A stretch of 64,000 nt of DNA from positions 62,001 to 126,000 of the forward strand of contig JAXDDX010000290.1 of the NCBI GenBank assembly GCA_034670405.1, read 5' to 3'. The first letter of the stretch is position 1. Each line of letters begins with the position of its first letter. Shown piece by piece: positions 1-64,000 of the stretch. This DNA is from Hoplostethus atlanticus. Its lineage: Eukaryota; Chordata; Actinopteri; Trachichthyiformes; Trachichthyidae. Made by a program: the position numbers and the translations under genes. The notes under the pieces are model-generated. The model had not been told where the DNA came from. It saw only the letters and a list, made by a program, of their open reading frames with translations, and searched no databases.

Positions 1-48
<48 letters not shown>

Positions 49-66
49 TGCGTGTGTGTGTGTGTG
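1..66 (+). repeat. (TG)n microsatellite
   Basis: Almost pure TG dinucleotides ending directly in the acceptor of ubr2 window exon 1. Several ubr2 acceptors (exons 1, 8, 10, 13, 22 and the last) end such tracts. Confidence 0.97.
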
Positions 67-70
67 TCAG

Positions 71-228
71 CAGCCCTGCCCCCCCCAGGGTTGCCCCCCC
101 TGTGTCCTCTGTTTGCCAGCCTGGTCAACCTGCTGCAGTGTGACGTCCTGCTGGCTGTAGAGGGCGCTGTGCTGCAGTGGGCAGTGGAGCCCAGCGGAGG
201 AGGCTGGACAGAGTCCATGCTGCAGAGG
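71..228 (+). CDS. ubr2: ubr2 window exon 1
   Basis: The acceptor follows a (TG)n tract. The exon starts with two bases of a split codon and encodes [20 protein letters not shown] up to SMLQR. The donor is AGG|gtgtgt. The match to vertebrate UBR2 ([18 protein letters not shown]-type segment) is close. Confidence 0.9.
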
Positions 229-3200
229 GTGTGTATGTATGTATGTGTGTGTAGTGTGTGTGTGCACACGCTGCAGTCTGAGTGACCAGCAGACACGGAA
301 GACTTAGTAGAAGATTGAGATGAAATGAAGCTTTAGTGATCCTGTGGGTGGATGCAGCGACCTGCTGGAGGAGGAGGATGATAGAAGAAGAAGAGAGCTG
401 AGCACCATCAACAGGAACAGAGTGGTTGAACACCGAAACCCTTAAACCCTTTACTACCCAGAGCCAGATGGTCCCACCGCTGGAGTAGGACGTAGGAAGC
501 CACTTAGTCTGGTGTTAATTTAACTAGTGAAAATCAGTTAGAGCATCTAGAGGATCTTCAGTTGATCAGTGGAACAAATTCATGATTCCATGATGGAAGA
601 AAATTAAATGGGTTAGGGCTTCTCAACGTGTGTGTGGGTGTGTTGGTGTGTAGGTTCTCCACCTGGTCGGCATGGCTCTGTTGGAGGAACAGCAGCAGCT
701 GGAGAACAGCAACGGAGACGATGACGTCACCTTCAACTACACCAGCAAGATAACACGTCAGTACACACACTCACTCACTCACTCACTCACTCACTCACTC
801 ACTCACACACAAACACACTCAGACACACACCTTCACGTGCCCTCTCCCTCACGTCTACACCTTCTAGAACTATAAATGTTGTCTGAACTAAAAAGTGTGG
901 GTGTGGGTGTGTGTGTGGGTGTTCAGGTCCAGGTGAAGCTCCCAGTACATCAGGTAGTGTTCTGGCTCTGCTGGAGAGTCTGCAGAACGCTCCTCACCTG
1001 GAGGTCCACAAAGACATGATCACCTGGATCCTCAAGGTACAGATGTCTGTCTATCCAGTACCAACCAGACCACCGGTCAGTCTTGTACAGACCTCACCAT
1101 CGGTCAGACCACCACTGTTTCCTATATTTCACTATTTCCAGTGGAACCACAGTCAGACGTGGGGTCCCACAGGGTTCCACCCTGGGCCCCATTTCTATTT
1201 GCTTCCATTTGGACACAGACATAACTTAAGTGCTTTGCAATTTTGACAAAAAAAGAGATTATTATTATTATTTAGAATCTAATGGACATCATCTAGAAGT
1301 TTCTCTTCAACTAGGACTTTCTGTGTCTGCAGATGGTGGCGAACATCAAAACCATGAGAGAACGTTCAGCCTCCACCTCCACCGCCACCACCAGCCAAGG
1401 ACAAGGCCTAGAAGAGGTAGAACACACATTAACACAGTTTCTATCCTGCTGTCCAAGTATGTTTCACTAGAAGCAACACGTATGACATTGGTGGCGGTCA
1501 TGGTGGACAGATATTTTAGACACTGTCATTATTTCTATTTATGGCATCATGAAGTGAGTGTATGAACATTTCTGCGATAGTTTTGTGTCCATTGAGCTGT
1601 CTTCATTCAATACAATATACACATAGAAATACTTGTATATTGGACTAAAGACAACAGTTGGAATAAGACTAAATCAGAATACAGCTACATGAATGGGTTG
1701 TTCTGTCCAGACGATTCGGGATAAGGACAAGGCTGAGAGGAAGAGGAAGGCGGAGATGGCTCGGCTGAGGAGGGAGAAGATCATGGCTCAGATGTCTGAG
1801 ATGCAGAAACACTTCATCAACGAGAACAAGGAGCTTTTCCAGCAGAGTCTGGAGGAGCTGGAGGCTTCCACATCTACAACCCCGGAGCACAGGTACAGCA
1901 CTGCATATATCTACATGTGCATGTCCAATATCATTAATAACAACATCAATAATGCAAAATGCTTATTTGCAGCCGTTAACAGGCTGACAAACCCACCAAC
2001 ACAAATTCCCCCTGAACTCCTCTCCACCCAGAAATGCAATGAATTTGCATTGTTCTTTACTGATAAAATTGAAACCATCAGAAAAGCCTTTAATACTGCC
2101 ATAACTCTCAAAAATGCTAGGCCATCATCCATGAATATACTAAGAATGACACAGTTTAATGGTATTGACTACAAATCTCTTAAGGAAACTGTGAGTCAAC
2201 TTAGGCCATCCACTTGATGCTCTGCCTACAAGCTTTCTTAAAAATGTTTTTGACTGCCTGGCGACAGACGTATTGCAAATAGTTAACAGCTCTCTCTTAT
2301 CAGGAACCTTTCCAGAGGCCTTAAAAACTGCAGTCATTAAACCTCTGCTAAAAAAAGGGGAGCCTAGATGCTTCTGTAATTAACAACTACAGGCCAATAT
2401 CAAATCTAGGTAGGTAAAATTATTGAGAAAGTTGTCTTCCAACAACTTAACAGTTTTTTAGTCTCATCTGGTTGCCATGACAACTTCCAATCAGGATTTC
2501 GGCCCCTTCACAGCACTGAAACAGCTCTTATTAAAGTTCTTAATGACATTCGCCTTAACACTGACTCTGGGAAAATTTCAGTCCTTGTGCTATTGGATCT
2601 CAGTGCTGCATTCGATACTGTTGATACATACAATACTGCTAGATAGATTGGAAAACTGGGTTGGACTATCCGGCACAGTCCTAAACTGGTTCAAGTCATA
2701 TCTACAAGACAGGAACTATTTTGTTTCCCTTGGCAACTTTGTATCTGAGCTAACTGACGTGACCTGTGGGCAGGGGTGGTAAAAAGTAGAAAGTAAAGCT
2801 TCAGAAAGTAGAAATCCTAACCACGTATTTGCTCCAACCTGGCTCTTACCAAGATGAAGAGTTGTGCTAATTAGAATCACCTGGTATATGGGATGGGTGG
2901 AGGAAAAACATGGTCAGTACTTCTACTTTCTACTTCTACTTTTTACACCCCTGCCTGTGGGGTCCCCCAAGGTTCAATTCTAGGACCGTGCCTTTTCAAC
3001 CTCTACATGCTCCCGTTAGGCCGAATCATGCGAGACAACAACATTGCATAGTATTGTTACGCGGACGACACCCAAATCTATATAGCTCTATCTCCAAATG
3101 ACTTTCGTCCTATAGACCTGCTGTGACAGTGCATTAAGCAAGTAAATGACTGGATGTGCCAAAATTTCCTTCAACTAAATAATGACAAACCGAGATAATT

Positions 3201-6200
3201 GTCTTTGGTGCCAAAAAAGATGGGCTGAAAATTGGTACATACCTTCACTCCTTGTCTCTCAAAACTAAGCTAGAACAAAGCTAGAAACCTTGGTGTTATT
3301 ATGGACTCAGACCTCAATTTCAACAGCCACATTAAGTCAGTGACAAAATCAGCTTACTACCACTTTAAAAACATAGCAAGACTCAGAGGTTTCACGTCAG
3401 AACAAGACCTAGAAAAACGTATTCACGCCTTTACTACCAGTAGGCTAGACTACTGTAATGGTCTTCTCTCAGGTCTCCTTTACTACCAGTAGGCTAGACC
3501 AGTGGTTCCCAAACTTTTTCAAACCAAGGCACCCCTTCATAGTCAATTTCTTTTCACGGCACCCCCACCCCCCCACCCCCTTTAAGCTAAAAATGACACC
3601 ATGAATATGTTATAAGAATGTATTTTAATGAACTGGCATCAATATGAAGTGAAATAAAATAACTTCTTAAAATGAAACATTATTCTCAACCACTCAGCTA
3701 ATGATGAGAAAAAATAGATGTCAACCATTTTGATTGACTTATTTGAACTAAGGCTATATTTGTTGCTGTGTGTGATTTATGCAGATTTACAGATCAGTGT
3801 TTAACTTAAAATAATAATAAATAATTATGTTAATTGGTAAAAAAAAAATAGAAAAAAGTGCATATATTTTGCTTTGTTCAAAACGTAAAATTAGCCTACT
3901 TTTTAGGTTAATAAGAAAAACAAAGAACGAAAATAACTCCGTATGGAGCTATCAGGCATTTTAGTGGGAGTGTGAGCCTGCTGTTGAGAGCACAGTCTCT
4001 TGATGCAGGGAGAGATTGAAGAGAGCGCAACGCGTAGATCTGACTCCACTGACAGGCGATGCCTTCTCTTGCTTTTCACGTATGTCAGGGATGAGAAAGC
4101 CAGCTCACACAAGTATGATGTTGGGAACGGCAATACCACACTGATCGCGCAGTTTGCCAGAGATGGATATTCGTGTCCCACAAGCAGCCAAAACTTGTCC
4201 GACGACATTTCTCCAAACTTCAATTTCAAAGTGCGATCCATTTTCAGTTCTGCAAGTTCTTCCTGGGCTTTGATTGTCAACTTCTTTGCTGATTCTGATG
4301 ATCGGGAGTTGAAAGGATCGCGGATCCAGTCATAGTCTTCATTCTTCGAAGCGGGGAAATAACACTCAAACCTTTCATCGAGCGTTTTCAGATGCGCCGC
4401 TATCCCTTTGAATGCGCATTTTAACAGTTTTTTTTTTAATATGAACGATTTCGATGTTTATTGCTTATTTCTTCTGTTTTTACAATGACATGTTTCAAAT
4501 GTAGCCTATTTTTATGTGATGAAACGTTATTAAATAGACACAATAAAATATGGAAATTAACAGATCTTGCGGCACCCCTGGCCAGTCATTACGGCACCCC
4601 AGGGTGCCACGGCACCCACTTTGGGAACCACTGGGCTAGACTACTCTAATGGTCTTCTCTCGGGTCTCCTTTACTACCAGTAGGCTAGACTACTGTAATG
4701 GTCTTCTCTCAGGTCTCCTGAAAAGGCAGTCAGACAGCTACAGCTCATTCAGAACGCTACTGCTAGACTACTAATAAAGACAAAAGCGTTTGACCACATA
4801 AAGGCAATTGACTTTAAAATATTGTTACTAGTCTACAAGTCCATAAATGGCCTAGGTCCAAAATACATCACCGACATGCTATCTCAACATGAACCCTCCA
4901 GACCCCTCAGGTCAGCTGGGACAGGTCTGCTAACTGTTCCCAGAGTCAAAACCAAACGTTGAGCTACTATGCAACAAACTTCCAGAACAACTGAGACTTG
5001 TTCCCACAGTAACTACTTTTAAATCTAGATTAAAAACTTGTTTGTTCACCACTGCATTCTGCTAAACTATAAATCCTGCATTTCAAATGCCCTATTTGCA
5101 CTATGATTTTATTGTTTTTATTTTATTTTATTTTATATGTTCTTCTTTTTAAATCTCATGTAAAGCACTTTGAATTGCCTCCGTGTATGAAATGTGCTAT
5201 ACAAATAAACTTGATTGATTGAAACTTGATATACATGTATGTGCATGTATACACACAACACACTGTACAAATAACACAGTTGCAGCCGCTCCCTTCTTCA
5301 ACTCCCATAAGTCACTTAAACTGCAGATCAATTCACTAAGTATCAACTAAATATCAAAGTGTTTAAAAGCACAGAGAATTTTCTTCTTAACCTGGTTAGT
5401 CAGTAACCTGGTTTAGGTTAACCCATGTAACCATCAGAACTAGAATAACCTGGTTAACTCCCATGTTAAACATCTGACTTTTTTCACTGTTTGTTTTCAG
5501 ACTCCCACTGCATTTTGTGGGTACATCCTGATGTCAGCAGCAGTACTGTATTAGTATAGTATTAGTATTACTGGGCTCATGTGTTTCTGTATCAGCAGTA
5601 AGCTGCTATCGCTCAGTCAAAGAGGGAGGAGTATTCTGTTAACTGGTTTATCCCCCCCCCCCCCGCCAGTCCTCCCAGTTTGGAGGTGTGTGTGTCGGTG
5701 GTGTGTGTTGGACCGAGGAGGTCGGGGCGAGGGGAGAGGCGTCAGCTGGTGACCTGCATCCTGTGTCAGGAGGAGCAGGAGGTCAGAGGTCACGGCAGGG
5801 CCATGGTGCTGGCCGCCTTCGTCCAGAGGTCCACTGTCCTGTCCAAGAACCGCAGCAGGACCCCCCCTGACCCAGGTGGGCGGGGCAGTGGGCGGGGCAC
5901 CATGACATGTTTTAATACAATAATGATAAATCTATTGATTCTATTATTTTATTGGTATTGATGAGTATTAATCCATCAATGTGTTTCAGAGCATCATGAC
6001 CCTCTGTTCATGCACCCTGACCTGGCGTTCGGCACACATACGGCTAGCTGTGGACACATCATGCACGCCACCTGCTGGCAGAGGTAGGACACTGCAGCGT
6101 AAAGAGACAGCAGCAGCTCAGACAGGAAGTAGCTTCTGCAGCTTGGTGGCACCTGGACCGCCATGGCTGGATGTTCTGACCTGTAGTGTGGTGCAGTCAG

Positions 6201-9200
6201 CTGGTTTTAATAATATTATTGTATTAACTGTGTGTGTGTGTGTGTGTGTGTGTAGGTACTTCGAGGCGGTCCAGCTCAAGGAGCAGCGCCGTCAGCAGCG
6301 TCTTCGGGTTCATACCAGCTGCGACGTGGAGAACGGAGAGTTCCTCTGTCCACTCTGCGAGTGTCTAAGCAACACTGTGATACTACTGCTACCACACACA
6401 CACACCCCGTCACACAGGTACTCAAACACACAGTCACACAGGGACACACACACACACACACACTGCCACACAAGTACACACACACAGTCACACAGGGACA
6501 CACTGTCACACAGGGACACACAAACACACACTCATACAGGGACACACACTCACACAGGGACACACAGGGACACACACTCATACAGGGACATACACTCACA
6601 CAGGGACACACACACACACACACTGTCACACAGGGACACACTGTCACACAGGGACACACACTCACACAGGGACACACACACAGGGACACACACACACACA
6701 CACACACTGTCACACAGGGACACACTGTCACACAGGGACACACTCACACAGGGACACACGCTCACACAGGGACACACACACACACACACACTGTCACACA
6801 GGTCCTTTAACACAGTGCATTCATTCAGACTCTAAGCACATAATATAAATCTATGAGGTTTGCTTTTATGGTAATGTTGTTGTTATTGTTGATATCATCT
6901 GAATGTCCTTCCTCCGTCAGTGCTGATCATCCTGGTCTGGAGTCGTGGTTGAAGACGACCAATCAGCAGATAGCAGCTTTACACTCCGCCCACAGGAAAC
7001 ACTCTGACGGTCAGTCCACTTCCTGTTCCTGGTTCAGTCAAGGTCAATCAAATATAACCTGCCAATCACTTAGATTAACAGTATGAAATATCAATCAGAT
7101 GGATGGAAGAACCTTGTTCAGCAAAGACTGTCAATCAAATAGATGAAGGAATAATGTTCAGTATGACCCATCAATTAAATAGGTGGAAGAATATTGATCA
7201 GCAGGTGGTTTACTAGTCATGAGGTGGCAGAACCTCGTTGATAGAGGAACCTTTCCCAACATGCAACATGACAGCCAGTTAAAGGGGAATTCCGGTGTTT
7301 TTAAACCTGGGCTCTATTTGTACAAATTCGTTATTTATACCGTAAAATAGGTACAAAAACTTTTGGAATTGCTCCAGTAGATCGCGAAACGGGCAGCTAT
7401 GGCTGCAACGTAATCCGCAGGGGCAAGTGGGCCGATCAAAGTACGTCCACTAAAAGTGCTTGTTTTTGCCACTGACAGTTATTGGAAGTATCTGACAACA
7501 TTACGGAAAGGATCCCTACAGAGATAGACCTTTTTTTAAAAATACCAGAATTCCCTTTTAAGTAGCCTGTCAATCACTTGAAATGGAGGCTTGAAAATCG
7601 TTGAGGTGGTAAAACTTTCTGCACATTATGCTTTACTCTAGCGAGCTAGCTAGCTAAGAGGCTACAGCTATTTGGATGTGATGGCATAGTTATGCTAGCA
7701 AACTAACTTTACTTGTTTAGCCTACCAGAGCTACAGTTAGCAGCTAACATATTTGAGGCTACTTCAGGAACAATCACTTCCCACCATCCGTTATTTCATA
7801 GACCATTGTCAAGACCTTCAAACACTGACAGATCCGTCAAATAATTTGGTAAATAATTCTCTCCCATTCAAAGACGAGGTTGTGATTGGTTCTCGTGTGG
7901 CGACCCGTCGTGCTCATGGGTGGACAGTCGTTTTGTACCAGCTCCTCCGTCCAGGATCGTCTGAACCAAGACGTTTGTAGTTCAGGTTTTTTTCTCCTGT
8001 GTGTGTGTGTGTGTGTGTGTGTGTAGGTGGAGCAGCAGATGGAGAGGAGTTTCCTCCACCAGAAGGTTTCTTAGTCGACTATTCTCCACCGTGAGTCAGA
8101 ATACTGAAGACTTTTTATTGGGTCTCCTCCTCCTAAACTAGTTGATCACAGATACACAAGCGTTGATGTCATTGCTGATGTCAGTGGTTCTTTGTGTCTC
8201 CTGGTCAGGAACCCGTTCTCCAGCAGCATCAGGGAGATGATCACCACCTTTGGGACTGCGACCTACAAGGTGGGCCTGAAGCTGCACCCCAACGACCAGG
8301 ACCCGAGGGTGTCGGTGATGTCCTGGGCCAGCTGTGCTTACACCATGCAGTCTATAGGTGCACACACACACACACACAGCCTTGCCTGTGCTCTCTAACC
8401 ATCCAGCTCATGTTGTCCTATGTTGAGTCAGATTATCATTCTTCTGTCTCAGTATCTTTACTTCCTGTCCTTTCCATGTGCGTTAACCTGCTCCTTCACA
8501 TAGAGCAGAACCACAGTAACAGCAGCATCTCCAATCCACATCCAGACCAGATCTGGCTGTTCAGATAATATTCAGATAGTTGAACCACATCAGATCCAAG
8601 ACACATTGAAGATCCAATCCTCTAGGAGGTTCATGAGATCCACCAGGAAGCTCATGCAGATGGTTTGAGGGTGTTGTCTTCTCACCTTAAAGGTCAAAGG
8701 TCTAATCTGTGGTTTGTTTATTTGCAGAGCGTCTGTTGGTGGATGAGGAGAAGCCGCTGTTTGGAAGTTTACCCTGCAGACAGGTAACACCACGGTTCTA
8801 TGTAGCACTGGAAAATGGTTCTTATTATTATTATATAAAGATTTTTTAAAGAAAAGAACAAAAGAAGCAGAATACAAATACAAGACATAAAAACAAACTG
8901 ACAAGTATTATGAGATGCAGCAAAAGGGACTATTATGGTAAATTATTGGACGACAACAGAAATAACATTAAAAATACATGGAAAGTATTGAATGACATTA
9001 TTAAAAATGTAACTGGGGAAAAAGGTTACCCAACCTATTTCTTCACAAGGAATAATACAACTATCAATAAAATGGATTTGGTTGCAGATGAATTTAACGA
9101 TTTTTTTAATGTTGGTCCTAATTTAGCTAAGGAGATTGCTGAGCCTAGTAGTAGAGATGACTAGAGATGACGTGGAAAGTAAAACTTCTAATGTAAATAA

Positions 9201-12200
9201 ATCCATGTTTATAAGGGGAACAGATGAAAAAGAAATCATTGACCTTGTTAAAGCATTTAAGAGTAAAATGTCTACAGACTGGAATGTATTGATATATGTC
9301 TATGGTTAAAAATATTATTGAGTGTGTAGTGAAACCACTGACACATATTTGTAATCAATCTCTGCAAAGTGGTATATTTCCTAGCAAAATTATTTATTAT
9401 ATTTCCTACAAAGACATGGATTCTCTAATTACAGACCCATTTATTTGCTCTCACAATTATCTAAAATATTGGACAAAATATTCTATATAAGACTAGATGA
9501 CTATAACAAAACATAATGTACTGTGTGAACAGCAATATGGTTTTAGAACTAATAGGACAACCTTGTTTGCACTTATGGAATTCGTGGCGGAAATATCAAC
9601 TGCAATAGAAAATATAGAGTGGAAAGAATATACAGTGGGGGTATTCCTGGATCTTAACATTGTTAACCCTGTCATGGACATTGTTGACCATGACATATTA
9701 TTGAAGAAATTACAAAGATCTATAGCACTATCTTGGTTACTTTGAGAATAGGTAGCAGTATGTCAAAATAGATAACTTTGATTCACAACTATTGAAAGTC
9801 ACTTGTGGGGTTCCCCAGGGCTCAGTGTTGGGACCATTGTTGTTTTATATTATTTTGTATATAAATATATGTGAGGTTTCCAAAATATTAAAAATTATTT
9901 TATCTGCAGATGATACAAATTTATTTTGTTGTGTTAAGGATTTGAAACAACTTTTGGATACAGTGGAAAACTAATTGGAAAAGTTAAGAGTTGGTTTGAA
10001 TCTAATAAATTAACACAGTATTTAGGTAAAACTAAATTTATAATCTTTGGTAATCGTTTAATTAACTCAACAAGCAAACTCATGATAAATGATGGTGAAA
10101 TTGAAAGAGTGCCTGAAATGAAATTTCTTGGAGTGATAATAGATAAATAAACTATGCTCGAAGCCACATATTAATTATATCAAAACTAAAATATCAAAAT
10201 CAATTGCAATACTATATAAAGTTAAAGATCTTCTAAATCAAGCTTTGTTATATAAAGCTTGATTTATATCTTCAAAGTATTTAAAAAGCATTGAATTTAA
10301 TGTTAAAATAAGGCCTTAAAAGTATTGAATTTCGTTTACAAAGTATTGCATTTTTTTCTTGTCCTTTCGTAGGATCAAATAAATACCGTAACCTCATAAA
10401 TAACTGTCAAATGTATAAAATGTTTTTTGTGTGTAACGTTACAATTTACTCTGTTTGGTGTGACTTGGACGGTACGACAGTACAGGTACTGTTTATGTCA
10501 GTGTATTGACGCTCGCTCGTGAAGTGTGCTACTGACAAGCTAGCTTGTCGCCTCAGAATGGGCAAGTGTCATTTTACGTGACAGCAGAATCCAAAATATG
10601 AGTGGGTTAAGTCTATTCCAGGCAATGACCGTGAGGCCCAATTCTGTTTGTGCCGAAAATCTTTCAAGCTGGGGACGATGGGACTAGTAGCAGGCTATAG
10701 CACAGTTCTGTACACAGCAAAGCTCTTCACCAACGGCAGCGCGTAAAACCGGCACCGTGGCTACTGCTAGCAATACTGAAGAAATCACATCATCCCTAGT
10801 GCAGCCTGTGAACTTGCCAGCTCATTGTGGCTCTACGCCAACTCTTCGGTTAGTGGTGGTTTGTGTCTTAGTGGTGGTTTGTGTCTTAGTGGTTAGTGGT
10901 GGTTTGTGTCTTAGTGGTTAGAAGTGGTTTGTGTCTTAGTGGTGGTTTGTGTCTTAGTGGTTAGTGGTGGTTTGTGTCTTAGTGGTTAGAAGTGGTTTGT
11001 GTCTTAGTGGTGGTTTGTGTCTTAGTGGTTAGTGGTGGTTTGTGTCTTAGTGGTTAGAGGTGGTTTGTGTCTTAGTGGTGGTTTGTGTCTTAGTGGTTAG
11101 AGGTGGTTTGTGTCTTAGTGGTGGTTTGTGTCTTAGTGGTTAGTGGTGGTTTGTGTCTTAGCGGTTAGTGGTGGTTTGTGTCTTAGTGGTGGTTTGTGTC
11201 TTAGTGGTTAGTGGTGGTTTGTGTCTTAGCGGTTAGAGGTGGTTTGTGTCTTAGTGGTTAGAAGTGGTTTGTGTCTTAGTGGTTAGTGGTGGTTTGTGTC
11301 TTAGTGGTGGTTTGTGTCTTAGTGGTTAGTGGTGGTTTGTGTCTTAGTGGTTAGTGGTGGTTTGTGTCTTAGTGGTTAGTGGTGGTTTGTGTCTTAGTGG
11401 TTAGAGGTGGTTTGTGTCTTAGTGGTTAGAAGTGGTTTGTGTCTTAGTGGTGGTTTGTGTCTTAGTGGTTAGTGGTGGTTTGTGTCTTAGTGGTTAGTGT
11501 CTTAGTGGTTAGAGGTGGTTTATGTCTTAGTGGTTAGTGGTGGTTTGTGTCTTAGTGGTTAGTGATGGTTGGGTCTTAGTGGTTAGTGGTGGTTTGTGTG
11601 TTAGTGGTGGTTTGTGTCTTAGTGGTTAGAGGTGGTTTGTGTCTTAGTGGTGGTTTGTGTCTTAGTGGTTAGTGGTGGTTTGTGTCTTAGTGGTTAGAGG
11701 TGGTTTGTGTCTTAGTGGTGGTTTGTGTGTTAGTGGTGGTTTGTGTCTTAGTGGTGGTTTGTGTCTTAGCGGTTAGTGGTGGTTTGTGTCTTAGCGGTTA
11801 GTGGTGGTTTGTGTGTTAGTGGTGGTTTGTGTCTTAGTGGTGGTTTGTGTCTTAGCGGTTAGTGGTGGTTTGTGTCTTAGCGGTTAGTGGTGGTTTGTGT
11901 CTTAGTGGTTAGTGGTGGTTTGTGTCTTGGTTAGTGGTGGTTTGTGTCATAGTGGTTAGAGGTGGTTTGTGTCTTGGTTAGTGGTGGTTTGTGTCTTAGT
12001 GGTTAGAGGTGGTTTGTGTTAGGGGTGGGTGGTATGGCCTAAAATTTATATCACGGTATATTTAGAATTTTGGACGGTAACGGTATATATCACGGTATAT
12101 TTTTTTTTTCTTATAATAATAATAAAAAATGCTTTAGGAGCAGTACAAGACTCTGGGATGGTAACAATTTATTCCCGGGGGGTTAACTATGAGGTTTCTA

Positions 12201-14420
12201 CTGGGCTCTTCCATTAGTATTCTGTAATCTGTATATTATGACAAAATTGACATTGAACTTAAGTGTTTATAAATGTTTTATTATATAAATAAAAATAAAA
12301 ATATAAATAGCACCTTATATGCAAACTTTTTTCCAAAATAGGTTCTGAACAATACAAAGAAATATTTAAAAAATAAATAAACGTAAAAATGTAAATTTCA
12401 AGTATTCCAATACTTCAAATAACTTCTACTGTATATAACAAAAACTTCAAAGGTTAGGCAACATGCCAAGAAAATAATTATAAAGATAAATAGCACATTA
12501 TATGCAAACTTTTTTCCAGTTTGGCTGAAGTATTTTCGACCTGGCATCACATACCTCGGATCCAGTGTTTTGATCAATGCCTTAAACCTGTTTGTATAGG
12601 AACCATGTCCTTACATAGGTACTGCCTTATGGAATGTGGAATGTCCTTCCACCGCTTGCTTTTTTTTCGTCATACGGATCGCCACTGGAAAATGACTTGG
12701 CTAGCGACGTCTGCGTTGTGGTTTTTCGTTTAGCACCACTTGCGGAGGGACTGCTTGTGTCTGTGCGCATCCTAGTACTCTCTTCATACTCGCGGACATG
12801 TTTTGTTTTGAGGTGATAAAAGAGATTGCTCGTGTTACCACCGCCGGCAACAACTCTTGCTCGACATTGCTTGCAGATAATAGTTTTCTGCTCGACTTTT
12901 TAAACCCAAACCACGTCCAGATGATGGACGAAGCACCTTTCTTTCTAACTAATTCTTCTTCTTTGTTTGCATCGGGAACGGGAGCTCCCGCATCATGCTC
13001 GCTGCCTTCCATTTCACCATGCGTCTTCAGAAAGCATGCGTCTGTTTACGTCGAAGTTTACGTTGCACTACTCACTTTTTCACATCGTCTTTTTCCACAA
13101 ACTAGTTTATTATCTTTAAATGGCAGTGCGCAGTTCGCTAGCTTTGTGTGTTACGTTTGTAAATGTGAAAAATAATTTTTACATTCAAAGAGCCTAAAAG
13201 TAGCCTTCTACCGGTACATCCGGTAGAGTCAAATCTCTACCTTGGCACGGATTTCTACCGGTATACCGGTTCAACCGTTATACCGCCCACCCCTAGTTTG
13301 TGTCTTAGTGGTGGTTTGTGTCTTTGTGTTTTAGGCTCTTGTGTCTAGTGACACTCACTGACACTCGTTGCACAGCGAGAGTGGATCGCTGCACTTTGTG
13401 ATCCTAATCTACTGCAGGCTGTTGTCTTTTTACCTGATTGGCTTCAGTTTTGTGACCAAAAGGCGCTATGTGAGGCCATGGAGAGTAGTGGGGGCTCTTA
13501 ATGCGACAAATGCGCATCTTTTTCATTTTATGTTATTGGAGTACACACACACACCTCACAAAGCTATTGTGTATTAAATATGAATGTGAGTATTATAATA
13601 ACATGTTTTATTAAATTCAAATACTTGGTAAATAATAATTTTCTGGGGCTTAAAAGCCATACTGATTTTCCATTATATCCTTCATACTTTTGCCAGTATG
13701 GCCATGAAGTTGGCATTAAATTTCATTCAAAGTGGTATTAAAAAGATCTTAAAGTCTTAAATTTAACTTGGAGAACCCTGGGGGTACCCTGTTTATACTC
13801 CCATATATAAGTTACTGCGTGGAAGTGTGGGGAAATACATATAACACAAATACCAATCCTATCTTCATACTTCAAAAGAGAGCCATAAGAATTGTGAGCA
13901 AAACTACCAACAAACTCACTCTTTGACACATTAAAGCCTTTAAAATTTAAAGATTTGGTCAATTTTAAAGTGGCTCAAGTTATAAAAGCCAATAATCAGT
14001 TATTACCTGGAAGTATCCAAAAGTTGTTTGAAAAGAGAGAGAGTATATGATCTGAGAGGACTAATGTAAAACAGCGTTGTATTTAAGTCAAAGGAGTGAA
14101 TTTGTGGAACAGCTGCAGTGAGGAACTGAAAATATGTGCAACACTTAAACAAATGTTTAAGGATAGCATAGCTAACAAATATGAAAGTGGATGACTAGGG
14201 AGAGGAGCTGACATGGAGGGACGGGGGGAGGTGATGGCAGTTGTTTTTCATTTATGTTGTTTGGTTTTATGATGTATGGTTAACAGGGTAGGCGTTATGA
14301 GCTGCAGCTTCAGCCTACACCTCTTTCAGACTATTTGTTGTTTATTGAGAATTTGTTTCTTTCTTACTTGTATAAGTATTTTGTCTTTTAATATGTCCGA
14401 AATAAAAATTGTGATTACTG

Positions 14421-14478
<58 letters not shown>

Positions 14479-14593
14479 CAGGATGACTGTCTCAGCTCTC
14501 TGGCCAGGTTTGGTTCTGCCTGCTGGACTGCAGCATCACTGACCACAGTACAGACACACTTCATCAGACTGCTAGCAGGTACACACACACTCA

Positions 14594-14626
<33 letters not shown>

Positions 14627-16168
14627 CTTCTATACATACAGAAAGGCAAAAAAGTTGTTGTGTGTGTTTGTGTTTGTGTAGCTCTGGTTCCAGACCCCCA
14701 GGTAGAAAACACTCCATGTATCCTGGACATCGACATGTTCCACCTGCTGGTGAGTCACCACTATCTAAAGTATTAAAAACTATCAGTAACTATCAATAAC
14801 TTAATTATCTGGTTTACTATATCAACTATACATTCAGGGGTGCAAACTTGTCAACTTTCGGCGAAATTCGCCGTTTTGACCTCAGAATAGGTCATCCACG
14901 TGAATTGTGTAGATCTCCAAAAAAATATTGGGGGGGGGGGTCTAGGTCTCATCCAAGTCATCTGAGAGTAACACATTTAACACATTTAACACATTTAACA
15001 CATTTTCTATCGTGTTGTGAATCTACCGTAGCCGGCTCGCGCTCTGCAGCGATAGTTTCGGCATCTGTTCTATTTTTTCCGCGAACCACTACCGCATGTG
15101 TCAAGCCGGGCAGGAAGTCAGACACAGGAATGGCATAGAGCATCCGGTCAATTTTCAAAATAAAACATATTTCAAAATAAAACACCTGATTGATGACAGC
15201 GTTGGCTGTCCAGCCTATATATACACATATTTGTCTGAATATCACTGACAGGCTTTTATGTGTCACTTGAACAGAGCTCATTTAGAAACATGTGCATGCA
15301 TAATGGGAAGGGGCCTGGGCGCCGCGCATTGATCATTTTCTTTGTTTTCAGGCAAAAAAATGACACCTTTTTGGGCCATCACCAGTTTGCACCCCTGACA
15401 ATAGAACATAATCATCAATATCTATAATCTGTCTGTCTCTCTCTAGGTATACAGTGTGTTGTCCTACAGTTCAGTCCACTGTCTGGACCAATCAAGGCAG
15501 AGGGTAGTTGACTCCGCCCACCTCCACCTCCTCCACCTGGTCACTGTGGCTCACCTGGTTCAGATCCTACTGACCTCCACACCAGGTTACACACACACAC
15601 TCACACACACACACACAATGAACCAGATTGGTTTGGACTCTGTCCAATAAACCAGCAGCTTGTGTGTCATGTGACCTGGTTGGCTGTGATTGGTCAATGT
15701 GAACCTGAACTTTACTCTCTGGATCAGACTTAAGATCACAACCTCCGTCTGCTATTAAATATCTGTTTACCTGTCTGTTTACCTGTCTGTTTACCTGTCT
15801 GTTTACCTGTCTGTCCGTCTGTCTGCCTGCCTGTCTGTCTGTAGTGGAGGTCAGTATGGATCAGGACAGTGGAGGATCAGAGACAGAGGAAGAGGAAATG
15901 ACTTGTTTGCTGTACAACACACTGAGGAGACACCTGGGCAGGTATGCACACACACACACGCATACATACTAACACACACACATACACATTAACACATATG
16001 AAATGTGGATATTTGAGTCTCCTGCTGTGTGTTACAGTGTGTTACCAGAAGTGTCCTCAGGGTGGCATCTGTGGCGTTGTGTTAAAGCCGGCGTCCTGCC
16101 CTTCCTCCGAGCCGCTGCCCTCTTCTTCCACCACCTCAACACCACGCCCCCTCCTGCTGAACTACAAG

Positions 16169-16206
<38 letters not shown>

Positions 16207-18912
16207 TCTGACTAAAATGATGATGTGAAACCTGAAACAGGTTCCTGCTTTTAATGTTTTTCTCTGTTGTAGTTGTGGGTCCTGGCCAGTGGGAGGCGCT
16301 GTGTAGCTACCTCAGTCTGCCCTGCAACCTGCTGCAGCTCTACCACAGCCAACACACTCTGCTGGAGCCTCTACTGCAGGGGTACACACACACACACAGT
16401 CTGATCCTATGTCGTGCTTTCCTTCATATACAGGCTTCCTGAACTAAACTAAACTAGACCAGACTAGACTAGACCAATCTAAACTAGACTAGACCAAACT
16501 AGACTAGACTAAACTAAACTAGACCAAACTAAACCAGACTAGACAAGACTAAACAAGACTAGACTAAACCAAACTAGATTCAACTAAACTAGACTAGACC
16601 AAACTAAACCAGACCAAACTAAACTTGACTAGACTAGACAAAGCTAGACTAGACTAGACCAAACTAAACCAGACTAGACTAAACTAGACAGGACTAGACC
16701 AAACTAACCAGAGTAGACGAGACTAGACCAAACTAAACCAGACCAAACTAGACTAGACCAAACTAAACTTGACTAGACTAGACTAAGCTAGACTAGATTA
16801 GACTGCTGAGCAGAAGTGGGAGTCAAACATTTCTCTTTTCATTCACATTGATCCATTTTAACCAGGTCATCTAATTTAGATTCAGATCTCTTCATCCAGA
16901 ATAAAATCAATAAATACCAATTACAAAAGGGTCCAGTTCAACAGTAAGATGACAGGACAGACTTTTAAAACATCACAATCATCAAATGAGCTAACCAACT
17001 AACTAAACGAACCAGTCCTCCAACTAACTAAACGAACCAGTCCTGTGACCTGGACTTGAAGCCAGTAGAGATGTGAGGAATCCCAGTGAGAGAATTTTCT
17101 CTGGCTGATTGTTCAGTGGTTTGGTTTCTATTCTCTTCTATTCTCTAAACACAAACCTGTTTTGTTTCTGTGCAAAAATCCGTTTTTGTGCTCAGTTTTT
17201 GTGTGGAGTAATTGTAGTGTTGTGTACTGACTGTCCTGCTGTATGTGCTCCTGCCTCCAGGTGGTGCTGTCACCCTGGGGTGAGACAGGCTCTGCAGGGA
17301 GGCGTCCTCATCAGGTGACAGTCTAATTTACAGCATATATACAGGATGTACAGAAGGTGTGGCATCACATCAGCAGGTCTACAGGACGCCATGCACATGT
17401 AGAAGTGTTGCTGTAAAAACTATTCACCTTATCAAATGTAGTATCATTATTATCATTATCATCATTATACTTATTATCATTATTATCATCATTGTTATTA
17501 TTAACATTATTATTATTATTATTATTATTATCACCATTATCATTATCATTATACTTATTATTATCACCATTATCATTATTATCATCATTATTATTATAAT
17601 CATTATTATTATCATTATTATCATTGTTATTATTATTATTATCATTATTATATCATTATTATTATTATAATCATTATTATCATTATTATCATTATCATAA
17701 TTTTTATCGTTATAGTTATTATCATTATTATCATCATTACCATCATTATTATCATCATTATTTTATCATTATCATTATCATTATTATCATCATTACCATT
17801 ATTATCATTATTATTATTACCATCATTATTATTACCATCATTACCATTATTATCATTATTATTATTACCATCATTATTATTATTATCATTATCATTATTA
17901 AGTCTTATGCCAGTCTAAGTTTAAAAGGCTCATGCCTAACAGCTGCTTCAGTCCTCCTCCCTGATGGAGGCCATGTTGGCTCCATCACACTAATCTCATC
18001 ATTTCCTGTTTTCTGTTTCCTGTCTGCAGGTTCCCCAGAGAGTCCAACCGACTGATCGACCTGCCAGAGGACTACAGCACGCTGATCAACCAGGCCTCCA
18101 GCTTCACGTCAGTTATAGATGTAGATTACTGACAGGGCACTGACGGGGCACTGACGGGGCACTGACGGGGCACTGACGGGGCTACTGACGGGTTACTGAC
18201 GGGTTACTGACGGAGCACTGTCGGAGCACTGTCGGAGCACTGTCGGGTTACTGTCGGGGCACTGTCGGGGCACTGTCGGGGCACTGACGGGTTACTGACG
18301 GGCTACTACTCTCCATAGAGCTGGGGGCGGGGGGGGGGGGGGTGGGTCTCTGGTGATGCTGACAACGTTTCAGGTAGATGTCCTGGAGGGCTGGAAGCTG
18401 GTTGCGTCAGTAACCTGTCTGTTGTGTCTGTAGGTGTCCCAGGTCAGGAGGTGATAAATCCAGGGCTCCTACTCTGTGTCTGGTCTGTGGCTCCATGCTG
18501 TGCTCCCAGAGCTACTGCTGCCAGACGGAGGTGGATGGAGAAGATGTAGGAGCCTGCACCGCCCACACCTTCATCTGTGGAGCCGGACTGGGCCTCTTCC
18601 TCAGGTACCAGCATGGAAGTACAGGCAGTACAGGGAGTACTACTACTATTACTACTACTACTAGTACTAGCCAGTATTACTGCTAATACTAATACTGCTT
18701 CTGTTACTACTACGGTTAGTATTACTACTAGTACTACTACTACTATACTACTGGTACTACTACTACTATACTACTGGCACTACTATTACTACTGCTAGTA
18801 TTACTACTAGTACTACTACTGCCACATCTACAAGCATCGCTAGTACTAATAGTGGTATTACTACTAGTACACCACCACCACCTGTTGGGAAGGCAGAATT
18901 TGTGTGTGTTGT

Positions 18913-18949
<37 letters not shown>

Positions 18950-21611
18950 CAGGGTGAGAGAGAGTCAGGTGTTGCTCCTGGCTGGTAAAACGAAGGGCTG
19001 TTTCTACCCTCCTCCCTACCTGGACGACTACGGAGAGACAGACCAGGGACTCAGGTTGGTGTCCACACACACACACACACCAGAACACACACACACACAC
19101 ACCAGAAGACACACACACCAGAACACACACACACACCAGAACACAAAGTGGTTCAAGTTGCAGTCTCCACCAAAGGCTTTATGAGATAATGCAAAGCTTG
19201 ATATTAAAAAAACATTGGCAAAAAGTTGTTTTTTTGCCAATGTTTTAAATATAACATCTTGATATATTTTTAAATGAAAGTTGAAAAATCATTTTCTATT
19301 ATTATTTTAATCCAAATATAATTGTTCTTAAATCTATTGTTGTTCTATCAATTTTATAAAAGTGTAACATTAAGTAACCCAACGATGTTGAATTCTCCTT
19401 GTTTCCACAAGGAGAATTCAACAAAGAGGCGACAATTGAGTTGCAAAATACATTATTTAATTATACCCTTATTAGACATGTTATCAATCAAAGATAAACC
19501 GGTAACAGTTGTAATTTGTGGTAGTGACAGTGTGATCACTATCGTGACAGTATGGTCACTACCGTAGCGGAGTGGTTACTACCATAACAGTGTGGTCACT
19601 ACCTTAACAGAGTGGTCACTACCGTGACGGAGTGGTTGCTACCGTAACAGTGTGGTCACTACCGTAACGGAGTGGTCATTACCGTAGCGAAGTGGTCACT
19701 ACCGTAACGGAGTGGTCACTACCGTGACGGAGTGGTTACTACCGTAACAGTCTGGTCACTACCGTGACGGAGTGGTTACTACCTTAACAGAGTGGTCACT
19801 ACCGTAACGGAGTGGTTACTACCGTAACAGTGTGGTCACTACCGTAACAGTGTGGTCACTACCGTGACGGAGTGGTTACTACCTTAACAGAGTGGTCACT
19901 ACCGTGACGGAGTGGTTACTACCGTAACAGTGTGGTCACTACCGTGACGGAGTGGTCACTACCGTAACAGTGTGGTCACTACCGTAGCGGAGTGGTTACT
20001 ACCGTAACAGTGTGGTCACTACCGTGACGGAGTGGTTACTACCTTAACAGAGTGGTCACTACCGTAACGGAGTGGTTACTACCGTAACAGTGTGGTCACT
20101 ACCTTAACAGTGTGGTCACTACCGTGACGGAGTGGTTACTACCGTAACAGTGTGGTCACTACCGTGACGGAGTGGTTACTACCTTAACAGAGTGGTCACT
20201 ACCGTGACGGAGTGGTTACTACCGTAACAGTGTGGTCACTACCGTGACGGAGTGGTCACTACCGTAACGGAGTGGTCACTACAGTAGCGGAGTGGTCACT
20301 ACCATAACAGTGTGATCACTAACGTAGCGGAGTGGTATTTTTTAAAATTGAATAAACTGTCAATTATAAATGCACTATTATGTGTAAGTAGGTATACATG
20401 TGCTTCACTCAGACAAGTAATATCATCTGCGTATTACACAAAGAAAAAAAACATGCTAGTTTTGATTTATCTTGATAAATACAATTTGATGAAATATATA
20501 TATCTAATTAACTTAATACTAAATAAGCTAGATACAGTTTTTAAAATGTTCACTACAATGGGAATATTCACATACCTTGAGTGGTCATTACCGTAGCGGA
20601 GTGGTCACTACCGTAACGGAGTGGTCACTACCGTGACGGAGTGGTTACTACCGTAACAGTGTGGTCACTACCGTGACGGAGTGGTTACTACCTTAACAGA
20701 GTGGTCACCGTAACAGAGTGGTTACTACCGTAACAGTGTGGTCACTACCGTAACAGTGTGGTCACTACCGTGACGGAGTGGTTACTACCTTAACAGAGTG
20801 GTCACTACCGTGACGGAGTGGTTACTACCGTAACAGTGTGGTCACTACCGTGACAGAGTGGTCACTACCGTAACAGTGTGGTCACTCCCGTAGCGGAGTG
20901 GTTACTACCGTAACAGTGTGGTCACTACCGTGACGGAGTGGTTACTACCTTAACAGAGTGGTCACTACCGTAACGGAGTGGTTACTACCGTAACAGTGTG
21001 GTCACTACCGTGACGGAGTGGTTACTACCTTAACAGAGTGGTCACTACCGTGACGGAGTGGTTACTACCGTAACAGTGTGGTCACTACCGTAGCGGAGTG
21101 GTCACTACAGTAGCGGAGTGGTCACTACCATAACAGTGTGATCACTAACGTAGCGGAGTGGTATTTTTTAAAATTGAATAAACTGTCAATTATAAATGCA
21201 CTATTATGTGTAAGTAGGTATACATGTGCTTCACTCAGACAAGTAATATCATCTGCGTATTACACAAAGAAAAAAAACATGCTAGTTTTGATTTATCTTG
21301 ATAAATACAATTTGATGAAATATATATATCTAATTAACTTAATACTAAATAAGCTAGATACAGTTTTTAAAATGTTCACTACAATGGGAATATTCACATA
21401 CCTGCTTTAGAGTTGGGGAAATAGAAAACAAATTTGAAGATTGTGTGTGTGTGTGTGTGTGTGTGTCAGGAGGGGGAATCCTCTCCATCTCTGTCCTGAG
21501 CGTTACAGGAAGATTCAGCGTCTGTGGCGTCAACATGGCGTCACTGAGGAGATTGGCCACGCCCAGGAAGCCAATCAGACGCTGGTTGGCATCGAGTGGC
21601 AGCATCTGTGA
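71..21611 (+). CDS. ubr2: ubr2, 3' part of gene (last 23 coding exons, to stop)
   Basis: UBR2 is an E3 ubiquitin ligase of the N-degron pathway. It recognises destabilising N-terminal residues and works with UBE2A/B-type E2s in cytosol and nucleus. The 5' part, with the UBR box and ClpS-like N-domain, lies upstream of the window. The 23 exons listed separately join in phase to about 881 residues. The RING-H2 finger spans about residues 243-355 of this part: LVTCILCQ in window exon 6, the CGHIMHATC stretch in exon 7 and [10 protein letters not shown] in exon 8. The C-terminal zinc-binding autoinhibitory-type domain follows, with [15 protein letters not shown] and [12 protein letters not shown], and the protein ends VGIEWQHL. 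The similar tail VGIDWQHL is recalled for human UBR2, whereas UBR1 is recalled to differ. The neighbour prph2 also fits UBR2. Introns carry many transposons and minisatellites. The paralogue ubr1 is the only serious alternative. Confidence 0.95.
654..756 (+). CDS. ubr2: ubr2 window exon 2
   Basis: Encodes [18 protein letters not shown] up to [13 protein letters not shown] and ends one base into the next codon (AC C|gtcagt). The acceptor is tag at 651-653. Confidence 0.92.
771..806 (+). repeat. (TCAC)n tetranucleotide repeat
   Basis: About nine tandem TCAC units in the ubr2 intron after window exon 2, grading into CA repeats. Confidence 0.9.
927..1036 (+). CDS. ubr2: ubr2 window exon 3
   Basis: Completes Arg and continues [20 protein letters not shown] up to [10 protein letters not shown], a segment strongly conserved in UBR2. 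The donor is AAG|gtacag. Confidence 0.93.
1333..1416 (+). CDS. ubr2: ubr2 window exon 4
   Basis: Twenty-eight codons beginning [20 protein letters not shown], a Ser/Thr-rich, poorly conserved linker. Acceptor ctgcag, donor GAG|gtagaa. The phase fits both neighbours. Confidence 0.85.
1711..1892 (+). CDS. ubr2: ubr2 window exon 5 (basic helix before RING)
   Basis: Encodes [40 protein letters not shown] and [16 protein letters not shown], the highly charged helix just before the RING in UBR1/UBR2. Ends CACAG|gtacag in phase 2. The open frame runs on into the intronic LINE, which is not coding for ubr2. Confidence 0.95.
2771..2953. mobile_element. hAT-type MITE nested in the L2 LINE
   Basis: 183 bp. 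The ends are inverted: CAGGGGTGGTAAAAAGTAGA at the left, and TCTACTTTTTACACCCCTG at the right. It is flanked by the 8-bp duplication CCTGTGGG (2763-2770 and 2954-2961). Removing it and one copy restores the L2 stretch ACCTGTGGGGTCCCCCAAGG. An 8-bp target duplication with a CAGGGGTG end is the hAT hallmark. There is no coding capacity. Confidence 0.85.
3430..4717 (+). repeat. 49-bp segment of the LINE repeated three times, split by the hAT
   Basis: The stretch beginning TTTACTACCAGTAGGCTAGA and ending CTCAGGTCTCC occurs at 3430-3478, at 3479-3499 continuing at 4634-4668 after the hAT, and at 4669-4717. It is a local tandem triplication inside the LINE coding region that predates the hAT insertion. 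Confidence 0.85.
3500..4633 (-). mobile_element. hAT transposon relic nested in the L2 LINE
   Basis: Ends CAGTGGTTCCCAAACTTTTT and TTTGGGAACCACTG form the inverted repeats. The 8-bp duplication GGCTAGAC flanks it (3492-3499 and 4634-4641). On the minus strand, 3903-4280 encodes the C-terminal dimerisation part of a hAT transposase ([20 protein letters not shown], then [20 protein letters not shown] and [17 protein letters not shown]). This is a ZBED/Charlie-like hAT that has lost the N-terminal and catalytic parts. Confidence 0.9.
5670..5875 (+). CDS. ubr2: ubr2 window exon 6 (start of RING-H2)
   Basis: Follows a poly-C acceptor tract. Carries the first RING pair in [16 protein letters not shown], then [20 protein letters not shown]. 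The first 25 or so codons are GT-rich ([10 protein letters not shown]) and align weakly to human, but phase and position require them. Confidence 0.92.
5990..6083 (+). CDS. ubr2: ubr2 window exon 7 (RING Cys-His core)
   Basis: Encodes [20 protein letters not shown] followed by [10 protein letters not shown], giving the C-x-H-x2-H-x2-C zinc ligands of the RING-H2. Donor CAGAG|gtagga, phase 2. Confidence 0.95.
6256..6417 (+). CDS. ubr2: ubr2 window exon 8 (end of RING); alternative donor at 6802
   Basis: Encodes [40 protein letters not shown] and [16 protein letters not shown] supplies the last RING ligand pair. The donor chosen is CACACAG|gtactc, phase 2, which fits exon 9. The exon runs straight into a CACACAGGGA minisatellite that stays open in this frame to 6835. 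A second donor, CACACAG|gtcctt at 6802, has the same phase and would add 128 codons. The exact 3' end is therefore less certain than the rest. Confidence 0.85.
6418..6802 (+). repeat. ubr2: CACACAGGGACA minisatellite after ubr2 exon 8
   Basis: About 385 bp of CACACAGGGACACACACT-type units. The unit differs by one base (GGGA for GGTA) from the exon 8 donor CACACAGGTA. The array is free of stops in the ubr2 frame. Confidence 0.92.
6921..7009 (+). CDS. ubr2: ubr2 window exon 9
   Basis: Encodes [20 protein letters not shown] followed by HSAHRKHSD. It aligns with the human NLTQWIRTISQQIKALQ-type segment. Acceptor cgtcag, donor GACG|gtcagt. Confidence 0.88.
7279..7561. mobile_element. TTAA-flanked MITE (piggyBac-like) in ubr2 intron 9
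   Basis: The left end TTAAAGGGGAATTCCGGTGT and the right end ATACCAGAATTCCCTTTTAA are inverted copies. Both are bounded by TTAA, the piggyBac-type target. The element is 283 bp with no coding sequence. A Kolobok-type or other TTAA-targeting family remains possible. Confidence 0.65.
8027..8090 (+). CDS. ubr2: ubr2 window exon 10
   Basis: Short exon after a (TG)n acceptor tract, encoding [20 protein letters not shown]. It keeps the PEGF-x-x-D-Y pattern of UBR2. Donor CC|gtgagt. Confidence 0.88.
8209..8357 (+). CDS. ubr2: ubr2 window exon 11
   Basis: Encodes [40 protein letters not shown] and SCAYTMQSI. Very close to UBR2 ([18 protein letters not shown]-type). Donor ATAG|gtgcac before a CA tract. 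Confidence 0.96.
8728..8783 (+). CDS. ubr2: ubr2 window exon 12
   Basis: Encodes [19 protein letters not shown]. Acceptor tttgcag, donor CAG|gtaaca. The next intron is the largest in the window at 5.7 kb. Confidence 0.95.
8838..10271 (+). mobile_element. LINE 5' piece (Rex/CR1/L2-like) in ubr2 intron 12
   Basis: Degenerate frames show the pre-RT region ([20 protein letters not shown]), NYRPISLLSQLSK-like remains, [32 protein letters not shown] and the catalytic SADDTNLFC, then KFLGVIIDK. Several stops and frameshifts make it dead. The element resumes at about 13790 after a 3.5-kb nested insertion. Confidence 0.85.
10855..12019 (+). repeat. GGTGGTTTGTGTCTTAGT minisatellite
   Basis: About 1.16 kb of units alternating between TTAGTGGTGGTTTGTGTC and a longer form with GGTTAG inserted, plus AGAGG and AGAAG variants. 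It resumes for about 30 bp at 13296-13330 after the inserted hAT, so the array predates that insertion. Confidence 0.95.
12020..13295 (-). mobile_element. hAT element with BED finger, inserted in the minisatellite
   Basis: Inverted ends TAGGGGTGGGTGGTAT and ATACCGCCCACCCCTA. The 8-bp duplication GTTTGTGT (12012-12019 and 13296-13303) is one piece of the surrounding minisatellite. On the minus strand about 12640-13012 encodes an N-terminal BED zinc finger ([13 protein letters not shown], then in another frame [20 protein letters not shown] and LFYHLKTKH), broken by a frameshift. The transposase catalytic core is missing, so it is a deletion derivative. Confidence 0.88.
13790..14423 (+). mobile_element. 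LINE 3' piece, continuation of 8838-10271
   Basis: Carries [28 protein letters not shown]-like and [20 protein letters not shown] remains, then RTNVKQRCI and [20 protein letters not shown] typical of the C-terminus of fish Rex/L2-like RT proteins. It ends with GAAATAAAAATTGTGATTAC just before a (GT)n tract that leads into ubr2 window exon 13. Confidence 0.8.
14424..14479 (+). repeat. (GT)n microsatellite
   Basis: Dinucleotide tract that links the LINE 3' end to the acceptor of ubr2 window exon 13. It may have grown from the LINE tail. Confidence 0.95.
14482..14578 (+). CDS. ubr2: ubr2 window exon 13
   Basis: Encodes [20 protein letters not shown] followed by [12 protein letters not shown]. 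The acceptor lies at the end of a long (GT)n tract. The donor precedes a (CA)n tract. Confidence 0.94.
14682..14749 (+). CDS. ubr2: ubr2 window exon 14
   Basis: Encodes [20 protein letters not shown] followed by [15 protein letters not shown] is strongly conserved in UBR2. Donor CTG|gtgagt. Confidence 0.95.
14835..15397. mobile_element. hAT-like non-autonomous element in ubr2 intron 14
   Basis: Inverted ends CAGGGGTGCAAACTTGTC and CACCAGTTTGCACCCCTG. 563 bp with no transposase. The flanks TATACATT and ACAATAGA are not identical, so the 8-bp duplication is absent or decayed. It contains a run of ACACATTTA repeats and a G-run. Confidence 0.65.
15447..15585 (+). CDS. ubr2: ubr2 window exon 15
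   Basis: Encodes [20 protein letters not shown] followed by a helix, [20 protein letters not shown]. The second half matches the UBR2 HIFHLVTMAHIIQILLTS-type helix. The first half is divergent. Confidence 0.92.
15845..15941 (+). CDS. ubr2: ubr2 window exon 16
   Basis: Acidic linker [20 protein letters not shown] followed by [12 protein letters not shown]. Acceptor ctgtag, donor GGCAG|gtatgc. Confidence 0.9.
16038..16168 (+). CDS. ubr2: ubr2 window exon 17
   Basis: Encodes [40 protein letters not shown] and AELQ. Matches SGWHLWRSVRAG and ALFFHYLN of UBR2. Confidence 0.95.
16273..16381 (+). CDS. ubr2: ubr2 window exon 18
   Basis: Encodes [20 protein letters not shown] followed by [24 protein letters not shown] is a UBR1/UBR2 signature. 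Ends CAGGG|gtacac, phase 2. Confidence 0.94.
16440..16803 (+). repeat. ubr2: ACTAGACCAA-type minisatellite in ubr2 intron 18
   Basis: About 360 bp of degenerate 5/10-bp units (actagacta, aaactaaacc). No coding content. Confidence 0.9.
17261..17314 (+). CDS. ubr2: ubr2 window exon 19
   Basis: Small 54-bp exon, [19 protein letters not shown] across its boundaries. Aligns with SWCRNSEVKRYLEGERDAIR of human UBR2. Acceptor ctccag, donor ATCAG|gtgaca. Confidence 0.88.
17441..17902 (+). repeat. ubr2: (ATT/ATC)n trinucleotide array in ubr2 intron 19
   Basis: About 460 bp of ATTATCATT units. Long polyisoleucine or polytyrosine frames here are artefacts of the repeat. Confidence 0.95.
18030..18107 (+). 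CDS. ubr2: ubr2 window exon 20
   Basis: Encodes [20 protein letters not shown] followed by QASSFT. PRESN..I.LPEDYS.LINQAS is highly conserved in the family. Confidence 0.96.
18128..18303 (+). repeat. ubr2: ACTGACGGGGC minisatellite in ubr2 intron 20
   Basis: About fifteen 11-12-bp units (gcactgacgggg, with variants gttactgacgg and gcactgtcgg). A G-run follows at about 18327-18342. Confidence 0.92.
18434..18604 (+). CDS. ubr2: ubr2 window exon 21 (C-terminal zinc-binding region)
   Basis: Encodes [40 protein letters not shown] and [17 protein letters not shown]. The clustered Cys/His residues are those of the UBR-ligase C-terminal domain. Confidence 0.97.
18634..18880 (+). repeat. ubr2: (ACT)n trinucleotide array in ubr2 intron 21
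   Basis: Imperfect TACTAC/TAGTAC units over about 245 bp, ending shortly before the (GT)n acceptor tract of window exon 22. Confidence 0.9.
18953..19054 (+). CDS. ubr2: ubr2 window exon 22
   Basis: Encodes [20 protein letters not shown] followed by [14 protein letters not shown], nearly identical to UBR2. The acceptor lies in a (GT)n tract. The donor AG|gttggt is followed by a CA tract. Confidence 0.97.
19206..19422. repeat. ubr2: Two hairpins in ubr2 last intron
   Basis: A perfect 15-bp stem GTTGAATTCTCCTTG (19387-19401) faces CAAGGAGAATTCAAC (19408-19422) across a 6-base loop. A second, AT-rich hairpin, AAACATTGGCAAAAA with TTTTTGCCAATGTTT, lies at about 19207-19246. These may be remnants of a fold-back element. 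No target duplication was found. Confidence 0.6.
19520..21402 (+). repeat. ubr2: 20-bp minisatellite with an 826-bp tandem duplication
   Basis: Units of the form AGTGGTCACTACCGTAACGG alternate with GTGGTTACTACC variants and stay in a strict 20-bp register from about 19561 to 20340. A 240-bp AT-rich unique segment (about 20334-20575) recurs at about 21160-21401, offset 826 bp. The minisatellite plus this unique segment was therefore duplicated as one block. The second copy shows one 3-bp loss near 20706. Confidence 0.93.
21470..21611 (+). CDS. ubr2: ubr2 last coding exon and stop
   Basis: Encodes [40 protein letters not shown] and IEWQHL, then TGA at 21609-21611. The acceptor sits at the end of a (GT)n tract just after the duplicated minisatellite block. 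Confidence 0.97.
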
Positions 21612-21942
21612 CGTTGGCCCCACCCACCAGAGACAGGCGATTGGCTCTGATCGCTTTCCAGTGACCTTCTGCCCCACCCCCTTTAACAAACCTTAAACCC
21701 CAACCAGTAGGCTTCCTCCAGCGCTGACCTCAGATCAGCTTTCAGGGATTTTTTCAGGGTTTTTTTGTTTTGTTTTTTTCTTAACTCCACCCACCAGGGA
21801 GGAGAAACTACCAAACTGACCCCTCGTCAGCGTCTCAAGGCGACTGCAGCTTCATCACAACTCTGATCGTACCTCCTCCTCCGCTGCAGATGCTCCTCCC
21901 ACTTGGGAACAGATAGGCGGCTGCAGGAAGCGGAGCTGGTTT

Positions 21943-21973
<31 letters not shown>

Positions 21974-22786
21974 CTCCGTCGGGGGTCTGCATGGAAGGAC
22001 ACAATGATAAATGGACAATCGGTCTTCCTCTCCTCCTCTTCTGAGTGCATGTTGTAATGTAATATCTACTATATTATAATATATTATTATAATATATCTT
22101 CATCGGATGAGGATGATGTTGGTTCCTCGTCCTTCAGTCTGTCAGGTGATCTGTGTTGTTTCAATCCAGGGTTGGAATGACGGTGGAAACAGAATCTAGA
22201 TGATAGACAACCAGTACTATTGATCAGTTCTACAATCAATATGTAATCAATCAAGCTGATCATCTCATCATATCAGACTAGACCAGACTGACTTTTAATA
22301 AAAGGCCAATATCTGATCAGATGTCAGTCTGACTGGTTACAGTTCATCACCGAGATCCACACTGACTCTTCTCCAGAACTCCTCCTCCCTCCTCCTCCTC
22401 CTCCTCCCTCCTACCTCCTCCTCTTTCCTCCTCCTCCTCCCTCCTCCCCCCAGCTGGTTTCTGGCTGTCGGAGCGTCTCTCCTCGTTCTGGTTTCAGGTT
22501 TGTGTTTTTCAGATTCTCATTTTGTTTTTGTGTTTAATCAAACTCTGAACTCCCTGCCCCCCCTTTCCTGTTTTGGTAAATGTGCTTAATTGGTTGGAGA
22601 GATGTGTGATGTAACTTCCTGTTTCAATGAGTTGGATGTTGGATTTTTTTTATAATCTCTTTGTGTTTGTGTTGATGTGAGAACTGGACTGAGATTGGAT
22701 GAGAGTTAAACTGATCTCAGGTCAGTTGCTCTTGTCTGTTATGAAGCCTGAAACACAGAATCACATTCACAGGTACTTTAGGAAAA

Positions 22787-22843
<57 letters not shown>

Positions 22844-22979
22844 ACACAGCCTCTGTTTTCCGGGTTAGCATGTTGCCTCCTCACAGTTTCATCATGTCAC
22901 ATCTGACTTGTTAATATGTCAATTCTTGTATAAATGAGAACGTTGTAAAATATTGTAAAAGAACAACAAAACAAATAAA
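21612..22979 (+). other. ubr2: probable ubr2 3'UTR and immediate flank
   Basis: Non-coding sequence downstream of the ubr2 stop. AATAAA hexamers at 22297-22302 and 22974-22979 are candidate poly(A) signals. It contains CA tracts (about 21950 and 22791-22849) and a CCT-rich stretch at 22380-22450. The real cleavage site cannot be read from sequence alone. Confidence 0.45.
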
Positions 22980-23577
22980 AACTTTAAAATCTGTTTGGTG
23001 TTGAAGAAAAACGAAAACTTTGTGTGTGTGTTCATACTGATATCTACATGGATCAGGAGGATTACATCATCAGTGGGTGTGGTCTCCCAAAAGGAAACTG
23101 ATGTCTGTCCCATCAGTAAACCATCGGTTACCATTGGTAACTCATTGGGTGTCACCGATACTGACAGTTCTATGTTGGATGACAATCATTCATTGAGCTT
23201 CAAGGATTTATATTTAGCCAAATTGGCGACTATGAGGTGTTTGCTCTTGGTATACAATTTATAGGGCGGGCCGGTTTGTCCTGGTGAACGAGAGGAAATC
23301 CCTGGCCACTGTGTGGATGCCCTACCGGAGGCTCCGCCTTCTGCCTCCATAGTCCTACTGGGAGGCACGTTGGGAACGATTGATTTGGAACAGCCTTCTT
23401 GATTTAAACACTCAGCGATGTGTTGATGTGCTAGCCACAGATTGGCCTTAACAAACACCATGTTCCAACAGAAGGAGCTTCATAGCAGCTGCGATGAGCT
23501 GGTTGGTGTCTGGAGTTCAGAGGCTATGAGAATAACTCAAATGGCTTCTGGAAAACTCAGAAGGGGAAGGCAGGACA

Positions 23578-23815
23578 TTGTTAGGTAATACTGGTCTCAA
23601 CTGGGGCTATGGTGAAAAGGTGGACGTCCTACGCCTGACAGACATGCACTCTATCCAGAAGGTTCTGGAAGGTCTTGGTAAGGATGGCAGAGACCCCTGG
23701 GGTAGACCAAGGACATGCTGGAGGGACTACATCTCCCAGCATGCCTGGGAGTACCCAGGAGGAGCTGGAGGAAGTCTAGAGAATGGATGGATGGATTTTG
23801 CTAATGAATGCTAGA
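23578..23815 (+). mobile_element. Possible LINE 3' scrap (RTE/Rex3-like)
   Basis: Frame with GRPRTCWRDYISQHAW followed by GGAGGSLENGW resembles the GRPRTRWRDYI...AWERLG C-terminal tail of several fish LINEs. A short ATGGATGGATGG tail follows, as in Rex3-type elements. The fragment is too short to place in a clade. Confidence 0.35.
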
Positions 23816-26287
23816 CAGTAGAATGAGTTCTCCTTCGGTACTGACTAGGTGGCTCAGTAGTAGACCTGTAAGTTGTTTCATTTGATTTGGAAGTTAATTA
23901 ACCAAAGAGCAAATCAATTTCTTTATAGATTTGAAGAATGATTTGTCTAAATGACGTGGTAAAGATTGGAAACTGGTTGAACTGTGGTAATACATCATTT
24001 TAATCGCATTGTCCAATAAGGGAGGATGGGATAAGAGAACAATGTTGTAGATACTCCTTAACTAATGAGATCTAGTTTGTATGGAGCAGGTCGTCATGTC
24101 TGGGAGAGACATTCACCCCCAAGTATTTAAACTCTTTCTGTGCCCAGGAAAATACTCTGGAGGCGTCTGGCCATTTGTAAAACTTTACAAAGTGCTTACC
24201 AAGTGTCTCAGACCCAAATTCAAGCCACATAATTTCTTATGTAACTGTTGAACTCAATCTATCTCTTTGTTTAGTTGATGTAAGACTCGTCCCCTCTTGT
24301 CTACTAAACCAGTGGGCAGTCTTGGTTAGCTGCTTCGGGCCCCTACAGGCTAACAGCCTACTGGGCCTGTTACCATTCCTCTATCTAAATTTTATACTTG
24401 TTATAGTAAAACAGCTGATTAGCCGCGGGGGGTTTCAACTGCGTCACCAGCTCTTGTCCTTGGTCACCTGACAGCGCTAAGCTTCCCTCCAAGCTGCTTA
24501 GCACTTATTTATCTCCTCAGCTGTCTTGGTCTTTAAGGAAACCCAGAATCTGTCCACCATTAACCCCGCCTCTTCCCTCACAAGGCTATCTCTACTTGGA
24601 TCCTACAGAGGTCAACCATTATATGTGTATTTACCTTAAAGTAAATCAGGCTGAAATATTCTGTATTTACCGAACCACTCTGCGTTACTGAGCTTGAATC
24701 CTCCAACCTGTCAGTTTGCTGTAAAACAGTCTGATAAATGTTTACTGGTTGCTCGATGTTTTCTGAATCAAGGATGGTGATTTACTTCTTAATTATTAGT
24801 GGTGGTGGTTTGGATAAAAGCCTTCAGTGTTGATACCAAGTAGACTTGGTCCGTAGTTTCGGTTCTGCCAGGATTCTTGCTTAGCTGCTGTCTCGACCTT
24901 CGGTCTCTGATCCCATGAGGTAAAGCCTGACCTCCTGCAGAGCTCTGGTCCAATCAGCTGTCAGCCTCCGTTAGCCTCAACTCACCTGATCATCCTCCTC
25001 TCCCGAGGTCACGTTCTCCTTTTTCACTTTCCCAACTTCATTATGAGTTGTAAAACAGGATATGATAGTTACTGTACACTCTAACAAACTGAATTATGTG
25101 ATAAACATGGAAGTGAAAATGTAGATTTTGAATGAACAAGTTGTGGACATGTATAATATCTCTATAGAAACAGACAGAAATGAGCAGTCAGACAACACAC
25201 CGTCACAATCTCTTTATAGTGTTATCTTACACAGTGGAGCCGCTACAAGCTCCAACCAACCCACAACAGAATGAGAAGATTACAACTCTCCATGTTACAA
25301 AGAAAAAATACAATAAAAATATTACAACTGGTAATTTAAGACTTTCTCTTAATCTGAAAACTGAATCACTATACAGGGGAACTGACTTGAACTGCCAAAC
25401 TGATCATCTTTGTCTCTCTTCTCTCCTGTAAATCAACATAACTGACCGAATCCAGACACACGCTTTGATGCAGTTTCTGATCTTTTAGTGTGTGAAACCA
25501 TTTTTGAAGTTAAATATGAAATTTCATATCAGCAAATGTGTCTGGATTTGGCCAGTGTTACGTTAGAGTAGAAAACCCCCCTGTTTCCTCTGCAGCGACC
25601 CAAGGCTTCAGCATCCTCCCCTCTGACAGCAGGGGAGTAGTTGTAGTAGTAGTAGTGGTACTGGTACTGAGATGTATACTGGGCCAGCTGAATGGTCAGG
25701 GTGGTGGGGATCTGTGTGTTTGGGGGGGTGCAGGTCAAGACCCTGACTCGTTCTACTGCTGCCTGTTGTAAGCTGCCATTAAAAGGCCTGACTCCGCCCA
25801 CAACCCCAGACTGCTGGAACCAAGCATCCGATGAGATTCTGTATTCAGTCCACTGTCTATTACAGTGGATCTCCATCCTGGTCCATGGAGGTCCAGCAGT
25901 CTGCAGGTTTTCATTCCAACCAAACCAATTAACAGCCCTTCAACCAGAGAGGGAGCTAGCTGGTGGAATCTGGTGAAGTGTTTGGTTGGAGTGAAACCAG
26001 CAGACAGACTTGATCTGAATCCATCAACTGGATGACTAACAGAAAACTCTCAGGCCTGATGGTGTCTTGGTCTGATGAGGAGGCAGGGCGGGGGGGCAGA
26101 GGGAGTTTCATTTCTTATTTTTAGATTATTTTGTGTTACATACAGCATGTTTTTCTGCCATCCCATAATGTAGTAAGTGTTCCACCCTTTTAAAAATAGA
26201 CTCTGTTTAACATATTTACAGAATGCTTCCGGAAAATAAAGACATTCACGTTTTCACTGGAGTTAATTTACTTGTTCACTTTTAAAC

Positions 26288-26290
<3 letters not shown>

Positions 26291-26337
<47 letters not shown>
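26291..26337 (+). repeat. (GT)n microsatellite
   Basis: Uninterrupted GT dinucleotides downstream of prph2. Confidence 0.95.
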
Positions 26338-26339
<2 letters not shown>

Positions 26340-26487
26340 ATAATTTAGCATGTGTTTTAATGTTTTATGATCATGTGTGTGGTTGGATTTAGAGAAGAAC
26401 TCTTTCCTCTCTAACTCCCTTCCCTTTTCTCCATGAGAACCAGTGGGTGGGGCGGGAGAGACCTCAGTCCTTTGGGTGGGGGGGTTC

Positions 26488-26682
26488 TCAGGTTGCAGCC
26501 TCCGCCCCCTCCTCCACCTGGTTGGTCTTTCCCAGGGTCTTCAGCTTTGCCAGAAGGTCGGAGAAGGTCTCCTTGATCCCCTTCTCCAGCAGCCAGCCCT
26601 CGCTCTCGCACTCCGGGTTCTCCGGGTCCGACATCGTCTCCAGAGACGTGGTGAGATACTTCAGCCCCGCCATGTCCACTGA
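26488..26682 (-). CDS. prph2: prph2 exon 3 (coding part) and stop
   Basis: Acceptor ttgtccag. Encodes [40 protein letters not shown] and [20 protein letters not shown], then TGA at 26488-26490. The cytoplasmic tail is about 6 residues shorter than human. Confidence 0.95.
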   Translation of the reverse strand, partial: SVDMAGLKYLTTSLETMSDPENPECESEGWLLEKGIKETFSDLLAKLKTLGKTNQVEEGAEAAT

Positions 26683-29600
26683 CTGGACAACAGACAGCAT
26701 TATTATCATTACTGTTGTTGTTATTAGCAGTAGTAGTGTCATGGTGAACTACAGACACAGTACCAGTAATGATAGTAGTAGTAGTAAGAGTAGTAATAGT
26801 AGTACTAGTAGTAATAGTTGTGGTAGAGTAGGAGTTAGGGTTAGAGTACACACTGCAGGCCCAAAGTGTGTACTTCAGTAGTATTTTGTCACTGTGGTTG
26901 ATGCTAACCTGACTTCGCTCACTGAGACTCTTAATGTGAAATGGATCATAACGCCATTCAACACTGATGAGCGTTTCAACATCAGATGAAACTGTAATGG
27001 AATTCTGTCATTGGAGCAGCAAATACTAAAAGGATTGAGTAAAGAAAATAGAATACAGCAGATGGGTTTATTTAAACCTAATAGAACAATATTTAATTCA
27101 AATTTGAATCAGGGAGATACACAACAGTACATGTCCAACTGATCCCAGGATGTTGTTTTTAAATCCAATAGCCACCTGTCCTCACCATTCAGGCTCAGCT
27201 TGTTGTGTTGACCCAGATACCAAACTGGTTTTCACGGCAGCCACATCCTGGATCTTCCCAGAATGCAGCCTGTTGCTACGTTGGCCAGATTAACCCTTAG
27301 AATAGTTCCTGATCCTCCACTAACCTGACCACCACTCTGCAGCTTAACCACTGAATCTGCTACCGACTACACAGTCAGATTAACTATTTGGTTGTGTGGT
27401 GATTTTTTCTCATTGCCTGCTGTTTGGTTGATATGAGAACAGGTCATGGAGATTGTATATGATGTATATGTGTTGTCTGTGTACCACAGAGCCTCAGTAT
27501 ATATACAGCTACAGTAGGAGAGAGTGAGACAGCAGGGTGGAGGTGAGACGGGTAGAGTTGGCCTGATGACTGCCCCGTGATGTGAGCACTGGCAATTAGT
27601 ACTAATAAGTAACGTGCTGGTCAACTGTGGAGTCAATCTGCCTCCACAAGCTTTCCATTACCCTGCTAACTCGCGGTGTATTAGTTAAATGATTTAATTT
27701 AAAAAGTCTTGTGTATGAAAATAAAATAACTGTTAAATTCCATATTGTCACTTTAATATTCATTTTTCAGGTTTTAGGATTTAACTGGAACCTTTTGAAG
27801 CGTCGTCTGTCACCGGGGGCTTTTCTTCAGTCGCTGCCTGCAGCTACAATCCCTAAATCTAATCACTCACTAATCAATTATTCTGTTAACCTGTTGCGTT
27901 TAAAGTCACTTCAGTTGATTTACCGCAGGTCTGACGTGATTACCTTTCTCTAAGTCAGAAGATTAAGAACAGCCAACTGATCCTGCATTCACGTCACACA
28001 AGAAGTGGCGGTGTTCAGTATTCCTGTGTTTTAACCCATTCATCATGAACTATCGTTTAAAACAGCAGGACTCAAGAGGCAGTTAGGAGTGATTTTGTTG
28101 CTTTCTCCATGTGTTTTGATTTGATCGATACTTTAATCATCAGTTAGGAGGTTAAAAACACAACCTTCCCATATCGCCGTCCTCTGCCTTCCACCCAGGC
28201 TCGGTGTCTCTTACCTCCAGGACAATGGTCAGCATGACCAGGGCTCCGATGCTGTTCATGAAGCCTCCATAGTAGGAGACCAGGGCCTCTCGGCAGCCCC
28301 GGGTCCAGATGTTGAGCTCCTCAATGCGGTGGTCGTAGTCGTAGTGGGCGGAGTTGTTGGTGAGGTGATGCTGGATGCAGGGCCGAGGAGATCCAGGGTT
28401 ACAGCAGCTGAATGGGACGCTGTCCATCAGGTACTTGCCCTCCACATTACTCAGGACACGACTGGAGGAAACAACACAGCAGAGGTTGTCATTTGATTAT
28501 GATTCACTATTGATCCCTGCTCTGCTCTACAGGGAGGTCAGAGGTCAGGGGTCAGGGTCAGTTTCAGGATGTTTGTCAATGTGGTTGCACTGCTGCATGA
28601 ATGGGAGGGGCCTGTGACTAACCGGCAACAGATATATAAAGAAATATCCTCTTACTGCCAATCATCAGAGAGAGTGAGCAATATCTCTTAAGTTCATTAA
28701 CATCCAAACACGCCATCTATACGTGCAACCAGGTAGATCCTCTTAACTAAAAGGCATTACCACTCAGTTTTGTTCCTTCCAACAGCCAGAGACTAGAAGC
28801 AGTTCAATGTCAGTCAGGTTGTATATCTGTATGATGTGACACCAATAACAGTAAAACAACAATAACGGTTGGTCTGGCTATAGGAGACACTGAGCATCAC
28901 TCTTATTGCAAACATAGAGGTACAAGCCTCATGGGTCGCCATGTATTTAGTTTAGTCTCTTGTTAGAGAATTTGATTATCACATCAGTTATCTGGACTGA
29001 GCTGAGTCCATAACTGTCAGCCTTAACTAAAACTGTGTCATTTTAGGAGGACGGCAAGATGTAGGCAGGTGGAAATGAGAAATGAAATCCTGGCAGACTA
29101 TGGACTTGCTGGCACAGTTCCTCCATCGAAAACCTCTATCTCCTTAATGACCTCCTCATTTATCCTGCAGTGACACCTTTTCACCCATTTGGCTCTCTGG
29201 AACACAGAAACTGTCCAAACCTAACTCTCCTGACTAACTCTTCCAGTAGCTACTCTCAAGACCTTTTTACTTCTCTGAGTAGTTACTGGACCTCAGTTGA
29301 ATCTCTCTACTCACTCTTTGACGTCGCCATTGCTCATGTCCAGGTAGCGGTTACTGATCCACTGGACCTCGAACCAGTCCCTAAAGTTGTTGTTTCCACA
29401 GCAGCGGAACTCGATTTGGGTCATGTCCAGCGTCCTCTTCATGAAGCATCGTCCAGGCGTGTCTGTGTCCTTGTAGAACTTGATGCCATTCTTCAGGCCC
29501 TCAGCCAGGGTCAGGTACAGGGCAAACTGCATCAGGAAGCAGAGCAGCGCTGTTACCAGCAGCAGGATGTTGAAGCCACAGCAGAAAAGCAGATAAGGTT

Positions 29601-29895
29601 TCAGCATTGGCTTCCACTTGGGGAACTTGGTGGGGTCCAGAGAGTCATGGCACACCTTGCCGCCAAAGGCATTGACCCCGCAGGCGACCATGCCCACAAG
29701 GATCAGCAGGTTGGGCACAAAATGGCTCTCATTGTTGTCCATCATCTCACTTCTCTTCCGTAGCTCGATCTTGAAGAAGATCCCAAGGCTGAAGATCAGG
29801 ATCCCAACCATCACTGAGAGCCAGTAGAGCAGCCACAGGCCCTGGGCCAGCTTCACCCGTTTGGGCAGGTCAAACTTGACTGGCATGAATGCCAT
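26488..29895 (-). CDS. prph2: prph2 (peripherin-2/rds), complete, 3 exons
   Basis: Photoreceptor tetraspanin that shapes outer-segment disc rims, normally as homo-oligomers and with ROM1. The exons join to 1023 bp (340 residues; human has 346). The start [20 protein letters not shown] aligns with human [20 protein letters not shown]. Four membrane segments lie at about 20-42, 62-82, 100-125 and 265-285. The large second extracellular loop keeps GRCFMK (Cys equivalent to human C150, used for inter-dimer disulfides), the CCG tetraspanin motif in [21 protein letters not shown], the NNS glycosylation site and RGC. The C-terminus keeps the acidic [11 protein letters not shown] segment. Teleosts can have duplicate copies (prph2a/b) and rom1; the rim-loop matches favour prph2, and which duplicate is unresolved. 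Confidence 0.96.
26683..28214 (-). other. prph2: prph2 intron 2
   Basis: 1.5-kb intron with degenerate AGT/ATT trinucleotide repeats at about 26695-26825. No other gene or recognisable element was seen. Confidence 0.8.
28215..28461 (-). CDS. prph2: prph2 exon 2
   Basis: 247 bp, the human length. Acceptor cctccag. Encodes [40 protein letters not shown], and on to [12 protein letters not shown]. Donor GAG|gtaaga. Confidence 0.97.
28462..29314 (-). other. prph2: prph2 intron 1
   Basis: Unique-looking 0.85-kb intron. No coding or repeat element recognised. Confidence 0.8.
29315..29895 (-). CDS. prph2: prph2 exon 1 (coding part)
   Basis: 581 coding bases, ATG at 29895, ending AAAGA|gtgagt at 29315/29314. 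The coding length is the same as in human. Encodes the first three membrane segments and the first half of the disc-lumen loop, through DMSNGDVK. Confidence 0.97.
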
Positions 29896-30270
29896 TTTTA
29901 CCTCTTACTATGGTCAAAGTTAAATATCAAAATATTTGGGAAAAAGTGTTTCGTTTAGTGAGCGTTAGGCAGTTTGAGAATCCAGTCGAGTTTCAGAGGG
30001 TGAATTTTAATCCATTCCAGAAGGAAGCTGCAGAACGCGACTTGGCCAGAATTCCTCGTTTCATATCCATACTGACCAGCCACAGGTCAGGACAGTCCAT
30101 ACTGCTGGGTGGGCAGAGGAACCTGCCACCAAATAATAAAAAATATTCACAGAACAGGCTGGGCCAGCAGTATGGCTCCTTCAGAACGATATTTTTCCTG
30201 CAAAAGGAAGCAGCGAGGCGTGAATGTGAGCGAACGAGCCACTGAGCTCCAGTACGTCATCCTAAACCCA

Positions 30271-30318
30271 CTAATCAGCCCTGATCCCATTTACAGCAGA
30301 TGAGCCCGGCTCTAATCC
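30271..30318. promoter_or_regulatory. Candidate CRX/OTX-type sites upstream of prph2
   Basis: CTAATC at 30271-30276 and TAATCC at 30313-30318, about 380-420 bp upstream of the prph2 ATG. CRX binds TAATCC/T-type sites and drives many photoreceptor genes. Hexamers of this kind occur often by chance, so the call rests on location only. Confidence 0.25.
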
Positions 30319-30480
30319 TTGGTCTTACCTGCTAATTGGTTTGAAGCATCAGCTTCCTCTCTGTGACTCGTTGCTTCTCCCTCTGCCTTCTGGGTTTCAG
30401 GTTTCTACATCCTTTAAGAGCTGTCAACCACACTGGACAAGATGGAAAGTCCAGAAAGTAAGAGTGCCTGGAACCCAGTC

Positions 30481-31730
30481 ATCCAACGAGTATCCTAGTC
30501 ATCCAACCAGTATTCCAGTCATCCAACCAGTATTCCAGTCATCCAACGAGTATCCTAGTCATCCAACCAGTATTCCAGTCATCCAACCAGTATCCTAGTC
30601 ATCCAACCAGTATCCTAGTCATCCAACCAATATCTCAGTCATCCAACCAATATCTCAGTCATCCAACCAGTATCATAGTCATCCAACCAGTATTCCAGTC
30701 ATCCAACCAGTATCCTAGTCATCCAACCAGTATCCTAGTCATCCAACCAGTATTCCAGCCATTTAACCAGTATCCTAGTCAACCAACCTGTATCCTAGTC
30801 ATCCAACCAGTATTCCAGTCATCCAATGAGTATCCTAGTCATCCAACTAGTATTCCAGCCATTTAACCAGTATCCTAGTCATCCAACCAGTTTCCTAGTC
30901 ATCCAACCAATATATCAGTCATCCAACCAATATATCAGTCATCCAACTAGTATTCCAGCCATTTAACCAGTATCCTAGTCATCCAACCAGTTTCCTAGTC
31001 ATCCAACCAATATATCAGTCATCCAACCAATATATCAGTCATCCAACTAGTATTCCAGCCATTTAACCAGTATCCTAGTCATCCAACCAGTATCCCTGTC
31101 ATCAAACCATTATCTCAGTCATCCAACCAGTAGCCTAGTCATTCAATCAGTATCCCAGTCACCCAACCAGTATCCCAGACATTCAACCAGTATCCTAGTC
31201 ATCCAACCTGTATCCCAGTCATTCAACCAGTATCCCAGTCATTCAACCAGTATCCTAGTCATCCAACCAGTATCCTAGTCATCCAACCAGTATCCCAGTC
31301 ATTCAACCAGTATCCTAGTCATCCAACCAGTATCCTAGTCATCCAACCAGTATCCCAGTCATTCAACCAGTATCCCAGTCATCCAACCAGTATCGTAGTC
31401 ATCCAACCAGTATCCCAGTCATTCAACCAGTATCCTAGTCATCCAACCAGTATCCTAGTCATCCAACCAGTATCCTAGTCATCCAACCAGTATCCCAGTC
31501 ATTCAACCAGTATCCTAGTCATCCAACCAGTATCCTAGTCATCCAACCAGTATCCCAGTCATTCAACCAGTATCCCAGTCATCCAACCAGTATCGTAGTC
31601 ATCCAACCAGTATCCCAGTCATTCAACCAGTATCCTAGTCATCCAACCAATATCCCAGTCATCCAACCAGTATCCTAGTCATCCAACCAATATCCCAGTC
31701 ATCCAACCAGTATCCTAGTCATCCAACTAG
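30481..31730 (+). repeat. 20-bp minisatellite upstream of prph2 (about 62 units)
   Basis: Units ATCCAACCAGTATCCTAGTC with point variants (attcaa, atttaa, ccaat, ctcag, cccag). Every unit from 30481 to 31720 keeps exact 20-bp register, with substitutions but no indels. Higher-order blocks of 3-6 units recur. Confidence 0.96.
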
Positions 31731-33844
31731 CCAAGCTTAAGTTGCACTGGTCATTGTGTCCACTATTTTCATTCAGGTCATAAACATGGAGGTCATGTTG
31801 TTCTCATTAGCTGTTGTGATGTACAGAGTTACAATACATAGAGTTAAGGGCTACCATTCTTCCTGCTTGAGGCACTGACAGTGACAGTGTGGTGGACATG
31901 AATAGAAAGTGAAATCTAATAGATCTAAACTCTGAACTGGTATAACCACTGGAATAACTGAGCTCTGCAGCACCAGGAACAGCAGGGCTCATCACTGGTA
32001 AAATAGTGATGGATATTAACCTGTATTTGGGTTTAGCATTATCAAACCACTGTGAATTCTATGATTGATTGATATTTTGATTGACTGGTTAATTAGTTGA
32101 TTGCAGTATATCCTCAACCTACAAAAACCACAGTAATCATTATTACAATATGATTACTGTATATTATGCAGGATAATAACTTCTCTGTGACAATACAATG
32201 AGAAATTCACAATTTGATCTCAAAGTCTAACCAGCCTGAACAGTGAGAGTGTGAGGCTGAACAGTATCTGGCAGCAGAATAGAACTAAGTTAAGCCTGGT
32301 TAAGCAGCACGGTTTGACTGGTTAGCCTGGTTTGGAACAGCTCTGACCTCCTGCTGAACCCTTCAGGTCTGGATTACAGCCCTGCTAGATGTCCTCTGAG
32401 CCTCTAGCAACATCATGTTATTGTTAGATTTGATTTCTGTTAACTGATGATTAATATTATTGTAATGTTAATGTTGGTGAGACACAACAACCGCAACCAA
32501 CGTTCCCTTGAGCAAGGCAGGGGTGCTGCTCAGTATCCACCAGTAGAGACTGTACTGGTCTGTACTGGTCAGCTCCCAGTAGAACCAGTAAAGACTGTGG
32601 TTGTACTGTTCCCAGTATAATAACACATATTAGTGTGTTATTCCTGTATGACGAAGGATGTGTTACAATATGAACTAGTATGTTATGATGTTGTGTCATG
32701 ACAAATCAACCACCAACAGCCGTCTGTCGTACTGTCATGCTCTTCAGCGCTGGTTAACACTGGTTACCACTGGTTAACACTGGTTAACTAAGTCTGGTTA
32801 TTGCTGCTTAACACTGGTAAATGCTGGTTAACTCCGGTTAACACTGGTTAACTAAGGCTGGTTAACTAACGCTGGTTAGCACTGCATTAGCGCTAGTTAA
32901 TGCTGGTTAACTGACGTTGGTTAGCGATGGGTTATTGCTAGTTAACGCTGGTAAATGCTGGTAAGCGCTGGTTAATGCTGGTTAACACTGGTTAACACTT
33001 GTTAACTAACACTGGTTAACTAACGCTGGTTAATCCTAATAGCTTAACTATGATAACATCATGATAATATTACTGATGTGAATGGACCAGGAATCTGTCA
33101 ACAGTCCAAACAACCACTAACTAGTCCTCCTCTCTGGGTGAAGGTTAACAAGGTTGGTTGGTTGGACTGCTGATGAGATCCCAGAGTCACCTCCAACTGG
33201 CTCCTCGAGGAGGATTGATTGACAGCTCACAGGGTGGGATGGAGGTCATTTACTGGGTGGGGGAGGGGGGGGGGGGGGGTCTTACAACCTGAAGAAGAGG
33301 TGAAAGTGTGTGTGTGTGTGTGTGTGTGTGTGTTCTGATTCAGCAGCTCTCTATTCTTAACGCTGCTTGGCCACATGTGACAAGATTACAGGATCCTGAA
33401 GATCTTTGCTTCCGATCCGTTTAGCCAGGCGACCGAGTCACGCAACCGGGCTACCACACGCACGCACGCACGCATGCACGCACGCACACACGCACACACA
33501 CACACACACTGGGCTATGATGGTGAATATAGACCACTATCTGTCTTTGTGACAAGGTGGGCTGAAGGTACACCACTTGTCACACATCGTAGACACACAGG
33601 AATATCATTCTACTTGTTTTGTTTTATTGCCTCGTTAAGTTCATTATTCATCGATACGCTTTAACTTGCTACACTTACTATCCCGGGGTTTTTATGTTAC
33701 GTTACTGTTACATTTTCCATCAGCATTTCTATTTAACTTGAAATAACACATCAAACATACCGATTAAGTTTCCTTTATTGTTTTCATCAGTTACATTTAT
33801 ACAAACAACTCAATCCTTTGTTACATTCTGACAAACAGTACCCT
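31731..33844. other. Intergenic, no gene seen
   Basis: Contains the TGGTTAACAC repeat (32744-33040), a G-run at about 33260-33278, a (GT)n tract at about 33307-33332 and a CACG/CA tract at about 33455-33509. No supported exon on either strand. Confidence 0.5.
32744..33040 (+). repeat. CTGGTTAACA degenerate minisatellite
   Basis: About 300 bp of 10-bp units (gctggttaac, actggttaac, taacgctggt), each containing GTTAAC or a variant. Confidence 0.85.
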
Positions 33845-33847
33845 CAC

Positions 33848-34140
33848 CAGGGGCCTCATTTATATTATTGGGTGTAAACGGGGGTGAAATGTGCGTACGC
33901 ATCTTTCACAGCAAACGTTGGGATTTATAGAAAAATTCTATGTGGTAAAAGGTGCACACTTCCACGCATCCTTTCACCCATGGGTAGAGCTCATGCAAAA
34001 TTTGACATTCAAACGCAACATTATTTATTCGCCAATGGAGTGGTTACTGGATAATATTTTAAAAACATGCAATCATCATGCAGGTGATAGTGGGTACCCT
34101 CTATCGACTTGGCTCCTCCCCCTTCGCAACGCGCAGAATG
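33848..34140 (+). mobile_element. PIF/Harbinger transposon, left part
   Basis: Starts AGGGGCCTCATTTATATTAT and carries GTGCGTACGC, as in fish Harbinger termini. From about 34083, after an AG, the frame GDSGYPLSTWLLPLRNAQN is the Harbinger transposase GDSGYP motif region. The frame is cut at 34140 by a LINE and resumes at 37478 with AAQRRYNETHGRARSVIERT. Left-end sequence and transposase exon are close together, so internal sequence is missing or intronic. Confidence 0.8.
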
Positions 34141-37100
34141 ACGAGATGGCGCGGCCGTGTCTAGACGCCGTCGTGGTAGCTCCGCGGAGATTGTGCGTTT
34201 TTTAGTTTGTTTGTTTTTAATATCTTTTTTTGCTCAAACACATCGGCACTAACATCCTACGAACGCAGCACACTTTTGGACATAAACTTTTGCGCAAAAC
34301 AAAGGTTTTTGTCCACTTTTCCCATCGACCCAGCGTGGCCGGCAGAGATAGTACGAGCGAGCCACAACAACAACAGTGGAGACTCACCTACGGGGAGACG
34401 AAGGAGGAAACATCGGGGAAAACGGAGCGGAATTCGGAACAGACTGAGAGTTCAAGCCCACCGTCCACCTCTGCCCAGCATCCTTCTTGCTAACGTCCAG
34501 TCTCTGGATAATAAGTTGGATGATGTTAGGGCGAGGATTAGATTCCAACGGGACATGAGGGATTGTAACGTCTTTTGTCTGACGGAAACATGGCTGACCC
34601 CGCTGGTGCCGGATCGAGCCATATGCCCAACCGAGTCCTTCTCTGTTTTCCGTGCGGATAGAACGGAAGAGTCTGGCAAATCTAAGGGTGGAGGGGTTTG
34701 CTTCATGACCAACAACAAGTGGTGCAACCCCAAGGACATTAAGACTCTTTCTCGTTCCTGCTCGTCGAACCTGGAACATCTGACTATCTCATGCCGTCCA
34801 TTCTACCTTCCCCGGGAGTTCAGCTCGGTCATCACCACAGCCGTCTACATACCACCACAAGCGGACACCGACGTAGCACTATCGGACCTACATGATGTGT
34901 TATGTCGGCATCAGAACAAGCATCCCGACGCGGCTATGGTGGTGGCTGGGGACTTTAATAGGGCGAACCTAAAAAAAGTCATGCCGAACTTTCACCAGCA
35001 CATTACGTGTGCTACCAGAGGGGAAAGAACGTTGGACCACTGCTATACGCCGTTCAAGAGAGGCTACAAGGCTGTCTCTCTCCCTCCGTTCGGCAAATCA
35101 GACCATGCCGCCATTTTCCTGCTACCGGAGTATAAACAAAGGATAGCACGGGAAGCGGTAGTGACGAGGGACGTAAAGCGGTGGTCTGACCAATCAGAGG
35201 CTGAGCTACAGGACGCTCTGCATGACGTCGACTGGGACATGTTCCAATCCAGTTCCAGGGACGTCAGCGAGTTTACGGAAGTAGTAACGAGCTTCATAGC
35301 AACGCTAGTGGATACCATCGTCCCCACGGTGAAAGTTAGGTCCTTTCCTAACCAAAAACCGTGGGTTGATAAATCCATCCGCGACGCTTTGAACGCCCGC
35401 ACTGCTGCCTATAACTCCGGTCTTGTATCCGGCAACATGGACGAGCACAAGGCAGCGTCCTATGGACTGAGAAGGGCGGTGAAGGAGGCCAAGAGGAGGT
35501 ATAGGGACAGAGTGGAGTCGCAGATGGAGCAGCGCGACACCAGACGCCTATGGCAGGGGCTACGGACTATAACGGACTACCAGGGCAGACCCCCCGCAAT
35601 TGTGAGTGCCGACGCATCCCTAGCGGAGGACCTGAACTCATTCTATGCACGGTTTGAGGCTAGCAACAACAGCGCTAGCTCGCCGGCTAACAACATCACC
35701 GTTAGCGCAACCGGAGTGAGTTCTACCGCTGGGGATGAACACACACTCTCTGTGACCGAGCACAGTGTGAGGAGGGCTCTGACGAGGGTGAACACCAGGA
35801 AAGCTGCTGGTCCAGATGGCATATCTGGGCGAGTACTGAAGACCTGTGCTAATCAGCTAGCTCCAGTGTTCACCACTATATTCAACATCTCCCTGGCTGA
35901 GTCTGTGGTCCCCGCCTGCTTCAAGAGATCCACTATTGTCCCTGTGCCCAAGAATGCTTCTCCAGCATGCTTGAATGACTACCGACCGGTGGCCCTCACC
36001 TCGGTGGTCATGAAATGCTTCGAGAGGCTGATAAAGGACTACATCTGCGCCTTCCTCCCTTGCTCCATGGACCCGCTGCAGTTTGCTTATCGTCCCAACA
36101 GATCCACGGATGATGCTGTCTCCCAGATACTGCACACCACACTCTCTCATCTGGACAGCCGGAAGGGGGGCTATGTGAGACTGCTGTTCATTGACTATAG
36201 TTCAGCTTTCAACACCATAGTCCCCACCGGACTGGCCCGGCAAGCTGATTGAGCTGGGACTGAACACCCCCCTGTGTGCCTGGATCCTGGACTTCCTGAC
36301 CGCCAGGCCCCAGGTGGTCAGGGTGGGTAGACACACCTCCAACCCCCTCATCCTGAACACAGGATCCCCCCAGGGTTGCGTCCTCAGCCCCCTACTGTAC
36401 TCCCTGTACACACATGACTGTGTGGCCAGGTTCAGCTCCAACACCATCATTAAGTTTGCGGATGACACAGTGGTGGTGGGCCTGATCTCCAACAACGACG
36501 AGAAGGCCTACCTGGAGGAAGTTGCTGATCTGTCACTCTGGTGCCAGGACAACAGCCTCCTCCTGAATGTCACCAAAACTAAGGAGCTGATTGTGGACTT
36601 TAGGAGGACACAACAACAGAGGACGTACTCACCACTGGGGATTAATGGGAATACTGTGGAGAGGGTGAGCAGGTATAAATACCTGGGAGTCCACATCACT
36701 GAAGATCTGACATGGACAACACACACAGACACTCTGGTGAGAAAGGCGAGGCAGCGCCTTTACCACCTCAGGCAACTGAGGAAATTTAAAGTCTCCCGGA
36801 GGATCCTTCAGTCCTTCTACTCTGGAGCTGTGGAGAGCATCCTGACAGGAAGCATCACTGCCTGGTTTGGCAGCAGCTCCGCTCAGGACAGGAAGGCTCT
36901 GCAGAGAGTAGTGCGTTCGGCTGAGCGCACTATTGGAACTACACTCCCCACCCTGCAGGACTTGTACACCAGGAGGTGCAGAACCAGAGCCTGCAGGATC
37001 ATGAAGGATCCTCACCACCCCAACAACGGACTGTTTCAGCTGCTGCGGTCAGGCAAGCGCCTCCGCAGTCACGCTGCCAAAACAGAGAGACTGAGACGGA

Positions 37101-37477
37101 GTTTCTTTCCTCAGGCCATCAGGACTGTGAACTCTGACCTCACCAGGGCCCCCACCAAGACACACACACTGCCCCTCTTATGCACACACACACACTTAGG
37201 TAAAGACTACACATAATTTATAATTTATATTATATTATACATACAATTTTCTCTTTTTTTACTATATTTTTTTATAAAGTGCTCTTATTGTAAATATTGT
37301 GTTGTTTTTTATATAGAGCTCTTAAAAACTGTGACATTGTAAATATTGTGTTGGTTATTGTAAATAGTGTGAACCTGTTATTTTGCACATTTCTGCTAAG
37401 CATTGCCACTTTGCATTTCACTACACACCTCGTGTGTGTATGTGACAATTAAACTTCTTGAATCTTGAATCTTGAAT
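34141..37477 (+). mobile_element. Nearly intact LINE (L2/CR1-like), one frameshift
   Basis: 3.34 kb, flanked by the duplication CAGAATG (34134-34140 and 37478-37484). The first frame (34207-36252) holds an apurinic-type endonuclease ([29 protein letters not shown]) and the RT fingers ([39 protein letters not shown]). It breaks after [12 protein letters not shown]. The second frame resumes at [15 protein letters not shown] and runs to 37216, with [16 protein letters not shown], catalytic [17 protein letters not shown] and an [20 protein letters not shown] tail. It ends with ACAATTAAACTTCTTGAATC and TTGAATC repeats. The clade is not certain from sequence alone. Confidence 0.92.
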
Positions 37478-37593
37478 CAGAATGCAGCACAGAGAAGGTA
37501 CAACGAAACGCATGGTCGAGCCCGTTCAGTCATTGAACGCACCATCGGGCTCCTGAAATCTCGTTGGAGATGCCGAGACAAGTCTGGTGGCAT
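37478..37593 (+). mobile_element. Harbinger transposase, middle piece
   Basis: The frame AAQRRYNETHGRARSVIERT followed by IGLLKSRWRCRDKSGGI is the conserved C-terminal block of PIF/Harbinger transposases (IER-x-FG-x-LK-x-RWRC). It continues the frame cut at 34140. It is cut again at 37594 and resumes at 39073 with LLYR. Confidence 0.85.
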
Positions 37594-39065
37594 TATGGCA
37601 AGCCGTTTTAACATTTAATCAGTAGGGCTGACTAGTAGCGATTTAGTTTTCACTAGGGGAAATTACATTTCGACGTGTCAAAATGTCATTTTGACTAGTT
37701 AAAATGTTAATTTAATGTTAATCTGTAAAACAATTTTGACGTGTTACAAATATATTTTCACATGTAGTAATTACATTTTGACTAGTCAAAACTGATTTAC
37801 CGATATCTTTAATTTAATTATAGATATCAGTAATTTCTTTTTCACTAGTAAGAATAATGATTACAGATATCTACAATTGAATTTCCACATGTTGAAAAAG
37901 GATTGTGACTAGTGGAAATGTAATTTCCCATTTGAGATATCAACAATTGCATTTCTGATATGTCCGACATATCAACAAACCATTTCGGATATGTGGGCGT
38001 CATATCATGAAAGTACCACAAAGCCATTGGTCGAGTTTTAAATAGGCTATGTCTACCTCATGAATATTCAATAAATGCTAATACAACACAGCTATTTTCC
38101 GTTGGCACCATAAATTGTCTTGGAGTGGAAGATCGATTCGCCACATTAAAAATTCTGTCAAATGCAGAAAATGCTGTGTCCGTATTACTAGACATTCCTT
38201 CGCGCTCAATTTCGTCACCCTAATTACCATATTAATTTCGGATATGTACGTACGTCATTTAAGATATCTACAATGACATTTTGACTAGTGGAAATTCCTT
38301 TTTTGATATCTAAAATGCAATTCTGACTAGTTATGAAAGGAATTATAGATAGCTCAAATATAATTGTTACTAGTACGAATATAATTTTCACTAGTTACAA
38401 TTGTATTTCAGATATCTGAAATGCAATTCTAGATATCTGAAATTACATTCTTACTAGTTACAATTCCAAGCCGACATATCAATAATTTAATTTTGACTAG
38501 TCAGAATTGAATTTTAGATATCTAGAATTCCATTTATGATATCTGTAATGTAAGAACAATTGTAGATATCTACAATGAACATTGCCACTAGTAAGAATTG
38601 AATTGTTGATATCAATAATTAACATTTCCACTAGTAAGAATTTAATTGTTGATATCAATAATTAACATTTTGACTAGTGAGAATTGAGTTGGAGATATCA
38701 TTAATTAGAATTGCAACTAGTCAAAATTACATTATGGATATGTCGACTTGGAATTATAACACGTCAAAATTGAATTATAGATATCTGTAATTGAGTTAGA
38801 ATAGAAGTCAATGGTAAAAGTTGACTAGTTGTAATGAAGTTACAGATATCTACAAGGAACATTTTCACTGGTAAGAAATTAATTGTTGATATCAAGAATT
38901 AACATTTTGACTAGTGAGAAATGAATTGTAGATATCTTTAATTAGAGTTGCAACTAGTCAAAATTACATTATGGATATATTGGCTTGGAATTCTAACTAG
39001 TCAAAAAGCAATTGTTGATATCTACAATTGCTATTACTTATTAAATGTTAAAACAGCTTGCCATA
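37594..39065. mobile_element. Unclassified DNA element built of alternating palindromes, 7-bp TSD
   Basis: 1472 bp. Inverted ends TATGGCAAGCCGTTTTAACA and, at the right, TGTTAAAACAGCTTGCCATA. It is flanked by GTGGCAT at 37587-37593 and 39066-39072. Removing the element and one copy restores the Harbinger frame SGG-I-LLYR. Inside, ACTAGT and GATATC hexamers (about 19 each, with ACATGT/GATATG substitutes) alternate. In 38587-38742 their centres are spaced 21, 22, 21, 22, 21, 22 and 21 bases. A non-repetitive core of about 270 bp lies at about 37965-38235. No ORF. The superfamily is not recognised. Confidence 0.8.
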
Positions 39066-39110
39066 GTGGCATTCTGTTATATCGAGCTCCTTATCCTCTT
39101 TTAAATCCCT
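39066..39110 (+). mobile_element. Harbinger transposase, third piece
   Basis: After the second copy of GTGGCAT the frame reads ILLYRAPYPLL, matching the SGGTLLYRPEKV-type continuation of Harbinger transposases for a few residues, then diverges. Short, but exactly in the position and phase expected. Confidence 0.6.
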
Positions 39111-39224
39111 CTTAAAAAAATATTTTTATAAGTGTGCTTTCACAGGGTTTGTGGTCTGAATTCACTTTTATCTGTTAAGTCACTACTTAAAACCTATTTT
39201 TATACATATTTTTATTTGGCCTCA

Positions 39225-39550
39225 ACTTTCATATCTGACCTTTTTTTTCCACGTCGGCAACAGTTCACAGTGTGGAGCAACACTGTTCAGTGCTTCCGTC
39301 ATATCTTTCCATTTACATTGTTTCCTTTTGTTGGAGATGCCTCTACTGAGCCCCCCAAACAGTACACCTTTACGGTGCTCAACCTCGGTGATGAGCACCT
39401 CAATCTCGCACTCCGCAAATTTCGCCTTTGACATCATGACATCACGGGCAATACCAAGTGTGGGGGGAGTGTGTTTGTAATAATTGTTAATTGTCACAAT
39501 AGATGTATGTATGTAGTTATCCAGATGTTTTACCAGGAGTACGAACATTA
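39225..39550 (-). mobile_element. Myb/SANT-like Harbinger accessory ORF, fragment
   Basis: Minus-strand frame with KAKFAECEIEVLITEVEHRK, GVLFGGLSRGISNKRKQCKW and KDMTEALNSVA. It resembles the Myb/SANT-like DNA-binding protein (MSANTD/NAIF1-like) encoded divergently by Harbinger transposons (F-x-E-x-E-I-x-x-L-x-x-E-V-E, VLFGG, NKRK-x-x-W). It probably belongs to the same element as 33848-34140. The downstream Harbinger terminus was not found. Confidence 0.65.
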
Positions 39551-40915
39551 TTGTGAGAAGAACAATTATATAAGTGACTGATAAGTGACCACTAAACTCT
39601 CAGATGTGCATTGGTCTTTGTAGTGAGGGTTTCTTCCTGCAGCCCTACTGTAATATTGTCTCTGTGTAGTTGTGGACGGACTGTTCTGGCTAACAGTTTG
39701 ATCACATCCTGCATTGACCTTCAGTCACCTGAGGAAGAGTTGCTCTTCTGTTCCCTTACATATCGCACTAATGCACGAGCATCACGCTCATCCAATGTCC
39801 GACCCTATTGACTGATGTCTTTCCCATAGATCTAAGTCTTTCATTGCTTTGGTCCATACTGCCTTCTGTTACTTCCAAATATCTCCAAAATACTTCTAAA
39901 ATTTAGAGTCATCAGTCCCTAAAACCTTACTCCACATCTCAGGTGTCTAGTTTCGGTGTTCTAGTTTTCTATTTTCTTCTCTGTTGTCTATTTCCTTTTC
40001 TCAGTAGCGGCTGTTTGATAGCTCCACATCCTTTCAGACCCACAGCACTGAGTTGTCTTCTCACAGTGGTAGGATCGACAGAAACACCTCAGATCCACAG
40101 GTCTTTTCAGATTTGAAGCAAGAGTGGATCTTGTTTTTTTTCTATCTCTCAAAGATGAAAACTTTGAGTCCTGTCTATCTGATGGTGATAGTTTCGCTGG
40201 TCTACCAGGGCCTAACGGTTGTTAGGAGTCTCTCTTTATCTTGCAATCATCTCACTTATTTTCCTTTGACTTTCACTTTCCTATGCAAGCGAGTTATCTC
40301 CTATCTAATCTCATTTGTTTGACACCAAAACATTAACAATCTGTACTGAATGGCCGTTTGACTTGAAATTGAATGAACGAAAGGGTGGTCTCTGACTTTT
40401 GCACAGCACAGTACAGGCAAAAGAACATGTTAGTTTACTGACAGGATGTGGAGTTTGACTTTTCTTGCTGCTGTGTGAAGTCACCGCTGCCCTCCAGTGG
40501 TGGCTTGTGAGAACTGCATCCCTTTCTCAATGTACATTTCACATGCTAGTCCTTTAGCTGATGTTCAGGTAGGGTTCAGTGCCTTGCTCAAGGACACTTC
40601 AACAGGACACATGTCTGTCTGTCTGTCTGTCTACTTTCCCTCCATCTTAATAAAGAATAAAACTACTGAAGCTTAGTGGACTCTCTCACCAGCAGCAGGC
40701 AGCAGTGAACATGTCATCCCTTTGGACCAATCAGTAGCAAGCTCTACAAATATGTCAAAGGTTTGTTTTGGAAGTTTGTTATGGGAGTTATGGAACAAAG
40801 CAAATACATGTAGGGACGTTTACACCGTCGACTAGTCTTTTCTTTTTGGCGTTCGGCTGACATATTCTTCTTGGGGCCGATCAGTAAATAAATGAAAAAA
40901 ACAGAGTGACAGAGT
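39551..40915. other. No gene seen
   Basis: Short frames only. The stretch at about 40570-40610 (GTGCCTTGCTCAAGGACACT) resembles a common SINE or DNA-transposon motif, and 40380-40420 looks like the end of a repeat, but neither can be delimited. Confidence 0.4.
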
Positions 40916-41090
40916 GATGGACAGCCAAACCAGAACCTCACAGAACCAAACCAGAACCACCGAGAACCAAACCAGAACCAGTCAGATCCAAACCAGAACC
41001 AGCCAGATGCAAACCAGAACCACCCAGACCCAAACCAGGACCAGCCAGACCCAAACCAGAACCAGCCAGATCCAAGGTGGTCCTGCCAGG
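40916..41090 (+). repeat. AACCAGAACC(AG) minisatellite
   Basis: Units of about 21 bp (ccaaaccagaaccagccagat) repeated about 8 times. Frames over it on both strands are repeat artefacts. Confidence 0.88.
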
Positions 41091-41169
41091 TTCTACATCT
41101 TCATCTTGGAGCTTCTGGATGCAGTCTAGACTGTAAAACTCCAACAGTCTTTTCCACAACAGGCACAGA

Positions 41170-41425
41170 GTTTCAGGAGGTTTGGGGTTTCTGGAGGGTC
41201 TGGAGCTACTGGAGGGAAGGCGTAGAGGTTCTGGAGGTCCTACAGGTATTACAGGTCCTGGAATTCATGGAATGAAGTACCAGAGGTTTTGGAGGTCCTG
41301 CAAAGAGATTCTGGAGGTACTGGAGGATCTAGTTGTGGAAGTGCTGGAGGTCCCAGTGGTCTTGGAGGTCCTGGATGTCCAGGGAGTTCTAGAGCAGGGT
41401 CCTTGAGGTGCTTGAGGTCCCGGCT
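41170..41425 (+). repeat. GGAGGTYCTGGA-rich degenerate repeat
   Basis: Imperfect 6/12-bp purine-rich units (ggaggtcctggaggt) over about 250 bp. No supported coding. Confidence 0.75.
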
Positions 41426-41494
41426 GTCTGATGTGGGACAGGGCTGGTTGGAGTTCAGCCTCACCAAAAAACACATTTTGGTTCCACATGGGTA

Positions 41495-41495
41495 G

Positions 41496-41535
<40 letters not shown>
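41495..41535 (+). repeat. (CA)n microsatellite
   Basis: CA dinucleotide tract in gene-free DNA. A matching (GT)n lies at about 41704-41730. Confidence 0.93.
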
Positions 41536-42349
41536 ATAGTGTGTTTCTGACAAATAAACAGAGGAAGTCTGGAGATGATTAGGAGTTTTGAGGAGGAACC
41601 TCACCCTACTCCTCCAGCTCGCCCTTCTCCTCCACCCCTCCCTCCTCCTCCTCCTCCAATGTGTCTCTAAATGAAGCCACATGCCAGAGATGTGCTCAGA
41701 ATGAGTGTGTGTGTGTGTGTGTGTGTGTGTGGACTCCAGAAAATCATCATCATCGTCATCATCATCATCATTCTGGTCTGTTTCCTCCTGTCCAAACAAT
41801 CTGAATCTGAATCTGAATCTGATCAGGGAGTTAAAAATGATGATCAGATCCTCTGCAGACTCTGAACTCTAGGGGGAGCTGGAGGACTGTCTCTCACTCT
41901 CTCACACACACACACACACACATACAAGCCCAGCCCAGACTGACAGGCTGATAGGAGGAAGTTGGTCATTAATCAGGAAAATTTGTTTGAGGAAAAATAA
42001 ACAGTCGGCATGTTGACCAGTCTGACTGTGAGTGTGTGTGTGTTTGTGTTCAGCTACACTGAGAAAATGAGGGTAATCAGGGCTGCGTGTTTTGGGTGTT
42101 TTGTATGATCTGTATGTGCGATCATATTATCATGTTAACATGTTAACCTCTGTATGTGCAATCATATTACCATGTTAACATGTTGCTAATGTTTTAAAGG
42201 TTTTAAAGGTTTAAAGGTCTGTTGGGTTGTTTTGGAACGTGAACATGGTAGGCGTGGCAGAAGTACAGTAAGAAGAAAACATGGATGCCAAGAAAGCTTT
42301 GCTTGTAGCGGTGCTTCCTTCATTTGATGAGACATATAAACATATAAAC

Positions 42350-42555
42350 ATAAACACGGTCGTAACGTGTCAATAACATGAATGCGGTAGTAACCTGTCA
42401 ACATAAACATGGTAGTAACGTGTCAATAACATGAATGCGGTAGTAACCTGTCAACATAAACATGGTAGTAACGTGTCAATAACATGAATGCGGTAATAAC
42501 ATGTCAATAACATGAACCCGGTAGTAACGTGTCAATAACATGAATGCGGTAGTAA
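42350..42555 (+). repeat. Minisatellite, about 54-bp unit
   Basis: The unit contains CATGAATGCGGTAGTAACCT and GTCAATAACATGAA. About four copies with substitutions. Confidence 0.88.
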
Positions 42556-42885
42556 CACGATAGCAACATGCAGACAGAAAGACATTGTATTGGAAGAGTT
42601 AGACTAATATTGTCCTTTTATTAAAATTAATCTGGTCCAGTCTGATTGATTATGTATTTATTGTGGAATTGATCAATACCACATTGGTTGATTCTAATTT
42701 AGACATTTTAATCACATTCTAGACAAGTATGTAAGGAAATAAATAATGATAATACTTGTGGACAGTTTAATGTCCCATGGAGGCTTTTCCACCCTAACAA
42801 GAATAAAACAGAATACTTTTATACCATGAATATCAATGGAACCCTGGTTGGAAGAGGAAATCTCTGTCTGCTTTCCTCGGCTGAG

Positions 42886-42924
<39 letters not shown>

Positions 42925-43204
42925 TGCTCGGCCCCTTTCTCTCTCTCTCTGACACTTCCTGGGAGGGAGGAGGGCGAGAAAGCCAACACACAGAGAAACG
43001 TCAAGAATAGCGAGAAGCTTCAGTCTCCAGATTATGGAGAGACGATGGCTTTAACTACTGACCGGGCAGAGAGAAAGTATATTACACCTTGAAAGAAGTT
43101 CAAATAATGCCTGCCGAGCAGAATCCATATCCCCTCCAAATTAAAATAGAAAAAAGAACAAACAAGAAAGAAAAAATGGAGCCCCAAATGTTTCACCACA
43201 AACA

Positions 43205-43470
43205 TGGATACCCAGGGTGGACAGTCTGACCCCGGAGACTGGTGGTCATAGACAGACCTGGTACCCAGGGAGGACAGTCTGACCCTGGAGACTGGTGGTC
43301 TTAGACAGACCTGGTACCCAGGGAGGACAGCCTGACCCTGGAGACTGGTGGGCTTAGACAAACCTGGTACCCAGGGAGGACAGCCTGACCCTGGAGACTG
43401 GTGGGCTTAGACAAACCTGGTACCCAGGGAGGACAGGCTGACCCTGGAGACTGGTGGTCATAGACAGACG
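43205..43470 (+). repeat. Minisatellite, about 60-bp unit
   Basis: Five copies of a unit containing ACCTGGTACCCAGGGAGGAC and CTGACCCTGGAGACTGGTGG. Confidence 0.92.
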
Positions 43471-43499
43471 TCCAGATCAGCATCCAGATGAGTCTTCAG

Positions 43500-44105
43500 C
43501 TGCCAGACCAGCCCCCTGACCAGCCCCCTGACCAGCCTCTAGACCAGCCTCTGGACCAGCCTCTGGACCAGCCCCCTGACCAGCCTCTGGACCAGCCCCT
43601 GACCAGCCTCTAGACCAGCCTTTGGACCAGCCCCCTGACCAGCCTCTAGACCAGCCTCTGGACCAGCCCCCTGACCAGCCTCTAGACCAGCCTTTGGACC
43701 AGCCTCTAGACCAGCCTCTGGACCAGCCCCTTGGACCAGCCTCTAGACCAGCCTCTGGACCAGCCCCCTGACCAGCCTCTAGACCAGCCTTTGGACCAGC
43801 CCCCTGACCAGCCTCTAGACCAGCCTTTGACCAGCCCCTGACCAGCCTCTAGACCAGCCTTTGCACCAGCCTCTAGACCAGCCCCTAGACCAGCCTCTAG
43901 ACCAGCCTCTAGACCAGCCTCTGGACCAGCCCCCTGACCAGCCTCTAGACCAGCCTCTGGACCAGCCCCCTGACCAGCCTCTAGACCAGCCTCTGGACCA
44001 GCCTCCTGACCAGCCTCTAGACCAGCCTTTGGACCAGCCCCCTGACCAGCCTCTAGACCAGCCTCTGGACCAACCCCCTGACCAGCCTCTAGACCAGCCT
44101 CTACA
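43500..44105 (+). repeat. GACCAGCCTCTA 12-bp minisatellite
   Basis: About 600 bp of 12-bp units (gaccagcctcta, gaccagcccc, gaccagcctctg). The long DQPLDQPL and EAGLEAGQ frames on opposite strands are repeat artefacts. Confidence 0.95.
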
Positions 44106-44662
44106 GTGCAGTATTCTGTCAGACAGCAATATTGAGGTAGTTTGTGGCAACAGACGTACAGTAACAAACCGTAGCCTCATATTATTGAAGTGAGTTTGGC
44201 TCTGCCCCCTGTGTGAAATAGTGTGAAAATAGTACGTCCCCCTTCGTATGGCAGCAGTCTTGGGGCGCAGGTTTATGATGCATAGGTCTGACCTCTGGCT
44301 GACCTCTGGCGATGATCATCTCTAGGAGAGGAGAGCTTATCCTGAGAGCATTGCTCAGACCTGTCTCAGTCACACGCACACGCACGCGCACACGCACACA
44401 CACACGCTCTTCTGGTGAAACAGTGTCTTGGAAGCATGCAGTTCCAGCTGTAGAAGTTTAAGGAAGCCCATGTTGTTTCCTGTGTGAGATAATGTCTGTT
44501 TCTGCCAGACCACCTTAACAGATCCAACATGGCTGCTGTCTGACTGCAGGACACGCAAGCATGCTACTGCTGAATACTGTATGAGTGTGTGTGTGTACAG
44601 TAGACTCTCTGTTAAAGGAGCAGGGCTGTGGAACATCCCATCCAGCTGGACACACACACACA

Positions 44663-44704
<42 letters not shown>

Positions 44705-45099
44705 TTTTCTTTTCTTTCTGTTCATTCTTCTAGAGGATGCAGAATGTTCTTTCTATCCTGCTCTCAGTCATTCTGGCTGAACACCCCCCCGCATTCCTCC
44801 TCCTTATGCTCCCAACCAGTTCACCACCTCCTCTTTCTCCTTTTTAGAGAGATTATTAACTGGTAATTAACAGGTTAGATAGAGACCAGATACATCATCT
44901 TGATAAAATTAAAAACTAGCGAGTGATCTGGAAGGAGGTTTAGTTCTGGCAGGGATGGAGGGAGGAGGAGATGAGCAACTCCTCTCCTCCAGGAAAACAG
45001 GAGAGGAATGGAGCCTAGATGAAGGAGGGGGGGTATCCTGACCCTGGACTGCATCCGCGACCATCAAAAACTACAGACCGGTCTTGCGTCTTCCCTTCC

Positions 45100-45775
45100 T
45101 CTCCAAAACACTTAGTGTCTTTAACCAACTGTCCTTGTACCTCCACCAGAACAACCTCTTGCAGCGTTTGACACAGTGAACCACCAGATCCTCCTCTCCA
45201 CCCTTGGTGTCTCAGGCTCTGCACTCTCCATGTTTGCATCCTACCTGACGGATCGCTCCTACCAGGTGATGCTGAGAGGGTCTGTGTCAGAACCACGGAT
45301 GCTGACTACGGGGTCCCCCAAGGTTCAGTTCTGGGTCCTCTTCTTTCCTTCTTTTTTCTTTGACACCCAGCTGATCTTGTCATTTTCCCCCTCTGACACA
45401 CAAATTGAGGCACACATTGCTGCATGCCTGGCAGACCACCACCACCTGAAGCTCAACCTGGACAAGACTGAGCTGGTGTTCCTCCCGATGAAGGGCTGTC
45501 CACTCCGAGACCTGGCCATCACCATGGATAATGCTGTGGTGACGTCAACTCGGACTGCGAGGAATCTGGTTGTGACCCTGGACGACCAACTGTTGTTCTC
45601 GGCTAACAATCGTATCGGTGACACACTCCTGTAGATTCCTACTAACCCGGTCATGGCTCTTCTCTGTCCTGGCACCACAGTGGTGGAATGAACTCCCCAC
45701 TGATGTCAGGACAGCAGAGTCGCTGTCCATCTTCCACCACAGGCTGAAAACCCACCTCTTCAAGAGACACTACCC
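45100..45775 (+). mobile_element. L2-like LINE fragment
   Basis: Broken frames with [47 protein letters not shown]-like remains, HLKLNLDKTELVFLP, NLVVTLDDQLLFSA, then VLAPQWWNELPTDVRTAESL and FHHRLKTHLFKRHY. The catalytic ADDT box is deleted or mutated. It is severely truncated, in + orientation. Confidence 0.78.
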
Positions 45776-46075
45776 TGACCCTTCCTCTTCAAGAAACACT
45801 ACCTTGACCCTTCCTCTTCTAGAAACACTACCCCGACGCTTCCTCTTCAAGAAACACTACCCTGACCCTTCCTCTTCTAGAGACACTACCCTGACCCTTC
45901 CTCTTCAGGAAACACTACCCTGACCCTTCCTCTTCTAGAAACACTACCCCGACGCTTCCTCTTCAAGAAACACTACCCTGACCCTTCCTCTTCTAGAGAC
46001 ACTACCCTGACCCTTCCTCTTCTAGAAACACTACCCTGACCCTTCCTCTTCTAGAAACACTACCCTGACCCTTAA
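45765..46075 (+). repeat. Minisatellite grown from the LINE C-terminal codons
   Basis: About 10 units of about 30 bp, ACACTACCCTGACCCTTCCT plus CTTCTAGAA or CTTCAAGAA. The first unit is the LINE sequence coding for the HYPDPSS tail, so the array expanded from LINE DNA. Confidence 0.9.
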
Positions 46076-46119
46076 TCTTAGCACTTGCCTAGTTGTTTTA
46101 TTTGTTTTTTAGTGTGTGT

Positions 46120-46152
46120 GTACTGTATATATATATATATATATATATATAG
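46120..46152 (+). repeat. (AT)n microsatellite
   Basis: AT dinucleotides after the minisatellite, close to the LINE-derived 3' end. Confidence 0.9.
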
Positions 46153-48471
46153 CTTATTTCACTTTTAATATTGCACTTTTACTTTAGCTCTGGTTATGCT
46201 CTTAGACATCATCCTCCGACCTGGACTGTGATGTCATCCATCAATTAACCATATATCCAGACTGTGTTTCAGTATCCTGATGAAGAGTAACCCTACACCC
46301 TAAGAATACACCGGGTCAGAATCAGGGGTCAGGGGTCAGGGGTCAGGGTCAGGGATCAGTGGTGCCATTTAATACCATTCATCCTTACTTTGTCCGGTTG
46401 GTCCATACAGGCTGCCATGAATCACTGGATGATGATGTAATTTAAACTGATGAGTTACCATGGCAATGGCATCATGTGAATAAACACTCCAGAGGCAGTT
46501 GTGTTGAACACATCAGACTGTGTGTTCGTTTGTTCGTCATGGTAACATCTCCAGGATTATAGAAACACTATAATCTGATAGAAACCAGTCAGAAGCCACA
46601 GAGCAGATGAGACACGCTGCCAGGTTGACGGTTGCCAGGTTGCCAGTTGCCAGATTCATGGTTGCCAGGTTGACGGTTGCCAGGTTGACGGTTGCCAGGT
46701 TGATCGTTGCCAGGTCGGCGTAATCCAATCCTGAGGGGGTGTTACAATTCCTGAAGCAGCTGAAGCAGAAAGTTGTTCTATTAATCACAATGTTTGACAC
46801 ACATATGCATGTATGTGTGTGCACGTACATACACACATACACATACACACGCACACAGATACAAATATAGAATGTGTCCACACAAAGGCAAATTTACTGC
46901 TACATGTACACACACACACACAAAACACATGAAAACAAGCCCTTACGTGCATGTACAATACACACACACACACACACAGTCCCCAGTAGACCGGGTTGGA
47001 CTGGGTGTGTTCCTAACCCTCTGATCCAACCAGAGCTATACATAGACTGAGTTTTACCAGACGCCTCTTTACCCACAATTAGAAGATGACGACGGCTCTT
47101 CGTTCAGCGTCTCATCTTTAAGGAAACATCAACAAGCTTTCCAAGGCATTGTGTAAACTGAGCGTGAAAAGACTGAAGTTATCCATCTATTACACTTACA
47201 ACAGTTTGTACTTCTAACCTAGTATCAGTAGCTTCAGAGCAGGTTCAGCTCCAACATATCAAACAGGAAGGATCAATGACTTTCAACACATTGGTGTGTC
47301 AATACACATTGGAGTTCAATATGTGTTCCCCTTAAGTGTTGAAATGTAAACTAGACACCAGTTTGTTGTTTTTATAATATATTACAAGGCAGAGGTTTAA
47401 CTGTCATGTCATCTGTCAGCCTGTTCAGCACCTTCCGATCTGGTTCAACCCTCTGTGGATCAGATCTGGTCTCCTGGTAGAAACTACAGAGGGTTCAATC
47501 AGATGCTCAAAATCCACTGGTTACTTCCTGCTGAGTAAAACACACTTCAGACCTCCTGATTGGACCTGGATTAGTTGATCAGACCAGTCTAGACCATCAA
47601 CTCACCACCTCAGAGAACAACAGCATTCTGGGTAAATTCATCACATAATCCAGGCCGACAAGGTGATCCCAGAGACATTTCTATTAGAGATGTTGATTAC
47701 TGAACGCTCACCCATGAAAAAACACAATGAACTCCTCCTCTCCTCTCCTCTCCTCTCCGCTCCTCTGTGACAGAATTTCCTCTTGTATGAAACTGGAATA
47801 GAGAGGCCTTTCATTGACCCCCCCCCCCCCAGTAATAGTAATATAAAGTAATAAAGTAATATTATCTTGCCGGTGTAAACGGACCAGTCTAACCTCTGTG
47901 TGAGTTCTCCTGTTAACACCGTCTCATAAATATGAAGATATTTATGACTCCCTGCTCCCTGTCTGACTCTCCTCTATATCAAAATGTCACTTCTATAAAT
48001 TAACCAGCCTTTATTTATGAAAACGTATGGAGCCCATACCCAGAGTTGGACCATGGAGCTAAGAAGGTCCCTTCCTATACATTCAGACAGAATATCCACC
48101 AAACTTATGTTGGCAGGCAACTAAACGTTTCAGCCAATAAGCAAAAGTTTGACTTGTGTTACTAAGCAACATCTTTTCATCCCAGGAAATGAAGAGTGAG
48201 TCAAATGCATCGGCCTTCACCCAGAGCTGTCAGAGCCTCAATGTCACCACATGCTAGGACACATGGACATCAACTCATCTCCAACATCTTCTATATACAT
48301 TTTAGAAAAACATTACTGAAGTTCATCATTCACCTCTAAACTCTAGAGGGTCCAGGGTCCAGGGTCCAGGGTTAGTCAGTCCATTTGTTAAATGTGCTGT
48401 CAATCATGCTCATGTTGTTCCCAGTGTTGAGCTCTGAAACCCAGTATGGAGCTCTGAGGGCCAGTGTGGAG

Positions 48472-48505
<34 letters not shown>

Positions 48506-48655
48506 TTTAATCAGACATCACTAATCTCATACAGAGCTGTTCTCTGTACAGTGGCAGCTGGTGCCATTCTGGTGGTGCAGCACCAACCCCCACCCCTTCT
48601 GCATTGTGAAGCTAATGGAGCAATTTCTAACCACCCATCCTCGTGTTTGGGGCTA
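46153..48655. other. Gene-free stretch
   Basis: Contains a 15-bp repeat GGTTGCCAGGTTGAC at 46612-46725, CA/GT tracts at about 46800-46980 and 48472-48502, and a C-run at about 47818-47831. No supported exon. Confidence 0.5.
46612..46725 (+). repeat. GGTTGCCAGGTTGAC short minisatellite
   Basis: About seven 15-bp units with substitutions. Confidence 0.85.
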
Positions 48656-48659
48656 GTAT

Positions 48660-51060
48660 CAGTGTGTTAGGTACTAGTTACAGTGTGTTTGAGGCTAGTG
48701 TTTGGAGCTAGTTACAGTGTGTTTGAGGCTAGTGTTTGGAGCTAGTTACAGTGTGTTTGAGGCTATTGTTTGTGGCTAGTTACAGTGTGTTTGAGGCTAG
48801 TGTTTGGAGCTAGTTCCAGTGTGTTTGTGGCTAGTTACATTATGTTTGGGACTAGTTACAGTGTGTTTGAGGCTAGTGTTTGAGGCTAGTTACAGTGTGT
48901 TTGAGGCTAGTGTTTGGAGCTAGTTCCAGTGTGCTTGTGGCTAGTTACATTATGTTTGGGACTAGTTACAGTGTGTTTGAGGCTAGTGTTTGAGGCTAGT
49001 TACAGTGTGTTTGGAGCTAGTGTTTGTGACTAGTTACAGTGTGTTTGAGGCTAGTGTTTGTGACTAGTTACAGTGTGTTTGAGGCTAGTTACAGTGTGTT
49101 TGAGGCTAGTGTTTGTGACTAGTTCCAGTGCGTTTGAGGCTAGTGTTTGGGACGAGTTCCAATGTATTTGAGGCTAGTGTTTGGGACTAGTTCTAGTGTG
49201 TTTGAGGCTTGTGTTTGGGGCTAGTTACAGTATGTTTGGGGCTAGTTACAGTGTGTCTGAGGCTAGTGTTTGGGACTAGTTCCAGTGTGTTTGAGGCTTG
49301 TGTTTGGGGCTAGTTACAGTATGTTTGGGGCTAGTTACAGTGTGTTTGAGGTTAGTGTTTGAGGCTAGTTACAATGTGTTTGGGGCTAGTTCCAGTGTGT
49401 TTGAGGCTAGTGTTTGTGACTAGTTACAGTGTGTTTGAGGCTAGTGTTTGGGACTAGTTCCAATGTATTTGAGGCTAGTGTTTGTGACTAGCTCCAGTGT
49501 GTTTGAGGCTAGTGTTTGTGACTAGTTCCAGTGCGTTTGAGGCTAGTGTTTGGGACTAGTTCCAGTGTGTTTGAGGCTAGTTACATTGTGTTTGGGACTA
49601 GTTACAGTGTGTTTGAGGCTAATTCCAGTGTGTTTGAGGCTAGTGTTTGAGGCTAGTTACAGTGTGTTTGGAGCTAGTGTTTGCGACTAGTTACAGTGTG
49701 TTTGAGGCTAGTTACAGTGTGTTTGGAGCTAGTGTTTGCGACTAGTTACAGTGTGTTTGAGGCTAGTTACAGTGTGTTTGAGGCTAGTGTTTGGAGCTAG
49801 TTACAGTGTGTTTGAGGCTATTGTTTGTGGCTAGTTACAGTGTGTTTGAGGCTAGTGTTTGGAGCTAGTTACAGTGTGTGTATTTGAGGCTATTGTTTGT
49901 GGCTAGTTAGTGTGTTTGAGGCTAGTGTTTGGGACAAGTTACAGTGTGTTTGAGGCTAGTGTTTGGAGATAGTTCCAGTGTGTTTGTGGCTAGTTACATT
50001 GTGTTTGGGACTAGTTACAGTGTGTTTGAGGCTAATTCCAGTGTGTTTGAGGCTAGTGTTTGAGGCTAGTTACAGTGTGTTTGGAGCTAGTGTTTGCAAC
50101 TAGTTACAGTGTGTTTGAGGCTAGTGTTTGTGACTAGTTCCAGTGCGTTTGAGGCTAGTGTTTGGGACGAGTTCCAATGTATTTGAGGCTAGTGTTTGGG
50201 ACTAGTTCCAGTGTGTTTGAGGCTTGTGTTTGGGGCTAGTTACAGTTTGTTTGGGGCTAGTTACAGTGTGTCTGAGGCTAGTGTTTGGGACTAGTTCCAG
50301 TGTGTTTGAGGCTTGTGTTTGGGGCTAGTTACAGTATGTTTGGAGCTAGTTACAGTGTGTTTGAGGTTAGTGTTTGGGGCTAGTTACAGTGTGTTTGAGG
50401 CTAGTGTTTGAGGCTAGTTCCAGTGTGTTTGAGGCTAGTGTTTGTGACTAGTTACAGTGTGTTTGAGGCTAGTGTTTGGAGCTAGTTCCAGTGCGTTTGA
50501 GGCTAGTGTTTGGGACTAATTCCAGTGTGTTTGAGGCTAGTGTTTGAGGCTAGTTACAGTGTGTTTGGAGCTAGTGTTTGTGACTAGTTACAGTGTATTT
50601 GAGGCTAGTGTTTGGGACTAGTTCCAATGTATTTGAGGCTAGTGTTTGGGACTAGCTCCAGTGTGTTTGAGGCTAGTGTTTGGGACTAGTTCCAGTGTGT
50701 TTGAGGCTAGTGTTTGGTTCTAGTTACAGTGTGTTTGGGGCTAGTTACAGTGTGTTTGAGGCTTGTGTTTGGGGCTAGTTACAGTGTGTTTGGGGCTAGT
50801 TCCAATGTATTTGAGGCTAGTATTTGGGACTAGTTCCAATGTATTTGAGGCTAGTATTTGGGCCTAGTTCCAGTGTGTTTGAGGCTAGTGTTTGGGGCTA
50901 GTTACAGTATGTTTGAGGCTAGTGTTTGAGGCTAGTTACAGTGTGTTTGGGGCTAGCTCCAGTGTGTTTAAGGCTATTTACAGTGTGTTTGGGGCTAGCT
51001 CCAGTGTGTTTAAGGCTAGTTACAGTGTGTTTGAGGCTAGTTACAGTGCGTTTGGCACTG
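48660..51060 (+). repeat. GAGGCTAGTGTTTGGGACTA minisatellite, 2.4 kb
   Basis: Degenerate units of two alternating kinds, GTGTTTGAGGCTAGT and TTTGGGACTAGTTCCA/TTACA. Unit length varies from about 17 to 35 bp, so the register drifts. It is one of the two longest arrays in the window. Short open frames on it are artefacts. Confidence 0.95.
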
Positions 51061-53951
51061 GAGAGGTGATTCCTGCCTTTTAAATCCTCACTGTTAATTT
51101 GCTTGTCCAGTACACTGGGAACTGGAGGTTTATTACGAATATCTCCATCTGTATGTATGTGTGTGTGTGTTGTGTGTTAAAAGGGTGTGCATGTGTGAGT
51201 CATCAGCAGCCTGGACGTGCCTCAGACAGTTTATAAAACCTAAATACACACAGCGTGGTGGCTGGAGCTGAGGTGTAACATAGTGGGTTCCAGGGTCGCT
51301 GGTGTGAAATCTAATAGTCTGTGGAATCTAAAACATGCCGGGGGGGGGCGCGGCTCTGGTATTAGACTTAGAGTTTAGTTTGTTTGAAGAGCAGAGGCGA
51401 TGATGTCTGTGCTGCAGAGCGTGAAACAGGCCTGTGCAGAGGAGGACTGTGGCTCCGCTGTGTTTCCAAACCTGCTGGTTAGAAGCCCGCTGTGGAGAGG
51501 AATAAAAAACTAATAGGCAGCAACAAAAACCTCATTTGGATTTAATTACAGCCCTAAGGAGGATGAGGGAGGTTTACAACCACCAAGCAGAGAGAGCTCT
51601 CTCTTTACCTCTCTCTCTGTTCTTTCCTTCCTTGCTTTCTTGGTCTTCTATCCAGTTCCCCTCCTCTCTCCTCCAGTCTTCCAGAGAACTCACATTGTTC
51701 ACTGTTGCCAGAGATCCTCTGTTTTTAGAAGAGACTCACTACATAGTAAAAACTGTCAGGCCTTCCAGTCTGTAAAAGTCAGTGTTAGCCCATAGCTGTT
51801 ACCTTAGCGACGACCTGGTACTCATCAAGGTCAGTTTTATTTCTGAATGTTAACAATACTTTGGTCCAAATAAACTTTAGATGGTTTTAATAGAAAATTA
51901 ATCATGTCACTACTTTTTCATTAGCACCAATAGATGGCTTTCAGGTGCCATAGCCCCGCCCCCTCTGGCATCCATATTGGAGGTCCTCAGCTCTGTGAAC
52001 AGCTGATTGTGTTTCTAAACATCTCAACAGAATTGAATACCCGATCTACCTGATCTACCTTTATCACACCAGAACAATCTGGTTCAGCTAGGTCTCTCTT
52101 CTAGCCTGGTTCTGATATATTTAGACATCATTAACTAACAGACTCCATGATGGATCAGGCTGGTTGGTAGCAGGTTTGGGATCAAACAATAAAACGTCTG
52201 TACATTGAGAGCAGACTCTGTCTTGTTTGAGGTTACTGGAAATAGACAGAGTGAAACCTCTGTATTTCTTCCCCATCTCTGTTGTGGCCCTCACTGGTAG
52301 GAGAATTACTGGGAGCAGTCTGAGTCGGTGGGAGGAGGTCAGAGGTTAGGGGGCGGAGCTTCGCTAACACATGGACTGCACAGCACATCTGGCTGTGTGT
52401 GTGTGTGTGTCAGCCAGATGTGTCCTGGTGTTGACAGAGCCGGTGTCTCCGGTCCACCCCCCCACACACCCAGAGCTCTGCTGTCCTACTGTGGTCTGAT
52501 CATGAATACAGCAGGACGTCAGTCAAACAACAAACTGCACTGAAACTTTTCCAGCACCAATGTCGTTTATATAAACACAGAGACAGAAATTGAATGTGGT
52601 AAATATTATTATGTGACTGTTTCTAAAATTTTATTTCAAAAAGTCGAATAGCTTAATGAAATGATTAAATATGAATAAACACTCCCACTGCAGCTGAACA
52701 GGAAAACTATTCAGTCTGAAGCAGAAAGTTGTTTCTTATTGTGATCTTCATCTTGGTTGGACGACCAGAGGAGAAGAGTTAGTGGAGGTTAGTTCAGGTT
52801 CATGAAGGTTTGTGTTCTTCTGGCGGTCCGTTGGTGCAGCAGCAGTCCATGTACATGACGTGCTGCGGGTTTGAATCCGGGCAGGGACGGTGTGACGTCG
52901 TCCTCCCATCTCTCCTCTCTCTAAACTGTCAAATGAAGCAGACATGCCAATTTGGCTGCATCCATTATACTGTCTGTCTGTCTGTCTGTCTGCCTGCCTG
53001 CCTGCCTGCCTGTCTGTCTCGCTGTCTGTCTGCCTGTTAGTCTGCCTGCCTGCCTGCCAAACTGTTTTGGGTAATTTCATTTATTCTGAAAACTGCCTCA
53101 AACAGTGTGAATCTACCAGCTGACTTCCTGTCCTGGAACTTCCTGTGCTGGACCCCCCCCCCCCCCCAGCAGGAGGGAAGGTGAGCCGAGAAGAGGAGGA
53201 AATCTGACTCCTGAATCCTTCTGGTGAAATGGAGCAGAAAGCCTGGCTGCCCTGCTGTGTCTCAGCTCTCCATCATACTAATCCTGCTGTAGATCATTTG
53301 TTACTGTGCTTGGCGCTGCTGAGGGAAGTGAAACGTCCACAATGTGTTAGATGAGGCTGAGAGAGCAGCAGTCAGTAAATCAGACTAAACTCCTGACAGT
53401 GGGAACGCCGAGTCTTATGGTGGAATATACATTTAATGTCTCAAAGCTGGCAAGCAGCCCAGAATGCTGTTATAATAATACTGTGCAAAATAATATTGCA
53501 GGCCATACAGGCATTAGCTAGTTAGTATGAGCTTTGCTGAGCTACTATTGTCACCTATTGGGAGTCAAATCTTTGGAATTTATCAGGCTGACTGCTTCCA
53601 GGGGCAGACCAGACAAAACTAAATCTCTGAGACAAGTTCAGAGAAAATTCAGTATTTAAGCCTTTGATTCACCCCTGACATTAGTTAACCTAAATGGTTA
53701 AATGAAGCTCTAATTTCTATTTTGGGTGCAAACTTTATTGACACAATGCCAAGCCATCAGTTGACTCCTCAGAATAACGTTGAATTGAAGCCTGCTTACA
53801 GCGCCATGGTAGACAATTATCACCTTTTGGAAATAGAAAATAAAAGGATTATAGGCCTCATAAAGAACTGTAGCCCAGACCTCCTGCATGGCCTCAGCTG
53901 ACCTTTGACCTCTGACCAGCACACCTCCTCCCGGGATTGTCCACGCCAAGC
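51061..53951. other. Gene-free stretch
   Basis: Includes a tetranucleotide CTGT/CTGC array at about 52970-53058 and a C-run at about 53153-53167. No exon with family similarity was recognised on either strand. Confidence 0.5.
52970..53058 (+). repeat. (CTGT/CTGC)n tetranucleotide array
   Basis: Mixed CTGT and CTGC units. Confidence 0.92.
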
Positions 53952-53959
53952 GCTCCCAG

Positions 53960-54373
53960 CAGTGTTCAAATTACCCTGAAGCTCCGGGAGGCTCACTTGG
54001 GGGTGGTGGTGCGTAAGTATTCTGGTTATAGGCTCTTATATTATGATCTCTGTGCATCACAATAAACTACAGGCTGTTTTTTCTGTTCTTATGAAATGAT
54101 ATCAGTTATAAGGCAGTATAAACCACTGAGCTGAGGGCCGACAGTACATGATGCACCAGGATACGCTGTAAGTACATCATGTCTCTACCAGACTTTCCAG
54201 TAGTTAAACGGACTGAAGACAATTTATTTATTATGCTGCTAAATTAAGTTAGAAATTCTATTTTGTTGTTTTCTCTCATAAAATTTAGAGCCCTCCCAAC
54301 ATTTGATTTTTGTTCATTTCAGGGGGGCTCAAGGGTCTCCACCCCCCTTAACACCCCCATAATTTGAACCCTG
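53960..54373. mobile_element. hAT-type non-autonomous element
   Basis: Inverted ends CAGTGTTCAAATTA and TAATTTGAACCCTG. The 8-bp duplication GCTCCCAG flanks it (53952-53959 and 54374-54381). 414 bp, G-rich near one end and C-rich near the other, with no coding sequence. Confidence 0.88.
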
Positions 54374-54573
54374 GCTCCCAGTCCCCCTCTACATTCACTC
54401 AGGGGTTTGGTCTGTCTAGTCCGGTACTCTGGCTGAGTCTATAGGATCCATACCTTCAGTCATGTCAGCCTCACTATGGAAGTTAGGAATAGGTGTGAAC
54501 AGATCCCATATGAGACCAGATAATCATTTGGCACAATAACTGCAGTAAATGTTCAGGGGCGGCTGTGGCTGAC

Positions 54574-54825
54574 GGGGCGGCTGTGGCTCAGGAGGTAGAG
54601 CGGGTTGTCCTCTAATCAGAAGATCAGGGGTTCGATCCCTGGCTCATGTCAAAGTGTCCTTGGGTAAGACACTGAACCCCAAATTGCTCCCGATGGTCAG
54701 GCCAGCACCTTGCATGGTAGCTCACTGCCATCGGTGTGTGAATGGGTGAATGAGAGGCATACATTGTACAGCGCTTTGGATAAAAGCGCTATATAAATGC
54801 AGCCATTTACCATTTACCATTTTCA
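54574..54825 (+). mobile_element. tRNA-derived SINE
   Basis: The head has a pol III A box (TGGCTCAGGAGG, 54583-54594) and B box (GGTTCGATCCC, 54629-54639). The body reads CAAGACACTGAACCCCAAAT and GTGTGTGAATGGGTGAATGA. The tail GCGCTATATAAATGCAGCCA with CATTTACC repeats resembles L2-group LINE ends. The first 17 bases of the head are also duplicated just upstream (54555-54571). Confidence 0.88.
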
Positions 54826-55325
54826 GGGGACTCAAGAACACAAATTACCGGCGGTCCTTTAGACAAAACTGATTCAAGAATAAATGTTTATATGCATTTG
54901 GTAAACTTTTTAATCTAGAAATTCAGTGGTAATATAATATAAATATAATATGAAATAACCAGATAGGCTCTATAATGCATATAGGCCACTGTCAGATTGG
55001 GACCAGGTATGTTGTCCCGGGCCCTGGATGTGGGGGGCCAAGGATGGTCCTCCATTATTGAAATAACTTTCTGGTAAAAATAGTTATTATTAATTTATAC
55101 ATTTCCAATATGCCATAGGGTGACTAGCAATATTAAAGCTACCTATTGTGTCAAAACGTTGTCCTGTTTAGCCTGGCTAGCCACTCAGGCTTCGCAGGAT
55201 TTAAGTCTAGTCATTTTAACTAACTATTGAAACTGAAGTAATTATTAGTAGAGTTGTATCATTTGCTGACTGGATTCATTTGGTGTGATGTTCATATGAA
55301 GGAAACTGTCTTATTTATACACAGA
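54826..55325. other. Gene-free stretch
   Basis: AT-rich unique sequence with nothing recognised. Confidence 0.5.
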
Positions 55326-55632
55326 CTCCAACATGATTTTACTGAAACAGACTGGACAGGGCTCTGTCCTAGGACCACTGCTATTCTCTATCTATATGCT
55401 ACCACTTGGTGGCATCATTCGCAAATTTGGCATTAACTTCCATTGCTACGCCGATGACACCCAAATTTACATACCAGTCAAACCAACCGATGACACCCAA
55501 TTCCAAAAACTAGAGGCCTGCCTATCAGAGGTCAAATATTGGATGTCCCTAAACTTCTTACTCCTTAATGGCAGCAAAACTGAGATGCTGATTGTGGGAC
55601 CGGCTAGACATAGACACTTATTTGAGAATAGT
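55326..55632 (+). mobile_element. L2 LINE fragment, 5' piece
   Basis: RT palm frame [35 protein letters not shown] and [20 protein letters not shown], typical L2. It is interrupted at about 55633 by a second LINE. The rest of the RT C-terminus follows at 56477, with some sequence lost between. Confidence 0.85.
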
Positions 55633-56476
55633 CCACACACACTGACACTCTGGTGAGAAAGGCGAGGCAGCGCCTTTACCACCTCAGGCAGCTGAGGAAA
55701 TTCAAAGTCTCCCGGAGGATCCTTCAGTCCTTCTACTCTGGAGCTGTGGAGAGCATCCTGACAGGAAGCATCACTGCCTGGTTTGGCAGCAGCTCCGCTC
55801 AGGACAGGAAGGCTCTGCAGAGAGTAGTGCGTTCGGCCACTTTGCATTTCACTACACACCTCGTGTGTGTATGTGACAATTAAACTCCTTGAATCTTGAA
55901 TCTTGAATCTTGAATCTGAGCGCACTATTGGAACTACACTCCCCACCCTGCAGGACTTGTACACCAGGAGGTGCAGAACCAGAGCCTGCAGGATCATGAA
56001 GGATCCTCACCACCCCAACAACGGACTGTTTCAGCTGCTGCGGTCAGGCAAGCGCCTCCGTAGTCACGCTGCCAAAACAGAGAGACTGAGACGGAGTTTC
56101 TTTCCTCAGGCCATCAGGACTGTGAACTCTGACCTCACCAGGGCCCCCACCAAGACACACACACTGCCCCTCTTATGCACACACACACTTAGGTAAAGAC
56201 TACACATAATTTATAGTATATTACATTCATACAATTTCCCTTACTACTATATTTTCATTTCCAAAGTGCTCTTACTGTATATATTGTGTTGTTTTTTTTA
56301 TATAAGAGCTCTTACTGTAATTACTGTAATACTGTAAATATTGTGTTGTTTTTTTATTGTAAATACTGTGTACTGTTGCCCTTTTGCACATTCCCGTTGA
56401 GCATTGCCACTTTTCATTTCACTACACACCCCGTGTGTGTATGTGACAAATAAAGTTCTTGAATCTTGAATCTTGA
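55633..56476 (+). mobile_element. Truncated copy of the 34141-37477 LINE family inside the L2
   Basis: Begins at TGACACTCTGGTGAGAAAGG (same as about 36727 in the long copy) and keeps [20 protein letters not shown] and the following C-terminal frame nearly identically to the 3' end with TTGAATC repeats. The frame is interrupted by a 79-bp piece at 55838-55916. Confidence 0.9.
55838..55916 (+). mobile_element. 79-bp 3'-tail insertion of the same LINE family
   Basis: CACTTTGCATTTCACTACAC through AATTAAACTCCTTGAATC with four TTGAATC-type repeats is the terminal 3'UTR of this LINE. It sits between GTGCGTTCGGC and TGAGCGCAC, which are contiguous in the long copy (about 36911-36930). No target duplication is visible. 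Confidence 0.88.
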
Positions 56477-57521
56477 GTACTCTTAACTTTGATAGTTGTG
56501 TAATCTCCCAGAGCCCATACGTTACACTGGCTACCAATTCAGGCCAGGTGTGACTTTAAGGTGCTTTTACTTACATATAAATCATTACATGGGATGGCAC
56601 CGTCCTATTTATCCGATTTGATTAAACCTTATAAACCGCCACGCGCCCTCAGATCTCAGGATGCTGGCTACCTGTCTATCCCAGCAGTCAAAAAGAAAAC
56701 TGCAGGTAACAGAGCCTTCTCTTACCGGGCTCCCTATCTATGGAACAGTCTGCCTGCCTCAATCAGAGAGGCAGGCTCTATCGAAGTCTTTAAGTCAAGG
56801 CTAAAAACCCATTTATTCTCTCTGTCATTTGACCAGCCTTGAGGGAGTGGCTCAGTCTCTTCTCAGAGTAAGGCTAGACCAGTTAGCTCATCCTAGATCA
56901 GGGTCCTGCCGATGGATACTAGCATCCTGCCTACATGTCCTATTCTCCTGGTCTACCTGCTCCTGTCCACTGACGCTGGTCATGTCTGTGTGAGTGAGAG
57001 TGTGTGTATGGGTGTGTGTGGGTGAGTCTCCTATCTGTTCCAGGCTGCAGCCCGGCAGAGTTGGCGTCTGGTTGGTCCCGCCTCCTAGGACGATGTTGAC
57101 TGAGCGGACGTTGCGTTCTCCTATCTGGGCAGTGTTGGCGCCTGCATGGTCCCCTAGTCCTATGATGACGCTGACTGAGTTGCCGTTGCTGTGATGCCGC
57201 CCCATCAGATCTGGATGTCCCACCAAAATAAACTTTCATATATTGTGTATATGCTGCTTGCCCAAACTCGGCATCTATTGCACGCCCAACCGTCCTGGTA
57301 GGGGGATCCCTCTCTGAGTAGCCCCTCCCAAGGTTTCTCCCAATTTTCCCAGTGAGGGTTTGTGGGAGTTTTTCCTTGTCCTCTGTGAGGGTCTAAGGCT
57401 GGGGGATGTCGTGTACTAACCATTTATTATTTTCACATGTTGGGCACTGTGAAGCCCTTAGAGACTGTAACTGTGATTAAGGGCTGTACAAATAAATGTG
57501 ATTTGATTTGATTTGATTTGA
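56477..57521 (+). mobile_element. L2 LINE fragment, 3' piece
   Basis: C-terminal RT tail (LLLTYKSLHGMAPSYLSDLI, KPYKPPRALRSQDAGYLSIP, YLWNSLPASIREAGSIEVFK), stop, a 0.65-kb 3'UTR, and the end AAGGGCTGTACAAATAAATG with ATTTG repeats. Its last 0.3 kb is also found inverted at 62013-62375. Confidence 0.88.
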
Positions 57522-58485
57522 CTAGAACTGGGACTGGGGGAATGGGACTGGGGGACTGGCACTGGGTGATTGGGACTAGGACAAGGACTGGGAGAATGGG
57601 AATGGGACTGGAAGACTGGGGGATTGGCACTGGGGGACTGGCACTAGGACTGGGAGCAAGGGCGTCACTTTGTGTTGAAAAGTGGTGGGGACATGAGAGT
57701 TGACAATACGACAATACTAACGTATAATAAAACACATAAAACAACGGCGACCACACAAGTAACAGTCATCCATATGCATCACATCCACAGCTGCAACACC
57801 ATGTCAATCCAGCAGTGCCAATATCACAATATCTACTGTAGAAAGCACCAGTGCATGTCAGTCAGCCGAGCGATAACAATATCCAATATCACTGCCCTAC
57901 AATATGACAAACAGAAACAACTGAAGGAATAACGTTAACAACGTTAGCTAAAGATAATAAATCAACCTCACCTTTAGATGTTAAGTTACACTGCTTTGTT
58001 GTCTCGATGCTGCATACTTTTTAACGTCAACGAGTCAAATTCATCCAATAATGACTCATTCTAAGCATAAGGTTTAAATATCGATATGTGAGAACATGAA
58101 TTAAACTGGAGCAGGGATTAGATTATTTCTATTTATCCATATTAATTTTAAAACAAACTCAAATCATTGATTTGATTTTTTATTCATTCTTTTAAAATTC
58201 CACACAATTAATTCATACATTTCACATATTTAAACTCAAATACCACCCTGTCAATCTCCACTCCATTTGTTAGTTAACATTTCTTGGTGCAAGCTATTTT
58301 TCAGAACATTTTTAACAAATTATGCTTTTAAAAAGTGATGGGGACAAAATCGGCCATTTCAAAAAGTGGTGGGGACATGTCCCCAGCGTCCCCAGTGTAA
58401 ATGACACCTATGACTGGGAGAATGGGAATGGGATTGGGGGACTGGCACTGGGAGACTGGGGGACTGGGACTCGGGGGTTGGGCTG
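57522..58485 (+). repeat. GGGACTGGGGGA minisatellite, split by a hAT
   Basis: Units GGGACTGGGAGAATGGGACT / GGACTGGCACTGGG at 57522-57656 and 58413-58485. The array begins right at the LINE tail and is interrupted by the element at 57657-58412. Confidence 0.88.
57657..58412. mobile_element. hAT-type non-autonomous element in the minisatellite
   Basis: Imperfect inverted ends CAAGGGCGTCAC and ATGACACCTATG. The 8-bp duplication ACTGGGAG (57649-57656 and 58413-58420) comes from the surrounding array. Subterminal AAAGTGGTGGGGACATG blocks occur at both ends. 756 bp, no transposase. Confidence 0.8.
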
Positions 58486-59438
58486 GTCTGCTGCTCTAAT
58501 GCACTGGCAGCAGCAAGAAGTCACATGTTGCTGAAGTAATCCGGTGAAAAATGAGGCCATTCAGAACATTTTAGTAAAGTTCATGATGACCAGACATGTT
58601 GGCCGCAGTGAACCTGAGCTAACCTAAGATAACCAGGCTAAACCAGGCTAAACCAGGCTAACAGGGTTGCTAGAACAAACCAGCACCAGATGAACTGTGT
58701 GACACTGGGTCCAGGCCCAGTTTAACCAAGTCTCACTACAGGCTTTTATTTCATTATTTTCTTGCCTGATTTTTGCGTAATGTCTGCTTTTAATTTAGTT
58801 TTACTTCTCTGACCCCAGAGACATAATTAGAGACATTTCTCTTTCGCAGTAACAGAAGGCTGCAGCAGAGCTGCTGTTTATATGAGCAGCAGCTCTAATG
58901 CATGAAATGACTTCAACAGGCTCAGAATGACAGCAGACACGTGATCATACAACCAAATATGAATCATAACATTTGATATCTTTACATTCTTATTCAATAG
59001 CATAAATATGCAGTAGAATAAACAGAATAACTAACTAGTACATGACTAATACCTGTTGTACTAGTCTATTGAATTATATATAGCTAATACCTAACCAATA
59101 CCTAACTAATACCTAACTAATACATAACATAACTGGTGTATTTTCCTCAGCAGCCATTTCAGAGGCTCTGCATGGCCAGATTGTCCCAGACTGGATCCTT
59201 GCTACAAAGCATTATGGGTAGGGTAGTTTACAAAAGTGCTTTTTAAATCTGCCCTGAGGAGGGGGACTGACCAATGAACTACAGCATCACAGCATGACGT
59301 TGGCTGTCAATCACCCTGCGTCAGAAAGAGAGAGAGAGATGGGCAGAGAGAGAGAGAGACCTAGCGACAGAGAGAGAGAGAGACTGTTTGTAGTCTCCGT
59401 CCCGGTTTCTTTTATGGATCAGACCTCAGAATGAGGAC
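58486..59438. other. Upstream region of pkdcc, no other gene seen
   Basis: Spacer with AACCAGGCTA and TAACTAATACC short repeats (about 58620-58660 and 59085-59130) and a GA-rich stretch at 59325-59385 just before the CpG-rich first exon. The transcription start cannot be fixed from sequence. Confidence 0.45.
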
Positions 59439-59552
59439 GTGAGGTGGAGCACTGGGTCCAGTTCTTTGTCTCGCTGGGTTTGCGGTTGTTCTGTTCGGTG
59501 GGCTCGGGGCGGGCGGAGACGAAGCTCTTCCATGTTAATAATCAAAGTGATG

Positions 59553-60251
59553 ATGAAGCGGAGGAAGAGGATGGTGGCCGGCGGGCTGTGTTTGTCCTTC
59601 CTCCTCGGTTCTCTGCTGAACCTGCAGACCGGACCGGCCGGACCGGGATCCGACCACCGGGATTCGCCTCTCCGGCTCTACCAGGGAGACTCTGAGCTCT
59701 GGGTCGGGGAGACTCCGGATCCGGTCTCCGAGCCGCCGGACAGCCTGCAAGAGCTGGACAAACAGATTCGGGAGAGGTACGACGAGGTCCTCCGGTACCG
59801 GGGAGTCCCTGGGCCAGGCAGGGCGGCCCCGGTCCGGCCTCTGGAGAGGAGGAGACTGATGGATCTGGAGCCCGGGGACAGCTGGGACCCGGTCCGAGTC
59901 CTGCAGAGGACCGACACCCGGCATACTCGCTACCGAAACCCCCTGGTGCCCAACCTGCAGTCGGGTCGGCCAGGCCGGACCGCTACCGGAGCCCCGGGAC
60001 TCGGCTGCAGCAGCATCCTGAACCTGACCGAGCTCCGGTACCTGGGCTCCGGCTACACCAAAGCTGTGTACCGGGCCGATCTGAACCAGAGCTTCTCCGT
60101 GGCACTAAAATCGGTGGACCTTAGAGGACACGACATGGAGAGCTGCTTGAGGAGGTTCGGCTCGGTACCGGACTGTTACCGGCTGGCTTCGTTCAAACTG
60201 ATCAAAGAGATGAACCTAATGGACCGACTGCAGCACAGCAACGTCCTCAGA
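59553..60251 (+). CDS. pkdcc: pkdcc (VLK secreted tyrosine kinase), first coding exon
   Basis: PKDCC/VLK is a Golgi-resident and secreted protein kinase that phosphorylates tyrosines on extracellular and secretory-pathway proteins and acts in skeletal development. The exon starts MKRRKRMVAGGLCLSFLLGS, a basic head plus signal/anchor helix like human PKDCC. Next come a Pro/Arg-rich stem with a conserved helix (LDKQIRERYDEVLRYRG) and RRRLMDLEPGD. The kinase N-lobe begins with LGCSSILNLTELRYLGSGYT and the glycine-rich GSGYTKAVYR, then the ATP-binding Lys in VALKSVD and FKLIKEMNLMDRLQHSNVLR. Donor AGA|gtgagt. In-frame ATGs at 59532 and 59550 could also serve as the start; the one at 59553 fits the family best. 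HRD- and DFG-equivalent exons lie beyond the window. Teleosts may have two copies; which one is unknown. Confidence 0.93.
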
Positions 60252-61205
60252 GTGAGTTCATGTTTTAATTAGTATTTTATCTTCCATCAGTTGAAATATT
60301 CTCATAATTCAAAGTGTACGCATCAATCTCTAAAAGGAAATATCGACAGTCAGTGTTTTAATTATCTATATTTCATCCATTATTCTCAGCGTTGCGTCAC
60401 GAGGCCGTTTCATTTTCCTTCAGTCAAAGAAATTATTAGAAAAGTTGAGTCGTTGAACATTTGAAGCCTCGGAGTGAAAAGATAATAAAAGTTTTATTCT
60501 TAATTGTGTTATATTCAATAATCTGAACCTGCAGAATAACGAGCTTCTCAAAATAACAGCCCTTTACCGACCTGTTGATTAATGTGTGTGTGCGCCCGCG
60601 CGCGCTCGTGTGTGTATTAGAGCTCTACTCGTGCTTCTTCTACATTTGAAAGGTCAAAGTTCAGTGGATAATTGGGACCTAAATGATTCAGTAGATGTTG
60701 AATATCCAGTGAAAACAGACCTGATCAATACTGAATATGATTTGATGTTCTAGTTATTAGTTTAACAGGAGAAGCTGTTTGTTCTGAAAATGTACAATTA
60801 GCTCTGAAACTATTCTAAATAAATGTAAAATATGTAAAATAAATGTAAAATAAAGAAAGAACATTTTAGAATATTCCTCCCTTTGGGAATATTACAGTTA
60901 TACAGCAGGACTATGTGCCTATAGGAATATTATATATATAATACTATAGTGATATTATTGAGTGTTGCTCTAACAGGGTTCTGGCTGCTAACAATACTAT
61001 TGCTATTATAAAGTATAATATAATATAAAGTATAATAGTAAATAATAGTATTATTCCTAGATTCATTTTCATATTTCTAATCATCACAATTCGTTATCTC
61101 GCCTTTCTACACAAGTTTATATAAATATAAATATAAATACAAATACAAAATATATAAATGGTTTTAGCTGCTAACTGGAATTGAACGTTATGAAGGGAAA
61201 CACAT

Positions 61206-61241
<36 letters not shown>

Positions 61242-61698
61242 TATGTGACAGGATAAACACACTGCGGCGTTACAGCGAAGCTTCACGTCCGCCTGGCTGA
61301 TGGAGGATTACTGCTGAACAGCGATGGGAATCTAAACGCTGGAATGTTCCTGGGGAAACTTTGGGAAAATATTATTCCTCCATCTTTGTGCCGCGTGGCT
61401 CAGAGGAAAGTTTGAAAAGCATTTAGAGAGAAAACTGCTGGAAACGTTGGACAAATCTACAGGTCAAAGGTCAAAATAAACCAGGGGAACAGCAGCTTGT
61501 TGTTCAGGGCTGAACCTTCACACTCTGAAGCAGAATCTACCATTACTACATATATATGTATGTATATATACATATATAGGTATGTGCATGTATATACATA
61601 TATATGTATATGTATATGTATGTATGTATATATGTCTACCTCTACAGTCTGACCTCTACTATCAGAACAATAATCCCGTTGGTCTGATTTAGACAGCT

Positions 61699-61762
<64 letters not shown>

Positions 61763-62012
61763 TTGTGTGTGTGTGTCTGTGGTGTGGTGTGTGTGTGTGT
61801 GTGTGTGTGTGTTAGACAGATGTTGTGTGACAGCTGAACAGACTGGATAAAAATCTGCCGTTATTCAGCTTCCCATGTGTCCCAGCCTGACCTGGTTCAG
61901 CTCAGGACGGTTTGGTTAGTTTAACCAGACTAGTCCAACAAGTTGTTTCTTGTAGAAGACTAGTAGAGGACTAGTAGAGGGACTGGTAGTGGACTGGTAG
62001 GACTAGACTAGA
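60252..62012 (+). other. pkdcc: pkdcc intron 1, first part
   Basis: No second exon was found. Contains CA/GT tracts (about 61208-61238 and 61699-61812), an AT/TATG-rich array (about 61548-61640) and AT-rich DNA. Confidence 0.7.
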
Positions 62013-62375
62013 TCCAAATCAAATCAAATCACATTTATCTGTACAGCCCTTAATCACCGTTCCAGTCTCTAAGGCTTCACAGTGCCCAACATGTGAAACA
62101 GTAAATGGTTAGTACACGACATCCCCCAGCCTTGGACCCTCACAGAGGACAAGGAAAAACTCCCACAAAACCTTTTAGGAAAAAATGGAAGAAACCTTGG
62201 GAGGGGCTACTCAGAGAGGGATCCCCCTACCAGGACGGTTGGGCTGCAATAGATGCCGAGTTTGGGCAAGCAGCGTATACACAATGCATAAAAGTTTATT
62301 ATGGTGGGACATCCAGATCTGATGGGGCATCACAGCAAACAACAGCTCAGTCAGTGTCATCGTAGGACTAGGGGA
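62013..62375 (-). mobile_element. L2 LINE 3' end, inverted
   Basis: Reverse complement of the last 0.35 kb of the L2 3'UTR seen at about 57150-57521: tail repeats CAAATCAAATCAAAT first, then CAGTGCCCAACATGTGAAA and ACATCCCCCAGCCTTGGACC. 5'-truncated. Confidence 0.9.
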
Positions 62376-62384
62376 CCACGCAGG

Positions 62385-64000
62385 TGGTCCATGTCCATGT
62401 AACATACTAAATTCATGTAACATACTAAATCCATGTCCATGTAACATACTAAATCCATGTAACATACTAAATCCATGTCCATGTAACATACTAAATCCAT
62501 GTAACATACTAAATCCATGTCCATGTAACATACTAAATCCATGTAACATACTAAATCTATGTAACATACTAAATCCATGTATCCATGTAACATACTAAAT
62601 CTATGTAACATACTAAATCCATGTAACATACTAAATCTATATCCATGTAACATACTAAATCTATGTATCCATGTAACATACTAAATCTATATCCATGTAA
62701 CATACTAAATCCATGTAACATACTAAATCTATGTTTCCATGTAACATACTAAATCCATGTAACATGCTAAATCCATGTAACATACTAAATCTATGTATCC
62801 ATGTAACATACTAAATCTATGTATCCATGTAACATACTAAATCCATGTAACATACTAAATCAATGTAACATACTAAACCTATGTAACATACTGAATCTAT
62901 GTATCCATGTAACATACTAAATCCATGTATCCATGTAACATACTAAATCTATGTATCCATGTAACATACTAAATCTATGTATCCATGTAACATACTAAAT
63001 CCATGTAACATACTAAATCCATGTAACATACTGAATCTATGTAGCATACTAAATCTATGTATCCATGTAACATACTAAATCCATGTAACATACTAAATCT
63101 ATGTATCCATGTAACATACTAAATCCATGTAACATACTAAATCCATGTAACATACTAAATCTATGTAGCATACTAAATCTATGTATCCATGTAACATACT
63201 AAATCCATGTAACATACTAAATCTATGTATCCATGTAACATACTAAATCCATGTAACATACTAAATCTATGTATCCATGTAACATACTAAATCCATGTAA
63301 CATACTAAATCAATGTAACATACTAAACCTATGTAACATACTAAATCTATGTATCCATGTAACATACTAAATCTATGTATCCATGTAACATACTAAATCA
63401 ATGTAACATACTAAACCTATGTAACATACTAAATCTATGTATCCATGTAACATACTAAATCCATGTAACATGCTAAATCCATGTAACATACTAAATCTAT
63501 GTATCCATGTAACATACTAAATCCATGTAACATACTAAATCCATGTAACATACTAAATCCATGTATCCATGTAACATACTAAATCTATGTATCCATGTAA
63601 CATACTAAATCCATGTAACATACTAAATCCATGTAACATACTAAATCCATGTATCCATGTAACATACTAAATCCATGTAACATACTAAATCTATGTATCC
63701 ATGTAACATACTAAACCTATGTAACATACTAAATCTATGTATCCATGTAACATACTAAATCCATGTAACATGCTAAATCCATGTAACATACTAAATCTAT
63801 GTATCCATGTAACATACTAAATCCATGTAACATACTAAATCTATGTAGCATACTAAATCTATGTATCCATGTAACATACTAAATCCATGTAACATACTAA
63901 ATCTATGTATCCATGTAACATACTAAATCCATGTAACATACTAAATCCATGTAACATACTAAATCTATGTATCCATTTAACATACTAAATCTATATATCC
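62385..64000 (+). repeat. CCATGTAACATACTAAATCT minisatellite, runs off the window
   Basis: At least 1.6 kb of two alternating unit lengths, 19 bp (CATGTAACATACTAAATC) and 25 bp (with an extra CTATGTAT), with few other variants (ATGTAGCATAC, CAATGTAAC). It begins directly at the truncated end of the inverted L2 copy. Confidence 0.95.

Follow-up and report, generated by a model that had tools for sequence, protein, structure and literature searches.

A non-coding 1,472-bp insertion in the genome of Hoplostethus atlanticus is, with a probability that we put at about 0.6, a non-autonomous, internally deleted cut-and-paste transposon related to IS3EU whose subterminal palindrome arrays bind its transposase or a host protein. 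It occupies positions 37594-39065 of the window, the 64,000-nucleotide stretch G000:C290:62001-126000 analyzed here, and the genome searched for relatives comprises 633 Mb. The element has inverted ends and 7-bp target duplications, is present in many copies, and in longer relatives its left end and array are linked to a transposase gene. The rva_4 enzyme of these relatives probably moves it, and the arrays beside each end are putative subterminal binding sites.

A first-pass annotation had read the stretch as a transposon, which is borne out by the restored empty site, the copies elsewhere in the genome, and their 7-bp duplications. The inverted ends it named, TATGGCAAGC and GCTTGCCATA, and the duplication GTGGCAT were found again as described; the window copy begins and ends TATGGC..GCCATA. 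Joining the flanks restores an open HARBI1-like frame; the element thus interrupts a HARBI1-like transposase pseudogene and is an insertion. An eighth duplicated base is possible in the window copy only with unequal ends, and nine other copies have exactly 7 bp, not 8. A non-repetitive core is present, as claimed, but measures ~235 bp rather than ~270 bp. The features are as follows.

37469..37593, plus strand: left flank, HARBI1-like DDE_Tnp_4 pseudogene fragment (PF13359, E 1.3e-6), interrupted by the insertion and resuming after 39072
37587..37593, plus strand: left target-site duplication GTGGCAT
37594..37624, plus strand: left terminal inverted repeat (TIR), 31 bp, 29/31 matching the right end
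37631..38006, unstranded: left subterminal lattice of ACTAGT/ACNNGT and GATATC nodes, many 21/22 bp apart, imperfect nearer the core (GATATG, CATATC)
38007..38240, plus strand: core, ~235 bp
38038..38118 (G000:C290:100038-100118), plus strand: remnant of residues 2-28 of the L068 ORF (78% identity, E 3.7e-4)
38241..39022, unstranded: right subterminal lattice, GATATC and ACTAGT mostly alternating
39035..39065, minus strand: right TIR
39066..39072, plus strand: right target-site duplication GTGGCAT

ORFs of the core gave no Pfam match above the cut-off (best Peptidase_S66, E 0.14), and Rfam at gathering scores returned none. A LINE with endonuclease-like and reverse transcriptase ORFs lies at 34180-37478, ends in TCTTGAA repeats, and directly adjoins the HARBI1-like fragment; parts of its tail occur again at 55836-55909 and 56281-56476.

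The search for further copies placed the element in a multicopy family within its own genome. Allowing up to 3 mismatches, we found 103 TIR matches, whereas the reversed control gave 0; among the 100 matches listed, 29 were exact. Scoring 40 places of 86 candidates yielded 172 matching stretches, and four other places match the element over positions 1-1472 at 82-90% identity. In an alignment of 10 copies the TIRs pair at 32/32 positions in L040 and L042 and 31/32 in L041 and L047, and are shorter or broken in L045, L071 and L102. Five loci fetched twice (L053, L056-L059) were dropped. Duplication length was counted only at loci with two TIR-like ends 60-7000 bp apart, giving 19 rows that represent 17 distinct places, with L089 and L091 repeating L078 and L065. 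An exact 7-bp duplication flanks 10 of the 17, with no exact match at 5, 6, 8 or 9 bp, and a duplication of exactly 6 bp was found at none. Partial duplications occur at L062 (6/7) and L054 (5/7), the ends of L052 sit in a CA repeat that is uninformative for length, and no duplication was found at L049, L074, L076 or L101. L102 has both TIRs 6,078 bp apart, a 7-bp duplication, a short right array, and an interior filled with what appear to be other repeats.

A further TIR-like end in inverted orientation (GGCGTGCCATA or a variant, then TACGTACGTC or a near match) lies between the core and the right array in several copies, namely L042 (reverse strand, near oriented position 837), L044, L046, L052, L056/L079 and L074. 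These copies look like a complete short element joined to an additional array, and the extra end was not seen in the window copy. Stretches with the lattice pattern in viral (5) and prokaryote (26) collections each contain 1-2 ACTAGT and 1-3 GATATC in ~1.4 kb and were read as chance, not copies; two further scans of viral collections gave no matches. The element's sequence strings had no match in the paper text searched, nor was the element found in the literature on palindromic transposons in fish, as judged from titles and the beginnings of abstracts.

Longer relatives in this genome join the left end and array of the element to an integrase-type transposase gene of the rva_4 type. Searching with an ORF that adjoins the core in L068 and L063 turned up C120, C45 and others. 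C120 contains, in order, the left TIR, array, core, N-terminal region, and rva_4 core (PF24764, E 2.2e-79); a LINE is inserted in its array, and its N-terminal frame is broken, with two overlapping matches. In C120 the counterpart of the window core immediately precedes the coding region for the transposase N-terminal part, and the L068 ORF that left its remnant in the window runs into that region. Nine matches of the L068 ORF to solved structures (E 0.003 to 0.8) are all to spike heptad-repeat chains and were read as coiled-coil look-alikes. The alignment of C358 to the element starts at base 1 of the left end and extends across the array (82% identity), with no intact TIR recovered there by pattern. 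C358 also has the N-terminal ORF and 50 C-terminal residues of the C120 transposase protein, 46/50 identical (92%). Two further stretches are common to C120 and C358, one of 0.8 kb (88% identity) and one of 0.9 kb (91%). Fragments of rva_4 lie 9 kb (C45) and 6 kb (C126) downstream of left TIRs on the same strand. No copy was seen to combine the two TIRs, the two arrays and the transposase; the long copies were followed short of the right end.

In the 0.8-kb stretch shared with C120, an antisense ORF of C358 matches the HECT domain (PF00632, E 4.3e-7). The positions are as follows.

L063 2657-3142, minus strand: HECT-domain ORF antisense to the transposase (profile match)
C120 oriented 6367-6669, minus strand: ORF similar to the HECT ORF (DNA comparison)

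The HECT gene appears to travel with the element, and the linkage points to a ubiquitin ligase as part of the family's gene content. No paper pairing HECT with IS3EU/GingerRoot or with an integrase-type DNA transposon was found by title and abstract opening.

The lattice does not accompany every rva_4 gene. C144, the second-best rva_4 match, has no nodes in the 2 kb upstream, where the end may lie further out, and C337, with an rva_4 core 64% identical, has none in 8.5 kb at a stricter cut; a lattice as a general rva_4 feature is thus unsupported. By eye, the region upstream of the C144 rva_4 gene (L106, G000:C144:1141000-1142980) has repeated CACATATG/ATGTATAC-like motifs of its own.

The element had been called unclassified, but it can be placed near IS3EU. 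Published descriptions give IS3EU termini as TA..TA (PMC10045372), fungal IS3EU ends as TAYGG..CCRTA (PMC12730594), target duplications as usually 6 bp, and fungal IS3EU TIRs as >30 bp (PMC10045372, PMC12730594). The ends of the element, TATGG..CCATA, fit the fungal consensus, its TIRs (32 bp in L040 and L042, 31 bp in the window) likewise exceed 30 bp, and its linked transposase is of the integrase type, rva_4 here, as in IS3EU/GingerRoot. An accessory gene opposite to the transposase recalls the fungal TET+ families of the same descriptions, which have an alpha-kinase (PMC10045372, PMC12730594) where this element has the HECT ORF. Unlike IS3EU/GingerRoot as these descriptions present them, it has 7-bp rather than 6-bp duplications, a subterminal lattice, and HECT. 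Judged against these published descriptions, it would best be termed IS3EU-like with 7-bp duplications; we do not call it a member because IS3EU usually duplicates 6 bp, so that one defining feature fails.

Three families with duplications of similar length were ruled out. Dada, which lacks TIRs and inserts into multicopy small RNA genes with 6-7 bp duplications (PMC3706591), fits in duplication length alone and is excluded by the element's TIRs and its HARBI1-like pseudogene target. Galileo and the P superfamily are described as having 7-bp duplications, repeats near the ends, many defective copies, and a THAP-type transposase (PMC4168063). The element shares the first three properties; it is linked to rva_4 and not to THAP (0 THAP matches in the 5 ORFs scanned), which rules this group out, and the passages of PMC4168063 consulted describe no comparable lattice in Galileo. 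The hAT7 group combines a hAT transposase with 7-bp duplications (PMC12730594) and is ruled out by the linked rva_4 integrase.

The palindromes themselves are confirmed in number and in spacing. Exactly 19 ACTAGT and 19 GATATC occur in 37594-39065, where 500 dinucleotide shuffles gave means of 0.39 and 0.63 and maxima of 3 and 4, respectively. Neighboring exact nodes are separated by 37 gaps, of which 18 measure 21 bp and 7 measure 22 bp (25/37 together). The series 21, 22, 21, 22, 21, 22, 21 reported for 38587-38742 holds, its last node being GATATG, as does 21, 21, 22, 21, 21 at 37802-37913, where one node is ACATGT. Aligned by hexamer with at most 1 mismatch, and with off-lattice node-like matches at 37968 and 38001 dropped, the element carries ~50 palindromes (21 ACTAGT-type and 26 GATATC-type nodes). 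By eye, the ACTAGT class nearer the left end varies as AC-NN-GT (ACATGT, ACGTGT). The AATT-like steps noted between nodes are present, but in block form, with a unit of hexamer-N3-AAT followed by N3 or N4 and ATT-N3. Each node thus sits in ATT-N3-hexamer-N3-AAT, with AAT-N3-ATT linkers giving 21 bp and AAT-N4-ATT linkers 22 bp; these ATT/AAT positions are strong preferences, not invariant.

The claim that the palindromes share a helix face is true over short runs but fails over long ones. Block by block, the period that fits best ranges from 21.15 to 21.55 bp, so that nodes drift off one face; at 10.5 bp, one block has a phase coherence of 0.90 and the other three have 0.49 to 0.75.

Tandem duplication accounts for part of this regularity. 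TRF reports a 43-bp array at 38558-38728 (4.0 copies), and the right lattice grew partly by duplication of 43-bp and ~237-bp blocks. These duplications, in a window rich in minisatellites, would also be expected if the lattice were a satellite without a role that had grown passively inside the transposon from a 21-bp or 43-bp unit, through slippage and unequal exchange. We consider that explanation unlikely: passive expansion predicts uniform divergence along the unit, whereas among window units divergence is 3.2% for ACTAGT and 8.2% for GATATC against 60 and 64% in the N3 arms, with 21% in the ATT/AAT blocks. The low hexamer values are helped by the node definition of at most 1 mismatch. The window outside the element contains 4 GATATC and 47 ACTAGT, 25 of the latter in one minisatellite at 48643-51054, which was rejected as a relative of the lattice. 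That minisatellite mixes 13-bp and 21-bp units (TRF periods 13, 21, 34, 68, 89 and 102).

Variation among copies likewise speaks against a passive satellite, since inherited variants avoid the hexamers. We take variants private to one copy to be mostly decay after insertion, and those in at least two copies to be mostly inherited from source elements. Nodes were defined on L042, which was then left out, because window-defined nodes under-counted hexamer change in a first count of 35 copies. Matches below 82% identity and overlapping segments were dropped, as were CpG sites and any site covered by fewer than 6 copies. Among the 30 copies, window included, the ratio of shared to private variants is 8:75 for hexamers, compared with 65:198 for arms plus linkers (38:114 and 27:84; Fisher P=0.003). 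Two other node sets gave P=0.002 and 0.010, with two of the three definitions yielding identical node numbers and results. Shared variants per site are 0.028 in hexamers, 0.140 in arms, 0.102 in linkers, 0.064 in ATT/AAT blocks, and 0.037 in the core (lower depth); private variants per base are 0.018, 0.029, 0.022, 0.012, and 0.022 in the same order. The hexamers thus resist inherited change. The ATT/AAT blocks show no such drop (18:50), as a passive satellite would allow, and a fairly low ratio is also seen in the core outside the lattice (9:46, or 15:59 in the repeat count, at lower depth), so that the hexamers stand out cleanly only when compared inside the arrays. Part of this result could also arise through gene conversion between units.

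A passive satellite is also at odds with the presence of the lattice in a diverged subfamily. An L098 array 67% identical to the reference, picked by eye like the other diverged regions, has 20 nodes (16 exact), where shuffles average 5.9 and reach at most 13, and 15 of its 19 gaps measure 21 or 22 bp. The 21/22-bp spacing is therefore clear in one diverged array and weak in smaller ones: a second L098 stretch has 9 nodes (shuffle maximum 7) with 3/8 such gaps, L095 has 9 (maximum 9) with 4/8, and the L102 right end has 4 (maximum 6) with 3/3. The suggestion that the palindromes form a binding-site array gains indirect support from the hexamer constraint and this subfamily; the binder is putative.

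Such sites might instead serve host DNA-binding or nucleosome-ordering proteins, aiding expression or sheltering the element from silencing. We regard this as possible but with the odds against it. The AT blocks centered ~10.5 bp from each node by the geometry of the unit are compatible with it, and two distinct alternating palindromes would fit two proteins. Lattice pairs have 149 exact matches in the genome (reversed control 0), and 88 of 100 listed pairs lie within 2.5 kb of one of the 100 listed TIRs, with 12 further away; this proximity to the family's ends fits a transposon-specific reader better than a host protein.

The palindromes had also been proposed to drive cruciform folding. Kept for cruciform extrusion or long double-stranded RNA, they might affect transposition, replication, or small-RNA silencing. 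Compared with 20 shuffles, the right array does fold much better (z -14 as DNA, -21 as RNA), as is expected of any palindrome array, and inverted repeats of 79-85 nt at 80-84% are present. Yet the N3 arms in the window pair no more than shuffled arms (ACTAGT 19/63, shuffled mean 25.0; GATATC 29/78, mean 28.1), for which reason cruciform selection was rejected as the main explanation. In diverged arrays the ACTAGT arms again show no excess pairing (28/57), and the GATATC arms pair slightly above shuffled (35/69, mean 27.6, P=0.034, a weak signal). We judge the folding explanation quite improbable. Arms that are variable and not complementary beyond shuffles point to gapped palindromic protein sites rather than hairpins.

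A few transposons are known to carry subterminal binding arrays. En/Spm and Ac/Ds have arrays of short protein-binding motifs beside both ends that are kept in deletion derivatives, as here, and their motifs are irregularly spaced. In the present family the lattice spacing is 21-22 bp, with two palindromes in mostly alternating order, and a near-regular lattice of this kind is unusual. On the preferred reading of transposon-borne binding sites, each gapped palindrome, ATT-N3-ACTAGT or GATATC-N3-AAT, would be read by a protein dimer, most likely the N-terminal part of the transposase or else a host chromatin protein. With sites about two helical turns apart, many copies could load side by side and bring the transposon ends together; given the phase drift (period up to 21.55 bp), strict same-face loading would fail over long runs. 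Deletion derivatives would lose the genes and retain the ends and arrays, which they require to be mobilized in trans.

A bolder and rather unlikely extension is that the family represents an IS3EU-like lineage with 7-bp duplications, a HECT gene, and lattice ends that nucleate a protein filament, the two palindromes having two readers. If so, one dimer would sit at every two helical turns, with the palindromes read by different subunits or proteins. ACTAGT and GATATC are SpeI and EcoRV sites, and their density in the arrays makes copies easy to map. The lattice offers a clean test system for how site spacing and helical phase govern the assembly of transposon ends.
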